From Solibacillus sp. R5-41 (lineage in GTDB: Bacteria; Bacillota; Bacilli; Bacillales_A; Planococcaceae): a stretch of 64,000 nucleotides of DNA. Below, piece by piece: positions 1-64,000 of the stretch. The notes under the pieces are model-generated. The model was given only the letters and a program-made list of their open reading frames with translations, was not told where the DNA came from and did no database searches. The stretch covers positions 112,001 through 176,000 of the forward strand of contig NZ_CP024123.1 in assembly GCF_002736105.1 (NCBI RefSeq), in the 5' to 3' direction. Both the position numbers and the translations under genes were made by a program. How positions within the stretch are numbered: position 1 is the stretch's first letter; each line of letters begins with the position of its first letter.

Positions 1-64
1 ACCACAATTTATTGCACAATTTCAATGAAACGTTTATCCAGTTTTGAAAGAACAATCTTTCATA

Positions 65-181
65 GTGAAGTGATGATGGCAAAGAGGTCACACCCGTTCC
101 CATACCGAACACGGAAGTTAAGCTCTTTAGCGCCGATGGTAGTTGGGGGCTTCCCCCTGTGAGAGTAGGACATCGCTTCGC
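65..181 (+). rRNA. rrf: 5S ribosomal RNA
   Basis: A 117-nt 5S rRNA. The conserved core with the GAGGTCACACCCGTTCCCAT stretch and the CCGAACACGGAAGTTAAGC stretch is intact. The ends pair as helix I (GTGAAGTGATG with CATCGCTTCGC). It lies at the left edge and is followed directly by a terminator, so it is the last gene of an rRNA operon whose 16S/23S genes lie outside the window. Confidence 0.97.
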
Positions 182-187
182 AAATTA

Positions 188-224
188 AAACCCACTGAGA
201 AATCAGTGGGTTTTTTGTTTTTTT
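188..224 (+). terminator. rRNA operon terminator
   Basis: CCCACTGA and TCAGTGGG form a perfect 8-bp stem around GAAA, followed by a long T run. It sits 10 nt after the 5S gene. Confidence 0.9.
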
Positions 225-598
225 CGACAGAATCCTCCCATGAAATGTCGATTGACGACTGCTAAAATTTTTCTGCAAAGGGAGTTTGACTGTATAAAGT
301 GAAATAGACAATTACTTCTATTGGCATGAAACTTGCCGATAATTTTCATTCTAATAGAAAATAGCTTTCCAATTTTTTTAGTTACAGGGCAGAAGGAATA
401 ATACAACATTTGCTAATTAATATATAAATCCTGTAATGAAAGTATAGTAACAGGGAAATGCCACAAAATTTTATGCAGAATGTATTGCAAGAATAGATTT
501 TAATAATGAGTACAAAAAATGTACACTACTATAATTGAATTTCTAGTGTACATTTTTTTCTTCCGCTATTAATAAATCATTCAGTAAAGTTATAAAAG
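225..598. other. Intergenic region, no gene supported
   Basis: AT-rich stretch between the rRNA terminator and the end of the LytTR gene. I see no supported coding region. The only clear structure is the inverted repeat at 514-558. Confidence 0.5.
514..558 (-). terminator. Terminator of the LytTR gene (15-bp inverted repeat)
   Basis: AAAAAATGTACACTA and TAGTGTACATTTTTT form a perfect 15-bp stem with a 15-nt loop. The built-in A and T runs make it usable from both sides. It is placed 40 nt past the stop of the leftward LytTR gene. Confidence 0.7.
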
Positions 599-1270
599 TT
601 AAAATTCCAATTGTGCGCGTAAATTATTAATATAAGATTGGCTTATTGGAAGTTCTGTTCCATCTTTTAAGAACACAATAAAATTTGATGTAAGGTCACG
701 CGATATTTTGTTAATAGAGTAAACATTGACGATGTAAGAACGATGGATACGAATGAATGTATCAGGCAAACGTATTTGTAATTCTTTTAATGTGACTGTT
801 GTTTTATATTGTTCGCCATTTTTATAAAACCAAGTTCTTTTTTGTAAACTTTCAAAATGAGATATTTGATCTATTGGAATCGGACTCCAATCTTCTGCCT
901 GTTTCCCTGTAATAAAACGATATGTTTCAGCGTTTTTTATATTAAATAATGGCGGGAGAACGACAACGAGCGCACCGAATTTTTCATTAATTATTATTGG
1001 ATAACCAATTGCATAATACGGTGTTTCAAACATCAAGTTCTCCATGATAGCCTCCGTTTTCTTTCTTGTTTTTAATACTTTATACGCAATACTATTTGTT
1101 GGAACTTTGGAGCCGAGTGCTAAAGAAATTTTTTGATGCCCTGAACGAAAGTAAACAAACATATCCTCGAATGCAATGGCGATGGATGCATCATTTGGAA
1201 TCCACTCTTCTAAAATAGTATTAAATTGCGCAATTTCCTCTGTGCTGATTTTTAAATCTTCAAAAATCAT
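599..1270 (-). CDS. LytTR-family DNA-binding transcriptional regulator
   Basis: A 223-residue regulator. The C-terminal ~100 residues (about 125-223) match the LytTR DNA-binding domain, with the landmarks FIRIHRSYIVN and PISQSYI near the end. The first ~120 residues look like a small PAS/GAF-like sensing fold (YAIGYPIIINEKFG) and contain no receiver-type phosphoacceptor region, so it is probably a one-component regulator. A GAGGGGG ribosome site precedes the ATG. It is divergent from aceA across 222 bp, so aceA is the obvious candidate target. That link is inference from position. Confidence 0.85.
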   Translation of the reverse strand: MIFEDLKISTEEIAQFNTILEEWIPNDASIAIAFEDMFVYFRSGHQKISLALGSKVPTNSIAYKVLKTRKKTEAIMENLMFETPYYAIGYPIIINEKFGALVVVLPPLFNIKNAETYRFITGKQAEDWSPIPIDQISHFESLQKRTWFYKNGEQYKTTVTLKELQIRLPDTFIRIHRSYIVNVYSINKISRDLTSNFIVFLKDGTELPISQSYINNLRAQLEF

Positions 1271-1492
1271 CGTGAAGTATCCCCCTCTGTATTATCCATG
1301 TTTTAGTAATTCATCCCATAAAAAGTATATTCTATCACAATAATAAACTGTTTTGTCAGAAAATAATGAAAATTAAAACCTCCTGTTATATAGTATATTA
1401 CATCAAAGATAACTGTTATGGAACAGATGGGGTAACAATTTTCATAGCAGAATATATTTCTTTAAATACAAATGGGAAGGTGGAAATTTAAC

Positions 1493-2776
1493 ATGTCAAC
1501 TCGTCAACAGAAAATTGAGGCTTTACAAAAGGATTGGGCAGAAAACCCACGTTGGAATGGTATTGAACGTGCGTATTCAGCTGAAGAAGTTGTGAAATTA
1601 CAGGGGTCAGTAGTACTTGAGCAAACTTTAGCAACACGTGGAGCTAAACGTTTATGGAACTCTTTACATGAAGAGCCATTCATCAATGCACTTGGTGCAC
1701 TTACGGGAAACCAAGCAATTCAACAAGTAAAAGCAGGATTAAAAGCAATCTACTTATCGGGGTGGCAAGTAGCAGCTGATGCTAACATCGCAGGTCAAAT
1801 GTATCCTGACCAATCTTTATATCCAGCAAACTCTGTACCGCAAGTGGTTAAACGTATTAACCAAGCACTACAACGTGCTGACCAAATTGATCATGCTGAA
1901 GGACGCGAAGATGAGTTCGACTGGTTCGCACCAATCGTAGCAGATGCTGAGGCTGGTTTCGGTGGTCCACTAAACGTATTCGAGCTTGTAAAAGGTATGA
2001 TCGAAGCGGGTGCATCGGGCGTACACTTAGAAGATCAATTAGCTTCTGAGAAAAAATGCGGTCACTTAGGTGGTAAAGTTTTATTACCAACTCAAAATGC
2101 AGTACGTAACTTAATTGCTGCTCGTCTAGCTGCTGATACAATTGGTGTGAATACAGTTTTAATCGCTCGTACAGATGCTGATGCAGCTGATATGGTAACA
2201 TCTGATATCGATCCACGTGATGCAGAGTTCATCACTGGCGAACGTACACCAGAAGGCTTCTTCCGTACAAAGCCAGGTATCAAACAAGCAATCGCTCGTG
2301 GTTTAGCTTACGCGCCATATGCAGATTTAATCTGGTGTGAGACATCTAAGCCTTCTCTTGAGGAAGCTCGTGAATTTGCTGATGCAATCCATGCACAGTT
2401 CCCAGGAAAAATGCTTGCGTACAACTGTTCACCATCATTCAACTGGAAAGCAAACCTTTCTGAGGATGTGATTGCTGAGTACCAACGTGAGCTTGGTAAA
2501 ATGGGTTACAAGTTCCAGTTCGTAACATTAGCGGGTTTCCACTCATTAAATCACTCTATGTTTGAACTTGCGCATGACTACAAAGACAACGGTATGGCAG
2601 CATACTCTAAATTACAACAAGCTGAATTTGCGTCAGAATCAAAAGGCTATACAGCTACTCGTCACCAACGTGAAGTTGGTACTGGTTACTTTGACGACGT
2701 ATCACAAGTTATCTCTGGTGGTACATCATCAACAACAGCAATGGCCGGTTCTACAGAAACTGAGCAATTTGTTTAA
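1493..2776 (+). CDS. aceA: Isocitrate lyase
   Basis: Cleaves isocitrate to glyoxylate and succinate, the entry step of the glyoxylate shunt. The 427-residue protein has the isocitrate lyase signature KKCGH at residues 187-191, with the catalytic Cys189, plus the metal/substrate region [11 protein letters not shown] chose the ATG at 1493 because GGGAAGGTGG lies 9 nt upstream; an in-frame ATG at 1472 lies inside that ribosome site. No malate synthase follows. The next gene is instead an alanine-glyoxylate-type aminotransferase, suggesting glyoxylate can go to glycine. Confidence 0.97.
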
Positions 2777-2786
2777 TTAATTCATT

Positions 2787-2814
2787 ACTTCCCACTCAGT
2801 ACTGAGTGGGAAGT
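2787..2814 (+). terminator. Inverted repeat after aceA
   Basis: ACTTCCCACTCAG / CTGAGTGGGAAGT forms a strong stem 10 nt after the aceA stop. There is no proper T run, so termination is likely but not certain. Confidence 0.55.
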
Positions 2815-2820
2815 ATTATA

Positions 2821-3249
2821 AAAGTAGTGATTGATTAAGATGGGTGATGTCAAATTGTTATCATTTACTTATCAGGGGGAATCACTATGAATAAATTGTT
2901 TATACAAAACATCCTAGAAACCTTTTAAAATACGAGACCGCTGTTGGGGAACAAGCGGGAAAGTCGATATGCCGAAACGAAAGACTAGCTTTATTTTATA
3001 TGGTAAAAGGAAGATTTGAATATATTTCAACATTTCTCTACTACGCAGTTAAATCGAATTGGAACGCGATTTAGAGCGAATATAGTTGGGTTGCCTCCCA
3101 ATTAATAGACACTTAAAACTTAGGGGTTATTTTAAAATTTTGTAAGAATTATTGAATGGAAAATGTCTTTTTAGTCGGGATGGGGCTAGAAGGACATTTT
3201 CTATTTTGGGACCTATGAGACAGAACAACATTCAAAAGGGGATAAAAAA
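2821..3249. other. Intergenic leader with degraded coding trace and a hairpin
   Basis: It contains a 13-codon ORF with a ribosome site (AGGGGG, ATG at 2887). An overlapping frame stays open into about 3075 and reads like degraded protein (e.g. LALFYMVKGRFEYIS), but I cannot name the family. A 16-bp stem with two G-U pairs (3159-3174 with 3186-3201) lies 48 nt before the aminotransferase start and could be an attenuator or operator. Confidence 0.35.
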
Positions 3250-4433
3250 ATGAAGAATCAAGAATTATTGCTTGTACCAGGACCGACACCTGTCGTTGAT
3301 GAAATTTATGAGGCACTTGCGAGTGAAACACATGGTCACACTGATCCACGCTTTGTAGCGATTTTTAAAAATGCCATTGAGCAAACGAAAAAGTTATTCA
3401 ATACAAATAGTGAAGTTTATGTAGTAGCGGGTTCAGGTACATTGGCAATGGAGATGGCGATTGTTAACACAGTCGGAAAAGGAGAACGCCTTCTTGTCAT
3501 TAGTCATGGATACTTTGGAGATCGCTTTACACCACTTGCCAATGCGTTTGATATTGAAGTGGAAGTTTTACAGTCAGCTTGGGGAGAACGAGTAGATCCA
3601 CAGCTTGTTGCAGAAACATTAAAAATGAAAACATTTAAAGCCGTGACAATTACACATGCAGATACTTCAACGGGGGTAATGTCAGATTTAGAAGCATTAG
3701 TGCCGATTATTAAAGAAGCGGGTGCACTCGTAATTGTTGATGGCGTTGTTGCAACGGCTGCGCTCAAAGAAGATATGAGTAAAGCGTATGGGGGAAATGA
3801 AGCTTATAAAATCGATGTTGTGTTAACAGGTTCACAAAAAGCGATTGGTATCCCACCAGGCCTTGCTATTATTGCAGTTAGTGAGCAAGCATTAGCGGCA
3901 CGTGAAGCATTAGGATCGATTCCAGCTTATTATGCGGATATTAATTGTTGGAGAGGGGTAATGGACAATCCAGCAACCTATTTTGCTACGCCACCTGTGA
4001 ATTTAATTTACGCTTATGATGCAGCCTTGAAAATTGTTTTAACGGAAGGAATGGAAACACGCGAGACACGCCATATTGCATTTGGTAAAGCTGTTCGTGC
4101 AGCGCTTCGTTCATATGGTATGACGCCTTTAGCAAATGAGTACGTTGCCGCTCCAACATTAAGCTGTATTTTATATCCAGAAGGAATTGAGGATGGCGCA
4201 TTTCGTACAAGTTTAGCCAAAAGAGGGATTATTGTAGCGGGTTCACTAGCGCATCTTACGGGTAAGGCATTCCGTATCGGACATAACATATGGGGAATAC
4301 AACAGCTTCGATGCTTGAACAAGCAATTGTCGCGATTGGAGAGGCATTAGAGGAGCAAAATCATACGGTTAATATAGAACAAGCACGACAAGCTTTTCAT
4401 GAGCAAATTGCACAAGTCGTGAAGGCATATTAA
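3250..4433 (+). pseudogene. Alanine-glyoxylate/serine-pyruvate-type aminotransferase, C-terminus frameshifted
   Basis: PLP-dependent class V aminotransferase that would transfer an amino group to glyoxylate or pyruvate. The N-terminal PGPTPV, the GSGT cofactor loop, Asp164 and the PLP lysine in GSQK (Lys197) are all present. At about 4284-4290 the frame breaks. The original frame ends at 4350 with an unrelated 19-residue tail. From an ATG at 4290 another frame continues the family-like C-terminus (MGNTTASMLEQAIVAIGEAL) and stops at 4433. Five extra bases (AACAT) after the GGACAT codons explain it. This is either a real lesion or a sequence error. The core may still fold. Confidence 0.8.
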
Positions 4434-4442
4434 AAAAGGTAG

Positions 4443-4474
4443 GGCTGTCCAATAAGTAGGGCAGCCATATTTTT
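4443..4474 (+). terminator. Terminator after the aminotransferase
   Basis: GGCTGTCC pairs with GGGCAGCC (one G-U) followed by a T run. It also lies just beyond the stop of the leftward Sel1 gene, so it may serve both. Confidence 0.7.
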
Positions 4475-6393
4475 TAAAGTTCCTGTTCGATGGATTGTTT
4501 CAGCCAGCGTGTAGCTTCAGCATAGTCTTGGGCGACACCGTGTCCTTTTTTATAAAGCATCCCTAGTTGGAATTGGGCCTTGATATGCCCTTGTTGTGCG
4601 GCTAAGCGATACCATTTGGCCGCCTCTTTATAGTCATGTATAACCCCTTCACCATTTGCATACATTTGAGCTAGCTGAAATTGCGCTTTTGCAAAGCCCT
4701 TAGTAGCTGCAGGCATAATCCATTTCGCTGCTTCCTGATAATCCCGTTTAACTCCGAGCCCTTTATCAAAAATATTACCTAGCTTGTACTGAGCCTCGAT
4801 ATGTCCTTGGTCAGCCGCAAGACGATAGCTACGTCGCGCTTCATCAAAGTTGATTGCGGTACCTAGACCTTGCTCATAAAGTAGACCAAGCTGAAATTCT
4901 GCATTTGTATCATTTTGACTTGATGCTGCCTGCAACCATTTAAATGCCTCGTTATAATTTGGGAAATTATTTCCCTTGTCTAAAGCAAGCATTGCTAATT
5001 GGAATTGTGCCTGTGCATGGTTTTGAATGGCTGCGCGTTTTAACCATTTGACTGCACTGTCAAATTGTTCAAGCGATAAATAAATGATGCCAAGATCGTA
5101 GTTTGCGCTAATATGTTCATTAGCTGCCGCTTTTGAAAGCCACTCGATTGCTAAAAAAATGGATTGCTTTGAATGTTGTTGTTTATAGATAAGTCCAAGT
5201 GAATATTGAGCATTTGTATGACCGCTATTCGCTGCAAGGGTGAGCCATTTTACCGATTCTTCTTCATTTTTTTGTATGCCTTTCCCAGTTTTATAAAGTA
5301 GGGCTAATTGAAATTGAGCGTTTGTATGTCCCTGCATTGCCGCCGTTAAAAACCACTGCGCCGCTTGTTTATAAGATTGTTCGACCCCTCGTCCATTATT
5401 AAATAAATAGCCTAGATTGTACTGGGCACTTGCATCCCCCGCACCGGCCGCTTTGGTAAAGAGTGCAGCAGCTTGTACATAGCTTTGTTCGACTCCTTTG
5501 CCATCATGATATAAAAAACCTAGGTTATTTAATGCACTTGTATAGTTTTGCTGAGCCGCTTTTTCATACCAGTGAGCGGCTTTTTGGAAATTTTGTTCGA
5601 CCCCTAGGCCTTGATTGTAAAGGGAGCCGAGATTGTACTGTGCATCTGCATTGCCAGCATGAGCTGCTAACTCATAGAGCTGAGCCGCTTTTTGCACATT
5701 CTGGTCAACCCCTTGTCCAAGCTGATATAACACACCTAGTGCATATTGTGCATTCGAATCATTTTGTTCAGCCGCTAGTGTATACCATTTGGCTGCTATT
5801 AGATAATTTTTCTTCACGCCATTGCCATGATTATATAAAAAGCCGAGATTGTACTGTGCGCTACTACTTCCTTCATTGGCCGCTACTAAAAAACAATGTG
5901 CGGCATCCTCATAATCATGCTCTGGAAAATCAAGATTTGGTAGTTGAAGCGGTATATACATTTCATTTAAATCAAAAAAAGCAGCTTGTGCAAGTTTCTC
6001 TCCTGGTGTTAAGCGCTGTAAGTACCAATCTGTTAAATCGATTAAATAATCAAGTGCGATTTTCGCCGCCTTTGTATCGACAATAGCGTTAGAGGAAATC
6101 GTCGTCATTTTTTGTATTAAATTCATCAATAAATATATACGTCGAGGATGAATGTTCTCGGCAAATTTTTTGTTAAGGAGGAGGGTACGAAGCTCGAAAC
6201 TCTCTCCTGATTGGATCATGTCTTTTTCATATAAATCGCGAACAATAATACTGAGTGCGATATTCGATTTTTTTAAGGAAAGAGTAGGTTTTGAAATCGT
6301 ATAGCGTGCCGCACCTTGCAATGCTTCAGCTAATGGACGATGAGTTTTGGGAATGGTGTTACAAATATTTGTAAGTAAGTCGCGATTTACCAT
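4474..6393 (-). CDS. Sel1-like repeat (tetratricopeptide-type) protein
   Basis: From about residue 165 to the end it consists of 13 full Sel1-like repeats and one partial. Each has about 36 residues with the core A-x-x-W-[YL]-x-x-A-A-x-x-G-x-x-x-A-Q-[YF]-x-L-G. These stack into an alpha-solenoid that usually serves as a protein-binding scaffold. The N-terminal ~165 residues are unrelated to the repeats and helical, with no signal peptide, so it is probably cytoplasmic. I start at 6393 because AAAGGAG lies 11 nt upstream; the earlier in-frame ATG at 6414 precedes that ribosome site. Partner unknown; it stands alone. Confidence 0.9.
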   Translation of the reverse strand: MVNRDLLTNICNTIPKTHRPLAEALQGAARYTISKPTLSLKKSNIALSIIVRDLYEKDMIQSGESFELRTLLLNKKFAENIHPRRIYLLMNLIQKMTTISSNAIVDTKAAKIALDYLIDLTDWYLQRLTPGEKLAQAAFFDLNEMYIPLQLPNLDFPEHDYEDAAHCFLVAANEGSSSAQYNLGFLYNHGNGVKKNYLIAAKWYTLAAEQNDSNAQYALGVLYQLGQGVDQNVQKAAQLYELAAHAGNADAQYNLGSLYNQGLGVEQNFQKAAHWYEKAAQQNYTSALNNLGFLYHDGKGVEQSYVQAAALFTKAAGAGDASAQYNLGYLFNNGRGVEQSYKQAAQWFLTAAMQGHTNAQFQLALLYKTGKGIQKNEEESVKWLTLAANSGHTNAQYSLGLIYKQQHSKQSIFLAIEWLSKAAANEHISANYDLGIIYLSLEQFDSAVKWLKRAAIQNHAQAQFQLAMLALDKGNNFPNYNEAFKWLQAASSQNDTNAEFQLGLLYEQGLGTAINFDEARRSYRLAADQGHIEAQYKLGNIFDKGLGVKRDYQEAAKWIMPAATKGFAKAQFQLAQMYANGEGVIHDYKEAAKWYRLAAQQGHIKAQFQLGMLYKKGHGVAQDYAEATRWLKQSIEQEL

Positions 6394-6641
6394 TAAAGTA
6401 CGCACTCCTTTCATACATTCGTTGTCTACTTTTTGTGTATGATTTTGTTAAACTATATCTTTTTTATTATACTTTTTATCGGAAGAATATGAGTAAAGTG
6501 AAATATCTATCCGAGTGGAGGAATAAATGTAAAATGATGTATGATATTATGAAAATAAAAATTAGTAGGTGTAACGATGTAAAGACGAATCGATGTAATA
6601 CAAAGAATGATGAATTATCATTATTGATTGGAGGAGTTTAA

Positions 6642-7100
6642 ATGGAGAAATTTGTTCCTTATTTTTGGAAAATCATTTGGGTTATCGGATTAATTATATT
6701 CGTCAATTTCAGTTTAGATTTTGAAAATCAAATGAAACAAACTGCGAGTACGGAATTTAATGTAATCCCTGTTTTGTGGTTCGATGTAATTCACCCAATT
6801 TTATTTGGATTTTATCTTTCGTTTATTTTTGTGAAAAAATGGTCAGTAAAAATGAATGCATCTTTATTCTGGTGTGTGGCGATTCCTTGTCTAGTCCTTT
6901 TGTGTGGTTATCCTTTGTTAGCAACACTTTCGAACTTGGATTTTATTCCAGATAAAATGCATAGCCTCCCTATTTCTACTTGGGCATTCAAAGCGTTTAT
7001 GTCGTATTCTTATGTATTTGGTATTATCGCAGGTTTGACGCTTATTTTAAGTTTTTTCAGCACACATCCAACCAAATCAAAAAAAATGAATTCAAGATAA
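6642..7100 (+). CDS. Small four-helix membrane protein, function unknown
   Basis: 152 residues with four hydrophobic segments (about 9-27, 47-66, 77-97 and 115-139) and a basic C-terminal tail. A GGAGGAG ribosome site lies just before the ATG. I do not recognise the family. It is monocistronic, bounded by a hairpin at 7106-7144. Confidence 0.75.
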   Translation: MEKFVPYFWKIIWVIGLIIFVNFSLDFENQMKQTASTEFNVIPVLWFDVIHPILFGFYLSFIFVKKWSVKMNASLFWCVAIPCLVLLCGYPLLATLSNLDFIPDKMHSLPISTWAFKAFMSYSYVFGIIAGLTLILSFFSTHPTKSKKMNSR

Positions 7101-7105
7101 CTAGA

Positions 7106-7144
7106 AGGTAAGTCCGAAAAGAAATATTTTATTCGAGCTTACCT
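7106..7144 (+). terminator. Probable terminator
   Basis: An imperfect hairpin, AAGGTAAG with CTTACCTT, around an AT-rich loop, followed by a T-rich stretch just after the membrane protein gene. Confidence 0.6.
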
Positions 7145-7251
7145 TTTATTTATTGCCTAAGCTACAAAATGTATTTTTTCACGCCATTGTATTTAATGTC
7201 ATTTCTCGTTAAACTTTAGTCAATTGGACTAGTAAATGGGGGCGTGTGAAA

Positions 7252-7959
7252 ATGGAGCCAGTCGTTGTACTGATCCCGGCATTAAATCCTTTGCCAACGA
7301 TTATTGAGTTTGTTGAAAAGCTTGAAAAATTAGCTGTTGAAAAAATTATAATTATTAATGATGGTAGCGATGAAAAATATAAAAAAACGTTTAAAACTTT
7401 ACATAATAATGGCCATGTCGTTTTAACGCACGAACAAAATTATGGGAAAGGGCACTCAATTAAAACGGGGCTTCGTTATTTGTTGAATTCCCCATTCCAT
7501 GGTAAGGGAATCATTACGGTTGGGGCACATGGGCAGCATTCCGTTCTGGATGTTGAGCAAATGATTTCGAGTACAAAAATTTTTTCAGATGGCATTATTT
7601 TAGGCGTAAGAGAGTTTAAAAACTCGGATTACTCGGTGCTTCATCATCTCCATAACCGCGCCAACTCGATGTTATTTGAACTGTTCTTTCATAAGCGTTT
7701 GCTAGATATACAAACAGGCTTACGCTATGTTCCAAGGCAACATTTAGCATGGCTTCACCAGGTCAAGGGAGAATCTTTTAGCTTTGATACGAATATGCTC
7801 GTTGAAGCCATCCGGCGTAAAGTACAGCTGTATGAAGTGCCGATTGGACATGCAAAATTAAGAAAAAATTCGGTTATTTATTATGATGAAGTGATGCACC
7901 CTGCAAAAATTTCACAGCAGTTATGGGTGAATTTTAGAAAAAATAACGGACGCTCATGA
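7252..7959 (+). CDS. Glycosyltransferase family 2 protein
   Basis: A GT-A type sugar transferase. The N-terminus reads VVVLIPALNP, followed by INDGSD (nucleotide-sugar binding) and the polyprenyl-phosphate-transferase-like NYGKGHSIKTGL. There are no C-terminal membrane helices, so it resembles short dolichol-phosphate-mannose-synthase-like enzymes acting on the inner membrane face. ATG 7252 has GGGGG nine bases upstream; a GTG at 7246 is too close to it. It overlaps a 38-codon ORF by ATGA, which in turn overlaps the DUF1232 gene, implying one coupled operon. Acceptor and donor cannot be told. Confidence 0.85.
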   Translation: MEPVVVLIPALNPLPTIIEFVEKLEKLAVEKIIIINDGSDEKYKKTFKTLHNNGHVVLTHEQNYGKGHSIKTGLRYLLNSPFHGKGIITVGAHGQHSVLDVEQMISSTKIFSDGIILGVREFKNSDYSVLHHLHNRANSMLFELFFHKRLLDIQTGLRYVPRQHLAWLHQVKGESFSFDTNMLVEAIRRKVQLYEVPIGHAKLRKNSVIYYDEVMHPAKISQQLWVNFRKNNGRS

Positions 7960-8072
7960 AACTATTCATTGAAGCAATCGTAAATACAAATGAAAAGAAG
8001 TTGTCTTACTATTGGATTGAATGGGTACAATACCATAAAGCAGGTATTTCTAAAGAGGGGGAATCATCATGA
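7956..8072 (+). CDS. 38-residue micro-ORF coupled between its neighbours
   Basis: The start overlaps the glycosyltransferase stop as ATGA, and the stop overlaps the next ATG as ATGA. It reads MKLFIEAIVNTNEKK...YHKAGISKEGESS, a plausible amphipathic, aromatic-rich peptide. Overlaps at both ends suggest it is translated, or at least carries ribosomes to the DUF1232 gene. No family recognised. Confidence 0.5.
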   Translation: MKLFIEAIVNTNEKKLSYYWIEWVQYHKAGISKEGESS

Positions 8073-8452
8073 GTGGAAATTTCAAATTGGATAAAATGAT
8101 TGAAGGACAAGATAAGCATTACTCAGATAAAAAGTTTCTAGGTAAAATGAAAGGCTTTGGTGGGGGACTTGGCTATAAAGCATTGCATGCCGCTACAACA
8201 TTATATGTGGCATTAAAAAGTCCGGACATGCCAAAAGCGAATAAATTAATTATGCTGGGTGCACTCGGTTATTTCATTTTCCCATTAGATTTAGTGGCTG
8301 ATTTTTTACCTCTTGCGGGATTAACGGATGATACGTTTGTTATTTTAGCAGCGCTTGCAAAGGTGTATACATCTATTACAGATGAGATGAAAATTGAAGC
8401 AGATGAATTGATTGAGAACAGATTAGGTAGTAGGCCTACCTCAAAAGAATAA
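8069..8452 (+). CDS. DUF1232 (YkvA-type) membrane protein
   Basis: 127 residues. The DUF1232 core is clear at about 47-90, with two short hydrophobic helices around FPLDLVADFLPLAGLTDD. These proteins are small membrane proteins without an established activity. A GAGGGGG site precedes the ATG. It is last in the glycosyltransferase operon and is followed by a terminator. Confidence 0.9.
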   Translation: MSGNFKLDKMIEGQDKHYSDKKFLGKMKGFGGGLGYKALHAATTLYVALKSPDMPKANKLIMLGALGYFIFPLDLVADFLPLAGLTDDTFVILAALAKVYTSITDEMKIEADELIENRLGSRPTSKE

Positions 8453-8459
8453 ATGGATG

Positions 8460-8492
8460 AGTCGAGATGGAAAAAACATTTCGGCTTTTTTG
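8460..8492 (+). terminator. Rho-independent terminator
   Basis: AGTCGAGATG pairs with CATTTCGGCT, followed by a T run, 7 nt after the DUF1232 stop. Confidence 0.75.
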
Positions 8493-8638
8493 TTGTGTGG
8501 GGTATGAGCGTCAACTAGGTGATGAAAGTTCACTATGGGCGTTGAGATATGCGAACTACTAGTCGCAAGTAAGGGTGTCCATGTTAACTAACAGAGTAGT
8601 GTTCTTTATGTACACCCCTATATACATTCAAACAATTT

Positions 8639-9271
8639 TTATCTTTGTACATTATTTTTTTTTCTATACTTGTAAACTAATACAATGTAAATCCAATCAT
8701 AAATAAAAATAGCAACACTAATTATCGTGATCATGCTTGTTTTGAAATAGAGAAAGAAAGCTATGGAAGCACATAAAGTCCCTAGCATTTTAAAGAATGC
8801 AATAGCTAAAGATTGACCTTTTAAATTCCCTCGCCAAAACAATAAAGAAATAAACAAGCCCGACATCATTAGATTTTGTGAAAAAGCTGTATATTTGCCT
8901 TCGAAATCATTAAACTCCTGTGTAATCGCCAGTATGATGAGAAAGCTAAGACCTAATGTTATGAAAAAACTTGCATAAAAAAGCTTTTTGGAAAGGTACT
9001 TTTTAAATTCCTTTCGACCATACATTAAATACTGCATCAATATGACAATATCCAAAGCAAACCAAATAATCGTGATTTTCTGTTGTAAATCATTTAGGGG
9101 GTATATGAATGCAAAAATGAATTCCCATGAAATATTTGCACAAATCGCGACCATCGGCATGCCATATGCCTTATCTCGAAATGCACGCCTTATAATTAGT
9201 ATGTAAGTCACAATCCAAAACAGAGCCATCCCTAATTGCAACACTAAAAACCAATTTATTTGATTCGTCAA
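8639..9271 (-). CDS. Probable PaxB/Pyr4-like transmembrane terpene cyclase family protein
   Basis: 210 residues with about seven hydrophobic helices. Residues 34-60 (RAFRDKAYGMPMVAICANIS followed by WEFIFAFIYP) match the hallmark of the membrane terpene-cyclase family typified by fungal PaxB and Pyr4, where the acidic residue in WE is catalytic. A second conserved acid follows in WFALD. Family members protonate an epoxide or olefin of a prenylated substrate; many bacterial ones have no known substrate. It is monocistronic with no prenyltransferase nearby. Family call from memory of motifs. Confidence 0.6.
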   Translation of the reverse strand: MTNQINWFLVLQLGMALFWIVTYILIIRRAFRDKAYGMPMVAICANISWEFIFAFIYPLNDLQQKITIIWFALDIVILMQYLMYGRKEFKKYLSKKLFYASFFITLGLSFLIILAITQEFNDFEGKYTAFSQNLMMSGLFISLLFWRGNLKGQSLAIAFFKMLGTLCASIAFFLYFKTSMITIISVAIFIYDWIYIVLVYKYRKKNNVQR

Positions 9272-9881
9272 CTACACCATCCTCTTTATTAATAAAAACT
9301 GCCTCTCACCTCTGCTACTATATGAGTAGGTAGGTGTCCCTTATTCAAATATCACTAGTTGCTCTCATGTCAGCCTAAACATGCGAAATTAATTACTTTA
9401 TTTTTAAGGAAGTTGATGAGATAAAAACGTATATAACGGGAAATTTACCTCAGGGACTATTCACAAAATAGGAGTGGAACAATGTAATCCTAATTATTTC
9501 TAAGGATAAGTTGGTACAGCTTTAATACAGGAGAAATTAGAATTCAATGCAGATGTGTATTTAAAATTCAAAAATCTTGGCTACGAGTATGATTTTATGT
9601 ATATCCATGAGCAGACTTAAAAGTACCGCATTGACAATCGACTTACTGTAAAAAAAAAGCGGGTATTCCATCTAATTCAATCATAATTGAACCGACATGT
9701 AAGTATTTGAACACAAGTGTTTTCTCTTATCGTAAACATAAAAAAGTAGTTGGCATATGAATTTTATTATGAGGAAGGAAGCTAGACCAATCCGATTTTA
9801 TAAGCAAAATTTTATTCAAAAGCACATCAATGCCTACAGTTGATGTACTTTTGGATTGGAGCGAAGAATACAGAGATCGCT
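9272..9881. other. 610-bp gap with coding traces
   Basis: No intact gene. Around 9540-9630 a short frame reads EFNADVYLKFKNLGYEYDF, then stops, which looks like the remnant of a decayed gene. Two or three further stops follow. I cannot identify the family. Confidence 0.3.
9819..9854 (-). terminator. Terminator of the MBOAT-DHHW operon
   Basis: AAAAGCACATCAA and TTGATGTACTTTT pair with one mismatch, 28 nt beyond the DHHW gene stop. On the minus strand it is followed by a T-rich run. Confidence 0.65.
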
Positions 9882-11024
9882 TTACATATTTAGTTTCAAA
9901 AGCGCTGCATCTTCCACTAAGGTAGCTGTGTTAAATAAAAATAGCACATCCTTAATGCCATTCTCGGACAAATAATCTCCTATATTACCATTAAAATAAC
10001 GTAGGTCAATCACATGAATTTCTGATACATGATTTGTGAGGAATGGGAGTAGATTGTGTGCATAAGAGTCTTTCATCACTAGAAGCTTATCTTGTTCAAT
10101 TTGATCTGGGTCAAGCGCAGTTGTTAGTTTCAAAAGTGCATGAACCCCACCTAGGAAATATGAATATTGATCCTTCTTCGTTAAAAAACTTCCATCATAC
10201 ATACTTGTCACAGTTTTATCTTCATCGGCGATATACATTTCTGTAGGAACGGGATTACGAGGTATATAGGTTTGAATTACATCCGGCGTTAAACCCGTAA
10301 ACTGACTCCTTGTATGATAGCTCCCTAGAAATGTATTACTCACAGTTTTAATCGAAAAATCTTTTTGTGAGAGTGAATTCCACCCTTGTTGCTCTGCATA
10401 GGCAACGTAAGCCAAATAGGCTCCGTATGTTGTCCAATGATGATCAGTTCGATAATAAATCACTTCTGATGCATGTGGTGAGAGCACATCTAAGCCGTCT
10501 ATGAAGGTTACCTCATCATCTATTTGATGACCGATAAAACGATTAACGTCTCTTTGAGGATATGACGGTGCCAACCAAGGTAATCGTTCCGGATAGATGC
10601 CAATCGATGTGGGGGCAAGCATGAATGTCATTTTCACTGTCGGATGATTGCTTGCAAATCTATTTACCGAATCTGTATATCGCTGAACCTTTGTATAGTC
10701 AGGCTCGGAAAATCTTTCAAATAAATAGCCGTCTTTACCTTGGTAGATTCCGTTATTTTCTTGTTGCAAACGGGCTTGTTCTGACGTTGATTTAACCCAT
10801 AACCATTTGTCTCGAAACGGAAAGTGATCTGTAATGAAACTCTCCGCCTCTTCGGCAAATTTCTTGGACATCAAGTTATCCCAAGTTAGTTGTGGCGCTG
10901 CCTGTAAATACCTATTTTCTAGCTCGGAAAAGCGTTGATGAGGCAAAATGAAAAAAAGTACTGTGATTAAAAACGTAGAACTAACAAATCCGACGACTAA
11001 TAATCGCTCTGATAGATGCTTCAT
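9882..11024 (-). CDS. DHHW-family (AlgX/AlgJ-like) surface polysaccharide O-acetylation protein
   Basis: 380 residues: an N-terminal membrane anchor (about 8-28), then an extracytoplasmic SGNH-like domain. The family motif DHHW occurs in YYRTDHHWTTYGAY. A Ser-containing block MKDSYAHNLLPFL near the end fits the SGNH catalytic serine. Such proteins cooperate with an MBOAT acyltransferase to add acetyl groups to exported polymers. The start at 11024 has AGGGAGG upstream, and that site overlaps the MBOAT stop. It is the last gene of the lipoprotein-MBOAT-DHHW operon. Confidence 0.85.
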   Translation of the reverse strand: MKHLSERLLVVGFVSSTFLITVLFFILPHQRFSELENRYLQAAPQLTWDNLMSKKFAEEAESFITDHFPFRDKWLWVKSTSEQARLQQENNGIYQGKDGYLFERFSEPDYTKVQRYTDSVNRFASNHPTVKMTFMLAPTSIGIYPERLPWLAPSYPQRDVNRFIGHQIDDEVTFIDGLDVLSPHASEVIYYRTDHHWTTYGAYLAYVAYAEQQGWNSLSQKDFSIKTVSNTFLGSYHTRSQFTGLTPDVIQTYIPRNPVPTEMYIADEDKTVTSMYDGSFLTKKDQYSYFLGGVHALLKLTTALDPDQIEQDKLLVMKDSYAHNLLPFLTNHVSEIHVIDLRYFNGNIGDYLSENGIKDVLFLFNTATLVEDAALLKLNM

Positions 11025-11037
11025 AAAGTTTGCCTCC

Positions 11038-12414
11038 CTAAAAACGGAAATATAAAAATGGGTTAAACGTAGCATCTACTAAATAGGCAACGGAAAGTAA
11101 ATAGAGAACTCCATACCAAGCTAAATGAGTAATCGATAATCTTGTCCATGGCTTCAACGGTAAAGAAGCGATGACTAATCCGATAAGCAGCGCGGCATTT
11201 GTATAAAAGAAGTATATTGTTTCGTTGTCCCACAGTGCTTGACCATTGAACCCCCACATGGCAGCCAAATAGCCAATAATCAGAGAAGGCTCGTCAAAGG
11301 CAAATAGCACCCACCCAATAAGAATGAGAATAATAGCATAAAAATGTCTAATCCAACGCGGTGCACGTTGAAGTAATGCTAATCCCCACCATTTTTCAAA
11401 TATAAGAATGACACCAAAATACAATCCCCATAGTATAAAGTTCCAGCTTGCGCCATGCCAAAAGCCTGTCAGCATCCAAACAATTAAAATATTACGGGTT
11501 TGAATGGCTAACCCTCGTCGATTGCCACCAAGCGGAATGTAGACATATTCGCGAAACCAACTGCTAAGCGATATATGCCATCTTCGCCAAAAGTCTGTAA
11601 TGCTCTGCGCAATATATGGTTTATTGAAATTTTCGTTAAATCGGAAACCAAACATTAGACCGAGACCAATAGCCATATCTGAATAACCACTAAAATCAAA
11701 GTAAATTTGAAAAGCAAATGCGATAATACCTAACCAGGCTGTTAACACAGGCATCGATGCTGAATTAGAGCTCGAAATGGTATCCCACAGCAAGCCGATG
11801 TTGTTGGCAAGTAGCACCTTCTTCGCTAGTCCAATGGTAAACCTACGAACACCCTCTGCGAACATCTGCATATTTTCAGTACGCTGTTTTAGCTGTTCTG
11901 CAATCGTACTATATTTCACAATCGGCCCTGCCACTAATTGTGGGAACAGAGCGACATATGTGCCGAAGTCTATCCAGTTTCGCTGTGCTTTAGCGCTTCC
12001 TCTATAAACATCGATGATATAAGACATCGATTGGAACGTATAAAAGGAGATTCCGATAGGCAAAGGAAGTTCGGTTAACGGGATATTCGTTTCCAGTAAC
12101 GTATTGACATTCTGAATGAGAAAATCAGCATATTTAAAATAGGATAATAGCAAGAGGTTCACAATAATGGAACAGGCAACAATGCCCTTGCGTTTTAACG
12201 GGGTCGCATTCGGTTTATCAAGGAGCAGACCGAAACAATAATCTGTCAGCGTAGACACTAACATGATGACGATGTATACGGGCTCGCCCCACGCATAAAA
12301 GATAAGACTCATAATAAATAAAATGAGATTTTTAAACTTTCTTGGAGAACAATAATAAAGCGTTAACATTGCCGGCAAGAACAAGAATAGGAAAAGAAGA
12401 CTACTAAATACCAT
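11038..12414 (-). CDS. MBOAT-family membrane O-acyltransferase (AlgI/DltB-like)
   Basis: 458 residues with about 11 membrane helices. The hallmark regions are PLPIGISFYTFQSMSYIIDV, FWRRWHISLSSWFREYVYIP and the MBOAT active-site histidine in LTGFWHGASW. It would pass acyl groups from the cytoplasm to the partner DHHW protein outside. It lies 6 bp after the DUF4358 lipoprotein and 13 bp before the DHHW gene, so the three are one transcript. The polymer modified is unknown. Confidence 0.93.
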   Translation of the reverse strand: MVFSSLLFLFLFLPAMLTLYYCSPRKFKNLILFIMSLIFYAWGEPVYIVIMLVSTLTDYCFGLLLDKPNATPLKRKGIVACSIIVNLLLLSYFKYADFLIQNVNTLLETNIPLTELPLPIGISFYTFQSMSYIIDVYRGSAKAQRNWIDFGTYVALFPQLVAGPIVKYSTIAEQLKQRTENMQMFAEGVRRFTIGLAKKVLLANNIGLLWDTISSSNSASMPVLTAWLGIIAFAFQIYFDFSGYSDMAIGLGLMFGFRFNENFNKPYIAQSITDFWRRWHISLSSWFREYVYIPLGGNRRGLAIQTRNILIVWMLTGFWHGASWNFILWGLYFGVILIFEKWWGLALLQRAPRWIRHFYAIILILIGWVLFAFDEPSLIIGYLAAMWGFNGQALWDNETIYFFYTNAALLIGLVIASLPLKPWTRLSITHLAWYGVLYLLSVAYLVDATFNPFLYFRF

Positions 12415-12420
12415 AGCCGT

Positions 12421-12927
12421 TTATTTTTCTTCGAAGAAGCGATCGTAAACTGTAATTAGTTTATCTGCTTGTTCAGAAATTACAAATAATACATAATTAC
12501 CTTTTGTTACTATTTTGTGATTTTTTGCATTTTCGTATTGATCCGGAAGGTATTGTTCGAATTGCTTCATTACATTTTCCGCTCTTTGTTTTACTGCGGC
12601 TAATACTTCCGCGACATCATTTACGTCTTTCACTTTAAAAATGGCAATTTCATTTGTTTTTACGCTCATCATTGGAACCCGAACGGAGAAATCCTCAAGC
12701 TTTGTAGCATCTAAATTATATAAATTTGTTAATTCTTCTGCCGTTAATTCCATTAGTGCAGGTTGCTCAACTTCTGTCACCATTTGCTCAGTCATTTCCT
12801 TTGCAGAATGACTTGTTTCAATTGTCGTAGTTTTATCCTCGGTTGTAGAAGATTTGTCTCCAGAACATGCTGAAATGACCAGTGCTATCACCATCGTTAG
12901 CATAATAACTATCATTTTTTTCATCAT
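12421..12927 (-). CDS. DUF4358 lipoprotein
   Basis: A 168-residue secreted lipoprotein. The signal peptide ends in the lipobox LVISAC, with the lipidated Cys about 20 residues from the start. A Thr/Ser-rich linker follows, then the DUF4358 domain, which ends NYVLFVISEQADKLITVYD. I start at 12927 because GAGGAG lies 6 nt upstream; a GTG at 12933 is too close. First gene of the acylation operon; DUF4358 proteins often sit with MBOAT/DHHW pairs. Molecular role unknown. Confidence 0.85.
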   Translation of the reverse strand: MMKKMIVIMLTMVIALVISACSGDKSSTTEDKTTTIETSHSAKEMTEQMVTEVEQPALMELTAEELTNLYNLDATKLEDFSVRVPMMSVKTNEIAIFKVKDVNDVAEVLAAVKQRAENVMKQFEQYLPDQYENAKNHKIVTKGNYVLFVISEQADKLITVYDRFFEEK

Positions 12928-13331
12928 ATACACTCCTCTTTTTCTAGTTGTTTGACTACAAAGGGATTAGACGTACATAGTCTATTAACGTTACGTAAAA
13001 TTAAATATTTTTAATAAATAATCTTCACGCATGTGGAGATAGTATATTTCATTTGTGATTTCGCATACTTGATTTGTTTATTTTAAATTTCTAAAGATTT
13101 GCGATATTTATGTGGAAGATAGGTAGAATAGATATTTTAAAATTTAGCCACAAAACCCCCATGACCTAGTAAACCTAATTTACTTTTGACCTTTTAATCT
13201 CTGGGTAGTTTTGTGGATATAACAATTATTTACAAATATTAATAGATACTTAATCTTTGTTTAATTGTTGCTTAACTTTTGAATTGTATAGTTTGGAAAG
13301 ATTCAAAATAAAACAAAAGTGGGGTCTTTTC
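12928..13331. promoter_or_regulatory. Divergent promoter region with a long hairpin
   Basis: 404 bp between two divergent operons. CCACAAAAC (13148-13156) and GTTTTGTGG (13208-13216) are exact inverted repeats 51 nt apart with some inner CCC/GGG pairing. They could be a structured leader or operator of the rightward importer operon. No other feature seen. Confidence 0.4.
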
Positions 13332-14420
13332 ATGAAGTGGAGAAATCATTTATTAGCGGCAATAGTTTTATCGGTGGGTACTTTAGCGGCATGTAGTAAT
13401 GATGTAGATTCAGGTAGTGCACAAGACTTTGGAAATTTAAAGTTAGAAGAAATTGAAGAGAAGGCAAAAGAAGAAGGTAAAGTCAATTCAGTTGGGATGC
13501 CAGACACTTGGGCAAACTGGAAGGAAACATGGGAAGAGCTAGCGGCAAATTATAGCTTGAAGCATGTAGATACAGATATGTCGAGCGCGGAAGAAATCGC
13601 TAAATTCGAGGCAGAAAAAGAAAATGCTTCAGCAGATATTGGCGACGTCGGGATTGCGTATGGACCCATTGCAGAACAAAAGGATTTAACACTTGCGTAT
13701 AAAACATCCTATTGGGATGACATTCCAGAGTGGGCAAAGGATGATGATGGCGACTGGGTTGTTGGCTATACAGGAACGATTTCTTTTTTAGCAGATAAAA
13801 ATAAAGTAGCTAAAATTCCAACTTCATGGGAAGAGCTTTTAAATTCAAATTATAAAGTGGCAGTAGGGGATGCTTTGACAGCAAACCAAGCCCAATTTGC
13901 GATTTTATCAGCGGCTTTTGCAAACGGTGGCGATGAAAAGAATATCGAGCCAGGAATCGAATATTTCGCGAAGCTAGCTGAACAAGGTCGTCTTTTAACA
14001 ACAGATCCATCAATTGCAAATTTAGAAAAAGGGGAAGTTGAAATTGCGTTATTATGGGACTTCAACGCACTTGGCTACCGTGAGCAAATTGACAAAGACC
14101 GTTTTGATGTAACGATTCCATCTGATGCATCAGTTGTGTCAGGCTATGCAACAATTATAAATAAATATGCAAAAAACCCGCACGCGGCCATGTTAGCACG
14201 TGAATATATTTTGTCGGATGAAGGACAAGACAACTTAGCAAAAGGATATGCGCGTCCAATTCGTGAAAATGCGAAATTATCGGATGAAGCAAAATCATTA
14301 TTATTAGATGCGGATTTATATGAAAATGCACAACCAGTAGAAGACTTCGATGCTTGGAAGGAAACGACTGCTCAAATACCAACATTATGGCAAGAGAAGG
14401 TGTTAATCCATGTCAAATAA
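13332..14420 (+). CDS. ABC transporter solute-binding lipoprotein (PotD/iron type)
   Basis: 362 residues. The signal peptide ends in the lipobox TLAAC, so it is a membrane-anchored binding protein. The body is a family-1/PotD-like solute-binding fold (VGMPDTWANWKETWEEL, then SAQDF-type periplasmic start and REYILSDEGQDNLAKG near the end), as in putrescine, iron and 2-aminoethylphosphonate importers. GTGGGG lies upstream of ATG 13332. Its stop overlaps the next gene by 11 nt. The adjacent phosphoesterases suggest a phosphorus-containing ligand; that is inference. Confidence 0.85.
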   Translation: MKWRNHLLAAIVLSVGTLAACSNDVDSGSAQDFGNLKLEEIEEKAKEEGKVNSVGMPDTWANWKETWEELAANYSLKHVDTDMSSAEEIAKFEAEKENASADIGDVGIAYGPIAEQKDLTLAYKTSYWDDIPEWAKDDDGDWVVGYTGTISFLADKNKVAKIPTSWEELLNSNYKVAVGDALTANQAQFAILSAAFANGGDEKNIEPGIEYFAKLAEQGRLLTTDPSIANLEKGEVEIALLWDFNALGYREQIDKDRFDVTIPSDASVVSGYATIINKYAKNPHAAMLAREYILSDEGQDNLAKGYARPIRENAKLSDEAKSLLLDADLYENAQPVEDFDAWKETTAQIPTLWQEKVLIHVK

Positions 14421-15237
14421 AGTTGTCGTCATTGTACTGGATGCACTACGTTTTGATGTTGCATGTACCCATTTAGGGTTCATGCAACATTTAGTAGAGC
14501 AAGGGAAAGCTGCACGTTACAAAGTCAAGGGAGAGCTCCCAGCACTATCACGTCCGATGTATGAAACAATTTGTACAGGAACACCAGCAATCGAGCATGG
14601 CGTTGTACATAATTATATAGCACGAACATCAAAAGAAGAAAGTATCTTCCATTTAGCAAAAGCCGCACAAAAAAAGACGGCAGCAGCAGCGTATTATTGG
14701 GTGAGCGAGCTTTATCAAAAAGCGCCATTTCAGCACTTTTCTGATCGTATTCAGCTTCATTCAGATGGGCCCATTCAAAACGGTGTTTACTATTTTGAAG
14801 ATCATTATCCAGACTCGCATGTGTTTGCGGATGCACATTATTTAACCCAGCAATTCGCACCAGATTTATTGTATATTCATCCGATGAATATTGACGATGA
14901 TGGGCATAAATTTACGGCAGATTCACCACAATATCGCAATCGTGTGTTAGCTTCGGATGGCTTATTAGCACTTTCAATTCCGTCATGGCTAGAAAAAGAC
15001 TATCAAATCATCGTAACGGCCGATCACGGAATGACAGCTGATGGCAATCACGGTGGGAATACAGCGGATGATCGGGAAGTGCCGTTATTTATTATTTCGT
15101 CAAAGGTACAACCTGGTATTTATGAAGAAGCGGTTTCTCAATTACAAATAGCTCCATTAATTTGTGCGTTATTAGAAATGGACAAGTCACCGAAAATGCA
15201 GACTTTGCATTTAAAGGGAGTACGGGAGGTGGAATAA
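14410..15237 (+). CDS. Alkaline-phosphatase-superfamily phosphodiesterase/phosphohydrolase
   Basis: A 275-residue member of the nucleotide pyrophosphatase/phosphonoacetate hydrolase group. Metal and nucleophile motifs appear in the expected order: VLDALRFD (metal Asp), SRPMYETICTGTP (nucleophile region), IDDDGHKF (Asp and His), TADHGM (Asp-His) and GNHGG (His). No signal peptide, so it acts in the cytoplasm after import. It is shorter than typical phosphonoacetate hydrolases (about 400 residues). It is embedded between the binding protein and permeases, so substrate processing is probably coupled to uptake. Confidence 0.85.
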   Translation: MSNKVVVIVLDALRFDVACTHLGFMQHLVEQGKAARYKVKGELPALSRPMYETICTGTPAIEHGVVHNYIARTSKEESIFHLAKAAQKKTAAAAYYWVSELYQKAPFQHFSDRIQLHSDGPIQNGVYYFEDHYPDSHVFADAHYLTQQFAPDLLYIHPMNIDDDGHKFTADSPQYRNRVLASDGLLALSIPSWLEKDYQIIVTADHGMTADGNHGGNTADDREVPLFIISSKVQPGIYEEAVSQLQIAPLICALLEMDKSPKMQTLHLKGVREVE

Positions 15238-16068
15238 TTGCGTACCAATAAATGGACCACTTTATTCCTTATCCCGTTCGTAGTAATGCTCGTATTTTTT
15301 TTCTTCATTCCACTTATTTACATGATATATAGCAGTTTTCGCTTCAACAATGGCTTTAGTTTAAATCAATACAAAACAATTTTTTTAAGTGATTACATTT
15401 TGCAAAGCTTCGCGAATAGTATTTGGCTATCTCTTGTTTCGGCTTGTTTGGCGCTTATTATTGCGATTTTCGCTTCCTACACAATTTATACTTACTCAGA
15501 AAAGGTGCGGGAACGAATATTAATTATTATTAATTTAACATCCAATTTTTCCGGAGTTCCACTTGCCTTTGCGTTCATTATTTTACTGGGGAATAGTGGA
15601 TTGATCACATTATTCGTTCAATTGATGGGCTGGGATTGGAACTTTAATTTATATAGCTGGTCAGGGCTGCTATTAATATATATTTATTTTCAGCTACCAC
15701 TAGCAATTATGTTAATTTATCCTGTTTTTTATGGCGTTCAAAAGGAAATGAAAGAAGCCGCAATGATGCTAGGAGCTTCGAGCGCTTATTTTTGGCGGAA
15801 AATTGGTCTTCCAATAATTTGGCCTGCACTTGCTGGGACGTTGACAATTTTATTTGCGAATGCAATGGGTGCGTATGCGTCCGCCTATGCACTTACAGGG
15901 AGCGGTTATAATTTAACAGCGATACGTATTGGTGCCTTATTGTCGGGCGATATTTTTGCGCAGCCAGAGTTGGCGAGTGCGATTGCAGTCCTCCTTGGAG
16001 CTGTGATGATTGTAGGCATGCTGATTAGTGAATGGATGACGAAAAAAATGCGAAAGGATGCGAATTGA
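15238..16068 (+). CDS. ABC transporter permease, first subunit
   Basis: 276 residues with six membrane helices and the EAA-loop signature KEAAMMLGASSAYFWRKIGLP typical of PotB/PhnU-type permeases. The TTG start follows the previous stop directly (TAATTG), with GGGAGGTGG in front, so translation is coupled. Pairs with the next permease. Confidence 0.9.
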   Translation: MRTNKWTTLFLIPFVVMLVFFFFIPLIYMIYSSFRFNNGFSLNQYKTIFLSDYILQSFANSIWLSLVSACLALIIAIFASYTIYTYSEKVRERILIIINLTSNFSGVPLAFAFIILLGNSGLITLFVQLMGWDWNFNLYSWSGLLLIYIYFQLPLAIMLIYPVFYGVQKEMKEAAMMLGASSAYFWRKIGLPIIWPALAGTLTILFANAMGAYASAYALTGSGYNLTAIRIGALLSGDIFAQPELASAIAVLLGAVMIVGMLISEWMTKKMRKDAN

Positions 16069-16071
16069 TAA

Positions 16072-16851
16072 ATGAAGTTTATTCGATGGATTTCTTTAAC
16101 ATTTGTTGGTCTTTATTTAGCGATTCCACTTTTAGCAACGGTTGTTTATGCATTTTCTACGAGTTGGAATCATTCAGTATTTCCTGAAGGACTTACATTA
16201 AAATGGATACTCGCATTATTTCAGGAAAAAGAATTTCTACTCGCATTTGGTCGCTCAGTTTTATTAAGTGCTGGAGCGGTGCTTTTATCCGTTGTACTAG
16301 TTGTGCCTGCGATTTGTATGATTGTTTTATATTTTCCTCAATATGAAAAATGGATTAAGGTCATCATTGTCATGATTTACTCCTTCCCTGGTATCATATT
16401 GTCGGTTGGATTATTGAAGTTTTATTCTGCGACAGTCATCCCGCTCATTGCGGTCGTTGTAGGTGTGTACTGTGTCATTATTTTGCCGTATTTGTATCAA
16501 GGCACAAAAAATAGCTTAATGACGATTAACGGTCGACAACTAATGGATGCAGCGGAATTATTAGGGGCTAATAAGTGGTATTCATTTCGTAAAATAATAA
16601 TGCCGTCTATTTATCCGGGTCTGTTTGTTGCAACACTCTTATCGTTCTCCATTTTATTTGGGGAGTTTGTATTAATAAATTTAATTGTTGGATCGAAGTT
16701 TAAAACGCTCCAAGTATTCTTGGTCGAGCAATTAAATACAAGTGGTCATTTGGCGAGTGCCGTTGTATTCATTTACGTGCTTTTAATGGCAATACTCACA
16801 TTTAGTGTGATGAAATTATCGACACGAATGAAAGGAGCAAATGCGAAATGA
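16072..16851 (+). CDS. ABC transporter permease, second subunit
   Basis: 259 residues with six helices. The EAA loop reads MDAAELLGANKWYSFRKIIMP. It is a PotC/PhnV-type partner of the preceding permease, 3 bp after it, and its stop overlaps the ATPase start (ATGA). Confidence 0.9.
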   Translation: MKFIRWISLTFVGLYLAIPLLATVVYAFSTSWNHSVFPEGLTLKWILALFQEKEFLLAFGRSVLLSAGAVLLSVVLVVPAICMIVLYFPQYEKWIKVIIVMIYSFPGIILSVGLLKFYSATVIPLIAVVVGVYCVIILPYLYQGTKNSLMTINGRQLMDAAELLGANKWYSFRKIIMPSIYPGLFVATLLSFSILFGEFVLINLIVGSKFKTLQVFLVEQLNTSGHLASAVVFIYVLLMAILTFSVMKLSTRMKGANAK

Positions 16852-17852
16852 GTCAGGTCGTCTTAAATAAAATTCAAAAAGTGTATCAAAATAAACCGGT
16901 GCTGGATGATATTAAGCTACATATTGAAGATGGTGAATTTTTAACGATTTTAGGACCGAGTGGCTGTGGGAAAAGTACGATCTTACGGATTATTACAGGC
17001 TTAGTGGAGCCGGAATTCGGGGATGTGACAATCGATGAACAGCGAGTAAACAACGTACCAGTGAAGGAACGCAATGTCGGAATGGTTTTTCAGCAATATG
17101 CGCTTTTCCCTAATTTAACGGTATATGAAAATATCGCATTCGGTTTACGAGTAAAAAAAGAGACAGAAGCAAATATTCAACAAGAAGTTGATTATTTATT
17201 ACAGCTAGTAGGACTAGAAGAAAAAAGTGGGTCGTATCCACAGCAATTATCAGGTGGACAGCAGCAGCGAGTTGCATTAGCAAGAGCATTAGCAGTCAAA
17301 CCGAAAGTGCTTTTATTAGATGAGCCATTAAGTGCGCTAGATGCTCAAATCCGAAAAAAACTACAAGTGCAGCTACGCCAAATTCAACAGGAGCTTAAGA
17401 TGACGATGGTGCTCGTGACGCATGATCAAGATGAAGCGATGAATGTATCAGACCGCATTGTCGTGATGAATAACGGAAAAATCGAACAGCTCGGTACACC
17501 GACAGAAATTTATACGCATCCGAAAACAGAATTCATTGCGAAATTTATCGGGAACTACAATGTATTTTCAAGACGCGAGCTAGAAGCAATAATTGGACAG
17601 AAACTTACAGCACAAGGGGAACGTTTCGCCATTCGCCCAGAAGTGATAGTAATCAATTCCGAGCAACCGGGCATTAAGACAAGAGCAATCGCTAAAAATA
17701 TACTGATGAAGGGCAATGTACTAAAAATTGATTTTGAAGCGAACGGACAAGTATTTCAAGTTGAGCAACTGCATCAGCAAGGCAATCAAATTGATATTAA
17801 TCGTGACTATATTTTAACGATTGCTGAAGATGATGTGATTTCGCTCATATGA
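16848..17852 (+). CDS. ABC transporter ATP-binding protein (PotA type)
   Basis: 334 residues. Walker A is GPSGCGKST, the Q-loop MVFQQYALFP, the signature LSGGQQQRVALARAL, Walker B LLLDEP and the switch histidine VTHDQDEA. A C-terminal TOBE-like regulatory domain covers about 240-334. It completes the importer with the binding protein and two permeases. Its stop overlaps the ATG of a 38-codon frameshifted ORF. Confidence 0.95.
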   Translation: MSQVVLNKIQKVYQNKPVLDDIKLHIEDGEFLTILGPSGCGKSTILRIITGLVEPEFGDVTIDEQRVNNVPVKERNVGMVFQQYALFPNLTVYENIAFGLRVKKETEANIQQEVDYLLQLVGLEEKSGSYPQQLSGGQQQRVALARALAVKPKVLLLDEPLSALDAQIRKKLQVQLRQIQQELKMTMVLVTHDQDEAMNVSDRIVVMNNGKIEQLGTPTEIYTHPKTEFIAKFIGNYNVFSRRELEAIIGQKLTAQGERFAIRPEVIVINSEQPGIKTRAIAKNILMKGNVLKIDFEANGQVFQVEQLHQQGNQIDINRDYILTIAEDDVISLI

Positions 17853-17964
17853 AAACAGCAAAAGAAAAACACTTTGAGCTACATTAGCAAATGGTCCATC
17901 TGGTAATGAAGGTATCTGTGCGTATAGTGGCGAGGCAATCAATTTTGACGAAAGTAGGTCATGA
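17849..17964 (+). pseudogene. Frameshifted micro-ORF between ATPase and PHP genes
   Basis: ATG 17849 overlaps the ATPase stop as ATGA. It reads MKTAKEKHFELH and meets a TAG. In the next frame it continues LANGPSGNEGICAY and SGEAINFDESRS to a TGA at 17962-17964, just before the PHP ATG at 17966. One missing T in CAT-TAG (originally CAT-TTA) restores a 38-residue protein that would fill the gap exactly. Spacing and coding-like sequence say it was, or is, a real gene. Family not recognised. Confidence 0.6.
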
Positions 17965-17965
17965 A

Positions 17966-18967
17966 ATGTTAATCGATTATCACTTACATTTGGAGGAAGG
18001 GCCATACAATGCTAAATGGCTAAACCGTACGATTCAGGCACTTGCGACAATGACGGATGAATTTCAGCTCGATAGCCAAAAGCTACAAATGGAAAAGGCA
18101 ATTCAGCAGTTACATAGTCGAATGACGCATGGTTGTTATAGTGAGCAGTGGCTGGATCTTTATTTAAAGCGTGCCTTGCAACTAGGTATTCAAGAGATAG
18201 GCATTGTCGATCATTTATATCGCTTTGAAGAAACGAGGGCATATTTTGAAAAATATATGTTGCTGGATGAGCGGGAAGAAGTGGGGAAATTACAGCGGCA
18301 ATGGCTGGATCAAGTCATGACGCAAAATATGGAGCAATTTGTTTCGTGTATTGAGCGGGCAAAGGATAAATGGGCGCAGCATGGGATTGCGTTAAAGCTA
18401 GGGTTGGAGTGTGATTACTTTGTTGATGGAGAAAAGGAATTAAGAAGCTTAGTTGAAGGTTATGATTGGGATTTTTTGATTGGATCTGTCCATTTTATCG
18501 ATGGTTGGGGGTTTGATAATCCGGAATTACAACATCGTTTCCAAAGTTTTGAGCAAGAAACGCTTTACAATCACTTTTTTGAAACAGTAGAGCAAATGAT
18601 TTTAAGTAAGCAATTTGACTTTATTGCCCATTTAGATAATTTGAAGGTGTTCAATTATCGCGTACAAAATGAAGCATTTATGCATGCATGGTATGAGCGT
18701 ATTGCAAAGGCATTAAAGGAATCGGATGTTGCGACAGAAATTAATTCCGGTTTATATTATCGTTATCCTGTGCAGGAAAGTTGTCCGTCTCCATCTTTTT
18801 TACGTGTGTTAGCAGCGCATCAAATTCCTATTACATTAAGCTCGGATGCCCATTATCCCGATGATTTAGGCAGCTTTGTCGCGGACAATGCAAATCAACT
18901 AAAACAATTAGGCGTGACGGAAATTGCCACATTTTCAAAGCGTATTCGCGAGATGAAAGTATTGTAA
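17966..18967 (+). CDS. PHP-domain phosphoesterase (histidinol-phosphatase-like)
   Basis: A 333-residue PHP metallohydrolase. Metal-ligand motifs are in order: DYHLHLEEG (HxH), GIVDHLYRF, GLECDYF (Glu), SVHFIDGWGFD (His), DFIAHLDNLKVF (His) and SSDAHYP (Asp-His). Enzymes of this type hydrolyse phosphate monoesters or cyclic phosphates with a trinuclear metal site. It is the last gene of the importer operon, so it probably acts downstream of the alkaline-phosphatase-type enzyme. It is not near other histidine genes, so a HisK role is unlikely. ATG 17966 has a weak AGTAGGT site. Confidence 0.85.
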   Translation: MLIDYHLHLEEGPYNAKWLNRTIQALATMTDEFQLDSQKLQMEKAIQQLHSRMTHGCYSEQWLDLYLKRALQLGIQEIGIVDHLYRFEETRAYFEKYMLLDEREEVGKLQRQWLDQVMTQNMEQFVSCIERAKDKWAQHGIALKLGLECDYFVDGEKELRSLVEGYDWDFLIGSVHFIDGWGFDNPELQHRFQSFEQETLYNHFFETVEQMILSKQFDFIAHLDNLKVFNYRVQNEAFMHAWYERIAKALKESDVATEINSGLYYRYPVQESCPSPSFLRVLAAHQIPITLSSDAHYPDDLGSFVADNANQLKQLGVTEIATFSKRIREMKVL

Positions 18968-18997
18968 AAAACGCTATTTTGAAATAGCGTTTTTTGT
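18966..18997. terminator. Bidirectional terminator between convergent operons
   Basis: AAAAACGCTATTT and AAATAGCGTTTTT form a perfect stem with a tiny loop and A/T runs at both sides. It ends the rightward importer operon and the leftward kinase/lyase operon. Confidence 0.9.
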
Positions 18998-19003
18998 TTC
19001 CTA

Positions 19004-19948
19004 TTATGGATTTTTTGGAGCCTTTAATGCGCTTAATGCCCTCTTCACAATGGCTTCAATCGGTTTTTCCTCGCACATTTGAATCATAAGCTGAGGATAC
19101 TCGGTTGTTAGTTTTTCTTTTAATAAATTTAAAATGAATTTATTGTTTTTTAAGACACCACCATTTAAAAAGAATAAGTGATAGCCATGTGTATAGTTAG
19201 CCTTTTTTAATACGGTCGTGCTTAAAAGGAATAGCTCAAGTACCGCTTGTTCTGCGATTTTTTTAGCGATGTTATCGTGTTGATCGACCGCCTGTTGTAA
19301 AAACGAAGCTAAGTTCGCTAATTGCGTATTTGTATATTCTTCACTATAAATCCAGTTTAATAACGCGTCACTATCCTCTAGCTTATAAGCCTCTAAAATG
19401 AGCTTTGTCAGCGCGGTTGGTTCATTACGACCATCGACAGTACGGAAAATCGCCTTGGCGATATGCTTTCCAATCCAGTAGCCACTGCCTTCATCACCAA
19501 CACGATGTCCCCAGCCACCAGCGCGGAAAGTTGCTTGACCTACGACACTATAACAAATCGCACCTGTACCTGAAATTAACAATGTTGCATTTTCTTCACA
19601 TAGCCCCTTTAGCGTAGCTTCTACATCATTTTCGATTATAATTGTGCCACATGTAAACGAAGAACGGGTAATGCTTTGTTCAATAATTTCTTCAAGAATG
19701 ATTTTGTCACGGTTCGTATCTATTCCAGCCATCGCAAAAACTGCAACATCTAGATGGATTGCTGGAAGATGTGCCGCTGCACTTCGCATCAACCCAATTA
19801 ATACATGCTGGACGCTTTCTACTCCAACTGCTTGATAGTTAGAGCCTGTTGAAGTAGCGCTAAAAAGTTCACGACCGTCTGCTGTACGAATAGACATCGT
19901 AGTTTTTGTGGCGCCACCATCGACCGCAAGAATATATTGATTACTCAT
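19004..19948 (-). CDS. BadF/BadG/BcrA/BcrD-type ATPase, N-acetylglucosamine-kinase-like
   Basis: 314 residues of the ASKHA fold. The phosphate-1 loop is LAVDGGATKTT, the phosphate-2 region ISGTGAICYSV, and GGWGHRVGDEGSGYWIG matches eukaryote-type GlcNAc kinases. It probably phosphorylates an amino sugar or related alcohol. I start at 19948: GGGTGGG precedes it, and the gene overlaps the end of the lyase gene by 8 nt, so the two are coupled. No GlcNAc metabolism genes are nearby. Confidence 0.8.
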   Translation of the reverse strand: MSNQYILAVDGGATKTTMSIRTADGRELFSATSTGSNYQAVGVESVQHVLIGLMRSAAAHLPAIHLDVAVFAMAGIDTNRDKIILEEIIEQSITRSSFTCGTIIIENDVEATLKGLCEENATLLISGTGAICYSVVGQATFRAGGWGHRVGDEGSGYWIGKHIAKAIFRTVDGRNEPTALTKLILEAYKLEDSDALLNWIYSEEYTNTQLANLASFLQQAVDQHDNIAKKIAEQAVLELFLLSTTVLKKANYTHGYHLFFLNGGVLKNNKFILNLLKEKLTTEYPQLMIQMCEEKPIEAIVKRALSALKAPKNP

Positions 19949-21467
19949 GTTCATCCCACCCTTGTAAAATTTTTTCAAGCTGCTCTTCTGCATGTAATAT
20001 CGCATGTGATTTTTGTTTTAACCATTGTTCGAGCTGTGCCGATAAATTTCCTGCCTCTAATAATGAAGTACGCATCGTTTGTGGTGCGGGCCCGCCCTTT
20101 AATGTACGAATTTTTACGAAAAACTCAGGCTGAATTGCTTGGTAAAAGGACATCTCTGTGATCTTTAACGACGAACCTGTAACATGTAACGCTTTTTCGT
20201 TAGCTAATTCCCATGTGAGACTTGCCAGTGATTCTTCCTTATTCGACACAAGCTCATTAACACAAAGACTGACAACTTTATGTGCCTGACGGAAGGAGAT
20301 ATTTTCTGAACGAACAAGTGTGTCTGCCAGTTCAGTTACGTTGGCAAAGCTATTTTGTGCTCGTTTTAATAAGCTTTCTTTATTCACATCCATAGTAACA
20401 ATGAGACTACCAAAAAGTTTATAAATCCCAACTAAACGGTCAATCGCGCGCCATAAATAAGGCTGCATATCATCTTCCGTATCGACAATATCTCCAAACG
20501 GTGTATTGTGAATCATTTGCAGTACGGTGCCTGTATCACCAACAACAGAGGAAAGTAGGGAACGGGTATGTTCTATCGAAACGGGATTACGCTTTTGTGG
20601 CATGATGGAGCTCACTTGAACATATGGAATGGCGAGTTGGAAGGCATTGAATTCTTGGGTTGCCCACAGTAGGAAATCCTGTGAGGTACGCCCCAGGTTA
20701 AGGGCAGCAAGTTGAACAACACTTGCGGCTTCTGCAATATAATCTGCTCCGGCAACCGCGTCCCAAGCGTTTTCAATCAGTTCATCAAAGGCAAGTAGTT
20801 CCTGCATTCGCTCGCGATTAATTGGAAACCCTGTCGTTGTCAATGCTGCTGCCCCCATACTACTTCGATTAATAGTTGTATAGGCGGCTTGCATCCGTTT
20901 ATAATCGCGTGTTAGCTGATCGATTACCGCCTTTAAATAATGGGCAAAGGTTGTAGGCTGTGCTTGCTGTGTATGTGTGTAGCCAATCATAATCGTTTCC
21001 ACATGTTCCTCAGCAAAGGCAATTAATGTGCTGCGCAAACTAAGTAATTCCTGCATGAGCGTGAGTATTTTTTTTCGGAGCGTCATCCGATAAATGGCGA
21101 TCCCCATGTCATTTCGACTACGCCCAATATGCAAATTACCTGAAATATCACCACCAAGCTCAATTAATTTATTTTCAATACGGAAAAATAAATCTTCAAA
21201 CTGAGGGCTGTAATCACGTGTTTTGTAATATTCTAAGTCTAGTTTTTTAAGTGCCTGCCCAATTATCCGTGCTTCCTCAGAAGTGACTAATTTTTGCTCT
21301 TCTAACATTTTTAAATGGGCGATATGAATTTGAACCATCGCCTCTAAAAAATGCTGGCGAGCTTCATTATAAGCTGGCTGTAATACCATTTGGCGATAGC
21401 TGTTCGACGGGAATTGAACCCCCTCTTCCTCGTTAATACGATTTCGAAAATCTTGAAAGAACATCAA
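19941..21467 (-). CDS. Argininosuccinate-lyase-family C-N lyase, paralogue of unknown substrate
   Basis: 508 residues, longer than classical ArgH (about 460). It has the fumarase/aspartase-superfamily signature SSIMPQKRNP and ArgH-like blocks HIGRSRNDM and GYTHTQQAQPTTF. There is no argG nearby, and it is coupled to a sugar-kinase-like gene. So arginine synthesis is unlikely; a lyase that releases fumarate from an N-substituted aspartate-like compound fits the family better. Substrate is inference. It is the first gene of a two-gene operon convergent with the ABC importer. Confidence 0.75.
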   Translation of the reverse strand: MMFFQDFRNRINEEEGVQFPSNSYRQMVLQPAYNEARQHFLEAMVQIHIAHLKMLEEQKLVTSEEARIIGQALKKLDLEYYKTRDYSPQFEDLFFRIENKLIELGGDISGNLHIGRSRNDMGIAIYRMTLRKKILTLMQELLSLRSTLIAFAEEHVETIMIGYTHTQQAQPTTFAHYLKAVIDQLTRDYKRMQAAYTTINRSSMGAAALTTTGFPINRERMQELLAFDELIENAWDAVAGADYIAEAASVVQLAALNLGRTSQDFLLWATQEFNAFQLAIPYVQVSSIMPQKRNPVSIEHTRSLLSSVVGDTGTVLQMIHNTPFGDIVDTEDDMQPYLWRAIDRLVGIYKLFGSLIVTMDVNKESLLKRAQNSFANVTELADTLVRSENISFRQAHKVVSLCVNELVSNKEESLASLTWELANEKALHVTGSSLKITEMSFYQAIQPEFFVKIRTLKGGPAPQTMRTSLLEAGNLSAQLEQWLKQKSHAILHAEEQLEKILQGWDEHE

Positions 21468-21796
21468 TTATTCGCCTCCAATCATTCGGATGAAACGAGC
21501 TGCTTACCATCGTAATTGTTATTTAAACAATCTACGGAAATGTTTTTCTGAATATTCTTACAGTTTATCAAATTGATTGTGCTGTTGCTATCTTTTTTAA
21601 AGACAATTCGAATGGGGTTATTTGTAAATCTATAAATTATGCAGTTTATTAATTTTCGTACTTAATTACTTGTTTTACTTTAAAAAGTATGAAATTTCAT
21701 ATTTAATTATTGCAAAATTAGATATTATATGATAAAAATTTAATTGTTAGATAATTTATATTTTGTAAATTAAATAATTACTTGGAGGTCTTCAAA
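21468..21796. promoter_or_regulatory. AT-rich divergent promoter region
   Basis: 329 bp between the divergent lyase and SDR genes. Very AT-rich, with many short TAATT/AATTA repeats. I see no clear operator or RNA element. Confidence 0.3.
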
Positions 21797-22540
21797 ATGA
21801 GATTACAAGGTAAAGTAGCGATTATTACAGGTGCAGCAAACGGTATGGGTGCTGAAGAAGCAAAACTATTTGCAAAAGAAGGCGCGAAAGTTGTTGCAAC
21901 GGATTTTAATGAAGCAAGATTACTTGAAGTGGAAGCGGAAATTAAAGCTGCCGGAGGTGAAATAACAACTATTAAGCAAAATGTTACTTCTGAGGACGAA
22001 TGGAAAGTGGTCGTGGCAAAAACAGTTGAGTTATATGGTAAAGTCGATATTCTTGTAAATAATGCGGGCGTTGCGAGTCCAAATAGTTTCGCTAATATGG
22101 AAATGGACGAATGGAACTCCGTTATGGATATCAACTTAAATGGTTGTGTTCTAGGAATGAAATACTGTATTCCAGAAATGAAAAAAGCAGGCGGCGGTTC
22201 TGTCGTTAATATTTCTTCTATTGGTGGTATTGTAGGGATGGCGGGATCAAGCCCTTATACAGCTGCAAAAGGTGCGTTACGTGCCTTATCAAAATCAGCT
22301 GCAGTTGAATATGGAAAAGATAAAATCCGTGTGAACTCTGTACACCCGGGTATTATCGTAACACCTATGACAGCTCCTTCAATGGAACTGGCAATGCCTT
22401 ATTATGAACTACATACGCAATTACCTTACTTTGGTAAACCAGAAGATGTAGCGTATGGCGTAGTATTTTTAGCAAGTGATGAATCTAAATTTATGACGGG
22501 TGCAGAGCTTGTCATTGACGGTGGATGGACAGCACTATAA
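21797..22540 (+). CDS. Short-chain dehydrogenase/reductase (SDR)
   Basis: A 247-residue classical SDR. The nucleotide loop is TGAANGMG, the structural motif NNAG, and catalytic Ser/Tyr/Lys lie in NISSIGG and PYTAAK; the C-terminus reads FMTGAELVIDGGWTAL. ATDF after beta-2 suggests NAD rather than NADP. Start at ATG 21797 with TTGGAGG 9 nt upstream. It resembles 3-hydroxysteroid/cyclic-alcohol dehydrogenases; the substrate is unknown. A TetR gene follows. Confidence 0.9.
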   Translation: MRLQGKVAIITGAANGMGAEEAKLFAKEGAKVVATDFNEARLLEVEAEIKAAGGEITTIKQNVTSEDEWKVVVAKTVELYGKVDILVNNAGVASPNSFANMEMDEWNSVMDINLNGCVLGMKYCIPEMKKAGGGSVVNISSIGGIVGMAGSSPYTAAKGALRALSKSAAVEYGKDKIRVNSVHPGIIVTPMTAPSMELAMPYYELHTQLPYFGKPEDVAYGVVFLASDESKFMTGAELVIDGGWTAL

Positions 22541-22546
22541 AATTAT

Positions 22547-22592
22547 GGAATCATGGAATGAGAGCAATCTTGTTCGATGATTCTTTTTATTT
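22547..22592 (+). terminator. Terminator after the SDR gene
   Basis: GAATCAT pairs with ATGATTC, with inner GAA/TTC pairs, followed by TTTTTATTTT. Confidence 0.65.
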
Positions 22593-22598
22593 TCATTT

Positions 22599-22660
22599 AG
22601 TGGGAGTCTAAACTCCCACTAATTCAAAATCTGGACGCAATTAAGCCAAGGTGAAATTGA
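22599..22660 (+). repeat. Dispersed repeat element, partial copy (i)
   Basis: A perfect palindrome AGTGGGAGT/ACTCCCACT is followed by AATCTGGACGCAATTAAGCC and an AGGTGAAATTGA end. The second part matches copies at 54.26 kb (same strand) and 29.18 kb (opposite strand). It is the left-end part only. Confidence 0.7.
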
Positions 22661-22708
22661 CTAATAGATCTTCAAACAAGATTAAAGGAATTTATACAGA
22701 TAGGTGTG

Positions 22709-23311
22709 ATGTACTTGAAACTGGATGCAAGACAAGTTAAATCCATAAAAAAAATGCATAAAGCATATCTTTCATTACTCATAAAATCGCATGAAAATAT
22801 GTCAATTCACAATATTTGTTTAGAAGCGGATGTAACGAGGCCAACTTTTTATAAATTTTACAAGGATCCAATGGAACTTCGCCTACATTTGCATGAAACT
22901 TTGTTGCAAGATTTAAAGGCATGTTTGAAAATTAGCCATCCAAAAGAAATGGCGGATTTTGGTCCAGAAGAATTGCCAGAAAATATGTTGGGGCTCTTTG
23001 AACATATTTTAGAAAATCAATTAGCCTATGAGGTTTTATTAGTTAATAAACCAGATGGATTTTTTATTAAAGCATTTAAGGAAATTTTGCTGCAGTATAT
23101 TGAAGATGGAATTGCCACGACAAAATTTCTGCCAAAAGATATACGAGCGGAAAAGATGTTTATTTTTCATTATGTGGTAGGTGCTTATATTGAGAGCATT
23201 ACTTGGTGGCTACAGAATAACTGTAAGCAAGATACTTCTTATATGGCGTTGAAATTACTCGAGCTTTCCTTGCACGGTCCCTATAAAATAGAAATTGAAT
23301 GGAAAAAGTAA
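22709..23311 (+). CDS. TetR/AcrR-family transcriptional regulator
   Basis: 200 residues. The N-terminal helix-turn-helix at about 28-50 (MSIHNICLEADVTRPTFYKF) is TetR-like; the C-terminal ligand domain is divergent. The start is ATG 22709 or GTG 22706; the ribosome site is weak. It lies 168 bp downstream of the SDR gene and probably controls it or itself. Confidence 0.85.
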   Translation: MYLKLDARQVKSIKKMHKAYLSLLIKSHENMSIHNICLEADVTRPTFYKFYKDPMELRLHLHETLLQDLKACLKISHPKEMADFGPEELPENMLGLFEHILENQLAYEVLLVNKPDGFFIKAFKEILLQYIEDGIATTKFLPKDIRAEKMFIFHYVVGAYIESITWWLQNNCKQDTSYMALKLLELSLHGPYKIEIEWKK

Positions 23312-23383
23312 ATTAGTTCCAGGTACATGGATGTTCATGCACTTGGAGCTTTGTAATAATGAGCGCCCTCTGAACAGGGAAGT

Positions 23384-23509
23384 CTATTCAACGTTCAGCA
23401 CTTTGAATCTTTCTTTCCCGGGAGTAGTCATAAGCGCATATGTTTTATCGTTATATTCAATTAGTGTAAATAGACTTATTTGATTGGCAATATTATTTAA
23501 GTTATTCAT
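23384..23509 (-). CDS. 41-residue small protein
   Basis: ATG 23509 has AAGAGGA in front. The ORF reads MNNLNNIANQISLFTLIEYN, then DKTYALMTTPGKERFKVLNV and E. Codon pattern and composition look coding. It fills part of a 484-bp gap that otherwise shows no gene. Family unknown. Confidence 0.5.
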   Translation of the reverse strand: MNNLNNIANQISLFTLIEYNDKTYALMTTPGKERFKVLNVE

Positions 23510-23795
23510 CCGTTCCTCTTTACAGAAAATGGTTTCTTAGTGACAGCTATTTACTTTCAATACTTTGCTGCTGAATAAAGGCAGGTTTATTACTTTAGAA
23601 GTAAACTCTCATATTGGATAAATGTATGTTATTAAAGAAATAAAGCCCCAAATAAGTGCTAAGTGCCATAATTTTGTTTTCTTCAGGATATATCCAACTG
23701 ATTCATTGTCATATAATTGGTTAAAATCCATAATTTTCAACGTTTTATTGTATAATAAATAAGTAAGTATCTTTTTTTATAAGGGGCGGATTCAT

Positions 23796-24116
23796 ATGAT
23801 TATCGTAACAACTGAAAACATTGCGAATCATCAAATTACAGAAGTAATAGGTCCGGTATTTGGTTTAACTGTAAGAGCTAGAGGGATTGGAAAAGATATC
23901 GTTGCTTCACTAAAGGGGCTTGTAGGTGGAGAAATCAGCCAGTATACAGAAATGCTTGAAGATGCTAGAAAGCAAGCAATGGATCGAATGGTGCAAAATG
24001 CTTCGGCAATGGGTGCAAATGCGATTATTATGATGCGTTTCGACTCAGGTGAAATCGGTCAAAATATGAGTGAAATTGTAGCATACGGAACAGCTGTTAT
24101 TGTGGAAAAGAGATAG
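23796..24116 (+). CDS. YbjQ/UPF0145-family putative heavy-metal-binding protein
   Basis: A 106-residue protein of the YbjQ family. Landmarks are GPVFGLTVRARGIGKDI, the central helix with RKQAMDRMVQNASAMGANAI and a C-terminal AYGTAVIV. The family forms a pentameric ring; its function is uncertain despite the metal-binding label. AAGGGGCGG lies 8 nt before ATG. Three bases separate it from the next small membrane gene. Confidence 0.93.
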   Translation: MIIVTTENIANHQITEVIGPVFGLTVRARGIGKDIVASLKGLVGGEISQYTEMLEDARKQAMDRMVQNASAMGANAIIMMRFDSGEIGQNMSEIVAYGTAVIVEKR

Positions 24117-24119
24117 CCA

Positions 24120-24353
24120 ATGGTATGGATTTTAGGGTTTTATGGTATCCAATTGTTAATTCTTATTGTTTTGATAATCGGATCATGGTTCTTTTGGGAT
24201 CGCCGCTTCAAAACAAAACACGGCAAGCAAGTTCCAAAAGGTTTCGAACGTACAAATGAGATATCAATTGATCCGAGTACAAATAAGCGATTAATCGTTT
24301 ACTTCAATCGAGAAACTGGCGAACGGTTCTATAAAGAAGAAAATAGCAAATAA
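24120..24353 (+). CDS. Small single-span membrane protein
   Basis: 77 residues: one N-terminal hydrophobic helix (about 5-24) followed by a basic cytoplasmic domain ending RETGERFYKE. It lies 3 bp after the YbjQ gene, so co-transcribed and perhaps functionally linked. I recognise no named family. Confidence 0.75.
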   Translation: MVWILGFYGIQLLILIVLIIGSWFFWDRRFKTKHGKQVPKGFERTNEISIDPSTNKRLIVYFNRETGERFYKEENSK

Positions 24354-24355
24354 AA

Positions 24356-24397
24356 TGAAAAGGCGCCTGCTTCAAACAGGTACCTTTTCATTTTTTA
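24356..24397 (+). terminator. Rho-independent terminator
   Basis: TGAAAAGG..CCTG pairs with CAGG..CCTTTTCA, then a T run. Confidence 0.8.
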
Positions 24398-24476
24398 TTT
24401 TACAAAAATATTTTGCCATAGCTGTCACAAATGGCTACCAATTTCAGTTATATATGTAAGAGAGGAGGGGAACGTT

Positions 24477-25070
24477 TTGACTGCATCAAATACATCCAAG
24501 GAAAAGGTTGATTTAGCTATAAAAACGATCGTAGAACAAGTTCAATCAGGTGATGTCCATGCCTATACCGAAATCATTCGTAGCTTTCAAAAACAAATAT
24601 ATATTTACTGCTATTATTTATTAGGAAACAAGGAAGAAGCGGAAGATGCTGCACAAGATATTTTTATAAAAGGTTTAGAAAACATTCGTAATTTTTCTTA
24701 TACGGTCTCATTCTCAGCATGGCTTTATAAAATTGCGCATCATCATTGTATTGATTTACTTAAAATGAAAAACAAAGGTTATAAATTTTGGACAAGCTTT
24801 AAAAAGGAACAAGCATACGACCAGAGTCATAGACAAGCGTACGAATATGACGATTTCATTCATGAATTATTAGAAAAGTTAAATGTGGACGAAAGAAGGA
24901 TTCTGCTGCTCAGGTCGATCGAGGAATATAGCTTTGATGAAATTGCTTCGATTATGGAATTGAAATCAACGACGGTTCGAAAAAAATATGAGCGATTACG
25001 TAAAAAATTGCTGAAAGAAAAAAAGTTAGGAGGGGAAATTTATGAACACTCGCTCAAAACAGGAGGATAA
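24477..25070 (+). CDS. ECF-type RNA polymerase sigma factor
   Basis: 197 residues. Region 2 (about 30-100) has the core-binding stretch EEAEDAAQDIFIKGL; region 4 (about 130-185) has a helix-turn-helix in SFDEIASIMELKSTTVRKKY. TTG start with AGGAGGGG upstream. The DUF4179 gene starts 29 nt before its stop, a typical sigma/anti-sigma overlap. Confidence 0.93.
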   Translation: MTASNTSKEKVDLAIKTIVEQVQSGDVHAYTEIIRSFQKQIYIYCYYLLGNKEEAEDAAQDIFIKGLENIRNFSYTVSFSAWLYKIAHHHCIDLLKMKNKGYKFWTSFKKEQAYDQSHRQAYEYDDFIHELLEKLNVDERRILLLRSIEEYSFDEIASIMELKSTTVRKKYERLRKKLLKEKKLGGEIYEHSLKTGG

Positions 25071-26175
25071 AGAGGTAGATCAATTAGAAAAAATCATTCG
25101 AGAAACACCTGTGGAAGTGGATTTAGTAAATCGGACAATGAGCAAATATGAAAGTAGTCGTGATACAAAGCCGTCTGAAAAAATTAGAACCCGTAAGAAA
25201 TTGCGTCAAAGAGTCATAATGATCACTGCCTCCGCAGCAATGATTTTTAGTTTGATCATTGTTACGGGTTTAATTTCACCAACGATGGCTGCGACGATGA
25301 AAGAAGTGCCCTTATTCTCCTCTATTTTTAAATTTGCAAGGGATCTTGGTCTACAAGCCGCGGATGAAAAGGGGCTCTCAACAAAATTGAATACAAGTGT
25401 TACGCATGAAGGCTTTACATTAAATGTAACAGAAGTAGTGTATGACGGTACACGTGTTGTTATTGGGATTGAGCGCCCTCATAAAGAAGGTGAATCTTCA
25501 AACGAAACTTTATTAGATCGAATTAGTGATATTGACTTTTTACTAAATGGAAAAGTAATGGATCCCACTATTTTTAGTGGTACTCTTATGCATCCAACTA
25601 AGGATAATAATTCCGCAATTTTTGAATTTGCAGATATGAAAAATCAAGGAGGGGAACCTTTTCCTAAACAGTTTAATTTAACGCTTTCTACTACAATTAA
25701 GGGTATTTCTGAACCTTTTACATTTGATATTCCCATGAAAAGCATAGGTGATAATAATGTAATTTTACAACCGAAGCTAAGCCGCCAACACAATAATATT
25801 CAGTTTTCTATTGACCAAATTGAGCTCACGCCGATTACAACGTTAATCACGACAAGAACTGCTTTACTGGATAAATCCATAATGATAGGTTCTCAGGAAA
25901 GGATTCATATAAAGGTATTTGATGAGCAAGGACATGTATTACAATGGTCTAGCGGGATTGGGGGGCGTGAAACAAATGATGGCAGTAGCGATTTTATTAG
26001 TGGTTTACGCTCTGAACCATTTGAAACCTTACCAAAAGCTCTTACAATCAAACCGTATATCTATCTTTATAATGAATACCCAAAAGGATCATTTAAAATG
26101 GATGAAAATGGCGAACCCATCATTCAATACATTCCAGAACTAGAGGTGACAATACCGATTAACTCACAACAATAA
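25042..26175 (+). CDS. DUF4179 membrane protein, probable anti-sigma factor
   Basis: 377 residues. A cytoplasmic N-terminus of about 55 residues is followed by one membrane helix (about 58-78), then an extracytoplasmic DUF4179 domain. This matches the anti-sigma partners of Bacillales ECF factors, with the N-terminus holding the sigma factor and the outer part sensing. TTAGGAGGGG precedes the ATG. The signal sensed is unknown. Confidence 0.85.
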   Translation: MNTRSKQEDKEVDQLEKIIRETPVEVDLVNRTMSKYESSRDTKPSEKIRTRKKLRQRVIMITASAAMIFSLIIVTGLISPTMAATMKEVPLFSSIFKFARDLGLQAADEKGLSTKLNTSVTHEGFTLNVTEVVYDGTRVVIGIERPHKEGESSNETLLDRISDIDFLLNGKVMDPTIFSGTLMHPTKDNNSAIFEFADMKNQGGEPFPKQFNLTLSTTIKGISEPFTFDIPMKSIGDNNVILQPKLSRQHNNIQFSIDQIELTPITTLITTRTALLDKSIMIGSQERIHIKVFDEQGHVLQWSSGIGGRETNDGSSDFISGLRSEPFETLPKALTIKPYIYLYNEYPKGSFKMDENGEPIIQYIPELEVTIPINSQQ

Positions 26176-26786
26176 GATAGTAGAGTAAGTGAGACAGTCC
26201 GTACTTTTTTTATTATCCAGCATTCACTTTTATAGCGTTTTTACAAATATTACTTTCATACAATATGAACCAGGGGCTGTCCCAAAAAAGTTTTTTGAAC
26301 TTAAAATGTGCAAAATATGAAGTGCCGAAACGTTAATTTAACATCGTTTCGGCATTTTTTAATTAAAGTAATTTAAAAAAATGTAGTTGTAAAGACATTA
26401 GTTGTATTAATTATATCTAGTTTAGAAGAAAGAGCATTGATATTAATACTAGCACTCTTAATAGTTACCGCTTAAATTTTTCCAATGGATTGGAGGATGT
26501 TTATCAAAAATTCATTTATTTCGAAAAGTGTTTTCTTCGATACTTGTTTGAATGAAAAAGGAATCTTTAGTTCAATCTATAGAGAACTTCAATACAGGAT
26601 ATTGTGTTGGCGAAAATCATGATGAACTCATTTTGGATTTATCTTGATAAATCGGAATCATTCGTCATTTTACAACTTACTAACTTTTTGTTAAAATTGC
26701 GTTTCAAAGACTGTCGAAAATTGTCGAAAAATGAATTTTCAAAAAACGAGAGTTCTCTTCCCAAAAATATTAAGAAGGTGTCTATT
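26176..26786. other. 611-bp gap with a terminator-like hairpin
   Basis: No convincing gene. It contains GGGGCTGTCCCAAAA at 26275, which resembles the terminal repeat of IS1182-type elements, and a terminator hairpin at 26323. No transposase is present. An in-frame extension upstream of nupC (26604-26786) is not protein-like. Confidence 0.4.
26323..26360 (+). terminator. Terminator hairpin
   Basis: TGCCGAAACG pairs perfectly with CGTTTCGGCA, followed by six T. Confidence 0.75.
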
Positions 26787-27998
26787 ATGAACGTGCTATG
26801 GGGAATTGGCGGTATGTTTACCGTCTTATTAATTGCTTTTCTTTTATCTAGTGCTAAAAAGTCAATTAAGTGGCGAACAATTTTAGCAGGATTAGCGATT
26901 CAACTTTTATTTGGTTTTATTGTTTTGAAATGGGAAGCTGGTCGTGAGGTACTTGTAGGTTTCTCCAACGGAGTACAACATTTAATATCTTATGCGAATG
27001 AAGGAATTTCTTTCGTATTTGGACCTGCAGCAGATACAGAAAATTTTGGGTTTGTTTTTGCGTTTCAAGTATTAACCGTTATCATTTTCTTCTCTGCTTT
27101 AATCTCAGTTTTATATTATTTAGGCATAATGCAATTTTTTATTCGCATTATTGGTGGAGGACTTTCAAAAATCCTTGGGACAAGCAAGGCCGAGTCGATT
27201 TCAGCAGCTGCGAATATTTTTGTCGGTCAGACAGAAGCACCACTTGTCATTCGACCGTTTATCAGTAAAATGACGAAATCTGAGCTATTTGCCGTTATGA
27301 CAGGTGGGTTAGCATCAGTCTCTGGTTCCGTTTTAGTTGGGTATGCATTGTTAGGTGTGCCTCTAGAATACTTACTTGCAGCGAGCTTTATGGCCGCTCC
27401 TGCTGGATTAGTTTTAGCTAAAATTATGATTCCAGAAACGGAAGTTATCGATGAAGGAAACTTTAAGTTAGAAAAAGATGATTCTTCTGCTAATGTAATT
27501 GATGCAGCTGCACGTGGAGCAAGTGATGGGATGAAGCTTGCAGTGAATGTTGGAGCGATGCTACTAGCTTTTATAGGTATTATCGCGCTGCTTAATGGTA
27601 TACTTGGTGGTTTAGGAAGTTTCTTTGGTTTTGAAGGCTTAACACTTCAAGGGATTTTAGGTATCCTGTTTTCACCATTAGCTTTTGCAATTGGTGTTCC
27701 GTGGGAAGAAGCTGTACAAGCTGGTTCGTACATTGGGCAAAAACTTGTGTTGAATGAGTTTGTTGCTTATTCATCATTTGCGCCAGATATTGCAGAGCTT
27801 TCTGATAAAACAGTTATTGTAGTAAGTTTCGCTTTATGTGGGTTCGCAAACTTAAGCTCAATGGCAATTTTGCTAGGTGGCTTAGGATCATTAGCACCAA
27901 ATCGCCGTACAGATATTGCGCGTTTAGGAATTAGAGCTGTTACTGCGGGGATGTTAGCATCCTTATTAAGCGCGGCAATAGCAGGGATGTTTATTTAA
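26787..27998 (+). CDS. nupC: Concentrative nucleoside transporter (NupC/CNT family)
   Basis: 403 residues with about ten membrane segments. It imports nucleosides with H+ or Na+. Family motifs are [13 protein letters not shown] in the substrate-binding hairpin, the [12 protein letters not shown] segment and the conserved [16 protein letters not shown] near the end. I chose ATG 26787 with AAGAAGGTG upstream, matching the usual length of about 400. It is monocistronic. Confidence 0.95.
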
Positions 27999-28022
27999 AC
28001 CAGAAAAAATAATTTAGTTTTG

Positions 28023-28056
28023 GCACCTACTGTACATGTACAATAGGTGCTTTTTT
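28023..28056 (+). terminator. nupC terminator
   Basis: GCACCTA/TAGGTGC stem with inner TGTACATGTACA pairs, then six T. Confidence 0.85.
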
Positions 28057-28210
28057 AGTCTTGAAAAATAAGATTTTTATCCTATTCAATTAAAATCAAC
28101 TGAATACCCATATCGGAATAAAAAAGGGTTACATAAGTATGGTCGTTAAATCTTATATTTTCAATTACACTTAAACTAAAGGAACACGCTGAACGTTAAT
28201 ACCTGCACTT

Positions 28211-28418
28211 TTATTGTTTATAGATATTATCATTTAAATGGGCATCTGTAATAAAGTAATCTAGTGAGCAAATTTTTATCGCAAAATCCCGTTCGAATTT
28301 TGTATGGTCCGCTACAACGTATATGGTTTGTGCTGCGCGAACGATATTTCGTCTTGTCAAAACTTCCTCAAAGCTAAAATCAGACAAACCATTTTTTAAT
28401 GAAATACCGCTTGCCTCG
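28211..28418 (-). pseudogene. DeoR-family regulator, C-terminal fragment
   Basis: Only the last ~67 residues of a DeoR regulator remain. The family motif ASGISLKNGLSDFSFEEVLT and the effector-domain end TIYVVADHTKF...YFITDAHL are clear. The helix-turn-helix half is gone, cut at about 28410-28420, where the sequence turns abruptly into a headless phnX on the other strand. Confidence 0.85.
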
Positions 28419-29022
28419 TATTCATGTGAAATGGCAAGAAGTACATGGAAATCCATTCAACGAAGAAGATGTGAATCGATTGTATGAGCAGTTTGAGAAA
28501 CAATTAATGGTTTCTCTTGCTGAATATACAACACCAATCCCGGGTGTCATTGAAACAGTAGAATGGTTGCGTGCTAACAATATTAAAATTGGTTCAACTA
28601 CAGGATATACAAAAGAAATGATGATGGTTGTAGTACCGGAAGCGAAGAAAAAGGGGTATTCACCAGATCATATTGTCACACCGACCGATTTAGCAAACGT
28701 GGGACGTCCATATCCATATATGGTTTTTGAAAATATGCGTCAACTACAATTAAGCAATGTGCAACATGTTGTCAAAGTAGGAGATACATCTTCAGACATT
28801 AAAGAGGCGCTACATGCTGGTGTTTGGGCAGTAGGGGTTATTGTTGGGAGCTCAGAAATGGGTGTTAGTGAGGAAGAATTTCAACAGCTAACAACAGAGC
28901 AGCAACAACAGCTTATTGAAAAAACACGTGTGAAGTTTGAATCATACGGTGCACATTTTACAATTGAAACAATGCAACAGTTACCACAAATTGTAGGGGA
29001 AATTGAAGCAAACTTGGAATAA
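28410..29022 (+). pseudogene. phnX: Phosphonoacetaldehyde hydrolase (PhnX), N-terminus deleted
   Basis: A HAD-superfamily enzyme that splits phosphonoacetaldehyde to acetaldehyde and phosphate. The remaining ~204 residues match PhnX from LPRI onward: TTPIPGV, GSTTGYT, VGDTSSDIKEA and GAHFTIETMQ. About 60 residues of the N-terminus are missing, including the nucleophile Asp (FDWAGTT) and the Schiff-base Lys of the cap. It cannot be catalytic. No start with a ribosome site is present. Confidence 0.9.
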
Positions 29023-29143
29023 ACAATTTTTTATAGCATCAAAAGAATTTAAAATCTCTTTAGGCTGCTTGATTTACATGTCAAATGGGGGTGAAGTAGC
29101 CCAAATTTATTAGAATCACCACCCCTTTTCATATCAAAATAAG

Positions 29144-29181
29144 GCACTTCTTGTTCAGTTTTGAACAGGAAGTGCCTTAAT
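29144..29181 (+). terminator. Long hairpin, likely phnX terminator
   Basis: AAGGCACTTC-TTGTTCA and TGAACA-GGAAGTGCCTT pair over about 16 bp. It abuts the start of repeat copy (ii). Confidence 0.7.
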
Positions 29182-29317
29182 TAATTACGCCTTGGCATAA
29201 TTGTGTCCAGATTTTTTTCGAGCTTGCTCGAAAAAAATCTGTGACATCCGCCGGGGGTTTAACTTGATTCATCTCACACTTATAGAAGTGGAGGACGTCT
29301 ACTGAAGCAAGTTAAAT
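29182..29317 (+). repeat. Dispersed palindrome-ended element, copy (ii)
   Basis: The left-end hairpin region AATTACGCCTTGGCATAATT is followed by GTGTCCAG. Then comes a perfect 15-bp palindrome (29209-29240: AGATTTTTTTCGAGC / GCTCGAAAAAAATCT), then GTGACATCCGCCGGGG. It closes with the right-end CACTTATAGAAGTGGAGGAC, CTGAAGCAAGTTAAA. Same parts as copy (iii) on the opposite strand, with the middle deleted. Confidence 0.75.
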
Positions 29318-29367
29318 GGTATGAAGGAGCTTTTGTTGCGCATGTTAATAGTCTAAATGAAAAATTT

Positions 29368-29526
29368 CTATTTTTTAGTTTTCGTTTCTGAGACTGATTT
29401 CATAAGATCTGTAAATTCTTTAGAAAATTCCTCTCTCACTTTGTTGGGGGCAATCTTTTGGTTTTTCGGTGTTTGGGGTAAGGAACCTTTGTTACTGCTT
29501 TTACCTTGTTTATTATCTCTTCCCAT
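29368..29526 (-). CDS. YfhD-like small protein
   Basis: 52 residues, start MGRDNKQGKSS, a central SLPQTPKNQKIA and an acidic/basic C-terminal helix. GGAGAG lies 7 nt before the ATG. The MGR..K..LPQ(T/V)P pattern matches the YfhD family of small Bacillales spore-associated proteins. Assignment from memory of the pattern. Confidence 0.65.
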   Translation of the reverse strand: MGRDNKQGKSSNKGSLPQTPKNQKIAPNKVREEFSKEFTDLMKSVSETKTKK

Positions 29527-29658
29527 GATTATCTCTCCTTTCATTTTGAATCCTTCTTAATATGGCATGGAAACCGTTTTTTAATCACAAAAAATAAATT
29601 AAATTGACCAGAAAAGTAATTAACGAACCACATCTTTTTCAACAATTTATATGAACGA

Positions 29659-29690
29659 TAAAAAAACCAGCATATCGAAATATACTGGTT
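29659..29690 (-). terminator. Terminator of the DMT transporter gene
   Basis: Read on the minus strand, AACCAGTATAT pairs with ATATGCTGGTT, followed by T7. Confidence 0.75.
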
Positions 29691-29719
29691 AATATCTAAA
29701 ATTTAATAATAATAAAACT

Positions 29720-30628
29720 TTATTCAGCTGGAGCAGAGACTTTGTGCCGTTTTCTCGCGGCGAAATAAGAAGGTAAAACCATACCGATTAACACGAGAAT
29801 AATTCCTCCTACTTGTATTGCTGTTAACGTTTCTTTTAACACGATGACAGATACGATAATCGCAACGGGTAATTCTACCGCGCTAAGTATCGGAACAAGT
29901 CCTCCTCCAACTTTCGGTGCAGCGACTGAGAATAATAAAATTGGTAAAATAATGCCGAAAAGTCCGAGCACTAAACCGAATTTCCATAAGCCTGCTGTAA
30001 GTTGTCCATTCCAAATGATTTCAGGTGATAGGAAGATTGAAACGACGATAAGTGAAACGATGGATAAAATAAATGTTCGTCCAATCATTGTCACCCCTGC
30101 TACTGGACGCGCATTAATTTGTAAAAAACCTGCGAAGCTAAAGGCAGCTGCAAAACCAAGTACCCAACCTTGCCAAGCAATTTGTGATAAATCGACATCA
30201 ATAATGCCTGCTGCAAGAATCGTCCCGGCCAATAAAAACGCTAATGAAATGAGTTCTATGCGGCTTGGGGGACGCTTTTTAATAATGCAGTCCATAAATA
30301 GACCAATCCAAGTAAATTGGAAGAGCATAACAACTGCGAGTGAAGCTGGTAAATAATTTAAAGATTCTCCGTAAACAATTCCGGTAAAGGCAGTTAACAC
30401 ACCTGCACATATAAGGAAAAATACGTCGGATTTCGTGAGCTTTGGTAATGTTCGCTGTGTCGCGATAAATAACACGAGGGCAAGTAAAAAACCAAAAACA
30501 TATTGGCTAGTAACGGCCTCGGAAGAAGTGTATCCATGTTGCATTGCTACTTTTACGATTGTCGATAAAATACCGTAACTACTAGAGGCAATGACAATCA
30601 TTAGGGGGTAAATCCAATTTGCTTTCAT
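29720..30628 (-). CDS. EamA-family drug/metabolite transporter
   Basis: 302 residues with ten predicted helices in two EamA repeats (about 6-140 and 150-290). The second ends with the typical LKETLTAIQVGGIILVLIGM. It is an inner-membrane exporter of an unknown small metabolite. It follows the GNAT gene by 16 bp on the same strand, so the two are likely co-transcribed. Confidence 0.9.
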   Translation of the reverse strand: MKANWIYPLMIVIASSSYGILSTIVKVAMQHGYTSSEAVTSQYVFGFLLALVLFIATQRTLPKLTKSDVFFLICAGVLTAFTGIVYGESLNYLPASLAVVMLFQFTWIGLFMDCIIKKRPPSRIELISLAFLLAGTILAAGIIDVDLSQIAWQGWVLGFAAAFSFAGFLQINARPVAGVTMIGRTFILSIVSLIVVSIFLSPEIIWNGQLTAGLWKFGLVLGLFGIILPILLFSVAAPKVGGGLVPILSAVELPVAIIVSVIVLKETLTAIQVGGIILVLIGMVLPSYFAARKRHKVSAPAE

Positions 30629-30644
30629 GTTGTTCCGTCCTATT

Positions 30645-31208
30645 CTAATGAAGCGATTTCACCATATGATGAAACGGTTCGTCTATAATTGTCCAAGGCT
30701 CTGTGACATCAAAGCCCATACGTTCATATAAACGACGTGCATCAAGTTTTTCGAGTTCTACATTTAATGATAATTTTTGGTATCCTAGTTTTCGCCCATG
30801 TTCTTCAGCGAATTGAAGAAGCTTTGTCCCAATACCGAGACCGCGAGCCTCTTTTGACACACAAATGGTATCAATATAATATTCGTCCTCATGAGCTTCC
30901 ACATCAATCGTTAGGCGAATTCCTTTTTGCGCAAGCTGTGCTTCGAGCTGGCTATCAAGTATTGCCCCTTTTATTCCATCATATAAAACAACAATCCCTT
31001 GCACTGTATCATTTGCTACAGCAACAAATGTATTCAAATAGGAATGTCTGTTTGACGTTTCTTTTACAAGCTGTTCTAAGGTAGCAATTATTTTTGGTAA
31101 TTCTTGCTCGCCCGTCAAATTATTGGCTATATCTCCAATCGCATCAGAAATTAAAGGAGCAATTGCTTTTGCATCGGCAATTTCAGCTTGTCTAATAAAA
31201 ATGTTCAT
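30645..31208 (-). CDS. GNAT-family N-acetyltransferase
   Basis: 187 residues. The acetyl-CoA loop is in SKEARGLGIGTKLLQFAEEHG, and the C-terminal LYERMGFDV is standard for the family. AAGGAGAGG precedes the ATG. The acceptor is unknown. Confidence 0.92.
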   Translation of the reverse strand: MNIFIRQAEIADAKAIAPLISDAIGDIANNLTGEQELPKIIATLEQLVKETSNRHSYLNTFVAVANDTVQGIVVLYDGIKGAILDSQLEAQLAQKGIRLTIDVEAHEDEYYIDTICVSKEARGLGIGTKLLQFAEEHGRKLGYQKLSLNVELEKLDARRLYERMGFDVTEPWTIIDEPFHHMVKSLH

Positions 31209-31333
31209 ATTAAATCCTCTCCTTATCCAACAAATTATAACAGAAATCTGAACAGTAAGCTGAAATGGAATAGTTCAGAATAGTTTAAAGCTTTATCGAA
31301 ATCATAGTTCTATGGTAAATTAAGAGGAATAAA

Positions 31334-32305
31334 ATGTCGGAGGTTAGACAACTCATGAGTCAGTCAGACAAGGATTTCATTTTAGTATATGGAGATGCTT
31401 TTGTTGATTATATCGCAAATGACCAAACGAATACGTCATTTACAAAATATCTAGGTGGTGCAACGATTAATGTTGCGGCAGGCATTAGCCGAATTGGTGC
31501 TCCATCTGCGCTTATTACCATTACAGGGGATGATGAAACATCTCAATTTTGTCGCGAGGAAATATTAAATGAAGGCGTAAATTTAGATTATGCAATTTAC
31601 GACCCAAGTAAACGTGTAAGTGGCGTTTATGTACATTTAAACGAAAATTGTGAGCGTGAATTCAAAGATTATATAGACGAGACTCCAGCGCTGCAAGTGT
31701 CACCGGTGCAATTACAAGAGGCAGCATTTAAACGCGCTTCTATTTTTAATGTGTGCTCAGGGACAATGTTTGAACCGACAGCACTTGCAACGACACGTGC
31801 TGCGGTTGACATGGCGAAGGACAAGGGTGCTATTTTAGCGATTGATGCGAATATCCGTCCATTGCGTTGGAACTCAGAGCAGCAATGCCGAGAAACGATT
31901 GCTTCATTTTTTGAAGATGCGGATATTTTAAAACTTACGGATGAGGAACTATTTTTCTTAACAGAAACGGATACAATCGAGGATGGCTTAGCAAAATTAG
32001 ACGAACTATTAGTGCCGATTGTACTTATTACAGTTGGGGCTGACGGTGCTTATGCGGTATTGAATGGTGAGATTATCCATGTAACGGTAGACCCTATCGT
32101 TCCAGTAGATACAACAGGTGCTGGAGATGCCTTTATGGCAGGCGTTTTGCGTTATGTTCATTTTAATGGTCTTCCAACTGTCGTAGAAGAATTAATTAAG
32201 TGTGTGTCATTTGGCAATAAATTAGGTGCAATGGCAGCAACTAAACCAGGAGCTTTAACGGCACTACCAAGTTTTGAAGATATTAAGCATCTAATTGAAG
32301 AATAA
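31334..32305 (+). CDS. PfkB-family carbohydrate kinase
   Basis: A 323-residue ribokinase-like fold. It starts FILVYGDAFVDYIAN, has the GG signature YLGGATINVA, and ends in the anion-hole/catalytic motif DTTGAGDAFMAG (base Asp). It resembles fructokinases, but the sugar cannot be deduced. AGAGGAA precedes the ATG. The phosphatase-like gene follows 13 bp later. Confidence 0.93.
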   Translation: MSEVRQLMSQSDKDFILVYGDAFVDYIANDQTNTSFTKYLGGATINVAAGISRIGAPSALITITGDDETSQFCREEILNEGVNLDYAIYDPSKRVSGVYVHLNENCEREFKDYIDETPALQVSPVQLQEAAFKRASIFNVCSGTMFEPTALATTRAAVDMAKDKGAILAIDANIRPLRWNSEQQCRETIASFFEDADILKLTDEELFFLTETDTIEDGLAKLDELLVPIVLITVGADGAYAVLNGEIIHVTVDPIVPVDTTGAGDAFMAGVLRYVHFNGLPTVVEELIKCVSFGNKLGAMAATKPGALTALPSFEDIKHLIEE

Positions 32306-32318
32306 TGGAGGGATCGCA

Positions 32319-32732
32319 ATGAATCGTCATTATAATGAGTTAGTAGTAGGTCGAATTTTTATTGGCAGTGCTGAGGATACCGAACAAGCTGTCCTATCCG
32401 AGCAAATTGATACGGTATTTGATGTACGTGTCAATGGACGTGAAGGTGAGCAAGCATACAACTATATTCACGCACCGATTACCGAAGAGGCAACAGCTGA
32501 AACAATTAAAGTAGGCGCGGTAAAATTAGCAGAAGCTTATCAAGCGGGTGAAAAAATTTATATTCATTGCGGTAGTGGCACAGGCCGTGCGGGTGTAATG
32601 GCTGTGGCGACATTATTAGAAATTGGGGTCACATCGAATTTGGATGAGGCAATCTCACAGGTGAAAAACGCACGTCCAGCAGTCAAAGTACGTGAAAACA
32701 TGCAGGCTGCTCTTGAAACACTTTATAAATAA
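32319..32732 (+). CDS. Protein-tyrosine-phosphatase-like protein
   Basis: 137 residues. The Cys-based phosphatase loop HCGSGTGRAG (HCx5R) is intact, with an upstream Asp in VFDVRVNG. It could act on phosphotyrosine or on sugar phosphates. Coupling to a sugar kinase makes a metabolite role plausible. ATG 32319 has GGAGGG in front. Confidence 0.85.
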   Translation: MNRHYNELVVGRIFIGSAEDTEQAVLSEQIDTVFDVRVNGREGEQAYNYIHAPITEEATAETIKVGAVKLAEAYQAGEKIYIHCGSGTGRAGVMAVATLLEIGVTSNLDEAISQVKNARPAVKVRENMQAALETLYK

Positions 32733-32738
32733 TTTTAA

Positions 32739-32778
32739 AAACGAAATCGCTCTTAATTAAGTGATTTCGTTTTTTTTG
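32739..32778 (+). terminator. Rho-independent terminator
   Basis: ACGAAATC pairs with GATTTCGT, with inner CTTAATTAAG, then eight T. Confidence 0.85.
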
Positions 32779-32898
32779 TTGTATTTAAATTTTGTTTTGC
32801 AACTATTGGTTGACAAATGCATAAAAAATTAACGTACATTCGCTATTTTTTTCCATTTAATTTCATTATAGTGAGTAGTAAGAGGAGGCATGCACCAC

Positions 32899-34017
32899 AT
32901 GCAAAACTTTCAATTTGCCCAAATATTTACGGAGCGCCGAAAAGAACTACAGGTTACGCAAGAACAAATTGCGCACTATGTCGGTGTATCACGCGCGGCA
33001 GTTTCGAAGTGGGAGAAGGGGCTCAGTTATCCCGATATCACACTTTTGCCGAAGCTCGCGACTTATTTCAATGTGTCGATTGATCTTCTTCTGGGTTATG
33101 AACCGCAAATGACGAAGGAGCGGATTATGTCTACTTATGCAACGTTTGCCATAAGGCTTGGGAATGAGCCGTTCGAACAAGTAGATCAACAAATCGACGA
33201 AATGTTAGCAGAATATTACTCATGCTTTCCATTTTTGTTAAAAATAGCGCAACTCTATATGAATTATTATCCGAAATCTACTAATCCTGATCAAATATTA
33301 GAAAAATGTCTTACACTATGTGAGCGCATAAAAACGCAAAGTCACCATTATCAGCTATCTAATGAAGCGAAGATTTTAGAGGCCTATATTTATATAATGC
33401 AAGGAAAACCAGAGCAAGTGCTTGAATTATTAGGAGAAGAAGCGGTCGTGCAATACGGCTCGGAGCAACTTATTGCAACGGCGCATACAATGCTTGGTGC
33501 TCAACATAAGGCGAAGGAAGTTTTACAAGTAAGTATGTATCAACAAACAGTTGGGTTAATCTCAAATGCAACGGAAACACTATTGCTTGAAATTGATCAT
33601 TCCGCTTATTTTGAAGAAACAATAAAACGTACGCAGCAGTTGCTTGATACTTTTCAAATTGCGAATTTAAATCCTAACATAGCGCTCGTTTTTTATATTA
33701 AAGCAGCCGGTGGTTATATGATGAAAGATCAAACAGAGCAGGCGCTTCAAATGATTGAGCGCTACACAAAAGTTTGCAGCACATTAAAATTCCCACTGGA
33801 GCTAACGGGAGATAGTTATTTTTATAAGCTCGGTCAATGGATTGATCAGCAGGAGCGAATTGATAAACAAGCACCACGAGATAATTTGTCGATTAAAAAG
33901 GATCTTGTCGCAAGCGTTACAAATTATCCATTGTTTAGCGCATTACAAGATAATGCACAATTTAAAATCATCATGACGAATTTACAAAATCATTTACAAC
34001 TAGAGGAGGAATTATAG
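32899..34017 (+). CDS. XRE-family helix-turn-helix regulator with TPR-like C-terminus
   Basis: 372 residues. The N-terminal HTH_3 (about 8-62) contains TQEQIAHYVGVSRAAVSKWE. The rest is helical TPR-like, as in peptide-responsive (Rap/PlcR/Rgg-like) regulators. ATG 32899 has AGAGGAGG 10 nt upstream. It leads an operon with the PLDc_N protein and an ABC exporter, so it probably controls it. Confidence 0.88.
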   Translation: MQNFQFAQIFTERRKELQVTQEQIAHYVGVSRAAVSKWEKGLSYPDITLLPKLATYFNVSIDLLLGYEPQMTKERIMSTYATFAIRLGNEPFEQVDQQIDEMLAEYYSCFPFLLKIAQLYMNYYPKSTNPDQILEKCLTLCERIKTQSHHYQLSNEAKILEAYIYIMQGKPEQVLELLGEEAVVQYGSEQLIATAHTMLGAQHKAKEVLQVSMYQQTVGLISNATETLLLEIDHSAYFEETIKRTQQLLDTFQIANLNPNIALVFYIKAAGGYMMKDQTEQALQMIERYTKVCSTLKFPLELTGDSYFYKLGQWIDQQERIDKQAPRDNLSIKKDLVASVTNYPLFSALQDNAQFKIIMTNLQNHLQLEEEL

Positions 34018-34217
34018 TGGAAGAACTAGCGAGTTTGAACTGGGCACTAATTGCACCGCTACTCATTTTACAATTTATATTGGCCCTTGTTGTTATCGTT
34101 GATATAGTGCGTAACGGCGCAACGAATGGACCGAAATGGTTATGGGTGATTGTTTCATTATTTGTTACAACAATTGGACCGATTTTATATTTTATTTTTG
34201 GACGTAAAAGCCAATGA
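34017..34217 (+). CDS. PLDc_N-domain small membrane protein (YxlE-like)
   Basis: 66 residues with two membrane helices. The PLDc_N pattern is seen in PKWLWVIVSLFVTTIGPILY and the terminal FGRK. The GTG start overlaps the regulator stop. Bacillus subtilis YxlE, a negative regulator in the sigY operon, is the same size and also precedes an ABC ATPase/permease pair. Confidence 0.85.
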   Translation: MEELASLNWALIAPLLILQFILALVVIVDIVRNGATNGPKWLWVIVSLFVTTIGPILYFIFGRKSQ

Positions 34218-35116
34218 TGTGTATTCAAGTAGAGCAATTATCAAAACAATTCGGTGAGCAAGAAGTTGTCGATCACGTGTCGTTTACACTGGAGGAACAT
34301 ACAGCTACCGCCCTCATTGGTCCGAATGGCGCGGGTAAAACGACAACACTATCGATGCTAGCAGGATTATTGCAACCAACAAAAGGTCAAATTATTATGC
34401 CAGGCATTACCGATATTCGAAGTGCAATTGGCTTTTTACCACAGTATCCACAATATTTTTCATGGCTAACAGCATTTGAATATTTGGAAATGACGGCGTG
34501 TTTAAGTGGTATGGAAAAACGAAAGGTCAAAAAAGAAGCACAAAAAATATTAGAATTCGTCGGTCTTGGTGCGTCGATGAATAAAAAAGTAGCAAACTTT
34601 TCAGGTGGTATGAAGCAGCGTTTAGGCATCGCGCAAGCTATTATCCATCAACCTAAATTATTGCTGCTAGATGAACCGGTTTCAGCGCTTGATCCTGTTG
34701 GACGTAGAGAGATTATGAACTTGCTAAAAGAGCTTCAACAGCAAACGACGATTTTGTATTCGACTCATATTTTAAATGATGCGGAGGAAATGACTGATCA
34801 AGTGCTCTTTTTACGGAACGGACAGCTTGTAGAGCAAGGGTCTCTTCAGCAAGTGCGTTCAAAATTTGATGAGCCACGTTATAAAATTCAGTTTGCATCA
34901 AGTGAAGAAGCAAGGCAGTTTACTAGTCAATCAGAGCTTGTAGCAAAGGCTGAACAAAATATTGTTTATGTGGATATAAGGAACGAAATACCGTCGATGC
35001 ATCAGCTGCTTCAGCGTTTAGCGAGCGCGCCTTATCGAGTTGTAAAAGTGGAGCGAGAGACAGCGAGTTTAGAAGAGATATTTATGAAGGTGGCGGGAAC
35101 AAATGAAACAATTTAA
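34214..35116 (+). CDS. ABC-2 transporter ATP-binding protein (YxlF-like)
   Basis: 300 residues. Walker A GPNGAGKTT, signature FSGGMKQRLGIAQA, Walker B LLLDEP and switch STHILNDAEE. Its start overlaps the PLDc_N stop and its end overlaps the permease by 14 nt. Likely an exporter for self-protection or an antimicrobial. Confidence 0.95.
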   Translation: MMCIQVEQLSKQFGEQEVVDHVSFTLEEHTATALIGPNGAGKTTTLSMLAGLLQPTKGQIIMPGITDIRSAIGFLPQYPQYFSWLTAFEYLEMTACLSGMEKRKVKKEAQKILEFVGLGASMNKKVANFSGGMKQRLGIAQAIIHQPKLLLLDEPVSALDPVGRREIMNLLKELQQQTTILYSTHILNDAEEMTDQVLFLRNGQLVEQGSLQQVRSKFDEPRYKIQFASSEEARQFTSQSELVAKAEQNIVYVDIRNEIPSMHQLLQRLASAPYRVVKVERETASLEEIFMKVAGTNETI

Positions 35117-35885
35117 TACATTGTTATTAAAAGAATGGCGTGAAAGCTTGCGTAGTTTTAAATTTATTTGGATTCCGATTGTCTTTGTTTTACTTGGTGT
35201 GAGCGATCCGCTCCTCAATTATTTTTTGGAGGACATTTTGAATGCAGTCGGTAATATGCCAGATGGATTTGCGATGATGATGCCCGAACTTCAAGCGGTG
35301 GACTTACTTGCTGCTTCTATGGGTCAGTTTCAAACAATCGGATTAGTTGTATTAATCGCAGCATATATCGGTACATTTAGTAAGGAACGTCAAAATGGCA
35401 CCGCGACACTGTTATATGTACGTCCAATTTCTTTTACAGCCATGTTTTTAAGCAAATGGATTGTAGCAAGTAGTGTGGCAATCATTAGTGCAACAGCTGG
35501 CTATGCAGGAAGTGTTTATTATACGGTACTTTTGTATGGCAAGGTAGACCCTGCTCGCTTCTTGGCGATGCTTGGTACGTATTACACATGGCTTCTTTTA
35601 GTAATGGCCATTACTGTGGCAATGAGTGCGGCATTCAAAACACCGATTGCTACGGCGATAACGATTATTTTGATTCCCATTGGTTTGTTTATTGATGCAA
35701 TAATTGGCGGTTTTTGGACGGTTACCCCATATAAATTGTCAACATACGGCATGCGTTTTATTGATGAATCGGTAACGATGCCAACGTTTTGGTGGACATT
35801 AACAATAACCGTTTTATTAATGCTTGCCTTTAATATTATAGGAATTTACTTTAGTAAAAAGCGAGCGAGTACGGTAAAGGTCTAG
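35103..35885 (+). CDS. ABC-2 transporter permease (YxlG-like)
   Basis: 260 residues with six hydrophobic segments and no ATP-binding motifs. The central FSKERQNGTATLLYVRPIS is typical of ABC-2 permeases. It pairs with the preceding ATPase. Confidence 0.9.
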   Translation: MKQFNTLLLKEWRESLRSFKFIWIPIVFVLLGVSDPLLNYFLEDILNAVGNMPDGFAMMMPELQAVDLLAASMGQFQTIGLVVLIAAYIGTFSKERQNGTATLLYVRPISFTAMFLSKWIVASSVAIISATAGYAGSVYYTVLLYGKVDPARFLAMLGTYYTWLLLVMAITVAMSAAFKTPIATAITIILIPIGLFIDAIIGGFWTVTPYKLSTYGMRFIDESVTMPTFWWTLTITVLLMLAFNIIGIYFSKKRASTVKV

Positions 35886-35984
35886 TATTTATATGAAGCA
35901 GGAGCTGCCAAATCAATTATAAAATAGTTGTAATATTTCATTTATATGGTATTGTAAAGTCATAATTTAATAAACTATTAAATG

Positions 35985-36135
35985 AGTGCTTATATTTTGA
36001 GATTAATAGGGAAATTAGTGAAAATCTAATGCAGCCCCCGCTACTGTAATAACTGATGAAATCACAAATATCACTGTCTAAGGATGGGAAGATGTGAGAG
36101 TAAAGTGAAGTTTAAGCCAGGAAACCTGCTTATTT
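35985..36135 (+). promoter_or_regulatory. Cobalamin riboswitch 1
   Basis: AGTGAAAATCTAATGCAGCC with CCCGCTACTGT and, about 75 nt later, the B12 box AAGCCAGGAAACCTGCTT. These elements and their spacing are those of adenosylcobalamin riboswitches. It lies upstream of cbiH60, so high cobalamin should switch off the biosynthesis operon, probably through the terminator at 36248. Confidence 0.93.
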
Positions 36136-36247
36136 AATTCGATTACTTACTTTTCGGTGGGAGAAGTGTAGATGAGAACTCAAATATGGCAGATCGTAGT
36201 AGATTCTATTTTTCGAAAATACGGTTTTTTGTATAAATTTTCAGATA

Positions 36248-36285
36248 CCCAAACTTCTTTTATAAAAGAAGTTTGGGTTTTTTTT
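36248..36285 (+). terminator. Riboswitch-controlled terminator
   Basis: CCCAAACTTCTTTTA pairs with TAAAAGAAGTTTGGG (15 bp perfect), then T8. It sits immediately before the cbiH60 ribosome site. Confidence 0.9.
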
Positions 36286-36301
36286 ATTGGAGGGGAATGT
36301 T

Positions 36302-38011
36302 TTGAGTAAAGGAAAGATTTTTGTAGTGGGGTTTGGTCCTGGAGACCGAGAACATATTACAAAAAGAGCCGTCGATGCATTACAGCAAAGTAATCATATT
36401 ATGGGTTATAAAACTTATGTAGATTTAATTCGCCATTTAGTAACAGCACAAACAATTGTCAGTACGGGTATGACCGAAGAGGTGTCGCGAGCGCAAGATG
36501 CTGTTAAACAGGCAGAGGCAGGAAATATCGTTGCGGTAATTTCGAGTGGTGATGCGGGCGTATATGGAATGGCTGGTTTAGTGTATGAAGTTTTAATTGA
36601 AAAGGGTTGGACCGAAGCAACAGGTATTGAGGTAGAGGTTGTACCGGGAATTTCAGCGATTAACTCCTGTGCGAGCTTACTAGGTGCACCAGTTATGCAT
36701 GACTCTTGTACGATTAGTTTAAGTGACCACTTAACACCATGGACAGTCATTGAAAAGCGTATTGAAGCGGCGGCGATGGCGGATTTTGTAATAGCGTTCT
36801 ATAATCCAAAATCAGGGCGGAGAACACGTCAAATTGCAGAAGCACAGCGAATTTTGCTGAAATATCGCTCTCCTGATACACCGGTAGGGCTGGTGAAAAG
36901 TGCTTATCGAGAAAGTCAAAATATCGTGTTAACGAATTTAGCGGAAATGTTAGATCATGACATTGGTATGTTAACGACAGTTGTAATTGGGAACTCATCC
37001 ACGTTCTTTTACGATAATAAAATTATTACACCACGTGGATATCAAAGAAAATATACGCTTGGTGATGAAAAACAAGTTTGGAAACCGCATCAACGTTTGA
37101 AAAAAGAAGCAGAACCATGGGCGCTTGATCAAGAAACAGGAGAAGCGCAATCCGGCTATGAAAAAATAGAGGCAATTAAAGCAGGACAAAGCCCCAAAAT
37201 AGTGTCTTTGAAAGAAGTAAGTGTAACTACTGTAGAACCAGTGCCAACAAAACTCCAACAACCTACAGCGGAAAAGTCAGCGCTTGAGATGGCAAGAATG
37301 GCATTAGCTTGTATATCAAACGAACCTGAGAAAACGGATTTTTTAGTACAGCAAGCAATCGAATCGATTTTTGAATTTGCCGTTTCACCAGGGGTAGCGA
37401 ATAAAATGATTACACCAAAGCAAATGAAGGTACTTGCTGAAGTGGTTGGGGAAAATGGAACGCTAGAATATACACCAGATCATCGCTTTCATGTAAAAAT
37501 CCCTACTGAAGCACCAGAAAAAATTGTTGGAATATTACGTGAAACTGGATTGTACGTGCTACCTATGGGGGATGTATTAAACATAAAAGCATGTGATTTT
37601 TGTTATGGAGAGAAAGCAGAATCTATTCCATATGCTGAGGAAATTATGGATACGCTTGCCGGTTTGAAGCTACCAAAGGAACTTCATGTTGGTTTTAATG
37701 GCTGTGGAATGGCTTGTTATCGCGCAGTTTTTGATGATATTGGAATTGTGTATCGTAAAAAGAAATTTGATTTATTTATTGGTGCCAAGCCAGTCGGTCG
37801 AACGGCACATGCAGCACAGCCAGTAGCAGAGGGATTAGAGCCAGATGAACTAATACCGTTATTAACGAAAATTGTTGAGGAATATAAAGAGCATGCACAT
37901 CCAAACGAGCGCTTCTTTAAATACTTTAAACGCGTGAAGAAAATTGCCCATTTCACATACCAAGATATGAGCTGCAAAATTAAAGTAGAAGAAGCACCAT
38001 GTGGAGATTAG
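36302..38011 (+). CDS. cbiH60: Cobalt-factor III C17-methyltransferase with C-terminal Fe-S domain (CbiH60)
   Basis: 569 residues, about twice the size of plain CbiH. Residues 1-245 are a tetrapyrrole methyltransferase (VVGFGPGDREH, GDAGVYGMAG, VVPGISAINS) that methylates C17 and contracts the ring. After a variable linker, residues ~325-569 are a nitrite/sulfite-reductase-like Fe-S domain with Cys431/Cys434 and Cys468/Cys472 (NGCGMAC). This matches Bacillus megaterium CbiH60, where the cluster assists ring contraction. TTG start with GGAGGGG upstream. First gene of the 14-gene operon. Confidence 0.95.
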   Translation: MSKGKIFVVGFGPGDREHITKRAVDALQQSNHIMGYKTYVDLIRHLVTAQTIVSTGMTEEVSRAQDAVKQAEAGNIVAVISSGDAGVYGMAGLVYEVLIEKGWTEATGIEVEVVPGISAINSCASLLGAPVMHDSCTISLSDHLTPWTVIEKRIEAAAMADFVIAFYNPKSGRRTRQIAEAQRILLKYRSPDTPVGLVKSAYRESQNIVLTNLAEMLDHDIGMLTTVVIGNSSTFFYDNKIITPRGYQRKYTLGDEKQVWKPHQRLKKEAEPWALDQETGEAQSGYEKIEAIKAGQSPKIVSLKEVSVTTVEPVPTKLQQPTAEKSALEMARMALACISNEPEKTDFLVQQAIESIFEFAVSPGVANKMITPKQMKVLAEVVGENGTLEYTPDHRFHVKIPTEAPEKIVGILRETGLYVLPMGDVLNIKACDFCYGEKAESIPYAEEIMDTLAGLKLPKELHVGFNGCGMACYRAVFDDIGIVYRKKKFDLFIGAKPVGRTAHAAQPVAEGLEPDELIPLLTKIVEEYKEHAHPNERFFKYFKRVKKIAHFTYQDMSCKIKVEEAPCGD

Positions 38012-38021
38012 GAGGAGTGGC

Positions 38022-38777
38022 ATGATTTTATTTTTAGCAGGGACGAGCGATGCACGTGAGCTTGCCATTGAGCTACAAAAAAAGGGGCATTCATTATTAG
38101 CAACAGTCGTGACAGATTCAGCAGCAAATAGCTTGAAAGAATCTGGTATTGCCTATCATGTAGGGCGTCTTTCAATCGAAGAGATGGCGGCGATCGTTCA
38201 TGAAAAGGGTGTCACAACGATTATTGATGCGAGTCATCCTTATGCGGAGGAAGCGTCAAAAACAGCAATGGCCGCAGCAGAGCAATGTAAGTTAACTTAT
38301 ATTCGTTACGAACGCCCACAACAACAATATGTTCATCCGCTAATAGCTGAAGTGGAAACATATGAAGAGGCGGCACTTATTGCGCGTGAGCATAAAGGAA
38401 CCGTGATGTTGACGACAGGTAGTAAAACACTTGCCACATTCACGAAGCACTTGTTAATTGACTCCATCCGTTTAGTTTGTCGCATGCTACCAAACAAAGA
38501 AAATATGGAGAAGTGCGATTTATTAGGCGTTAAGCAACGTGACATTATAGCTATTCAAGGCCCATTTTCAAAAGAGTTAAATACAGCGTTGTACCTTCAA
38601 TATGAGACAACACTTGTTATTACAAAAGAAAGTGGAAAAGTCGGTTCTGTTGATGAAAAGATGGATGCTGCATTGGAATTAAATATTCCGGTAATTTTAA
38701 TTAAACGACCAAAAATCACTTATATAAATCAATGTTCTACATTTGAAGAAGTATTTCAAACACTTGGAGGAATTTAA
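38022..38777 (+). CDS. cbiJ: Cobalt-precorrin-6A reductase
   Basis: 251 residues of the CbiJ/CobK family, reducing cobalt-precorrin-6A to 6B with NADH. It starts ILFLAGTSDARELA and has IDASHPYAEEAS and the mid-region TTGSKTLATF. AGGAGGAG precedes ATG 38022, 10 nt after cbiH60. Confidence 0.94.
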   Translation: MILFLAGTSDARELAIELQKKGHSLLATVVTDSAANSLKESGIAYHVGRLSIEEMAAIVHEKGVTTIIDASHPYAEEASKTAMAAAEQCKLTYIRYERPQQQYVHPLIAEVETYEEAALIAREHKGTVMLTTGSKTLATFTKHLLIDSIRLVCRMLPNKENMEKCDLLGVKQRDIIAIQGPFSKELNTALYLQYETTLVITKESGKVGSVDEKMDAALELNIPVILIKRPKITYINQCSTFEEVFQTLGGI

Positions 38778-38778
38778 A

Positions 38779-39453
38779 ATGGCAAATATGAACTTTAATA
38801 TGGATTTCGTACCTTTAACGGTAGACCCAGATAAAATTTACGATTACAGCTTTGCAATTATTAAAGAAGAGATGGGCGAGCACAACTTTACAGACGAGCA
38901 ATGGTTAGTTGTAAGACGTGTAATTCATGCATCAGCAGACTTTGAATTAGGGCGCAGCATGATTTTTACAGACGGTGCAATAGAGGCAGGGATTCAATCC
39001 ATTTTAGCAGGTCGTCATGTTGTTGCAGATGTACAAATGATTGAAAGTGGCTCTGGGCGTAAACGATTCCAAAAACATGGTGGAGATTTACATTGTTACA
39101 TCGCGGATGAGGATGTTTCAAAAGAAGCGAAATCAATTGGCACGACGCGCGCAATTATATCCATGCAAAAAGCAACGAAATTACAAGAAGGCGGTATTTA
39201 TGCCATTGGTAACGCGCCGACTGCACTTCTAGAGTTAATTCGTTTAATTAAAGAAGGGTTAGCAAAGCCAGATTTAATTATCGGTATGCCAGTAGGTTTT
39301 GTATCGGCAGCGGAATCGAAAGCGGAGTTAGCGATATTAGAAGGCATTCCATTCATTACAAATGTAGGACGTAAAGGTGGCAGTACGGTGACTGTAGCAG
39401 CATTAAACGCTATCTCGATTATGGCTGATGAACGAGCAAAGCAAACGAAATAA
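38779..39453 (+). CDS. cbiC: Cobalt-precorrin-8 methylmutase
   Basis: 224 residues. CbiC moves the C11 methyl to C12, giving cobyrinic acid. Landmarks are VVRRVIHASADFELG (catalytic His), DVQMIESG and GMPVGFVSAAESK. GGAGG lies before ATG 38779, one base after the cbiJ stop. The cbiD gene overlaps its last 26 nt. Confidence 0.96.
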   Translation: MANMNFNMDFVPLTVDPDKIYDYSFAIIKEEMGEHNFTDEQWLVVRRVIHASADFELGRSMIFTDGAIEAGIQSILAGRHVVADVQMIESGSGRKRFQKHGGDLHCYIADEDVSKEAKSIGTTRAIISMQKATKLQEGGIYAIGNAPTALLELIRLIKEGLAKPDLIIGMPVGFVSAAESKAELAILEGIPFITNVGRKGGSTVTVAALNAISIMADERAKQTK

Positions 39454-40564
39454 AAAAGACCCGTCACAAATGCGTCATGGTTACACAACAGGTGCGTGTG
39501 CTACAGCAATGACCAAGGCAGCCTTACAAGCTGTTGTGACTGGTCAAGTTCCTGATGAGGTCACGATTTATTTACCAGTGGGGCAATTTGCGACATTTAA
39601 GGTGGAAACGAGTGAAATCCAAGGCGATGCCATCATGTGTGAAACGATTAAAGATGCTGGGGACGACCCAGATGCAACACATAAAGCACGCATACAAAGT
39701 ACGGTACGGTTAACGGACGTTCCGGGAATACATTTAGACGGAGGTTTAGGTGTAGGGCGTGTAACAAAGGCTGGTTTGCCAGTACCGGTCGGACAGGCAG
39801 CGATCAATCCCGTACCACGTAAGATGATTGCAGGTGTCGTTCAAGAAGCCATGGATGCATACGCGCTAGAACAAGGCGTTGAAGTAATTATTTCAGTACC
39901 AGATGGCGAAGAAATCGCCAAAAAAACATTGAATGGACGTTTAGGTATTCTTGGTGGCATTTCAATATTAGGTACACGTGGTACGGTCGTTCCATTTTCA
40001 AGCTCAGCCTATATGGCGAGTATTGTTCAGGCGCTGAATGTTGCGAAGGAAGCAGGGTGCGACCATGTTGTGATAACGACTGGCGGACGTAGTGAAAAAT
40101 ATGCCATGAAACAATATCCAGATTTACCGGAGGAATCCTTCATTGAGATGGGGGATTTCGTTGGGTTCACATTGAAGCATATTTCACGTAAGAAATTCGC
40201 AAAAGTATCGCTCGTTGGTATGATGGGTAAATTTTCGAAAGTTGCGCAAGGCGTTATGATGGTCCATTCGAAAAGTGCACCTATTAGCTTCGAGTTTCTA
40301 GCAAGTATTGCACAAAGACAAGGTGTTGAAGAACCATTATTAAGTGAGATTTTGACAGCAAATACAGCTTCTCAAGTAGGTGAGATTCTACAAGGGAATG
40401 AAGCGTTTTTTGAAGCCCTCTGTAAAAACTGTTGCTACTATGCATTAGCACATATGAATACACAAATTAGTGTGTCAACAAGTCTGTATGCCATGAACGG
40501 AGATTGTTTAGGAAAGGCTGAGAATATTGAAAAATTGCATGAAGATGATTGGTATAGGGGATAA
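39428..40564 (+). CDS. cbiD: Cobalt-precorrin-5B C1-methyltransferase
   Basis: 378 residues of the CbiD family, not related in sequence to the other methyltransferases. The family start [17 protein letters not shown] is clear, as are [19 protein letters not shown] and the late [11 protein letters not shown]. The start at 39428 overlaps cbiC by 26 nt without a strong ribosome site; an internal ATG at 39470 is the alternative. Confidence 0.94.
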
Positions 40565-41735
40565 CGGCGTAAATGGTTTATTGCCACAATATATTGCCTG
40601 GATTAATAACTGTGATGTTTTAGTTGGAGGAGAACGCCATTTATCATTCTTCCCAAACTTCAATAAAGATAAGAAAATTATTAAAGGCGGTTTGTCAAAG
40701 CTTGTTGATGAATTACAACAGGAAACACGCAATGTTGTAATTTTAGTGTCGGGTGACCCGTTATTTTTTGGACTAGGTGGTGTGTTAGCGAAAAAACTAC
40801 CATTAGAAATTTACCCGCATACAAGCTCTGTACAGCTAGCCTTTTCAAAAATGCAGGAAAGCTGGCAGGATGCTTACATCGTTAGTTTACATGGACGTTC
40901 GATAAAAGGCTTTGCTCAAAAAATCGATGGCCGAAAAAAGGTTGTGATTTTGACGGATGACAACAATACGCCACAAGCGATTGCTACGTATTTGAAACAA
41001 TACGGTATGACGGAATACGAATCATTTGTCGCTGAAAATTTAGAAGGGGAAAATGAGTGCTGTCGTTTTATGACATTAGATGAAATGGAACAGGCTAGTT
41101 TTTCTCCTTTAAATGTTGTGATATTAAAACAATGTCAACCAGTTAAGCGTAGTGCAATTGGTATTGCAGATGAAGCATTCCATCAACGAAAGCCAGAAAA
41201 AGGCTTAATTACGAAAAAAGAAATTCGAGTACTTTGTTTGCAAGAGCTACAGCTTCAAGAAGATAGCATTATGTGGGATATCGGTACATGTACAGGTTCA
41301 GTTGCGATAGAAGCCGCTAAAATTGCCCGTGAAGGCGCAGTATTTGCCATTGAAAAAAATGAGGGCGACTTAGAAAACTGTTTACTCAATCAAGCGAAGC
41401 ATCGAACAGATTTAACCGCGATTCTTGGTAAAGCACCCGAGCGTTTAGATGAATTTCCAAACCCTAATGCTATTTTTATCGGTGGTAATGGCGGTAATAT
41501 GGAAAATTTATTAGAAATTTGTATTACACGCTTATTACCAGGTGGTCGATTAGTAATGAATATCGCCACGATTGAAAATTTAGCTGATGCGATGAAGTAT
41601 CTGAAAAATTTAGGCTGCAACGTAACGGTTTTACAAGCTCAAATTTCAAGGAGTAAACCGATTTTGAATTTAACACGTTTTGAACCATTAAACCCAATTT
41701 TTATTGTGACTGCACAGAAAGGAACAGACAAATGA
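40539..41735 (+). CDS. cbiET: CbiE-CbiT fusion: C5 and C15 methyltransferase/decarboxylase
   Basis: About 398 residues. The N-terminal half (1-190) is a CbiE-type methyltransferase starting [14 protein letters not shown] with [11 protein letters not shown]. The C-terminal half (about 205-398) is CbiT, with the SAM loop [17 protein letters not shown]. It methylates C5 and C15 and removes the C12 acetate carboxyl. The start overlaps cbiD; 40539 (ATG) is preferred over the TTG at 40527, but ATG 40545 is possible. Confidence 0.94.
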
Positions 41736-42436
41736 CATTAGGTATTTTATATGGATTAGGCGTTGGCCCTGGAGATCCAGAATTAATTACAGTAAAAGCT
41801 TTCCGAAAATTACAGGAGTGCCCTGTTATTGCCTACCCGAAGAAATTAAAGGGTAGCAAATCATATGCACATCGTATTGTTGAAGAATACATTAACCCAG
41901 CAGAAAAAAATATGCTTGGCCTTGTATTTCCAATGACAAAAGATGAAGAAACATTAAATATTGAGTGGGCAAAGTCGGTAGAGGCGATCTATACATATTT
42001 AGAACAGGGGCAAGATGTTGCATTCGTTACAGAAGGTGACCCAATGTTGTTCAGTACATTTATTCACTTAATGAAGCTGATGAAGGAAACGCACCCTAAT
42101 GTTCAAATGGAAACAGTAGCAGGTATTTCATCATTTAACGGCTCAGCGAATCGTCTAGGTATTCCACTTGCAGATGGTAACGACCGTGTAGCAATGATTC
42201 CAGCAACGGAGGACATGGGTGAAATGCGTCGCGTACTAGAAACGCATGATGCTGTCGTGTTTATTAAAGTAGCGAAAGTTTTAGAAGACATGCTCGATTT
42301 ATTAGAGGATATGAATTTACTTTATGGCACACACGTCGTGACAAAAGTAACATCCGATGAAGAAATTATTTGGGATGTTGAAGAGTTACGTGGTACAGAA
42401 CTAAATTATTTATCTTGTATGGTGGTGCGTAAATAA
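41732..42436 (+). CDS. cbiL: Cobalt-factor II C20-methyltransferase
   Basis: 234 residues. The tetrapyrrole methyltransferase start [16 protein letters not shown] and the CbiL/CobI-type [28 protein letters not shown] and [11 protein letters not shown] identify C20 methylation. ATGA overlap with cbiET. Confidence 0.96.
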
Positions 42437-43218
42437 TGAAAAAAATATGGATTATTGGTGCAGGTCCTGGTGACCCAGATTTGATCACGGTAAAAGGATT
42501 AAAATTGTTACAAACAGCTGATGTCGTCATGTATACAGATTCATTAGTAAGTGAAAAGTTAGTAGCTGAAGCGCATCCGGATGCAGAGATTATTCGTACA
42601 GCGGGCATGCATTTAGAAGAAATGGTGAATTGCATTGTTGAACGTGTAAATGCCGGAAAAGAAGTAGTTCGTTTACATACGGGAGACCCAGCAATGTACG
42701 GTGCAACGATGGAACAAGTGGCACTTTTAAAGCAACATGATATTGGCTATGAAGTTGTGCCAGGTGTCAGTTCAGTATTTGCAGCAGCAGCAGCAGTTGG
42801 CGCGGAGCTAACAATACCAGACTTAACACAAACATTAATTTTAACACGAGCAGAAGGAAGAACGCCTGTACCTGACCGTGAAAAACTACAAGCACTTGCA
42901 AGTCATCACTGTACAATTGCAATGTTTTTAAGTGCAACGTTAACGAAAAAGATTATGAAGGAATTACAAGCTGCTGGTTGGGCAGATGATACACCAATTG
43001 CGGTTGTACAACGTGCTTCTTGGCCAGACCAAAAAATTGTTCGTACAACATTGTCACAACTGGATGAAGCGATGCGTACAAACGGCATTCGCAAACATGC
43101 AATGATTTTAGCTGGTTGGGCGCTTGATCCTAACATTCACGAAAAAGATTATCGTTCGAAATTATATGATAAAACATTTACACATGGTTTCCGTAAAGGT
43201 GTGAAGGAAGATGATTAG
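42436..43218 (+). CDS. cbiF: Cobalt-precorrin-4 C11-methyltransferase
   Basis: 260 residues: IIGAGPGDPDLITVKGL, RLHTGDPAMYGATMEQ and EVVPGVSSVFAAAAA are diagnostic of CbiF/CobM. It starts one base into the cbiL stop and overlaps cbiG by 8 nt. Confidence 0.96.
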   Translation: MKKIWIIGAGPGDPDLITVKGLKLLQTADVVMYTDSLVSEKLVAEAHPDAEIIRTAGMHLEEMVNCIVERVNAGKEVVRLHTGDPAMYGATMEQVALLKQHDIGYEVVPGVSSVFAAAAAVGAELTIPDLTQTLILTRAEGRTPVPDREKLQALASHHCTIAMFLSATLTKKIMKELQAAGWADDTPIAVVQRASWPDQKIVRTTLSQLDEAMRTNGIRKHAMILAGWALDPNIHEKDYRSKLYDKTFTHGFRKGVKEDD

Positions 43219-44350
43219 CTTACAAGAAGGTGTCATTCCAAAAGTGGATAAACGTAAGCCATATGCCCTTGTGTCTATTACAAAACATGGCGTGGAAAAT
43301 GCTCGTAACTATGCTGAAAAATTCCCATATGTAGACCTTTATTACATGAAGAAATTTGAGCGTGGAGACGAATCAACGCGTCATATTCAATTGTTTGATG
43401 GGACGGTTCGTTTATTATTACCGGCACTTTTCCAACAGTATAAAGCGGTTATTTGTATTATTTCACTCGGTGCGGTCGTACGAATGATTGCACCGCTTCT
43501 AGTAGACAAAAAGCAAGATCCAGCTGTGTTAACGGTTGATGATAAAGGGGAGTATGTCGTAAGCGTACTTTCTGGACATATTGGCGGTGCAAATGCATTA
43601 ACACATGAGTTTGCTAAGGCAATTGGTGCACAACCTGTTATTACAACTGCTTCAGACGTTCAAAAAACGATTCCTGTTGATTTATTTGGTGCAAAATTTG
43701 GTTGGATTTGGGATTCAGAAGATAAGCTTACTCCAGTAAGTGCCTCCGTTGTCAATGAAGAGCATGTGGCCATCGTGCAGGAAACAGGAGAAAAAAACTG
43801 GTGGATGCACGACACACCGATGCCTGAAACGTTAAAGCTATATCCTACAACGGAAGAAGTGCTTGCAGTAAAACCACATGCGACATTACTCATTACTGAT
43901 CGCCTTATTGAACCGCATGAAGAAGCACTTCTACAAAATGGTGTCATTTACCGACCTAAGTCACTTGTATTAGGAATGGGATGTAATAGAGGTACATCAG
44001 CAGAGGAAATTGAGGAGCTCATTGACGAAACGTTAGTCGAGCTAAAGCTGAGTAAAAAAAGCGTGAAAGCTATTGCGACAATCGACCTTAAAAAGGATGA
44101 AGAAGGCTTTTTACAAGTGGCGGCTAAAAATAATTGGGCGTTTATTACGTATACGCCGGCACAGTTAAATGAAATGCCATTAAAAAATCCTTCTGAAAAA
44201 GTATTTAATTATACAGGTGCTTACGGTGTATGTGAACCAGCCGCACTGAGGTATGCGAAGACGAACGATTGGTTGCTAGAGAAAAAGAAAGGTAGTAATG
44301 CAACAATTTCGGTTGCACGGATTTCTTTTGATGAGGAGGGTACGCAATGA
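43211..44350 (+). CDS. cbiG: Cobalt-precorrin-5A hydrolase
   Basis: 379 residues. CbiG opens the delta-lactone and releases the C20 two-carbon unit as acetaldehyde. The core region IISLGAVVRMIAPLL and SVLSGHIGGANALTHEFA plus the C-terminal LGMGCNRGTSAEEI are family hallmarks. GAGGAGGG precedes the next gene inside its end. Confidence 0.95.
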   Translation: MISLQEGVIPKVDKRKPYALVSITKHGVENARNYAEKFPYVDLYYMKKFERGDESTRHIQLFDGTVRLLLPALFQQYKAVICIISLGAVVRMIAPLLVDKKQDPAVLTVDDKGEYVVSVLSGHIGGANALTHEFAKAIGAQPVITTASDVQKTIPVDLFGAKFGWIWDSEDKLTPVSASVVNEEHVAIVQETGEKNWWMHDTPMPETLKLYPTTEEVLAVKPHATLLITDRLIEPHEEALLQNGVIYRPKSLVLGMGCNRGTSAEEIEELIDETLVELKLSKKSVKAIATIDLKKDEEGFLQVAAKNNWAFITYTPAQLNEMPLKNPSEKVFNYTGAYGVCEPAALRYAKTNDWLLEKKKGSNATISVARISFDEEGTQ

Positions 44351-45705
44351 ATCGATTTGTTTTAGCAGGTACGGGGAGTGGCGTTGGTAAAACAACGTTC
44401 ACAATCGGTATTATGCGTGCGCTTATGAAAAGAGGACTATCCGTGCAAGGGTTTAAATGCGGACCAGATTATATCGACCCGACGTATCATACAGCCGTAA
44501 CGAAAAGACCTTCTCGAAATATTGATAGCTTTATGATGGCACATGATGTTGTTCGTGATATTGTTGCACGCGCTAGCCGTGATACGGATGTCAGTATTAT
44601 TGAAGGGGTTATGGGATTTTATGACGGAAAATCGCCATTATCTAATGAAGGTTCAGCTGCGCATATTAGCGAGCTAACAAACAGCCCGGTTATTTTAATT
44701 GTAAACGCAGCAAGTATGGCACGTAGTGTGGCTGCCATTGTAAAAGGATTTCAAATGCTTGATGACAATGCCGATATTGTCGGAGTTATCGTCAATCAAC
44801 TAGGCAGCAAAAATCATTACGATATCGTCAAAACAGCGATTGAAGCGGAATGTCATATACCAGTAATTGGCTATTTACTAAAAGGGGCAGTTCCAACGAT
44901 GCCAAGTCGTCATTTAGGGCTTGTACCCGCCATTGAACGTGGTGATTTAGATGATTATTTCGATGAGTTAGCAAATGCAATAGAAGCTACAGTGGATCTC
45001 GATTTATTGCTGGATATAACGAAAGCTCCAGCTATTACGGTCGAAGCAACTATTTTTGAACAGCAACCGAATCGACAACTTGTACATATTGCCGTAGCAA
45101 AAGATGCGGCCTTTAACTTTTATTACGAGGAAAATTTAGTACTTTTACGAGCGTATGGGGCAGAGTTACACTTCTTTTCACCATTAAATAATGAGCAAGT
45201 TCCATCGCAAGTACAAGGTGTGTATATTGGTGGTGGTTTCCCGGAGGAGTTTGCGGAAAAGCTAAGTAAAAACACAGCTTCGAAAGAATCGATCCGTGCT
45301 GCGATTGAGCGAGGGTTGCCGACTTTAGCGGAATGTGGCGGTTACATGTATTTAACGGAAAGCATTACAAATCGTGCAGGTGAAACGTATGAAATGCTCG
45401 GTATTATTGAAGGACACGTTAAAATGCAAGAGAAGTTAGCTGCACTAGGTTACCGTGAAATTACGGGTGTTCAAGGCAATTTTTTAATTCATGAGGATGA
45501 GCAAGCGAAAGGACATGAGTTCCATTATTCAACGTATGAAGGTGAGCATGCTACACCTGCATATTTTAGTAAAGGGCGTTTTAGAGCGCAGCAAGAAGGC
45601 TATTTAAGCGGTAATTTAGTAGCAGGTTATACACATTTCCATTTTGCTTCCAATCCAAAGCTTGTACAAAATTGGTTAGATAAATGTTTGGAGGTAAAGC
45701 GATGA
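44347..45705 (+). CDS. cbiA: Cobyrinate a,c-diamide synthase
   Basis: 452 residues. N-terminal P-loop LAGTGSGVGKTTFTIGIM; C-terminal glutaminase domain with nucleophile in LAECGGYMYL and His in THFHFASNP. Uses ATP and glutamine to amidate carboxyls a and c. ATGA overlap with cbiG. Confidence 0.96.
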   Translation: MNRFVLAGTGSGVGKTTFTIGIMRALMKRGLSVQGFKCGPDYIDPTYHTAVTKRPSRNIDSFMMAHDVVRDIVARASRDTDVSIIEGVMGFYDGKSPLSNEGSAAHISELTNSPVILIVNAASMARSVAAIVKGFQMLDDNADIVGVIVNQLGSKNHYDIVKTAIEAECHIPVIGYLLKGAVPTMPSRHLGLVPAIERGDLDDYFDELANAIEATVDLDLLLDITKAPAITVEATIFEQQPNRQLVHIAVAKDAAFNFYYEENLVLLRAYGAELHFFSPLNNEQVPSQVQGVYIGGGFPEEFAEKLSKNTASKESIRAAIERGLPTLAECGGYMYLTESITNRAGETYEMLGIIEGHVKMQEKLAALGYREITGVQGNFLIHEDEQAKGHEFHYSTYEGEHATPAYFSKGRFRAQQEGYLSGNLVAGYTHFHFASNPKLVQNWLDKCLEVKR

Positions 45706-46331
45706 GCTATTTTCCCATGTTATTAAATATTGAATATAAAACGGTTGTCGTAGTTGGTGGTGGACATGTTGCTCGTCAAAAGGTTGAAGCATTACTTCCT
45801 GCAAAAGCGAACGTCATTGTAGTTAGTCCTACGATTACGGCAGAACTTTTAGCTTATGTCGAATGCAAAGAGATTACGTGGAAGCAAAAAAAGTTTGAAC
45901 CAGCAGACTTGGATGATGCGGCATTAGTTTTTGCGGTGACAAATAATCAAGAAGTTAATGATGCAGTTGAAGAAGCGACGCAACATTGGCAATTACTTAG
46001 CCGTGCAGATGCAAAAGGACGTGTCGATTTTATTAATCCAGCTGTAGTACGACGTGGTGATTTTATAGTAACTGTCTCGACTTCAGGTGCAAGTCCAAGT
46101 TTAACTCGCCAAGTTAAAGTGCAATTAGCGGAACAGTATGGTCATTTTTACGAACAGTACGTCGCATTTTTAGGACAAGCTCGTCAACGTATTTTAGCAA
46201 CTTTTGATGGCGATGAAAAAGCACAATTATTAACACAATTATTAGAGCCACAGTTATTAGAATGGGTAAAGGAAGGGCGCCTAGATGAGTGTGAGGAGTG
46301 GCTACAACAACGATTAGGAGATTCACAATGA
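45702..46331 (+). CDS. sirC: Precorrin-2 dehydrogenase (SirC/CysG N-domain type)
   Basis: 209 residues. The NAD-binding loop VVVVGGGHVARQKVEALL and the downstream SRADAKGRVDFINPAVVRRG and VSTSGASPSLTR are typical. It oxidises precorrin-2 to sirohydrochlorin, which CbiX needs. ATGA overlap with cbiA. No chelatase domain fused. Confidence 0.94.
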   Translation: MSYFPMLLNIEYKTVVVVGGGHVARQKVEALLPAKANVIVVSPTITAELLAYVECKEITWKQKKFEPADLDDAALVFAVTNNQEVNDAVEEATQHWQLLSRADAKGRVDFINPAVVRRGDFIVTVSTSGASPSLTRQVKVQLAEQYGHFYEQYVAFLGQARQRILATFDGDEKAQLLTQLLEPQLLEWVKEGRLDECEEWLQQRLGDSQ

Positions 46332-47089
46332 GCGCAAAAGTATTTATTGTTGGAGCTGGACCAGGAGACCCAAAACTTTTAACGATACGAGGTCTTGAAT
46401 GTATACAGCAAGCCGATGTCATTTTATATGACCGTTTAGTAAATCCTGTATTACTTGAACATGCAAAAGAAACCGTAGAATTGATTTATTGCGGTAAAGA
46501 ACCTGGAAAGCACGGCTTAATCCAAGATGAAATTCATCGTGTATTAGTTGAAAAAGCATTAGCAGGGCATACAGTTTTACGTCTAAAAGGTGGAGATCCA
46601 TTTGTGTTTGGACGTGGTGCAGAAGAAGCAGCTGTATTACGCGAGGAAAATATTGACTATGAAATTGTCCCAGGTATTACAGCAGGTATAGCAGCACCGG
46701 CCTATGCAGGAATCCCTGTAACGCACCGCGACTATGCGACAAGTTTTGCTATTGTGACCGGCCACGGACGTGCAGAAAAAGGAAAAGACTTTTTAAATTG
46801 GGGCGCACTTAGCCATATTGATACAGTCGCTTTCTATATGAGTGTTGGTAACATTGAGCACATTACGGCCCGTTTAATCGAGCATGGGAAACGAAGTGAA
46901 ACACCAGTAGCGGTAATTGAATGGGGAACAACGGACAAACAGCGAACAATTATTGGCACTTTAGAAACCATTTCCAAACAAATTGAGCAGGAAGTGATTC
47001 AAAATCCATCGATGATTTTAGTTGGGGATGTTGTAAACGTGCGTAAGGATATCGCTTGGTTCAATGAAAAGGAGTACGAAACATGTTAA
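46328..47089 (+). CDS. cobA: Uroporphyrinogen-III C-methyltransferase
   Basis: 253 residues. IVGAGPGDPKLLTIRGL, LKGGDPFVFGRGAEEA, VPGITAGIAAPAYAGIPVTHR and TGH identify the enzyme that methylates C2 and C7 to give precorrin-2. GGAGATT before ATG 46328, overlapping the sirC stop. Confidence 0.97.
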   Translation: MSAKVFIVGAGPGDPKLLTIRGLECIQQADVILYDRLVNPVLLEHAKETVELIYCGKEPGKHGLIQDEIHRVLVEKALAGHTVLRLKGGDPFVFGRGAEEAAVLREENIDYEIVPGITAGIAAPAYAGIPVTHRDYATSFAIVTGHGRAEKGKDFLNWGALSHIDTVAFYMSVGNIEHITARLIEHGKRSETPVAVIEWGTTDKQRTIIGTLETISKQIEQEVIQNPSMILVGDVVNVRKDIAWFNEKEYETC

Positions 47090-47637
47090 ATTCACTAAAA
47101 AAACGTCGAGCAATTCGTCAATTTGAAGCACGCGAAGTAGAAAGAGAAAAAATTGAACAATTATTAGAGGCCGCTACATATGCACCGAACGACCGCATGC
47201 GTGAGCCGTGGCATTTTTATGTGATGCAAGGCGCTAGTTTAAAGGGCTATGGACAAGTCGCACAGGATTTTCTAGAAAAACGCTTTCCAACAAAGCCTCA
47301 TTTAGTTGAAAGTTCGATGGAGGCTATTACAAAAACACCATTAATTATAGCTGTCACTTCAGCCATTGTAGAAGGTGATGAAGGGGCAACGAAAGATAAT
47401 GTATTTGCGGTAAGTAGTGCAATAATGTCGATGTGGCTAATGGCAGAAGAATTAGGGCTAGGTATGGTTTGGCGTACACGAGGTGTTGGCTTAGTGCATG
47501 ATATAGCACTTCATACTTATATCGGTGCGAATGAGCAAGAACAGCTAGTAGGTACTTTATGCATTGGTTATCCAGCAGAATCTATATCGACAGAGAAAAA
47601 GCGTACACCATTTGCTGAAAAAACAACTTGGTTATAA
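47083..47637 (+). CDS. Nitroreductase-family flavoprotein in the cobalamin operon
   Basis: 184 residues. N-terminal RRAIRQF and the FMN-binding pattern EAATYAPNDRMREPWHF, central SSAIMSMWLMAEELGLGMVW and CIGYPAE. It overlaps cobA by 7 nt. Possible roles are a BluB-like or corrin-reducing enzyme; cob(II)yrinate must be reduced before CobO acts, and CobO follows directly. It sits where B. megaterium carries cbiY; I cannot confirm orthology. Confidence 0.85.
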   Translation: MLNSLKKRRAIRQFEAREVEREKIEQLLEAATYAPNDRMREPWHFYVMQGASLKGYGQVAQDFLEKRFPTKPHLVESSMEAITKTPLIIAVTSAIVEGDEGATKDNVFAVSSAIMSMWLMAEELGLGMVWRTRGVGLVHDIALHTYIGANEQEQLVGTLCIGYPAESISTEKKRTPFAEKTTWL

Positions 47638-47658
47638 GGGGACAAAGGGGGACTGACG

Positions 47659-48198
47659 ATGGCAAGACAAGGGATGCTACTTGTTTATACAGGGGATGGC
47701 AAAGGAAAAACAACAGCCTCACTTGGTGTAACGTTACGTGCAATTGGACGTGGCATGAAGGTGAAGTATTTCCAATTTATTAAATCTCCTGAACGCACAT
47801 ACGGTGAACAAATAGCTTTACGTAAATTAGGCGTAGAAACGGTTCAACTTGGGATTGGTTTTACATGGACAAAAACACCTGAGGAGCACCGAGAGGCTTT
47901 AAAATTAGCATGGGCACAAGTAAAAGAAGTCTTAAAAGATGATTCGATTGATTTATTAGTACTTGATGAACTAAATAATGCATTGGCTATTACACGCTTT
48001 CCAGTTGAGGACGTGTTACCACTTGAAGAGGTAATGGAAGCGATTCAAAACCGTCCGAAAACAATGCATTTAGTTGTGACAGGACGTTCGGCTCATCCAT
48101 CGCTTATTGCAATGGCGGATTTAGTTTCGACAATTGATGCTACAAAACATTATTACGAGGAGCAAGACGTCAAAGCAATGAAGGGTCTTGAATTTTAA
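47659..48198 (+). CDS. cobO: Cob(I)yrinic acid a,c-diamide adenosyltransferase
   Basis: 179 residues of the CobA/CobO/BtuR family. P-loop YTGDGKGKTTASLGV, Walker B VLDELNNALA. Transfers the adenosyl group from ATP to cob(I)alamin precursors. Starts 21 nt after the nitroreductase; AAGGGGG upstream. Confidence 0.96.
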   Translation: MARQGMLLVYTGDGKGKTTASLGVTLRAIGRGMKVKYFQFIKSPERTYGEQIALRKLGVETVQLGIGFTWTKTPEEHREALKLAWAQVKEVLKDDSIDLLVLDELNNALAITRFPVEDVLPLEEVMEAIQNRPKTMHLVVTGRSAHPSLIAMADLVSTIDATKHYYEEQDVKAMKGLEF

Positions 48199-49679
48199 TG
48201 GAAGCAATTATGATTCAAGGGACGTCCTCAGATGTTGGGAAAAGTGTAATTTGTACAGCACTTTGCCGTATTTTTGCGAATGATGGATTTCGCGTAGCGC
48301 CGTTTAAGTCACAAAATATGGCATTAAATTCATACATTACGAAAAGCGGCGGTGAAATTGGGCGTGCTCAAGGTGTACAAGCAGAAGCAGCTAAAATTGA
48401 TGCTACAACAGATATGAATCCGATCCTTCTAAAACCAAAAGGAGATATGGTATCGGAAGTAATTTTGCATGGCAAGCATTTAGCGAATATGGATGCTATT
48501 TCATACCGAGAAACATTTGTAGAGGATGTTATGCCCGAAATACGTAAATCACTTGGGCGTCTAAGTGAACAGTATGAAATTTTAGTACTAGAAGGTGCAG
48601 GTAGTCCAGCTGAGATTAATTTGAAAGCACGTGATATTGCCAATATGCGTATGGCACATGAAACCGATGCAAGCGTAATATTAGTTGCGGATATCGAACG
48701 TGGCGGTGTGTTTGCCTCAATAGTTGGCACGCTAGCGCTTTTAGATGATGAGGAACGCGCTCGAGTTAAAGGTGTGATTATTAATAAATTTCGAGGGATG
48801 AAGCAATTATTAGATAGTGGTGTGGAATGGCTTGAAAACTATACAGGAATTCCCGTTTTAGGTGTTATTCCATATATGGATGTACAAATTGAGGCGGAGG
48901 ATTCAATGGCGCTGTCGAGTTTACGATTAAAAAAACCACAGCAACAAGAATTTGCAATTGACGTTGTGATTATTCGCTTACCATGTATTTCAAATTTTAC
49001 AGATGTTGACCCATTATTCGAGGAACCAGGGGTTGGGCCACGCTTTGTGTCTTCTCTAAAAGATTTAAAGCAGCCAGATGTTATTATTTTGCCAGGTACT
49101 AAAAATACGGTGGAAGACTTTTTATGGCTACAAGAGAATGGTTTAGCACAAGGCATTTTACAGCATGCGCAAAAAGGTGGAAAAGTTGTAGGCATTTGTG
49201 GTGGCTATCAAATGCTTGGAGAAATCATTCGTGATGAGTCCGCGATTGAAGGTAGCGGTGGCACATACTTATCACTCGGGCTATTGCCAATTGAGACGCA
49301 TTTTGTTACAGAAAAGCAAACCGTTCAAGTACATGGTAAAACCGTTACAGGTCATGATGTGAAGGGTTATGAAATTCATTTAGGTCGCAGTGTAGCAACG
49401 AAAGAAATTACGCCATTTATTGCTTTTGATGATGGTCGCCAAGATGGTGTTTATACGGAACAAATAATCGGTACATATGTACATGGTATTTTCCAAAATC
49501 GTCATTTTACACGCGATTATTTCAATCGAATACGCAATGAAAAAAATCTGGAATTAGTTGCTGAGGATGTTTTATCAGATGATGACCGTCGTGAGCAAGC
49601 GTATGAGCTGTTAGATGAGCATGTGCGTCAGCATTTAGATATGGAGAAAATATACAATTTAATACATTTATCAGTGTAG
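48198..49679 (+). CDS. cbiP: Cobyric acid synthase
   Basis: 493 residues. MIQGTSSDVGKSVICTALC P-loop, FKSQNMALNSYIT, ADIERGGVFAS and the glutaminase triad with Cys in GICGGYQMLG and His in TYVHGIFQN. Amidates carboxyls b, d, e and g. It starts on the last base of cobO; last gene of the first operon, directly before riboswitch 2. Confidence 0.97.
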   Translation: MEAIMIQGTSSDVGKSVICTALCRIFANDGFRVAPFKSQNMALNSYITKSGGEIGRAQGVQAEAAKIDATTDMNPILLKPKGDMVSEVILHGKHLANMDAISYRETFVEDVMPEIRKSLGRLSEQYEILVLEGAGSPAEINLKARDIANMRMAHETDASVILVADIERGGVFASIVGTLALLDDEERARVKGVIINKFRGMKQLLDSGVEWLENYTGIPVLGVIPYMDVQIEAEDSMALSSLRLKKPQQQEFAIDVVIIRLPCISNFTDVDPLFEEPGVGPRFVSSLKDLKQPDVIILPGTKNTVEDFLWLQENGLAQGILQHAQKGGKVVGICGGYQMLGEIIRDESAIEGSGGTYLSLGLLPIETHFVTEKQTVQVHGKTVTGHDVKGYEIHLGRSVATKEITPFIAFDDGRQDGVYTEQIIGTYVHGIFQNRHFTRDYFNRIRNEKNLELVAEDVLSDDDRREQAYELLDEHVRQHLDMEKIYNLIHLSV

Positions 49680-49687
49680 AAATACGT

Positions 49688-49820
49688 AAAGGGAAGAGTG
49701 ATGAAAAGTCACCACGGTACCCGCCACTGTGAAGCGGAGAGTTATAGCGATACCACTGCAAAATGTTTGCGGGAAGGGCTATGAACTTTATGATGCGAAG
49801 TCAGGATACCTGCTGATAAA
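49688..49820 (+). promoter_or_regulatory. Cobalamin riboswitch 2
   Basis: GGGAAGAGTGATGAAAAGTC, then ACCCGCCACTGTGAAGC, CGGGAAGGGC and the B12 box GCGAAGTCAGGATACCTGC. This is a fuller consensus than riboswitch 1. It begins only 9 nt after cbiP and precedes the methyltransferase-btuCDF operon. Confidence 0.96.
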
Positions 49821-49848
49821 AGGAATATCGTTCTTACGGGAGTATAAG

Positions 49849-49877
49849 AGCCACTATGCAATACATAATGGCTTTTT
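49849..49877 (+). terminator. Riboswitch 2 terminator, first hairpin
   Basis: AGCCACTATG pairs with CATAATGGCT (one mismatch), followed by T5, 30 nt after the aptamer. Confidence 0.8.
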
Positions 49878-49879
49878 GA

Positions 49880-49909
49880 CGTATAAACAATTCGATTTAT
49901 ACGTTTTTT
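49880..49909 (+). terminator. Riboswitch 2 region, second tandem hairpin
   Basis: CGTATAAA pairs with TTTATACG, followed by T6. It starts two bases after the first terminator's T run. Confidence 0.75.
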
Positions 49910-50433
49910 GCTTTTTAGAAGCTTATATATAAGTTAAACAAAAGATTCTATCCCTTGGATGTAAGTTTTCTATTCTGGATTCTAATAAAGAGCCTGCTTT
50001 TTTGGCTGGCTAAGCACATGAGTCACACAGCTTTGTTGCATAAATCTGTACGACTCATCTTTTTGCTTTGTGCAAGGCTAGCCTTTATAAAGTTTGGCCT
50101 ACTGGAGTTTTCTGTATTTATTGCGCCGCTACCGTGGGAGGCGGCGTTATCCTTATTGGATTTTTACCCCAATTGGAAAAATCCATCCTATTTTTGGAGC
50201 TATAGAAGAGAAGGGAAGGAATAATGCAACATTTACGAATGACCTATCCTTTTAAGTGATAAAAATATGCTGCAAAGATTGGGATCAGACAACTTATGTT
50301 GCAAGCTCGGCTATATTATAGGAACAGATTTTAGTATTGAACTATTATTTCAAAATATTGATTGAATATTTAAAACTAACTTTTATAAGATGAATTCTTT
50401 AGTTCAATTTATTTAGGAAAGGAGATTCGTGAA
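49910..50433. other. Long leader between terminators and methyltransferase
   Basis: About 520 bp without a supported gene. A 49955 ORF of 89 codons has no ribosome site and is not protein-like. AGCTTTGTTGCATAAATCTG at 50028 resembles terminal repeats of some IS families, and CGCCGCTACC..GAGGCGGCG is a local palindrome, so a decayed insertion sequence is possible. Confidence 0.35.
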
Positions 50434-51264
50434 ATGAAAGGGTCACCTTTACAAATCGATTTTGAGAAGCTATGGAAAGAAGGCATGCATAACTGGCATG
50501 GTGAGATGCCTGAACGAATGGTTAATGATGCATTAGAAGAAGCATTTTGGTCTCAATCTATACAAAAAAAATCCTATCGCCAAACGGATGCCCATACGAA
50601 GCCGATTTATGAAAAAATGCGGAAACATATACCAGAAAATGCGACGTGTTTAGAAATTGGTCCTGGATGGGGGAATTACACATTTCCACTACGAGAAGAT
50701 GTTGAAAAGCTAACATTGGTAGACGGTTCAGAAAGTGTTCTTCAATATTTACAACAATATTTTATAGGTGATGAAGGGGTACAGTACGTATATGCAAAAT
50801 GGGAAGATGCTGAAGTAGAAAAGCATGATGTTGTTATTGGCGTCAATTGTTATTACAGAATCTATGAAATGAATACGGCCTTGTTGAAGATGAATAGCTT
50901 GGCGAAAAAGCGTGTCATTATAGGCTTAACAACCGGTCCCATTCAGCCTCATTATGTTGTACTCGATCAACAATATGGTTATCAAATTAAATATCCTCGT
51001 CGTGACTATATTGGAATCGTCAATATGCTCTATCAGCTTGGGATTTATGCAGACTGTGAAATGCTCCCACTAGAACGTACATATCGCTATGACACATATG
51101 AAGCATTATATACCGCGCAAAGTAAGAAGATATTAAATGAAACGTTCCAGTTAGAGGATGTAAAAGCAGCACTTGCAGATTTTATAACGGAAGAAAACGG
51201 AGAAATTGTCTATCACCATAAATTTTATGCGGCGATTATTAGTTGGGAGCCTGTGGATCGATGA
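50434..51264 (+). CDS. Class I SAM-dependent methyltransferase under cobalamin riboswitch control
   Basis: 276 residues. The SAM loop is CLEIGPGWGNYTFPL with acidic LVDGSE at the end of beta-2; C-terminal half about 130-276 is not recognised. AGGAAAGGAG precedes the ATG. Its stop overlaps btuC (ATGA). Its place at the head of a corrinoid uptake operon suggests it acts on a corrinoid or lower-ligand compound, but the sequence does not reveal the substrate. Confidence 0.85.
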   Translation: MKGSPLQIDFEKLWKEGMHNWHGEMPERMVNDALEEAFWSQSIQKKSYRQTDAHTKPIYEKMRKHIPENATCLEIGPGWGNYTFPLREDVEKLTLVDGSESVLQYLQQYFIGDEGVQYVYAKWEDAEVEKHDVVIGVNCYYRIYEMNTALLKMNSLAKKRVIIGLTTGPIQPHYVVLDQQYGYQIKYPRRDYIGIVNMLYQLGIYADCEMLPLERTYRYDTYEALYTAQSKKILNETFQLEDVKAALADFITEENGEIVYHHKFYAAIISWEPVDR

Positions 51265-52301
51265 ACAACAGTAAATTTTACGTTTGGTTAGTTATGTTGT
51301 CGATTGTTTTACTTTGCTCTGGAATCGGCGCGATTATGGTAGGGTCTGTAGGTATTACACCAGCACTTATTATAGAAGTGCTCATGTATAAGCTTGGGAT
51401 TATATCATTCACCAACGCATCAAATGCACAGCAAATAATCATTATGGAGCTACGTGTACCTCGTGTCCTACTAGCGATGATTGTAGGGGCGTCACTTGCA
51501 ATTTGTGGTGCAGCCATTCAAGCATTAGTGAAAAACTCCATTGCAGACCCGTATATTTTAGGTGTTTCATCTGGTGCTTCTGTTGGTGCCACATCGGTTA
51601 TTTTACTTGGTGCATTTAGCTTTCTTGGTGTTTATGCACTTTCATTTGCAGCCTTTTTAGGAGCCATCGTTGCAGTTAGTATTGTTTTTTTACTTGCCCG
51701 TATTGGTGGACGAACCTCGATGATTCGCTTACTTCTTTCAGGGGTCGCTATTTCAATGGTGCTAAGTGCGCTAACGAACTTTATGTTGATGATGTCAAAG
51801 GAGCAAGGGGGCATTCAAGCCGTCATGCATTGGATGTTAGGCAGTTTGGGCGGAGCGAAATGGAATAATATCGGGATTCCAGCGGTTGTATTCGTAATCG
51901 TATTTACATTACTTACATTAAGTTATCGCCAATTGAATGCATTATTGCTCGGTACTGAAACAGCTGCAACACTAGGGATTAATATTGAACGTTTTCGAAT
52001 TTTTATCATTATTATTGTTTCGCTATTAACGGGTGTTGTTGTAGCGGTTAGTGGAAGTATCGGTTTTGTCGGATTAATCGTACCTCATATCGTAAGAATG
52101 CTAGTTGGCTCAAATTACAAAGTTGTCCTACCTTTAAGTGCATTACTTGGTGCAATTTTTATCGTTTGGGCGGATATGGGCGCACGCATTGCGATTGCAC
52201 CAGAAGAAATGCCAATTGGAATTATTACAGCGCTATGTGGTAGTCCATTCTTTATTTGGATGCTACGTCGTCAGCGATATGCATTTGGAGAAGGGGAATA
52301 A
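51261..52301 (+). CDS. btuC: Cobalamin-type ABC transporter permease
   Basis: 346 residues of the FecCD family with about ten helices. Landmarks are LRVPRVLLAMIVGASLAICGAAIQ, DPYILGVSSGASVGA and GSIGFVGLIVPHIVRML. The family also carries siderophores; the riboswitch makes corrinoids the likely substrate. Confidence 0.93.
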   Translation: MNNSKFYVWLVMLSIVLLCSGIGAIMVGSVGITPALIIEVLMYKLGIISFTNASNAQQIIIMELRVPRVLLAMIVGASLAICGAAIQALVKNSIADPYILGVSSGASVGATSVILLGAFSFLGVYALSFAAFLGAIVAVSIVFLLARIGGRTSMIRLLLSGVAISMVLSALTNFMLMMSKEQGGIQAVMHWMLGSLGGAKWNNIGIPAVVFVIVFTLLTLSYRQLNALLLGTETAATLGINIERFRIFIIIIVSLLTGVVVAVSGSIGFVGLIVPHIVRMLVGSNYKVVLPLSALLGAIFIVWADMGARIAIAPEEMPIGIITALCGSPFFIWMLRRQRYAFGEGE

Positions 52302-52302
52302 A

Positions 52303-53067
52303 ATGATACAGCTTCAGGACCTAGAATTTTCTATAGCAGAAAAGGCAATCTTGCGTAATTTGTCCCTCACAATTGAGGAAGGGAAATTTATTGGCATCAT
52401 TGGACCAAATGGTAGTGGGAAGACGACCATGTTAAAAATGCTTTATCGTCATTTAAAGCAAACATCGGGTAGTGTGACACTGCATGAAAAGGAAATTTGG
52501 GACATCTCGCCTAAAAAGTTAGCGCAGCAAATGGCTGTAGTAAGTCAAGAATCCCCCGTGTTGTTTGATTTTACGGTGAAGGATTTAGTGATGATGGGAC
52601 GTACACCATATAAAAAATGGTTAAGCTCAGATAATGTTGAAGACTTTAAGATTGTCGAGGAGTGTATGGCACTTTCCAATGTTACCCATTTAGCTGATCG
52701 AACATTCGTTCATTTATCTGGTGGTGAAAAGAAGCGTGTCATGCTAGCTCGTGCATTAGCGCAAAAGGCAAAAATTTTAGTATTAGATGAACCAACAAAT
52801 CATTTAGATATTGAGCATCAACTACATTTAATGGATTTAGTGAAGGATCTACCCATCACGATTATTACAGCTTTGCATGATTTGAATTTAGCTGCAGCTT
52901 ATTGTGATGAGGTGATTGTGATGAAAGATGGGACTTTATATGGGCAAGGCACACCTAAGCAGGTATTCACAGAACAAACAATGTTGGAAGTTTTCCGTGT
53001 CCATGTTGGTGTTTCAACGAATCCATTTACAGACAAGCTCCACTTATTTTTTTATACAAAACAATAA
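52303..53067 (+). CDS. btuD: Cobalamin-type ABC transporter ATPase
   Basis: 254 residues: Walker A GPNGSGKTT, signature LSGGEKKRVMLARAL, Walker B LVLDEPTNHLD. AAGGGG precedes ATG 52303, one base after the btuC stop. Confidence 0.93.
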   Translation: MIQLQDLEFSIAEKAILRNLSLTIEEGKFIGIIGPNGSGKTTMLKMLYRHLKQTSGSVTLHEKEIWDISPKKLAQQMAVVSQESPVLFDFTVKDLVMMGRTPYKKWLSSDNVEDFKIVEECMALSNVTHLADRTFVHLSGGEKKRVMLARALAQKAKILVLDEPTNHLDIEHQLHLMDLVKDLPITIITALHDLNLAAAYCDEVIVMKDGTLYGQGTPKQVFTEQTMLEVFRVHVGVSTNPFTDKLHLFFYTKQ

Positions 53068-53090
53068 AACAGCTAGTCGGAGGGAATTTC

Positions 53091-54074
53091 ATGAAAAAAC
53101 GAAAATTTTGGTGGGCATCTTTTGCCTTAACCGCCGCACTTATCTTAACTGCATGTAACGATACAGAGCCTGAAACTAAAAATGAACCCGCTAGTGCCGG
53201 AGCAACAGCTGAGGCACTTACAATTGAAAATGAAGGTGTAACATTGGAATATACAGAAGTGCCAAAACGCGCCATTACAATTAATCAGCACGTAACGGAA
53301 ATTATGCTTGCGTTAGGCTTAGAAGATTCAATGGTTGGTACATCTTATTTAGATGATGAAATTTATGAACCGTTACAGGAGGCATATGCAGAAATACCTG
53401 TACTTGCTGAGCACTATCCATCAAAGGAACAAATTATTGCAAATGAAGCTGATTTTATTTATGGAGGATGGGCAGGTGCCTTTAATCCAAAAAATGTTAT
53501 GTCTCGTGAAGAATTAAAGGAACTTGGCATTAATAGTTATTTACAATCATCATCGATCAAAGTGGGCACAACAGTAGAGGATATTTATATCGACATTCGT
53601 AATATTTCTGCTATTTTCAGAGTGGAGGAACGTGGTGAAGCTTTAATTGAAGAAATGAATAATGAAATTAAAGCAATTACTGAAAAACTACCAGCAAATG
53701 AAAAGCCGATTGATGTGCTTGTTTTCGATAGTGGGGATACAGAAGTCTTCACGGCAACACAAAACTTTATGAATACATTAGTTACAATGGCTGGTGGGAA
53801 AAATGTATTTGGTGATATCGAGAAAAACTGGGCAACTGTTTCAAAAGAGGACGCTGTTGAGCGCGCACCAGAAGCAATTGTAGTAATTGACTACGGTTCA
53901 ACGACTGCTGAAGAAAAAATTGCCTTCTTAAAAGCAGACCCTGCACTAAGCCAAACACCAGCTGTACAAAATGAGCATTTTGTTGTTTTACCATTATCAG
54001 CAGCTTCTGAAGGTGTACGTGTAGCAGAAGCGTTAGCGATTTTGGTGGAAGGTTTATATCCAGATTCATTTTAA
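53091..54074 (+). CDS. btuF: Cobalamin-type ABC transporter binding lipoprotein
   Basis: 327 residues. Signal peptide and lipobox LILTAC; two-lobed Fe3+/B12-binding fold with VPKRAITINQHVTEIMLALG and a long connecting helix. CGGAGGG precedes the ATG. Its stop codon lies in the border of a repeat element. Confidence 0.92.
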   Translation: MKKRKFWWASFALTAALILTACNDTEPETKNEPASAGATAEALTIENEGVTLEYTEVPKRAITINQHVTEIMLALGLEDSMVGTSYLDDEIYEPLQEAYAEIPVLAEHYPSKEQIIANEADFIYGGWAGAFNPKNVMSREELKELGINSYLQSSSIKVGTTVEDIYIDIRNISAIFRVEERGEALIEEMNNEIKAITEKLPANEKPIDVLVFDSGDTEVFTATQNFMNTLVTMAGGKNVFGDIEKNWATVSKEDAVERAPEAIVVIDYGSTTAEEKIAFLKADPALSQTPAVQNEHFVVLPLSAASEGVRVAEALAILVEGLYPDSF

Positions 54075-54290
54075 CTTGTTTCAGCAGAAGTTCCCTACTT
54101 CTATAAGTGGGGGTTCAAACCCCGGCTGAATAGAGGAACTCAGGATAAGAAAGCTGCGTCGTGCGGTAACGCCTATAGTGACCAACATCGTGTTGGCCTA
54201 ATACCCCGGCGGATGTCACAAAATTTTAAGGGGGACTTTTCGAGCGAGCTCAAAAAAATCTGGACGCAATTACGCCGAGGCGAAATTGAT
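54071..54290 (-). repeat. Dispersed palindrome-ended element, longest copy (iii)
   Basis: About 220 bp. Read on the minus strand it begins near AATTTCGCCTCGGCGTAATT (hairpin), then TCTGGACGC-type sequence, AGCTCGCTCGAAAA, GTGACATCCGCCGGGGT. A structured ~90-nt middle follows (GGCCAACACGATGTTGGTC etc.), and it ends with GGGGTTTGAACCCCC, ACTTATAGAAGTAGGG and CTGAAACAAGTTAA. No ORF. It lies between btuF and the next cobalamin genes. Confidence 0.75.
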
Positions 54291-54347
54291 TTACTGGAGT
54301 GAAATTTAAAAAATATAAAAATTAGTAATAGTGAAGGTGGTACAAAC

Positions 54348-55034
54348 ATGGAGCAATACGTACGTCAAAATTTTGAGCGAGCAATGCAACTACCGATGCC
54401 TACTAAAACATTTGCAAAGCTGAAGGCATCAGGTCGCTTTATCGCATTAACGGTTAGACCCGGTATCATTAATAAACATTTAACAAGTGCTCAACTGAAT
54501 GTATTAGCAAGGTTAGCAGATGAGGGTGCTGTTAAATATTCAGCTGGCCACAGCTTTATCGTATCTGTACATGACGAAATGCTTGATGAAGTGATGCAAA
54601 TATTAACCGATGTAGAGCTCTATGTAGTGCCACCTACTCCTAGTGCCATCATGAAATGTTGTGACTTTTGTGATGGAGACGAATTAGCAGCTTTGCCAAT
54701 TGCAAAAGAGCTATTACGAGAAATTGAACAAATGCCATTAAAAAAGAGAGTAAGGATTGGTTTTAATGCATGCACGCTCGCCTGTTATAATGCCGTCCAG
54801 GATGATTTGGCATTAATTTACCATAATGGGGGATTTGATATTTACGGCGGTGCGGTTCCAATGGGGAGACGTGCAAGTTCTGGAGAATTATTAGCTAAAA
54901 ATATTCCAGAACAATACATTATTGAATGTGTGAAAAAGTTATTAGTTCATTACAATACATCAAATGTGGAGAAGTTTTTCCGTTTCATTAAGAAAGAAAA
55001 GGAAAGTATTCAACAATATTTAAAGGGGGATTAA
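54348..55034 (+). CDS. Nitrite/sulfite reductase-like Fe-S protein, paralogue of the CbiH60 tail
   Basis: 228 residues that align along their length with the C-terminal domain of CbiH60: KCCDFCDGDE (Cys104/105/108), IGFNACTLACYNAVQDD (Cys142/146), and GGFDIYGGAVPMGR. It probably binds a [4Fe-4S] cluster. It lies 2 bp before the cbiX fusion, so it may donate electrons or assist metal insertion. Specific role is inference. Confidence 0.88.
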   Translation: MEQYVRQNFERAMQLPMPTKTFAKLKASGRFIALTVRPGIINKHLTSAQLNVLARLADEGAVKYSAGHSFIVSVHDEMLDEVMQILTDVELYVVPPTPSAIMKCCDFCDGDELAALPIAKELLREIEQMPLKKRVRIGFNACTLACYNAVQDDLALIYHNGGFDIYGGAVPMGRRASSGELLAKNIPEQYIIECVKKLLVHYNTSNVEKFFRFIKKEKESIQQYLKGD

Positions 55035-55036
55035 CC

Positions 55037-56227
55037 ATGACAACTTGGAATTTAACACCGATGCAACGACACATTTTAATTTGTAATGGGGCAACTTGTA
55101 TGGGCGCTGGTGCAGAAGAAGTTACCCAGCAAATACGCAATGAAATTAAGGAGAGTAAGCTTGATGACGTTATCCATACTTCCCGCACACGCTGTAACGG
55201 GCGTTGTAAGGATAAATGTGTAGTTATTGATTATCCGAAAGGTACATGGTATTCCGTTCAAGAGGAGAAAACCTCTCGTGCAATCGTCCATGAAAATGTA
55301 TCAGAGGAGAATATTATTTATTCGTTGCATGAAGGAGAGCGTCTTCGTGGTGAATCTCGTATTAAAGGGATTGATAAGTACCGAAAGCGTAAAGGGAAGA
55401 AACATAAGGCCGTATTATTCGTAGGACATGGTAGTCGCTTAGAAGCAGGAAATGAAGAAGTGCGTCAATTTGTTAGCCGAATGGAACCGAAAATTGACCC
55501 ACAATATATCGTGCAAACATGCTTTTTAGAATTTGCATCTCCAAACATTGATGATGGTATTCAAGCGTGTATTGAAGCTGGTGCAGATGAAATTCATGTA
55601 ATCCCAATCATTTTATTACATGCTGGACATTCAAAGCTTCATATTCCAGCCGAAATTGAGGAAGCAAGAGTACAATTCCCAGACATTCGTTTTACATATG
55701 GACAAACAATTGGTATTCATGATGAAATTTTTGAGATTTTAAAATCTCGCCTACAAGAAGTTGGGTTCGACACATCTGCTAAACATGAAAATACAGCTAT
55801 TTTATTAATTGCTCGTGGTAGTAGCGACCTTGAGGCGAAAGAGGACTTTTATAAAATTTCACATAGGTTAGCTGAACAAATTGACGTACCTATTTTCGAA
55901 ACGGCATTTATGGGCGTAACAACACCAACTGTTGAACAAGGTGTAGAGACGTGTATTGAGCGCGGCGCAAAAAAGATAATCATGTTACCTTACTTTTTAT
56001 TCACAGGAATTCTAATGAAGCGCATGGCACATATGGCAACGGAATTTTCTAGAGAATACCCTAACATTGAAATTACAATTGCGAATTATTTTGGTTATCA
56101 TCCAAAATTGCAAAATGTCCTATTAGAACGATTACAACAAACAATCGATGGAACATCCACAGGTATGCAAGACTTAGAAAACTTCCGGAAATATGTTGAA
56201 GAGAATGGTTATGAACACCATCACTAA
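55037..56227 (+). CDS. cbiX: CbiW-CbiX fusion: sirohydrochlorin cobaltochelatase with ferredoxin-like domain
   Basis: 396 residues. Residues 1-~95 form a thioredoxin-like [2Fe-2S] domain with Cys in LICNGATCMGAG and TRCNGRCKDKCVV, equivalent to CbiW. Residues ~120-375 contain two CbiX halves, each with a His-bearing start (LFVGHGSRLEAGNEE and LLIARGSSDLEA) and IIPLLHAGHS-like regions with metal-binding His. It ends in a HHH tail. It inserts Co2+ into sirohydrochlorin. In B. megaterium these are separate genes. Confidence 0.93.
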   Translation: MTTWNLTPMQRHILICNGATCMGAGAEEVTQQIRNEIKESKLDDVIHTSRTRCNGRCKDKCVVIDYPKGTWYSVQEEKTSRAIVHENVSEENIIYSLHEGERLRGESRIKGIDKYRKRKGKKHKAVLFVGHGSRLEAGNEEVRQFVSRMEPKIDPQYIVQTCFLEFASPNIDDGIQACIEAGADEIHVIPIILLHAGHSKLHIPAEIEEARVQFPDIRFTYGQTIGIHDEIFEILKSRLQEVGFDTSAKHENTAILLIARGSSDLEAKEDFYKISHRLAEQIDVPIFETAFMGVTTPTVEQGVETCIERGAKKIIMLPYFLFTGILMKRMAHMATEFSREYPNIEITIANYFGYHPKLQNVLLERLQQTIDGTSTGMQDLENFRKYVEENGYEHHH

Positions 56228-56235
56228 TAAATAGG

Positions 56236-56268
56236 TACCGAAGCCACCTTTCAAAGTTGCTTCGGTAT
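56236..56268 (+). terminator. Hairpin after cbiX
   Basis: TACCGAAGC pairs with GCTTCGGTA, with a weak T-rich tail. It may reduce readthrough into cbiB-cobD. Confidence 0.55.
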
Positions 56269-56310
56269 TTATAATTTACGAATAAAAAGATTAAGTAAGG
56301 GGGTATAACC

Positions 56311-58305
56311 ATTATTTTATATTTTATTTGTATAATAGCTGTACTAACGGATTTGATTTTAGGAGAACCAAAGAAAATTACACATCCCGTAATTTATATA
56401 GGACGCTTCATTTCCTTTTTAGAGAAGGCATTGAACAAAGGGAGATATTTACGCTTCAAAGGTTTTATTACAGTCCTATTAACAGTAGGTGCTACAACTT
56501 TTATAACTTTTATAATCGTTTTTATATCTTTTAAAATTCACTTTCTTATATGGGTAGTTATGGAAGTATCGTTAATTAGCCTAGCGCTCGCTCAAAAATC
56601 ATTAAAGGAAGCGGCAATGATTGTATACGATGCACTGAACAATAACGATATGGCTCAAGCCCGTGAAAAACTAGGGTGGATTGTGGGACGAGATACTGCA
56701 CATTTAGACGAACCGGAAATTGTACGGGGAGTTGTTGAAACTGTATCAGAAAATACGAGTGATGGTGTTACCGCACCACTATTATATGCGCTATGTTTTG
56801 GAGCTACAGGTGCATGGTGTTACAAAGCAATCAATACTTTAGATTCAATGATAGGCTATAAAAATGAACGATATGGACAGTTTGGATATACTGCGGCAAA
56901 GTTAGATGATCTCGCAAATCTTATTCCAAGTCGTATTACGGGGTTTATTTTACTTATAAGTACGAAAAAGTATATTAATAAATCATTAATATTTCGGATG
57001 AAAAATTGGCTGAAAGATGCAAAGAAACATCCAAGTCCGAACAGTGGCTATCTAGAAGCAGCAACTGCCTGGCAATTAGGTATTCGCTTAGGTGGTTACA
57101 ATCAATATGGTGGAATAGAATCATTTCGAGCGTATATGGGAGAACCATATTTTACGACGCAAAAAAAGCATATTAAACTAGCAATTAAACAAATGTATGT
57201 TTGTACATGGTGGCTTTTACTAATAGGGGGATGCTATATGTTATTGCCTTCACATGGGGCTAATGCATCGGCATTGTATAAGGCAATGGGTATTACAATG
57301 CCGCAAGAAGTAATTGATTTAAGTGAAAACGTTAATGTTGAAGGGTTTCCTGAGAAAATTAAAGAGTATTGGCCCAATTTACTGAAAAAACTAGCATCCT
57401 ATCCAGATGAACAAGCAGAGCCATTTTATACGGATATAGCGGATTTTCACAAAGTTCATAAATCGCAAATTGTTGTTACGAATGGTGCAGCAGAAGGGTT
57501 AATGGCGTTAGCGCAATTTTTTAGAGGAAAAGATGTTGGATTATTAGAACCATCTTTTTCAGAGTATAAAAGGACATTGCAGCAACAAAGTTGTACGATT
57601 CATTCGGTCGTTACAGAGGATATTATTCACTATCGTTTTAATAAGCAGGCACTAAATGAATTATTATTACGTGTATCAGCTATTTACATATGCAATCCAA
57701 ATAATCCAACTGGTGTTTTATTAAAAAAAGAATGGATTGAGGGGTTAATACAAAAGTATCCACATTGTGACTTTGTAATAGATGAAGCTTTTATCGATTG
57801 GACAGACGAAGCAGAAAGTGTTGTTGCGTTAACGAAAACATATACGAATTTATTTGTCTTGCGATCTATGACGAAGATGTTTGGACTTGCGGGAGTTCGA
57901 CTAGGTTATGTGATTGGGAAGCAAGTTGAAAAGTTGCGATGTTTCCTACCACATTGGAATGTTAGTAATATTGCAATTGAACTAGGCTCCATTTGTTTAA
58001 AAGAGCAGCAATTTGTAAAGGTATCTAGGGAGAAAAGTGAGATATTAAGAGCGGAAATGGTCGTAGTACTGAAAGGATTAGGGTGTACAATTACAAATAG
58101 CGCTGCAAACTTTTTACTATTTAAATTACCGAATAGACTAAATTCGGAGTCGTTTTTTTCACATTTATTGCATCGTGGCATTGTATTACGTCATACAAAA
58201 AATTATGTTGGGTTAGATGGAAAGTGGTTCCGAATTGCCGTCAAAAACGAAGAAATATGGGCGAAGTGTAAGGAAGAGATAATAATTTATGTCGAAAATC
58301 ATTAA
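56311..58305 (+). CDS. cbiB-cobD: CbiB-CobD fusion: adenosylcobinamide-phosphate synthase / threonine-phosphate decarboxylase
   Basis: About 664 residues. The first ~320 are CbiB: TDLILGEPKKITHPV, GRDTAHLDEPEIVRGVVETVSENTSDG (in part), with several membrane helices. The rest is CobD, a class I/II PLP aminotransferase-fold decarboxylase (SHGANASALYKAMG, CNPNNPTG, PLP lysine in SMTKMFGLAGVRLGY). CobD makes aminopropanol phosphate, which CbiB attaches. No ATG/GTG begins the CbiB domain: the N-terminus needs codons back to about 56311, where an ATT stands 7 nt after GGGGG. TTG 56353 would remove part of helix 1. Confidence 0.9.
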   Translation: MILYFICIIAVLTDLILGEPKKITHPVIYIGRFISFLEKALNKGRYLRFKGFITVLLTVGATTFITFIIVFISFKIHFLIWVVMEVSLISLALAQKSLKEAAMIVYDALNNNDMAQAREKLGWIVGRDTAHLDEPEIVRGVVETVSENTSDGVTAPLLYALCFGATGAWCYKAINTLDSMIGYKNERYGQFGYTAAKLDDLANLIPSRITGFILLISTKKYINKSLIFRMKNWLKDAKKHPSPNSGYLEAATAWQLGIRLGGYNQYGGIESFRAYMGEPYFTTQKKHIKLAIKQMYVCTWWLLLIGGCYMLLPSHGANASALYKAMGITMPQEVIDLSENVNVEGFPEKIKEYWPNLLKKLASYPDEQAEPFYTDIADFHKVHKSQIVVTNGAAEGLMALAQFFRGKDVGLLEPSFSEYKRTLQQQSCTIHSVVTEDIIHYRFNKQALNELLLRVSAIYICNPNNPTGVLLKKEWIEGLIQKYPHCDFVIDEAFIDWTDEAESVVALTKTYTNLFVLRSMTKMFGLAGVRLGYVIGKQVEKLRCFLPHWNVSNIAIELGSICLKEQQFVKVSREKSEILRAEMVVVLKGLGCTITNSAANFLLFKLPNRLNSESFFSHLLHRGIVLRHTKNYVGLDGKWFRIAVKNEEIWAKCKEEIIIYVENH

Positions 58306-58816
58306 GTATTACCGTCATGCAGAAACAAAATGGAATAAAGAGGGACGATTGCAAGGATGGCTTGATTCGGAACTAACGGAACGAGGTATTCAAGAGGCAA
58401 AACAAGTTCAATGGGAACCGGAAATTGTTTTTTGTAGTGATTTAAATCGAGCATATCAAACGGCTATGCATATGTTTCCGAACAGTGTCATTCATAAAAG
58501 TGAAAATTTACGTGAAATTCGTCTCGGACATTGGCAAGGTTGTCTAATAAGCGGTCTGCAAAAAGATGGGCAATATAATTGTTATACGAATTCGCCACAT
58601 TTGTTTCAACATACTACACAAGAATCGTTTCAACAAGTGACGCTGCGAATGCTTGCATTTCACGAAAGTTTAGATCATTTATCATATAACAAAATTGCCG
58701 TCGTTTCGCATGGAGTTGCGCTTGCATGTTTCTTTACTGCAATTAAAAATCAAAGTTACGAAAATTTATGGGAATATTTATTGACTGGTACGGCATGTGA
58801 GACGGTTACGTTATAA
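58289..58816 (+). CDS. cobC: Alpha-ribazole phosphatase-like histidine phosphatase
   Basis: 175 residues. The phosphohistidine motif is YYRHAETKWN (RHA rather than the usual RHG), followed by the CobC-like GRLQGWLDSELTERG; the second His is in VVSHGVALACFF. It should remove phosphate from alpha-ribazole or adenosylcobalamin 5'-phosphate. It overlaps cobD by 17 nt. Last gene of the third cobalamin block. Confidence 0.82.
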   Translation: MSKIIKYYRHAETKWNKEGRLQGWLDSELTERGIQEAKQVQWEPEIVFCSDLNRAYQTAMHMFPNSVIHKSENLREIRLGHWQGCLISGLQKDGQYNCYTNSPHLFQHTTQESFQQVTLRMLAFHESLDHLSYNKIAVVSHGVALACFFTAIKNQSYENLWEYLLTGTACETVTL

Positions 58817-58839
58817 AAGATAGAAAAACATTTTAATCA

Positions 58840-58935
58840 TTATTCAGCCTGGGTTTGAACCCCCACTAAATTAAGTGCCTATTGGGCATTCATCCTCCAC
58901 TTATAGAAATGGGGACTTCTGCTAAAGCAAGTAAA
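58840..58935 (+). repeat. Dispersed palindrome-ended element, right-end copy (iv)
   Basis: TTCAGCCTGGGTTTGAACCC, a ~33-nt insertion, then CACTTATAGAAATGGGGACT and TCTGCTAAAGCAAGTAAA. Its order and sequence match the minus strand of copy (iii). Only the right-end part is present, and it abuts a truncated CBS gene. Confidence 0.75.
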
Positions 58936-58965
58936 GAATAAGAAACAGCTTGTTCAAAACAGTAG

Positions 58966-59310
58966 GCGATTCGTAAGCAAAAATATACGCAATTCCCTGT
59001 TTATGAAAAGCAATTCTTTAAAGAGTTGGTTACGACAGTCGGAGTGACCAATTGGTTAGCAACGTCGATGGCTGGGGCACGTTTACCACAGCACACGCCG
59101 ACGCTAGAGGATATTTTACATCATGAAAATAATGACCGGAATTATAAATTTAGTAGTCGTTTTATGACCATTTATGAGGCTGAGGAAATTTTTAAACAAG
59201 GGGTTGAGCGAGGCATATGTTTTGAAGCATTACTTATTACGGAACAATGAAAACCTCATCAAAAATTGTTAGGAATTATGACGCCCATCGATATTATGAA
59301 GGTGGACTAG
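58966..59310 (+). pseudogene. CBS-domain protein, 5'-truncated with an in-frame stop
   Basis: The frame reads KQKYTQFPVYEKQFFKELVT through GVTNWLATSMAG and RFMTIYEAEEIFKQGVERGI to LLITEQ, then TGA, then continues KPHQKLLGIMTPIDIMKVD to a TAG at 59308. The GIMTPIDIM end is CBS-domain-like. A GGA-to-TGA change would explain the stop. The upstream part is missing; repeat copy (iv) lies just before. Confidence 0.75.
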
Positions 59311-59995
59311 CATTTTTAATACTAATGTACAGGGATCCGTTTTCTAAAACTTGTGCATAGTAAACATCTTTAACTGAATGGATATTTTTCTTCGATAATT
59401 TTTTTAGCAACCATTCTTCTGTTAAATTTAGCTCGTTTAAGTTTTTTACAATAATTTTACCATCGGAAATGAGTTCGGTCGGCATAAATTGAGGTGCGGG
59501 TGAGGCTATTTTCACATCTTCTTTTGTTGCCGAACGCATTGGAGCTTTTTTTAACACGGTTAATTCCCCGTTTGTTTCAAAAATGGCATGGAGAACCTCA
59601 TCAAGTGAAAAAATACTTTGTTCCCGTAAAAGCATTGTTAATTCATCCATATGCAAACGTGCCTTTTCTAAGTTGTCATTTAAAATAACGCCACTTTGTA
59701 TAACAATCATTGGCCGATCATCAAATAAAACACGTGCTTTTTTTGATTTAAATGTTACAAAAGTGACAAAGAGGGTTAGCACAGCCCACCATACTAAGGA
59801 AATCAGTCCATCAAAAAAAGGTGTTTCAGCTTCGGAAGAAATATTAGCTGCAATTGAGCCAAAAGTAATCCCTGTTACATAGTGGAAAAAGGTCAGCTGA
59901 CTTATTTGTTTTTTGCCAATAATACGCGCAAGCAGTAAAATAGCAAAAAAAGCAAAAGTTGTACGTATGAGCATCTCCAATAAATTAAGCTCCAT
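59294..59995 (-). CDS. DUF421 (YetF-family) membrane protein
   Basis: 233 residues: three N-terminal helices with the family start FAFFAILLLARIIGKKQIS and FFHYVTGITFGSIAAN, then a cytoplasmic DUF421 domain with ARLHMDELTMLLREQ. These occur in Bacillales spore and stress contexts; activity unknown. AAAGGAG precedes the ATG. Its end overlaps the CBS pseudogene by 17 nt. Confidence 0.92.
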   Translation of the reverse strand: MELNLLEMLIRTTFAFFAILLLARIIGKKQISQLTFFHYVTGITFGSIAANISSEAETPFFDGLISLVWWAVLTLFVTFVTFKSKKARVLFDDRPMIVIQSGVILNDNLEKARLHMDELTMLLREQSIFSLDEVLHAIFETNGELTVLKKAPMRSATKEDVKIASPAPQFMPTELISDGKIIVKNLNELNLTEEWLLKKLSKKNIHSVKDVYYAQVLENGSLYISIKNASPPS

Positions 59996-60077
59996 TTCAT
60001 CACTCCTTTAAACGTAAGGATGGTCTGAACGATGTAAAACTATACGAAAATTAACATGAATAAAGGATGTGAAAGAA

Positions 60078-61280
60078 ATGTCTACTACAATGGCAAAGCA
60101 GTCCGATCCCGTTTATCCGGTCATGGTAGCAATGGGTGTTTGTCATTTAATTAACGATACAATGCAGTCAGTTATTCCAGCGATGTTTCCGCTACTAGAA
60201 AGGGATTTAGGGCTAACGTTTACACAGTTGGGGATGATTACCTTTGTGTTAAATATATTTGCGAGTCTTTTACAACCAGCAGTCGGCTTTATGACCGACA
60301 AAAAGCCTTTTCCTTATGCGTTGCCACTAGGGATGGTCAGCTCATTTATCGGGGTGTCGCTCCTTATTGTCGTCAATGAATATTGGATGATATTAATGTC
60401 GGTTATTTTTTTAGGGATTGGTTCAGCGATTTTTCATCCAGAAGGTTCGCGTGTGTCATTCATGGCGGCGGGTAATAGACGCGGACTTGCACAGTCGATT
60501 TATCAAGTAGGGGGCAATACAGGGCAAGCATTGTCGCCATTATTAAGCGCCTTTATAATTTTGCCGTTTGGAATGAATGGCGTATCAATCGTGTTAGTAT
60601 TTACTTCTATTGGAATATTTATGTTAACAAAAATTGCTACATGGTATAAACGCCAGCTTGAAGAGGAGAAGCTATCGAAAGTGAAGAAGGTACTTGTGTC
60701 TTCATTGCCAAGATTAACGAAAAAGCAGGTCGGTATAGCACTTAGCTTATTGCTCGTTATTATATTTGCGCGTTCATTCTATGTAACGAATATGACAAGT
60801 TTCTATGTGTTTTACTTAATTGAACAATATGGGATTAAAGTTGAATTTGGCCAATTACTAATTTTCCTATTTATGGCGTTTGGTGTGGTAGGTACATTTT
60901 TTGGTGGGCCATTATCAGATCGTATCGGTCGGAAAAATGCGATCTTAATTTCGGTTGTAGGACCCATTCCACTCTGTATAGCGCTACCATTTTTACCGAT
61001 TTCACTTGTCGTGGTGTTTCTAATCGCGATTGGGGCACTCATTATGATTAGCTTCACGGTGACGGTTGTATATGCACAGGAGCTTGTTCCATCCAAAATT
61101 GGGACAATGGCGGGACTGACAGTTGGCGTTGCTTTTGGTATGGGCGCAATTGGCTCGGTCGTGATTGGGAGTTTTATGGACCAGTTCGGTATACGCCCTA
61201 CGATGATTGCCATTTCAATGCTGTCGCTGCTTTTACTAGTTGCGTTTTTATTGCCAAGAGACCACGTAGCAAATGCGTAA
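60078..61280 (+). CDS. MFS transporter, fosmidomycin-resistance (Fsr) type
   Basis: 400 residues with 12 helices. GVCHLINDTMQSVIPAMFPL and the FHPEGSRVSFMAAGNRRGLA motif after helix 4 match the Fsr family; GGPLSDRIGRKNA is the MFS loop. It probably exports a drug or metabolite. ATG 60078 with AAAGGA 10 nt upstream. Confidence 0.9.
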   Translation: MSTTMAKQSDPVYPVMVAMGVCHLINDTMQSVIPAMFPLLERDLGLTFTQLGMITFVLNIFASLLQPAVGFMTDKKPFPYALPLGMVSSFIGVSLLIVVNEYWMILMSVIFLGIGSAIFHPEGSRVSFMAAGNRRGLAQSIYQVGGNTGQALSPLLSAFIILPFGMNGVSIVLVFTSIGIFMLTKIATWYKRQLEEEKLSKVKKVLVSSLPRLTKKQVGIALSLLLVIIFARSFYVTNMTSFYVFYLIEQYGIKVEFGQLLIFLFMAFGVVGTFFGGPLSDRIGRKNAILISVVGPIPLCIALPFLPISLVVVFLIAIGALIMISFTVTVVYAQELVPSKIGTMAGLTVGVAFGMGAIGSVVIGSFMDQFGIRPTMIAISMLSLLLLVAFLLPRDHVANA

Positions 61281-61296
61281 TGTAAAGAAATTTTAA

Positions 61297-61344
61297 AAAA
61301 TGCCGTCCAACTGTCAGAAAAAGTGACAATTGAACGGCATTTTT
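61297..61344. terminator. Bidirectional terminator
   Basis: AAAATGCCGTCCAACTGTCA pairs with TGACAATTGAACGGCATTTT, with two G-U/mismatch positions and A/T flanks. It separates two convergent genes. Confidence 0.88.
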
Positions 61345-61357
61345 AATTTTAGTCGAA

Positions 61358-62053
61358 TCAACCATTTACCGGTCGGCAGGCAAGTGGTATACGTTCAGGA
61401 TCTGTGACGATTCCTTCTGTAATGTGGACTTCATGCATTTTTTGATCATACGCAAATTTAAAAATTCCATTGTCGAAGTCAGTGCCAATCTCTTTGAAGA
61501 AAATTCCTTCAATGGAGATAATTTTTGGGCAAGTGAAGGCTACTTTAAACTCTTCTGAATCCTCTACTAAGTAAGTACGGACACCTTTTTCGTAAATATC
61601 AATTAATTCATCCTCAGAAGGGCGCTTTACCGAAACGATATGAAAATCAACAAATGGCACTTCTTTTAATAAGACGTTTAAGAAGGAACCTTTTGTGATT
61701 TCCTCCCAGCGGCTTTGTGCGCTTTGTCCAACGATAATTTGTGAAATGTTGCAGTTTCGCGCCACTTCAGAAATCACCTTTTGAATTGGTCGACGCTCGT
61801 TGTCCTTAATGATGAATTCTTCTATTTCTAATTCTTCCGCCAATTGCCCCCACTGTTCGATGTAGCTTGACTTTTCTGCGTCGAAAGCATCAAGTCGTTC
61901 TGGATCAACCGTTAAAACATAAAGTGGACAATCTAGTAAAGTAGCTAGTTTATGTCCTCTGCGTATTAAACGTTCTCCATTTTGTCCATAATATACACAA
62001 ACTAAAATACTTTCGTCCATCCGACCTCTAACATGTTTCATTTTAGCCCGCAC
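61358..62053 (-). CDS. KdpD-sensor-like universal stress domain protein
   Basis: 231 residues. Residues ~12-140 match the Usp-like part of KdpD (ILVCVYYGQNGERLIRRG, IIVGQSAQSRWEEITKGSF). There is no histidine kinase or membrane part. The C-terminal ~90 residues are unrelated. It is divergent from mrpA, so it may sense cation or nucleotide status for Mrp; that is inference. The first codons could instead begin at MKHVRGRM or MDESILV. Confidence 0.75.
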   Translation of the reverse strand: MRAKMKHVRGRMDESILVCVYYGQNGERLIRRGHKLATLLDCPLYVLTVDPERLDAFDAEKSSYIEQWGQLAEELEIEEFIIKDNERRPIQKVISEVARNCNISQIIVGQSAQSRWEEITKGSFLNVLLKEVPFVDFHIVSVKRPSEDELIDIYEKGVRTYLVEDSEEFKVAFTCPKIISIEGIFFKEIGTDFDNGIFKFAYDQKMHEVHITEGIVTDPERIPLACRPVNG

Positions 62054-62376
62054 CTCTTTTTCTTATCCTATAATAATAATTCAAAATGGAGAAATTAAGT
62101 ATAAATGAGATAAAACTAATGCTATTACAGTGCAAGGAGCACATTATTATTGTATACTTAAAAATAGAATGTTGATTTTTTGTTTAGTAAATTGTCTGTA
62201 ATAAGTTATCTTTAGGGTATATTTCTTAATTAATACATTTTGATGTTTGAAAGATATATTCTCTATATGACACATTATTATGAAGTGAGTTATATGGATA
62301 GTCAAGTATGTTACCATCTTTTCACGCTTACTATACATCTTATACAATGATATTAATAGCTAGGAGGTTTTTGCTT
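62054..62376. promoter_or_regulatory. Divergent promoter region upstream of mrpA
   Basis: 323 bp, very AT-rich. No RNA gene or clear operator seen. Confidence 0.3.
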
Positions 62377-64000
62377 TTGATTGTTGCGTTTTCAATTATG
62401 CTCCCATTTATCGCTGCAGCACTAATTCCACTTATTTATAGGCGATTCAAGAACATTCATCTCGGATGGTTTGTTTTAGTAGTACCTACTGTTTTATTTT
62501 CGTTTTTAGCTTCATATATCCCTCGAATTGCAGATGGTAAAACGTTTGTGAAAACATACGAGTGGATCCCCACATTTGGTATCAATATAACGACTTACTT
62601 AGACGGTCTGAGTATGATATTCAGTTTACTCATTACTGGTGTAGGTAGTTTGGTTATATTATATTCTATTTTTTATTTATCGACAAAAGAATCACTACAT
62701 CATTTCTATTGCTATCTATTGCTTTTCATGGGCGCTATGCTTGGCGTCGTCCTTTCAGATAACTTAATGGTACTTTATGTTTTTTGGGAATTAACAAGTG
62801 TCTCTTCGTTTTTACTCATTGCATTTTGGCATCATCGAAAAGCTTCACGGGCAGGTGCGCGTAAAGCGATGATCATTACAGTAAGTGGTGGGGTCGCAAT
62901 GCTTGCAGGTTTTTTAATGTTATATGTTGCTTCGGGTACCTTTAGCATTCGTGAAATTATTGCCAATTTAGAGGTTGTACAAGCAAGTACACTGTTTGTC
63001 CCTGCAATGCTTCTTGTGTTGCTTGGTGCATTTACAAAATCTGCGCAATTCCCGTTTCATATTTGGTTACCGGACGCGATGGAAGCACCAACGCCAGTTT
63101 CAGCCTATTTACATTCCGCTACGATGGTAAAGGCCGGAATTTATTTAGTGGCTCGAACAACCCCGATTTTTGGTGCGCATGAAGTGTGGTTCTGGACAGT
63201 GAGTGGCGTCGGTATTTTGACGTTGTTCTGGGGTTCATTCAATGCAGTTCGACAATATGACTTAAAGGCTTTGCTTGCTTATTCAACAATCAGTCAACTC
63301 GGTTTAATTATGAGTCTATTTGGGCTTGGTTCAATTGCATTGCACCTTGGTTATTCTACGGATTCCGTCATTTACACTCAGGCAACCTTTGCTGCGCTAT
63401 TTCATCTAATTAATCACTCCACATTTAAAGGCGCCTTATTTATGATGGTCGGAATTGTCGATCATGAGGTAGGGACGCGAGATATTCGTCGATTAGGTGG
63501 GTTAATGGCACTCATGCCGTTTACGTTTACAATTGCCGTTATTGGTAGTTTTTCAATGGCAGGCTTACCACCGTTTAATGGCTTTTTAAGTAAAGAAATG
63601 TTTTTTGCAGCGACTGTGAATATTATGCAATTAAATATTTTCTCACTAGATAGTTTCGGCATCATTTTCCCAATTGTCGCATGGATTGCAAGTGTCTTTA
63701 CATTTATTTATTGCGCAATTATTGTAATGCGAACATTTTTCGGTAAACTCCAGCCCGACCGTTTGGAAAAACCGCCACATGAAGCACCGATTGGGATGTT
63801 AATTTCTCCTTACATTTTAATTTCACTTGTTGTCGGTATTTTTATTTTCCCGAACGTATTAGGGCATTATATTTTACAGCCAGCGATGGCCAGTATTTAT
63901 CCAATGTTTCCTTCAAGTGAAGAGCTAACACCACATATTGCAGCTTGGCATGGTTATATTAATACAGAATTATGGATGACATTTGGTGTCATTGTGTTCG
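62377..64000 (+). CDS. mrpA: Na+/H+ antiporter subunit A, 5' part (runs off the window)
   Basis: 541 codons open to the right edge. TTG start with AGGAGG 9 nt upstream. The protein has many membrane helices of the NuoL/MrpA type: FWELTSVSSFLLIAFW, GAFTKSAQFPFHIWLPDAME, APTPVSAYLHSATMVKAGIY and FNGFLSKEMFF. It aligns from memory with Bacillus MrpA over its whole visible length. Subunit of the multisubunit Mrp antiporter; the remaining mrp genes should lie beyond the window. Confidence 0.95.
   Translation, partial: MIVAFSIMLPFIAAALIPLIYRRFKNIHLGWFVLVVPTVLFSFLASYIPRIADGKTFVKTYEWIPTFGINITTYLDGLSMIFSLLITGVGSLVILYSIFYLSTKESLHHFYCYLLLFMGAMLGVVLSDNLMVLYVFWELTSVSSFLLIAFWHHRKASRAGARKAMIITVSGGVAMLAGFLMLYVASGTFSIREIIANLEVVQASTLFVPAMLLVLLGAFTKSAQFPFHIWLPDAMEAPTPVSAYLHSATMVKAGIYLVARTTPIFGAHEVWFWTVSGVGILTLFWGSFNAVRQYDLKALLAYSTISQLGLIMSLFGLGSIALHLGYSTDSVIYTQATFAALFHLINHSTFKGALFMMVGIVDHEVGTRDIRRLGGLMALMPFTFTIAVIGSFSMAGLPPFNGFLSKEMFFAATVNIMQLNIFSLDSFGIIFPIVAWIASVFTFIYCAIIVMRTFFGKLQPDRLEKPPHEAPIGMLISPYILISLVVGIFIFPNVLGHYILQPAMASIYPMFPSSEELTPHIAAWHGYINTELWMTFGVIVF

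Follow-up and report, generated by a model that had tools for sequence, protein, structure and literature searches.

The DNA analysed here (referred to as the window) is a stretch of 64,000 nucleotides from Solibacillus sp. R5-41, the genome of which (G000) is 4.28 Mb in length, is contained in one contig and is 99.99% complete. A block of vitamin B12 genes in this window includes a single open reading frame (ORF) that covers both cbiB and cobD, and where CbiB should begin it carries ATT codons in place of a canonical start. The locus thus raises the question of where the translation of CbiB begins, and whether the joining of the two genes has produced a genuine bifunctional enzyme. CobD makes aminopropanol phosphate and CbiB attaches it to cobyric acid, the two steps being consecutive. 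The order of the block is CbiA-/CbiP-like, riboswitch, transport-like, NIR_SIR-type, CbiX-type, the cbiB-cobD ORF and CobC-like. GATase_3 domains are present at about 45.1 and 49.0 kb of the window and the proteins containing them are probably CbiA-like and CbiP-like, respectively. The transport-like ORFs, recognized by eye, lie 3' of the cobalamin riboswitch and they are followed by a protein that matches NIR_SIR weakly. CobS is found as a single copy elsewhere in the genome, and the host genome yielded no further CbiB. A Bacillaceae-1 RNA (RF01690) was also observed at 54129-54196, between the btuF-like and NIR_SIR-like genes. The main features of the locus are as follows:

49655-49831, plus strand: cobalamin riboswitch RF00174, upstream in the B12 block (cmscan 89.6 bits, gathering score 31.5)
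56231-56272, plus strand: strong stem-loop in the cbiX-cbiB gap, resembling a terminator or a processing site (-19.9 kcal/mol, z -6.8)
56311-57237, plus strand: cbiB (adenosylcobinamide-phosphate synthase) part of the ORF (TIGR00380; dN/dS 0.100 against G011, the closest relative)
57238-58305, plus strand: cobD (threonine-phosphate decarboxylase) with its own ATG (TIGR01140, 264.8 bits; dN/dS 0.123)
58289-58816, plus strand: cobC-like histidine phosphatase (PF00300), overlapping the end of cobD by 17 nt

In searches against Pfam, the ORF contains CobD_Cbib (residues 8-293) and Aminotran_1_2 (residues 333-644) domains, and its top NCBIfam matches as a whole are CobD (TIGR01140, under the cut-off) and CbiB (TIGR00380, over the cut-off). 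The CbiB half on its own (residues 1-303) scored 251.9 bits against the equivalog TIGR00380, above the cut-off of 165.9. The CobD half scored 264.8 bits over positions 1-321 of 331 of the equivalog TIGR01140, for which the cut-off is 290.55. However, this cut-off seems to miss the clade as a whole, since the stand-alone CobD proteins of Solibacillus palustris (L007) and S. faecavium (L008) also fall short of it, with 268.4 and 271.9 bits, respectively. The solved chain scoring best for this half was that of L-threonine-O-3-phosphate decarboxylase (1lc5, E 3.6e-37), and we call the C-terminal half CobD-like based upon its homology and gene context. For the cobC-like phosphatase, the top NCBIfam match was alpha-ribazole phosphatase, under the cut-off.

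The frame of the ORF reads TAA (56296-56298), GGG GGT ATA ACC, ATT (56311), ATT (56314), TTA and onwards, and it remains open up to the TAA at 58303-58305. The original prediction proposed an AUU start at 56311, and the observations on which it was founded proved correct. Between the stop at 56296 and the TTG at 56353 no ATG, GTG or TTG is present in the CbiB frame, and a GGGGG (the G run at 56299-56303) is located 7 nt before ATT 56311. The second ATT, directly behind the first, had not been mentioned, and neither had the SD (57225-57230) and ATG (57238) that belong to cobD itself. The elements relevant to the start, with SD (Shine-Dalgarno) scores based upon the sequence that we take to be the 3' end of the 16S rRNA, are listed below:

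56297-56304, plus strand: Shine-Dalgarno AAGGGGGT of cbiB (SD score 20; the scored match starts a few bases further upstream)
56311-56313, plus strand: ATT, the most likely start codon of CbiB (no canonical alternative, modal SD spacing, ATT in G011)
56314-56316, plus strand: second ATT, alternative start codon of CbiB (this column, -16, is ATG in 8/13 genus loci and ATT in G011)
56353-56355, plus strand: TTG, the earliest canonical start codon of the frame, considered not to be the start (SD score 8, without usable spacing)

Within 424 kb of the host genome, 241 of 315 ORFs have a strong SD before an ATG, and the spacing in these ORFs has its mode at 7 (57 ORFs) and falls between 7 and 9 in 140 of them. 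The cbiB SD is separated by 7 nt from ATT 56311 and by 10 nt from ATT 56314, and the spacing of the former is the better one. The cbiX gene just upstream has a similar arrangement, viz. GGGGG followed by 7 nt ending in AACC and then ATG; the same AACC precedes the ATT of cbiB. The stem-loop between these two genes was not equalled by any of 200 shuffled sequences, and G011 has a stem-loop at the matching position despite a different upstream sequence; similar arms could be discerned by eye in Lysinibacillus odysseyi (L006). The gap between cbiX and cbiB is about 300 nt in G011 (L071:6811-7113) versus 83 nt in the window. Judged by eye, the additional sequence in G011 includes a palindrome-like segment, and it may represent a small mobile repeat. 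A possible hairpin covering the SD and ATT of cbiB (56277-56332; z -2.0, with 8 of 200 shuffles as good) was set aside, as the segment forming its 5' arm is missing in G011.

The start region was compared in 90 cbiB loci of the family, comprising 30 from the family search and 60 that were fetched further, mostly from the top of the list; they were drawn from the 235 of 261 family genomes with a cbiB match. A canonical start codon at positions -13 to -24 (in codons from the GxP motif) is present in 89 of the 90 loci, the exception being the window. In 86 loci, a canonical start in this range also has an SD score of at least 10 at a spacing of 4-14, and the best choice among these is ATG in 76, TTG in five and GTG in five. 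The four loci outside this group are the window, G011 (GTG, spacing 0), L110 (ATGs with a weak SD) and L140 (ATG at an odd spacing). The CbiB of G011 is 90% identical to that of the window, and it carries the same ATT ATT TTA; its sole canonical codon in the range is a GTG two codons upstream of the ATTs that abuts the SD, and by the usual annotation rule its start would be called from this GTG. In L006 (77%), the start columns read TTG-ATT-ATC-TTG-TTA. The column of ATT 56311 (-17) is occupied by ATG in three of the 13 genus loci (G001, G002, and G013) and that of ATT 56314 in eight, and hence both ATTs are candidates for the start. In this comparison, the start and junction stretches of L007 and L008 are identical to those of G001 and G003, to which they apparently belong as the same species, so the 15 close-relative rows compared represent fewer independent species.

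As the codons in G011 are identical, a base error at 56311, which the original prediction had named as a possible objection, is judged unlikely, and the ATT-ATT, being common to both, is probably older than the split between the two. It is shared by two species only, however, and their protein divergence of about 10% is too low for a strong test of conservation. Initiation of CbiB at AUU 56311, or at the adjacent 56314, is probable and provides the best reading of these sequences. The proposed AUU start is favoured by the shared codons, the SD spacing and the loss of a conserved Asp if the TTG were used, and either of the two ATTs may be the codon used.

We now turn to the junction between the two genes, which has the following elements:

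57225-57230, plus strand: Shine-Dalgarno AGGGGG of cobD, retained in the fused ORF (SD score 15, spacing 7 to ATG 57238)
57231-57237, plus strand: junction, one base shorter than in G011, bringing cobD into the cbiB frame (frame offset 0)
57237-57263, plus strand: +1-frame stretch reading YVIAFTWG up to a stop, a remnant of the CbiB ending that relatives have, with the same last residues as CbiB of G011

CbiB residue 1 and the cobD ATG are 927 nt apart in the window versus 928 nt in G011, and hence the two frames coincide in the window. In all 14 close relatives that have cobD, this gene is one frame off cbiB, and in 13 of them cbiB is intact, with its stop 23 nt (41 nt in one) past the cobD ATG. 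The stop of the G011 CbiB and that in the +1 frame of the window are alike in this regard, each being 23 nt past this ATG. Across the family, 86 of 89 relatives carry the cobD motif in the +1 frame, and the window alone has it in the frame of cbiB. These counts are based upon a stricter motif, since a looser one hit spurious sites in the window (L038) and in L039 and L127. The cobD start precedes the cbiB stop in 85 of the 89 relatives, and not in 86, because L049 (G012) has a broken cbiB, although its cobD lies in the +1 frame. No cobD motif was found in L040, which has a cobD remnant, or in L104 and L111, for which just 200 bases past the cbiB match were covered. The longest stretch in the cbiB frame, from the start of the match to the stop, is 325 codons in the 89 relatives versus 664 in the window, and among the family matches listed the largest other open frame is 402 aa versus 668 aa. 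Thus, a fused cbiB-cobD frame was found neither in the 89 relatives nor, above 402 aa, among the family matches listed; the order-wide search for fusions covered no genomes beyond the 261 of the family search. The original prediction regarded the fusion as joining both steps that build the aminopropanol arm. As an evolved enzyme, this is not borne out, because the genes of relatives are separate and overlap in different frames, and the junction in the window is short of one base, with the ribosome-binding site of cobD itself retained. Judged by these comparisons, the cbiB-cobD fusion is incidental and not an evolved bifunctional enzyme. The missing base, which accounts for the fused ORF, may be either a recent mutation or an error of sequencing or assembly.

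According to the latter explanation, the sequencing skipped one base within or next to the G run at 57226-57230 and the cells carry the usual overlapping genes; we give it slightly less than an even chance, and it bears upon the fusion alone and not upon the start of cbiB. The junction adjoins a homopolymer, the window is the sole one of the 90 loci in which the frame differs where the cobD motif is present, and the +1 frame still ends like the G011 CbiB, all of which speaks for a missed base. However, the genome is in a single contig with 99.99% completeness, and its assembly shows few frame disruptions: in the 424 kb compared with G011, only one other clear frameshift was seen. That survey involved 246 pairs with G011 ORFs in G000 and 245 pairs with G000 ORFs in G011 (about 245 kb coding). 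The other frameshift, a 5-base insertion near position 4270 of the window, is not homopolymer-like; it lies near the 3' end of an aminotransferase class-V gene (3250-4427), the last 50 or so codons of which are out of frame relative to G011. The survey also flagged a short ORF of 102 aa whose frame changes in G011, stops in G000 at match positions 30-59 for three G011 ORFs, and a late stop of G011 in an ORF of 139 aa. In another set of stops, which was inspected, all but one were at the start of the match, where they probably lie upstream of the true gene starts, and the remaining one was near the C-terminus.

It is unlikely, in our view, that the start codon of cbiB has simply been lost and that the gene is becoming a pseudogene from which little or no CbiB is produced. 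Such decay would account for the missing canonical start and for the one-base change at the other end of the gene, and it has parallels elsewhere in the genus and family: cbiB is absent in three of 16 genus genomes and broken in G012, and L. odysseyi (L006) keeps cbiB while its cobD is a remnant riddled with stops (L006:3929-4050). In view of these losses, an early decay in G000 is possible. Against it, cbiB has no premature stop and has retained its SD, and in the comparison of G000 with G011 its dN/dS is 0.100 (69th percentile of 242 genes, for which the median is 0.076 and the 95% point 0.202); the corresponding value for cobD is 0.123 (83rd percentile). Both genes have been constrained during most of their divergence from G011, although a very recent change would not show in these ratios. 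Additionally, CbiA-/CbiP-type domains, the riboswitch and the single CobS are present in the genome, and the ATT-ATT probably predates the split, as noted above.

A real bifunctional CbiB-CobD enzyme, channelling aminopropanol phosphate to cobyric acid, is very improbable. The ORF is open across both domains, both parts are under purifying selection, and the two steps are consecutive by established pathway knowledge. However, in addition to the lack of any such fusion in the 89 relatives and among the family matches listed, it would have arisen by one base without a linker, with the last hydrophobic segment of CbiB shortened and the start of cobD retained. Further, the charge pattern suggests that the last hydrophobic segment of CbiB exits outward, and the fused CobD, a cytosolic PLP enzyme, would therefore be misplaced on the wrong side of the membrane; no topology of CbiB is given in the accessible part of PMC8092220. 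The structure model of the fused protein (7 rows, mean pLDDT 72, pTM 0.50) has most CbiB helices predicted with confidence, but it is uninformative on the linker because residues 311-384 are poor.

Two other starts for CbiB merit even less credence. Translation from ATA 56305, in the column of the G011 GTG and the L006 TTG, would agree with the canonical codons that both nearest relatives have there, and AUA starts are known in Staphylococcus aureus (according to the accessible part of PMC13009471), but this codon is just 1 nt from the SD, a spacing found in two of the 241 ORFs, which makes it highly improbable. The TTG at 56353, the earliest canonical start codon in frame and the place where automatic annotation would probably put the start, is the least credible of all, as it has the poor SD score of 8 without usable spacing, directly follows and would thus lose the Asp four codons before GxP that is present in 90/90 loci, and would remove residues 1-14, of which 13 lie inside a confidently predicted helix (2-17). 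In the 89 other loci, a canonical codon is present further upstream. The N-terminal D...GxP segment is present in the CbiB of the window, but it is retained only with a start upstream of TTG 56353.

Hence, on the strength of the sequence comparisons, we consider it reasonably likely that this locus consists of a CbiB initiated at AUU (56311 being the likeliest codon and 56314 possible) and an ORF fused by one missing base. AUU starts are weak. The strong SD at normal spacing would set the AUU in the ribosomal P site, where the fMet-tRNA would read it inefficiently, and CbiB would be made at a reduced rate; the initiation, its reduced rate and any sensitivity to IF3 are what we infer here. If the missing base is real, ribosomes starting at AUU would produce a CbiB-CobD chain, and the SD and ATG (57238) of cobD would still allow the synthesis of free CobD, which would rescue the CobD step. 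A more speculative extension, which we hold to be quite unlikely, is that this two-species lineage throttles the membrane step of B12 synthesis via AUU and that in the present strain a one-base deletion has led to two products, a scarce CbiB-CobD chain and abundant free CobD. If true, this two-product locus would represent a gene fusion caught at its first step. More generally, the locus shows how automatic annotation would probably misplace a start at TTG 56353 and drop an invariant N-terminal Asp, and it cautions that one base, real or missed, in a tightly overlapping gene pair can mimic a bifunctional enzyme. If the AUU start is confirmed, cbiB would provide a metabolic-enzyme example of such starts in Bacillota, and it should be easy to test because the output of B12 is a growth phenotype.

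Few AUU starts on bacterial protein-coding genes are known, to our knowledge. Those of the infC genes, encoding IF3, follow a strong SD at normal spacing, as is the case in Bacillus, and the infC of the host genome shows this layout (GGAGG, 9 nt, then ATT AGC AAA), like cbiB. However, infC is autoregulated by IF3, and unlike it no such feedback is evident for cbiB, a B12 enzyme. The pcnB gene of E. coli reportedly also has an AUU start. Among the literature matches listed, none described an AUU start of cbiB and none concerning cbiB or cobalamin contained Solibacillus; similarly, no CbiB-CobD fusion was found in the literature search, within the accessible parts of its sources. The role of CbiB in the attachment of aminopropanol phosphate is also treated in the accessible parts of PMC8092220 and PMC8123684. 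In S. aureus, strong, extended SDs determine the AUU start of cvfC1 and the AUA starts of ccpN and infC, and in poor medium the expression of cvfC1, ccpN and citZ reporters was about 10% of that obtained with AUG (accessible part of PMC13009471). The cvfC1 and ccpN genes thus resemble cbiB in being Bacillota genes with a non-canonical start placed by a strong SD, but ribosome profiling has located their starts, which are conserved throughout a genus or more (accessible part of PMC13009471), whereas that of cbiB is deduced from the sequences of two species. The cbiB-cobDUSC operon of Bacillus (Priestia) megaterium, as described in the accessible part of PMC8123684, has the same gene order as the window. 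Lastly, in comparison with the adjacent cbiB-cobD pairs of the family, in which the frames overlap in 85/89 relatives, the window has one base fewer and the frames are merged. The locus is thus probably a new AUU-started gene of an already known kind, together with an incidental fusion.
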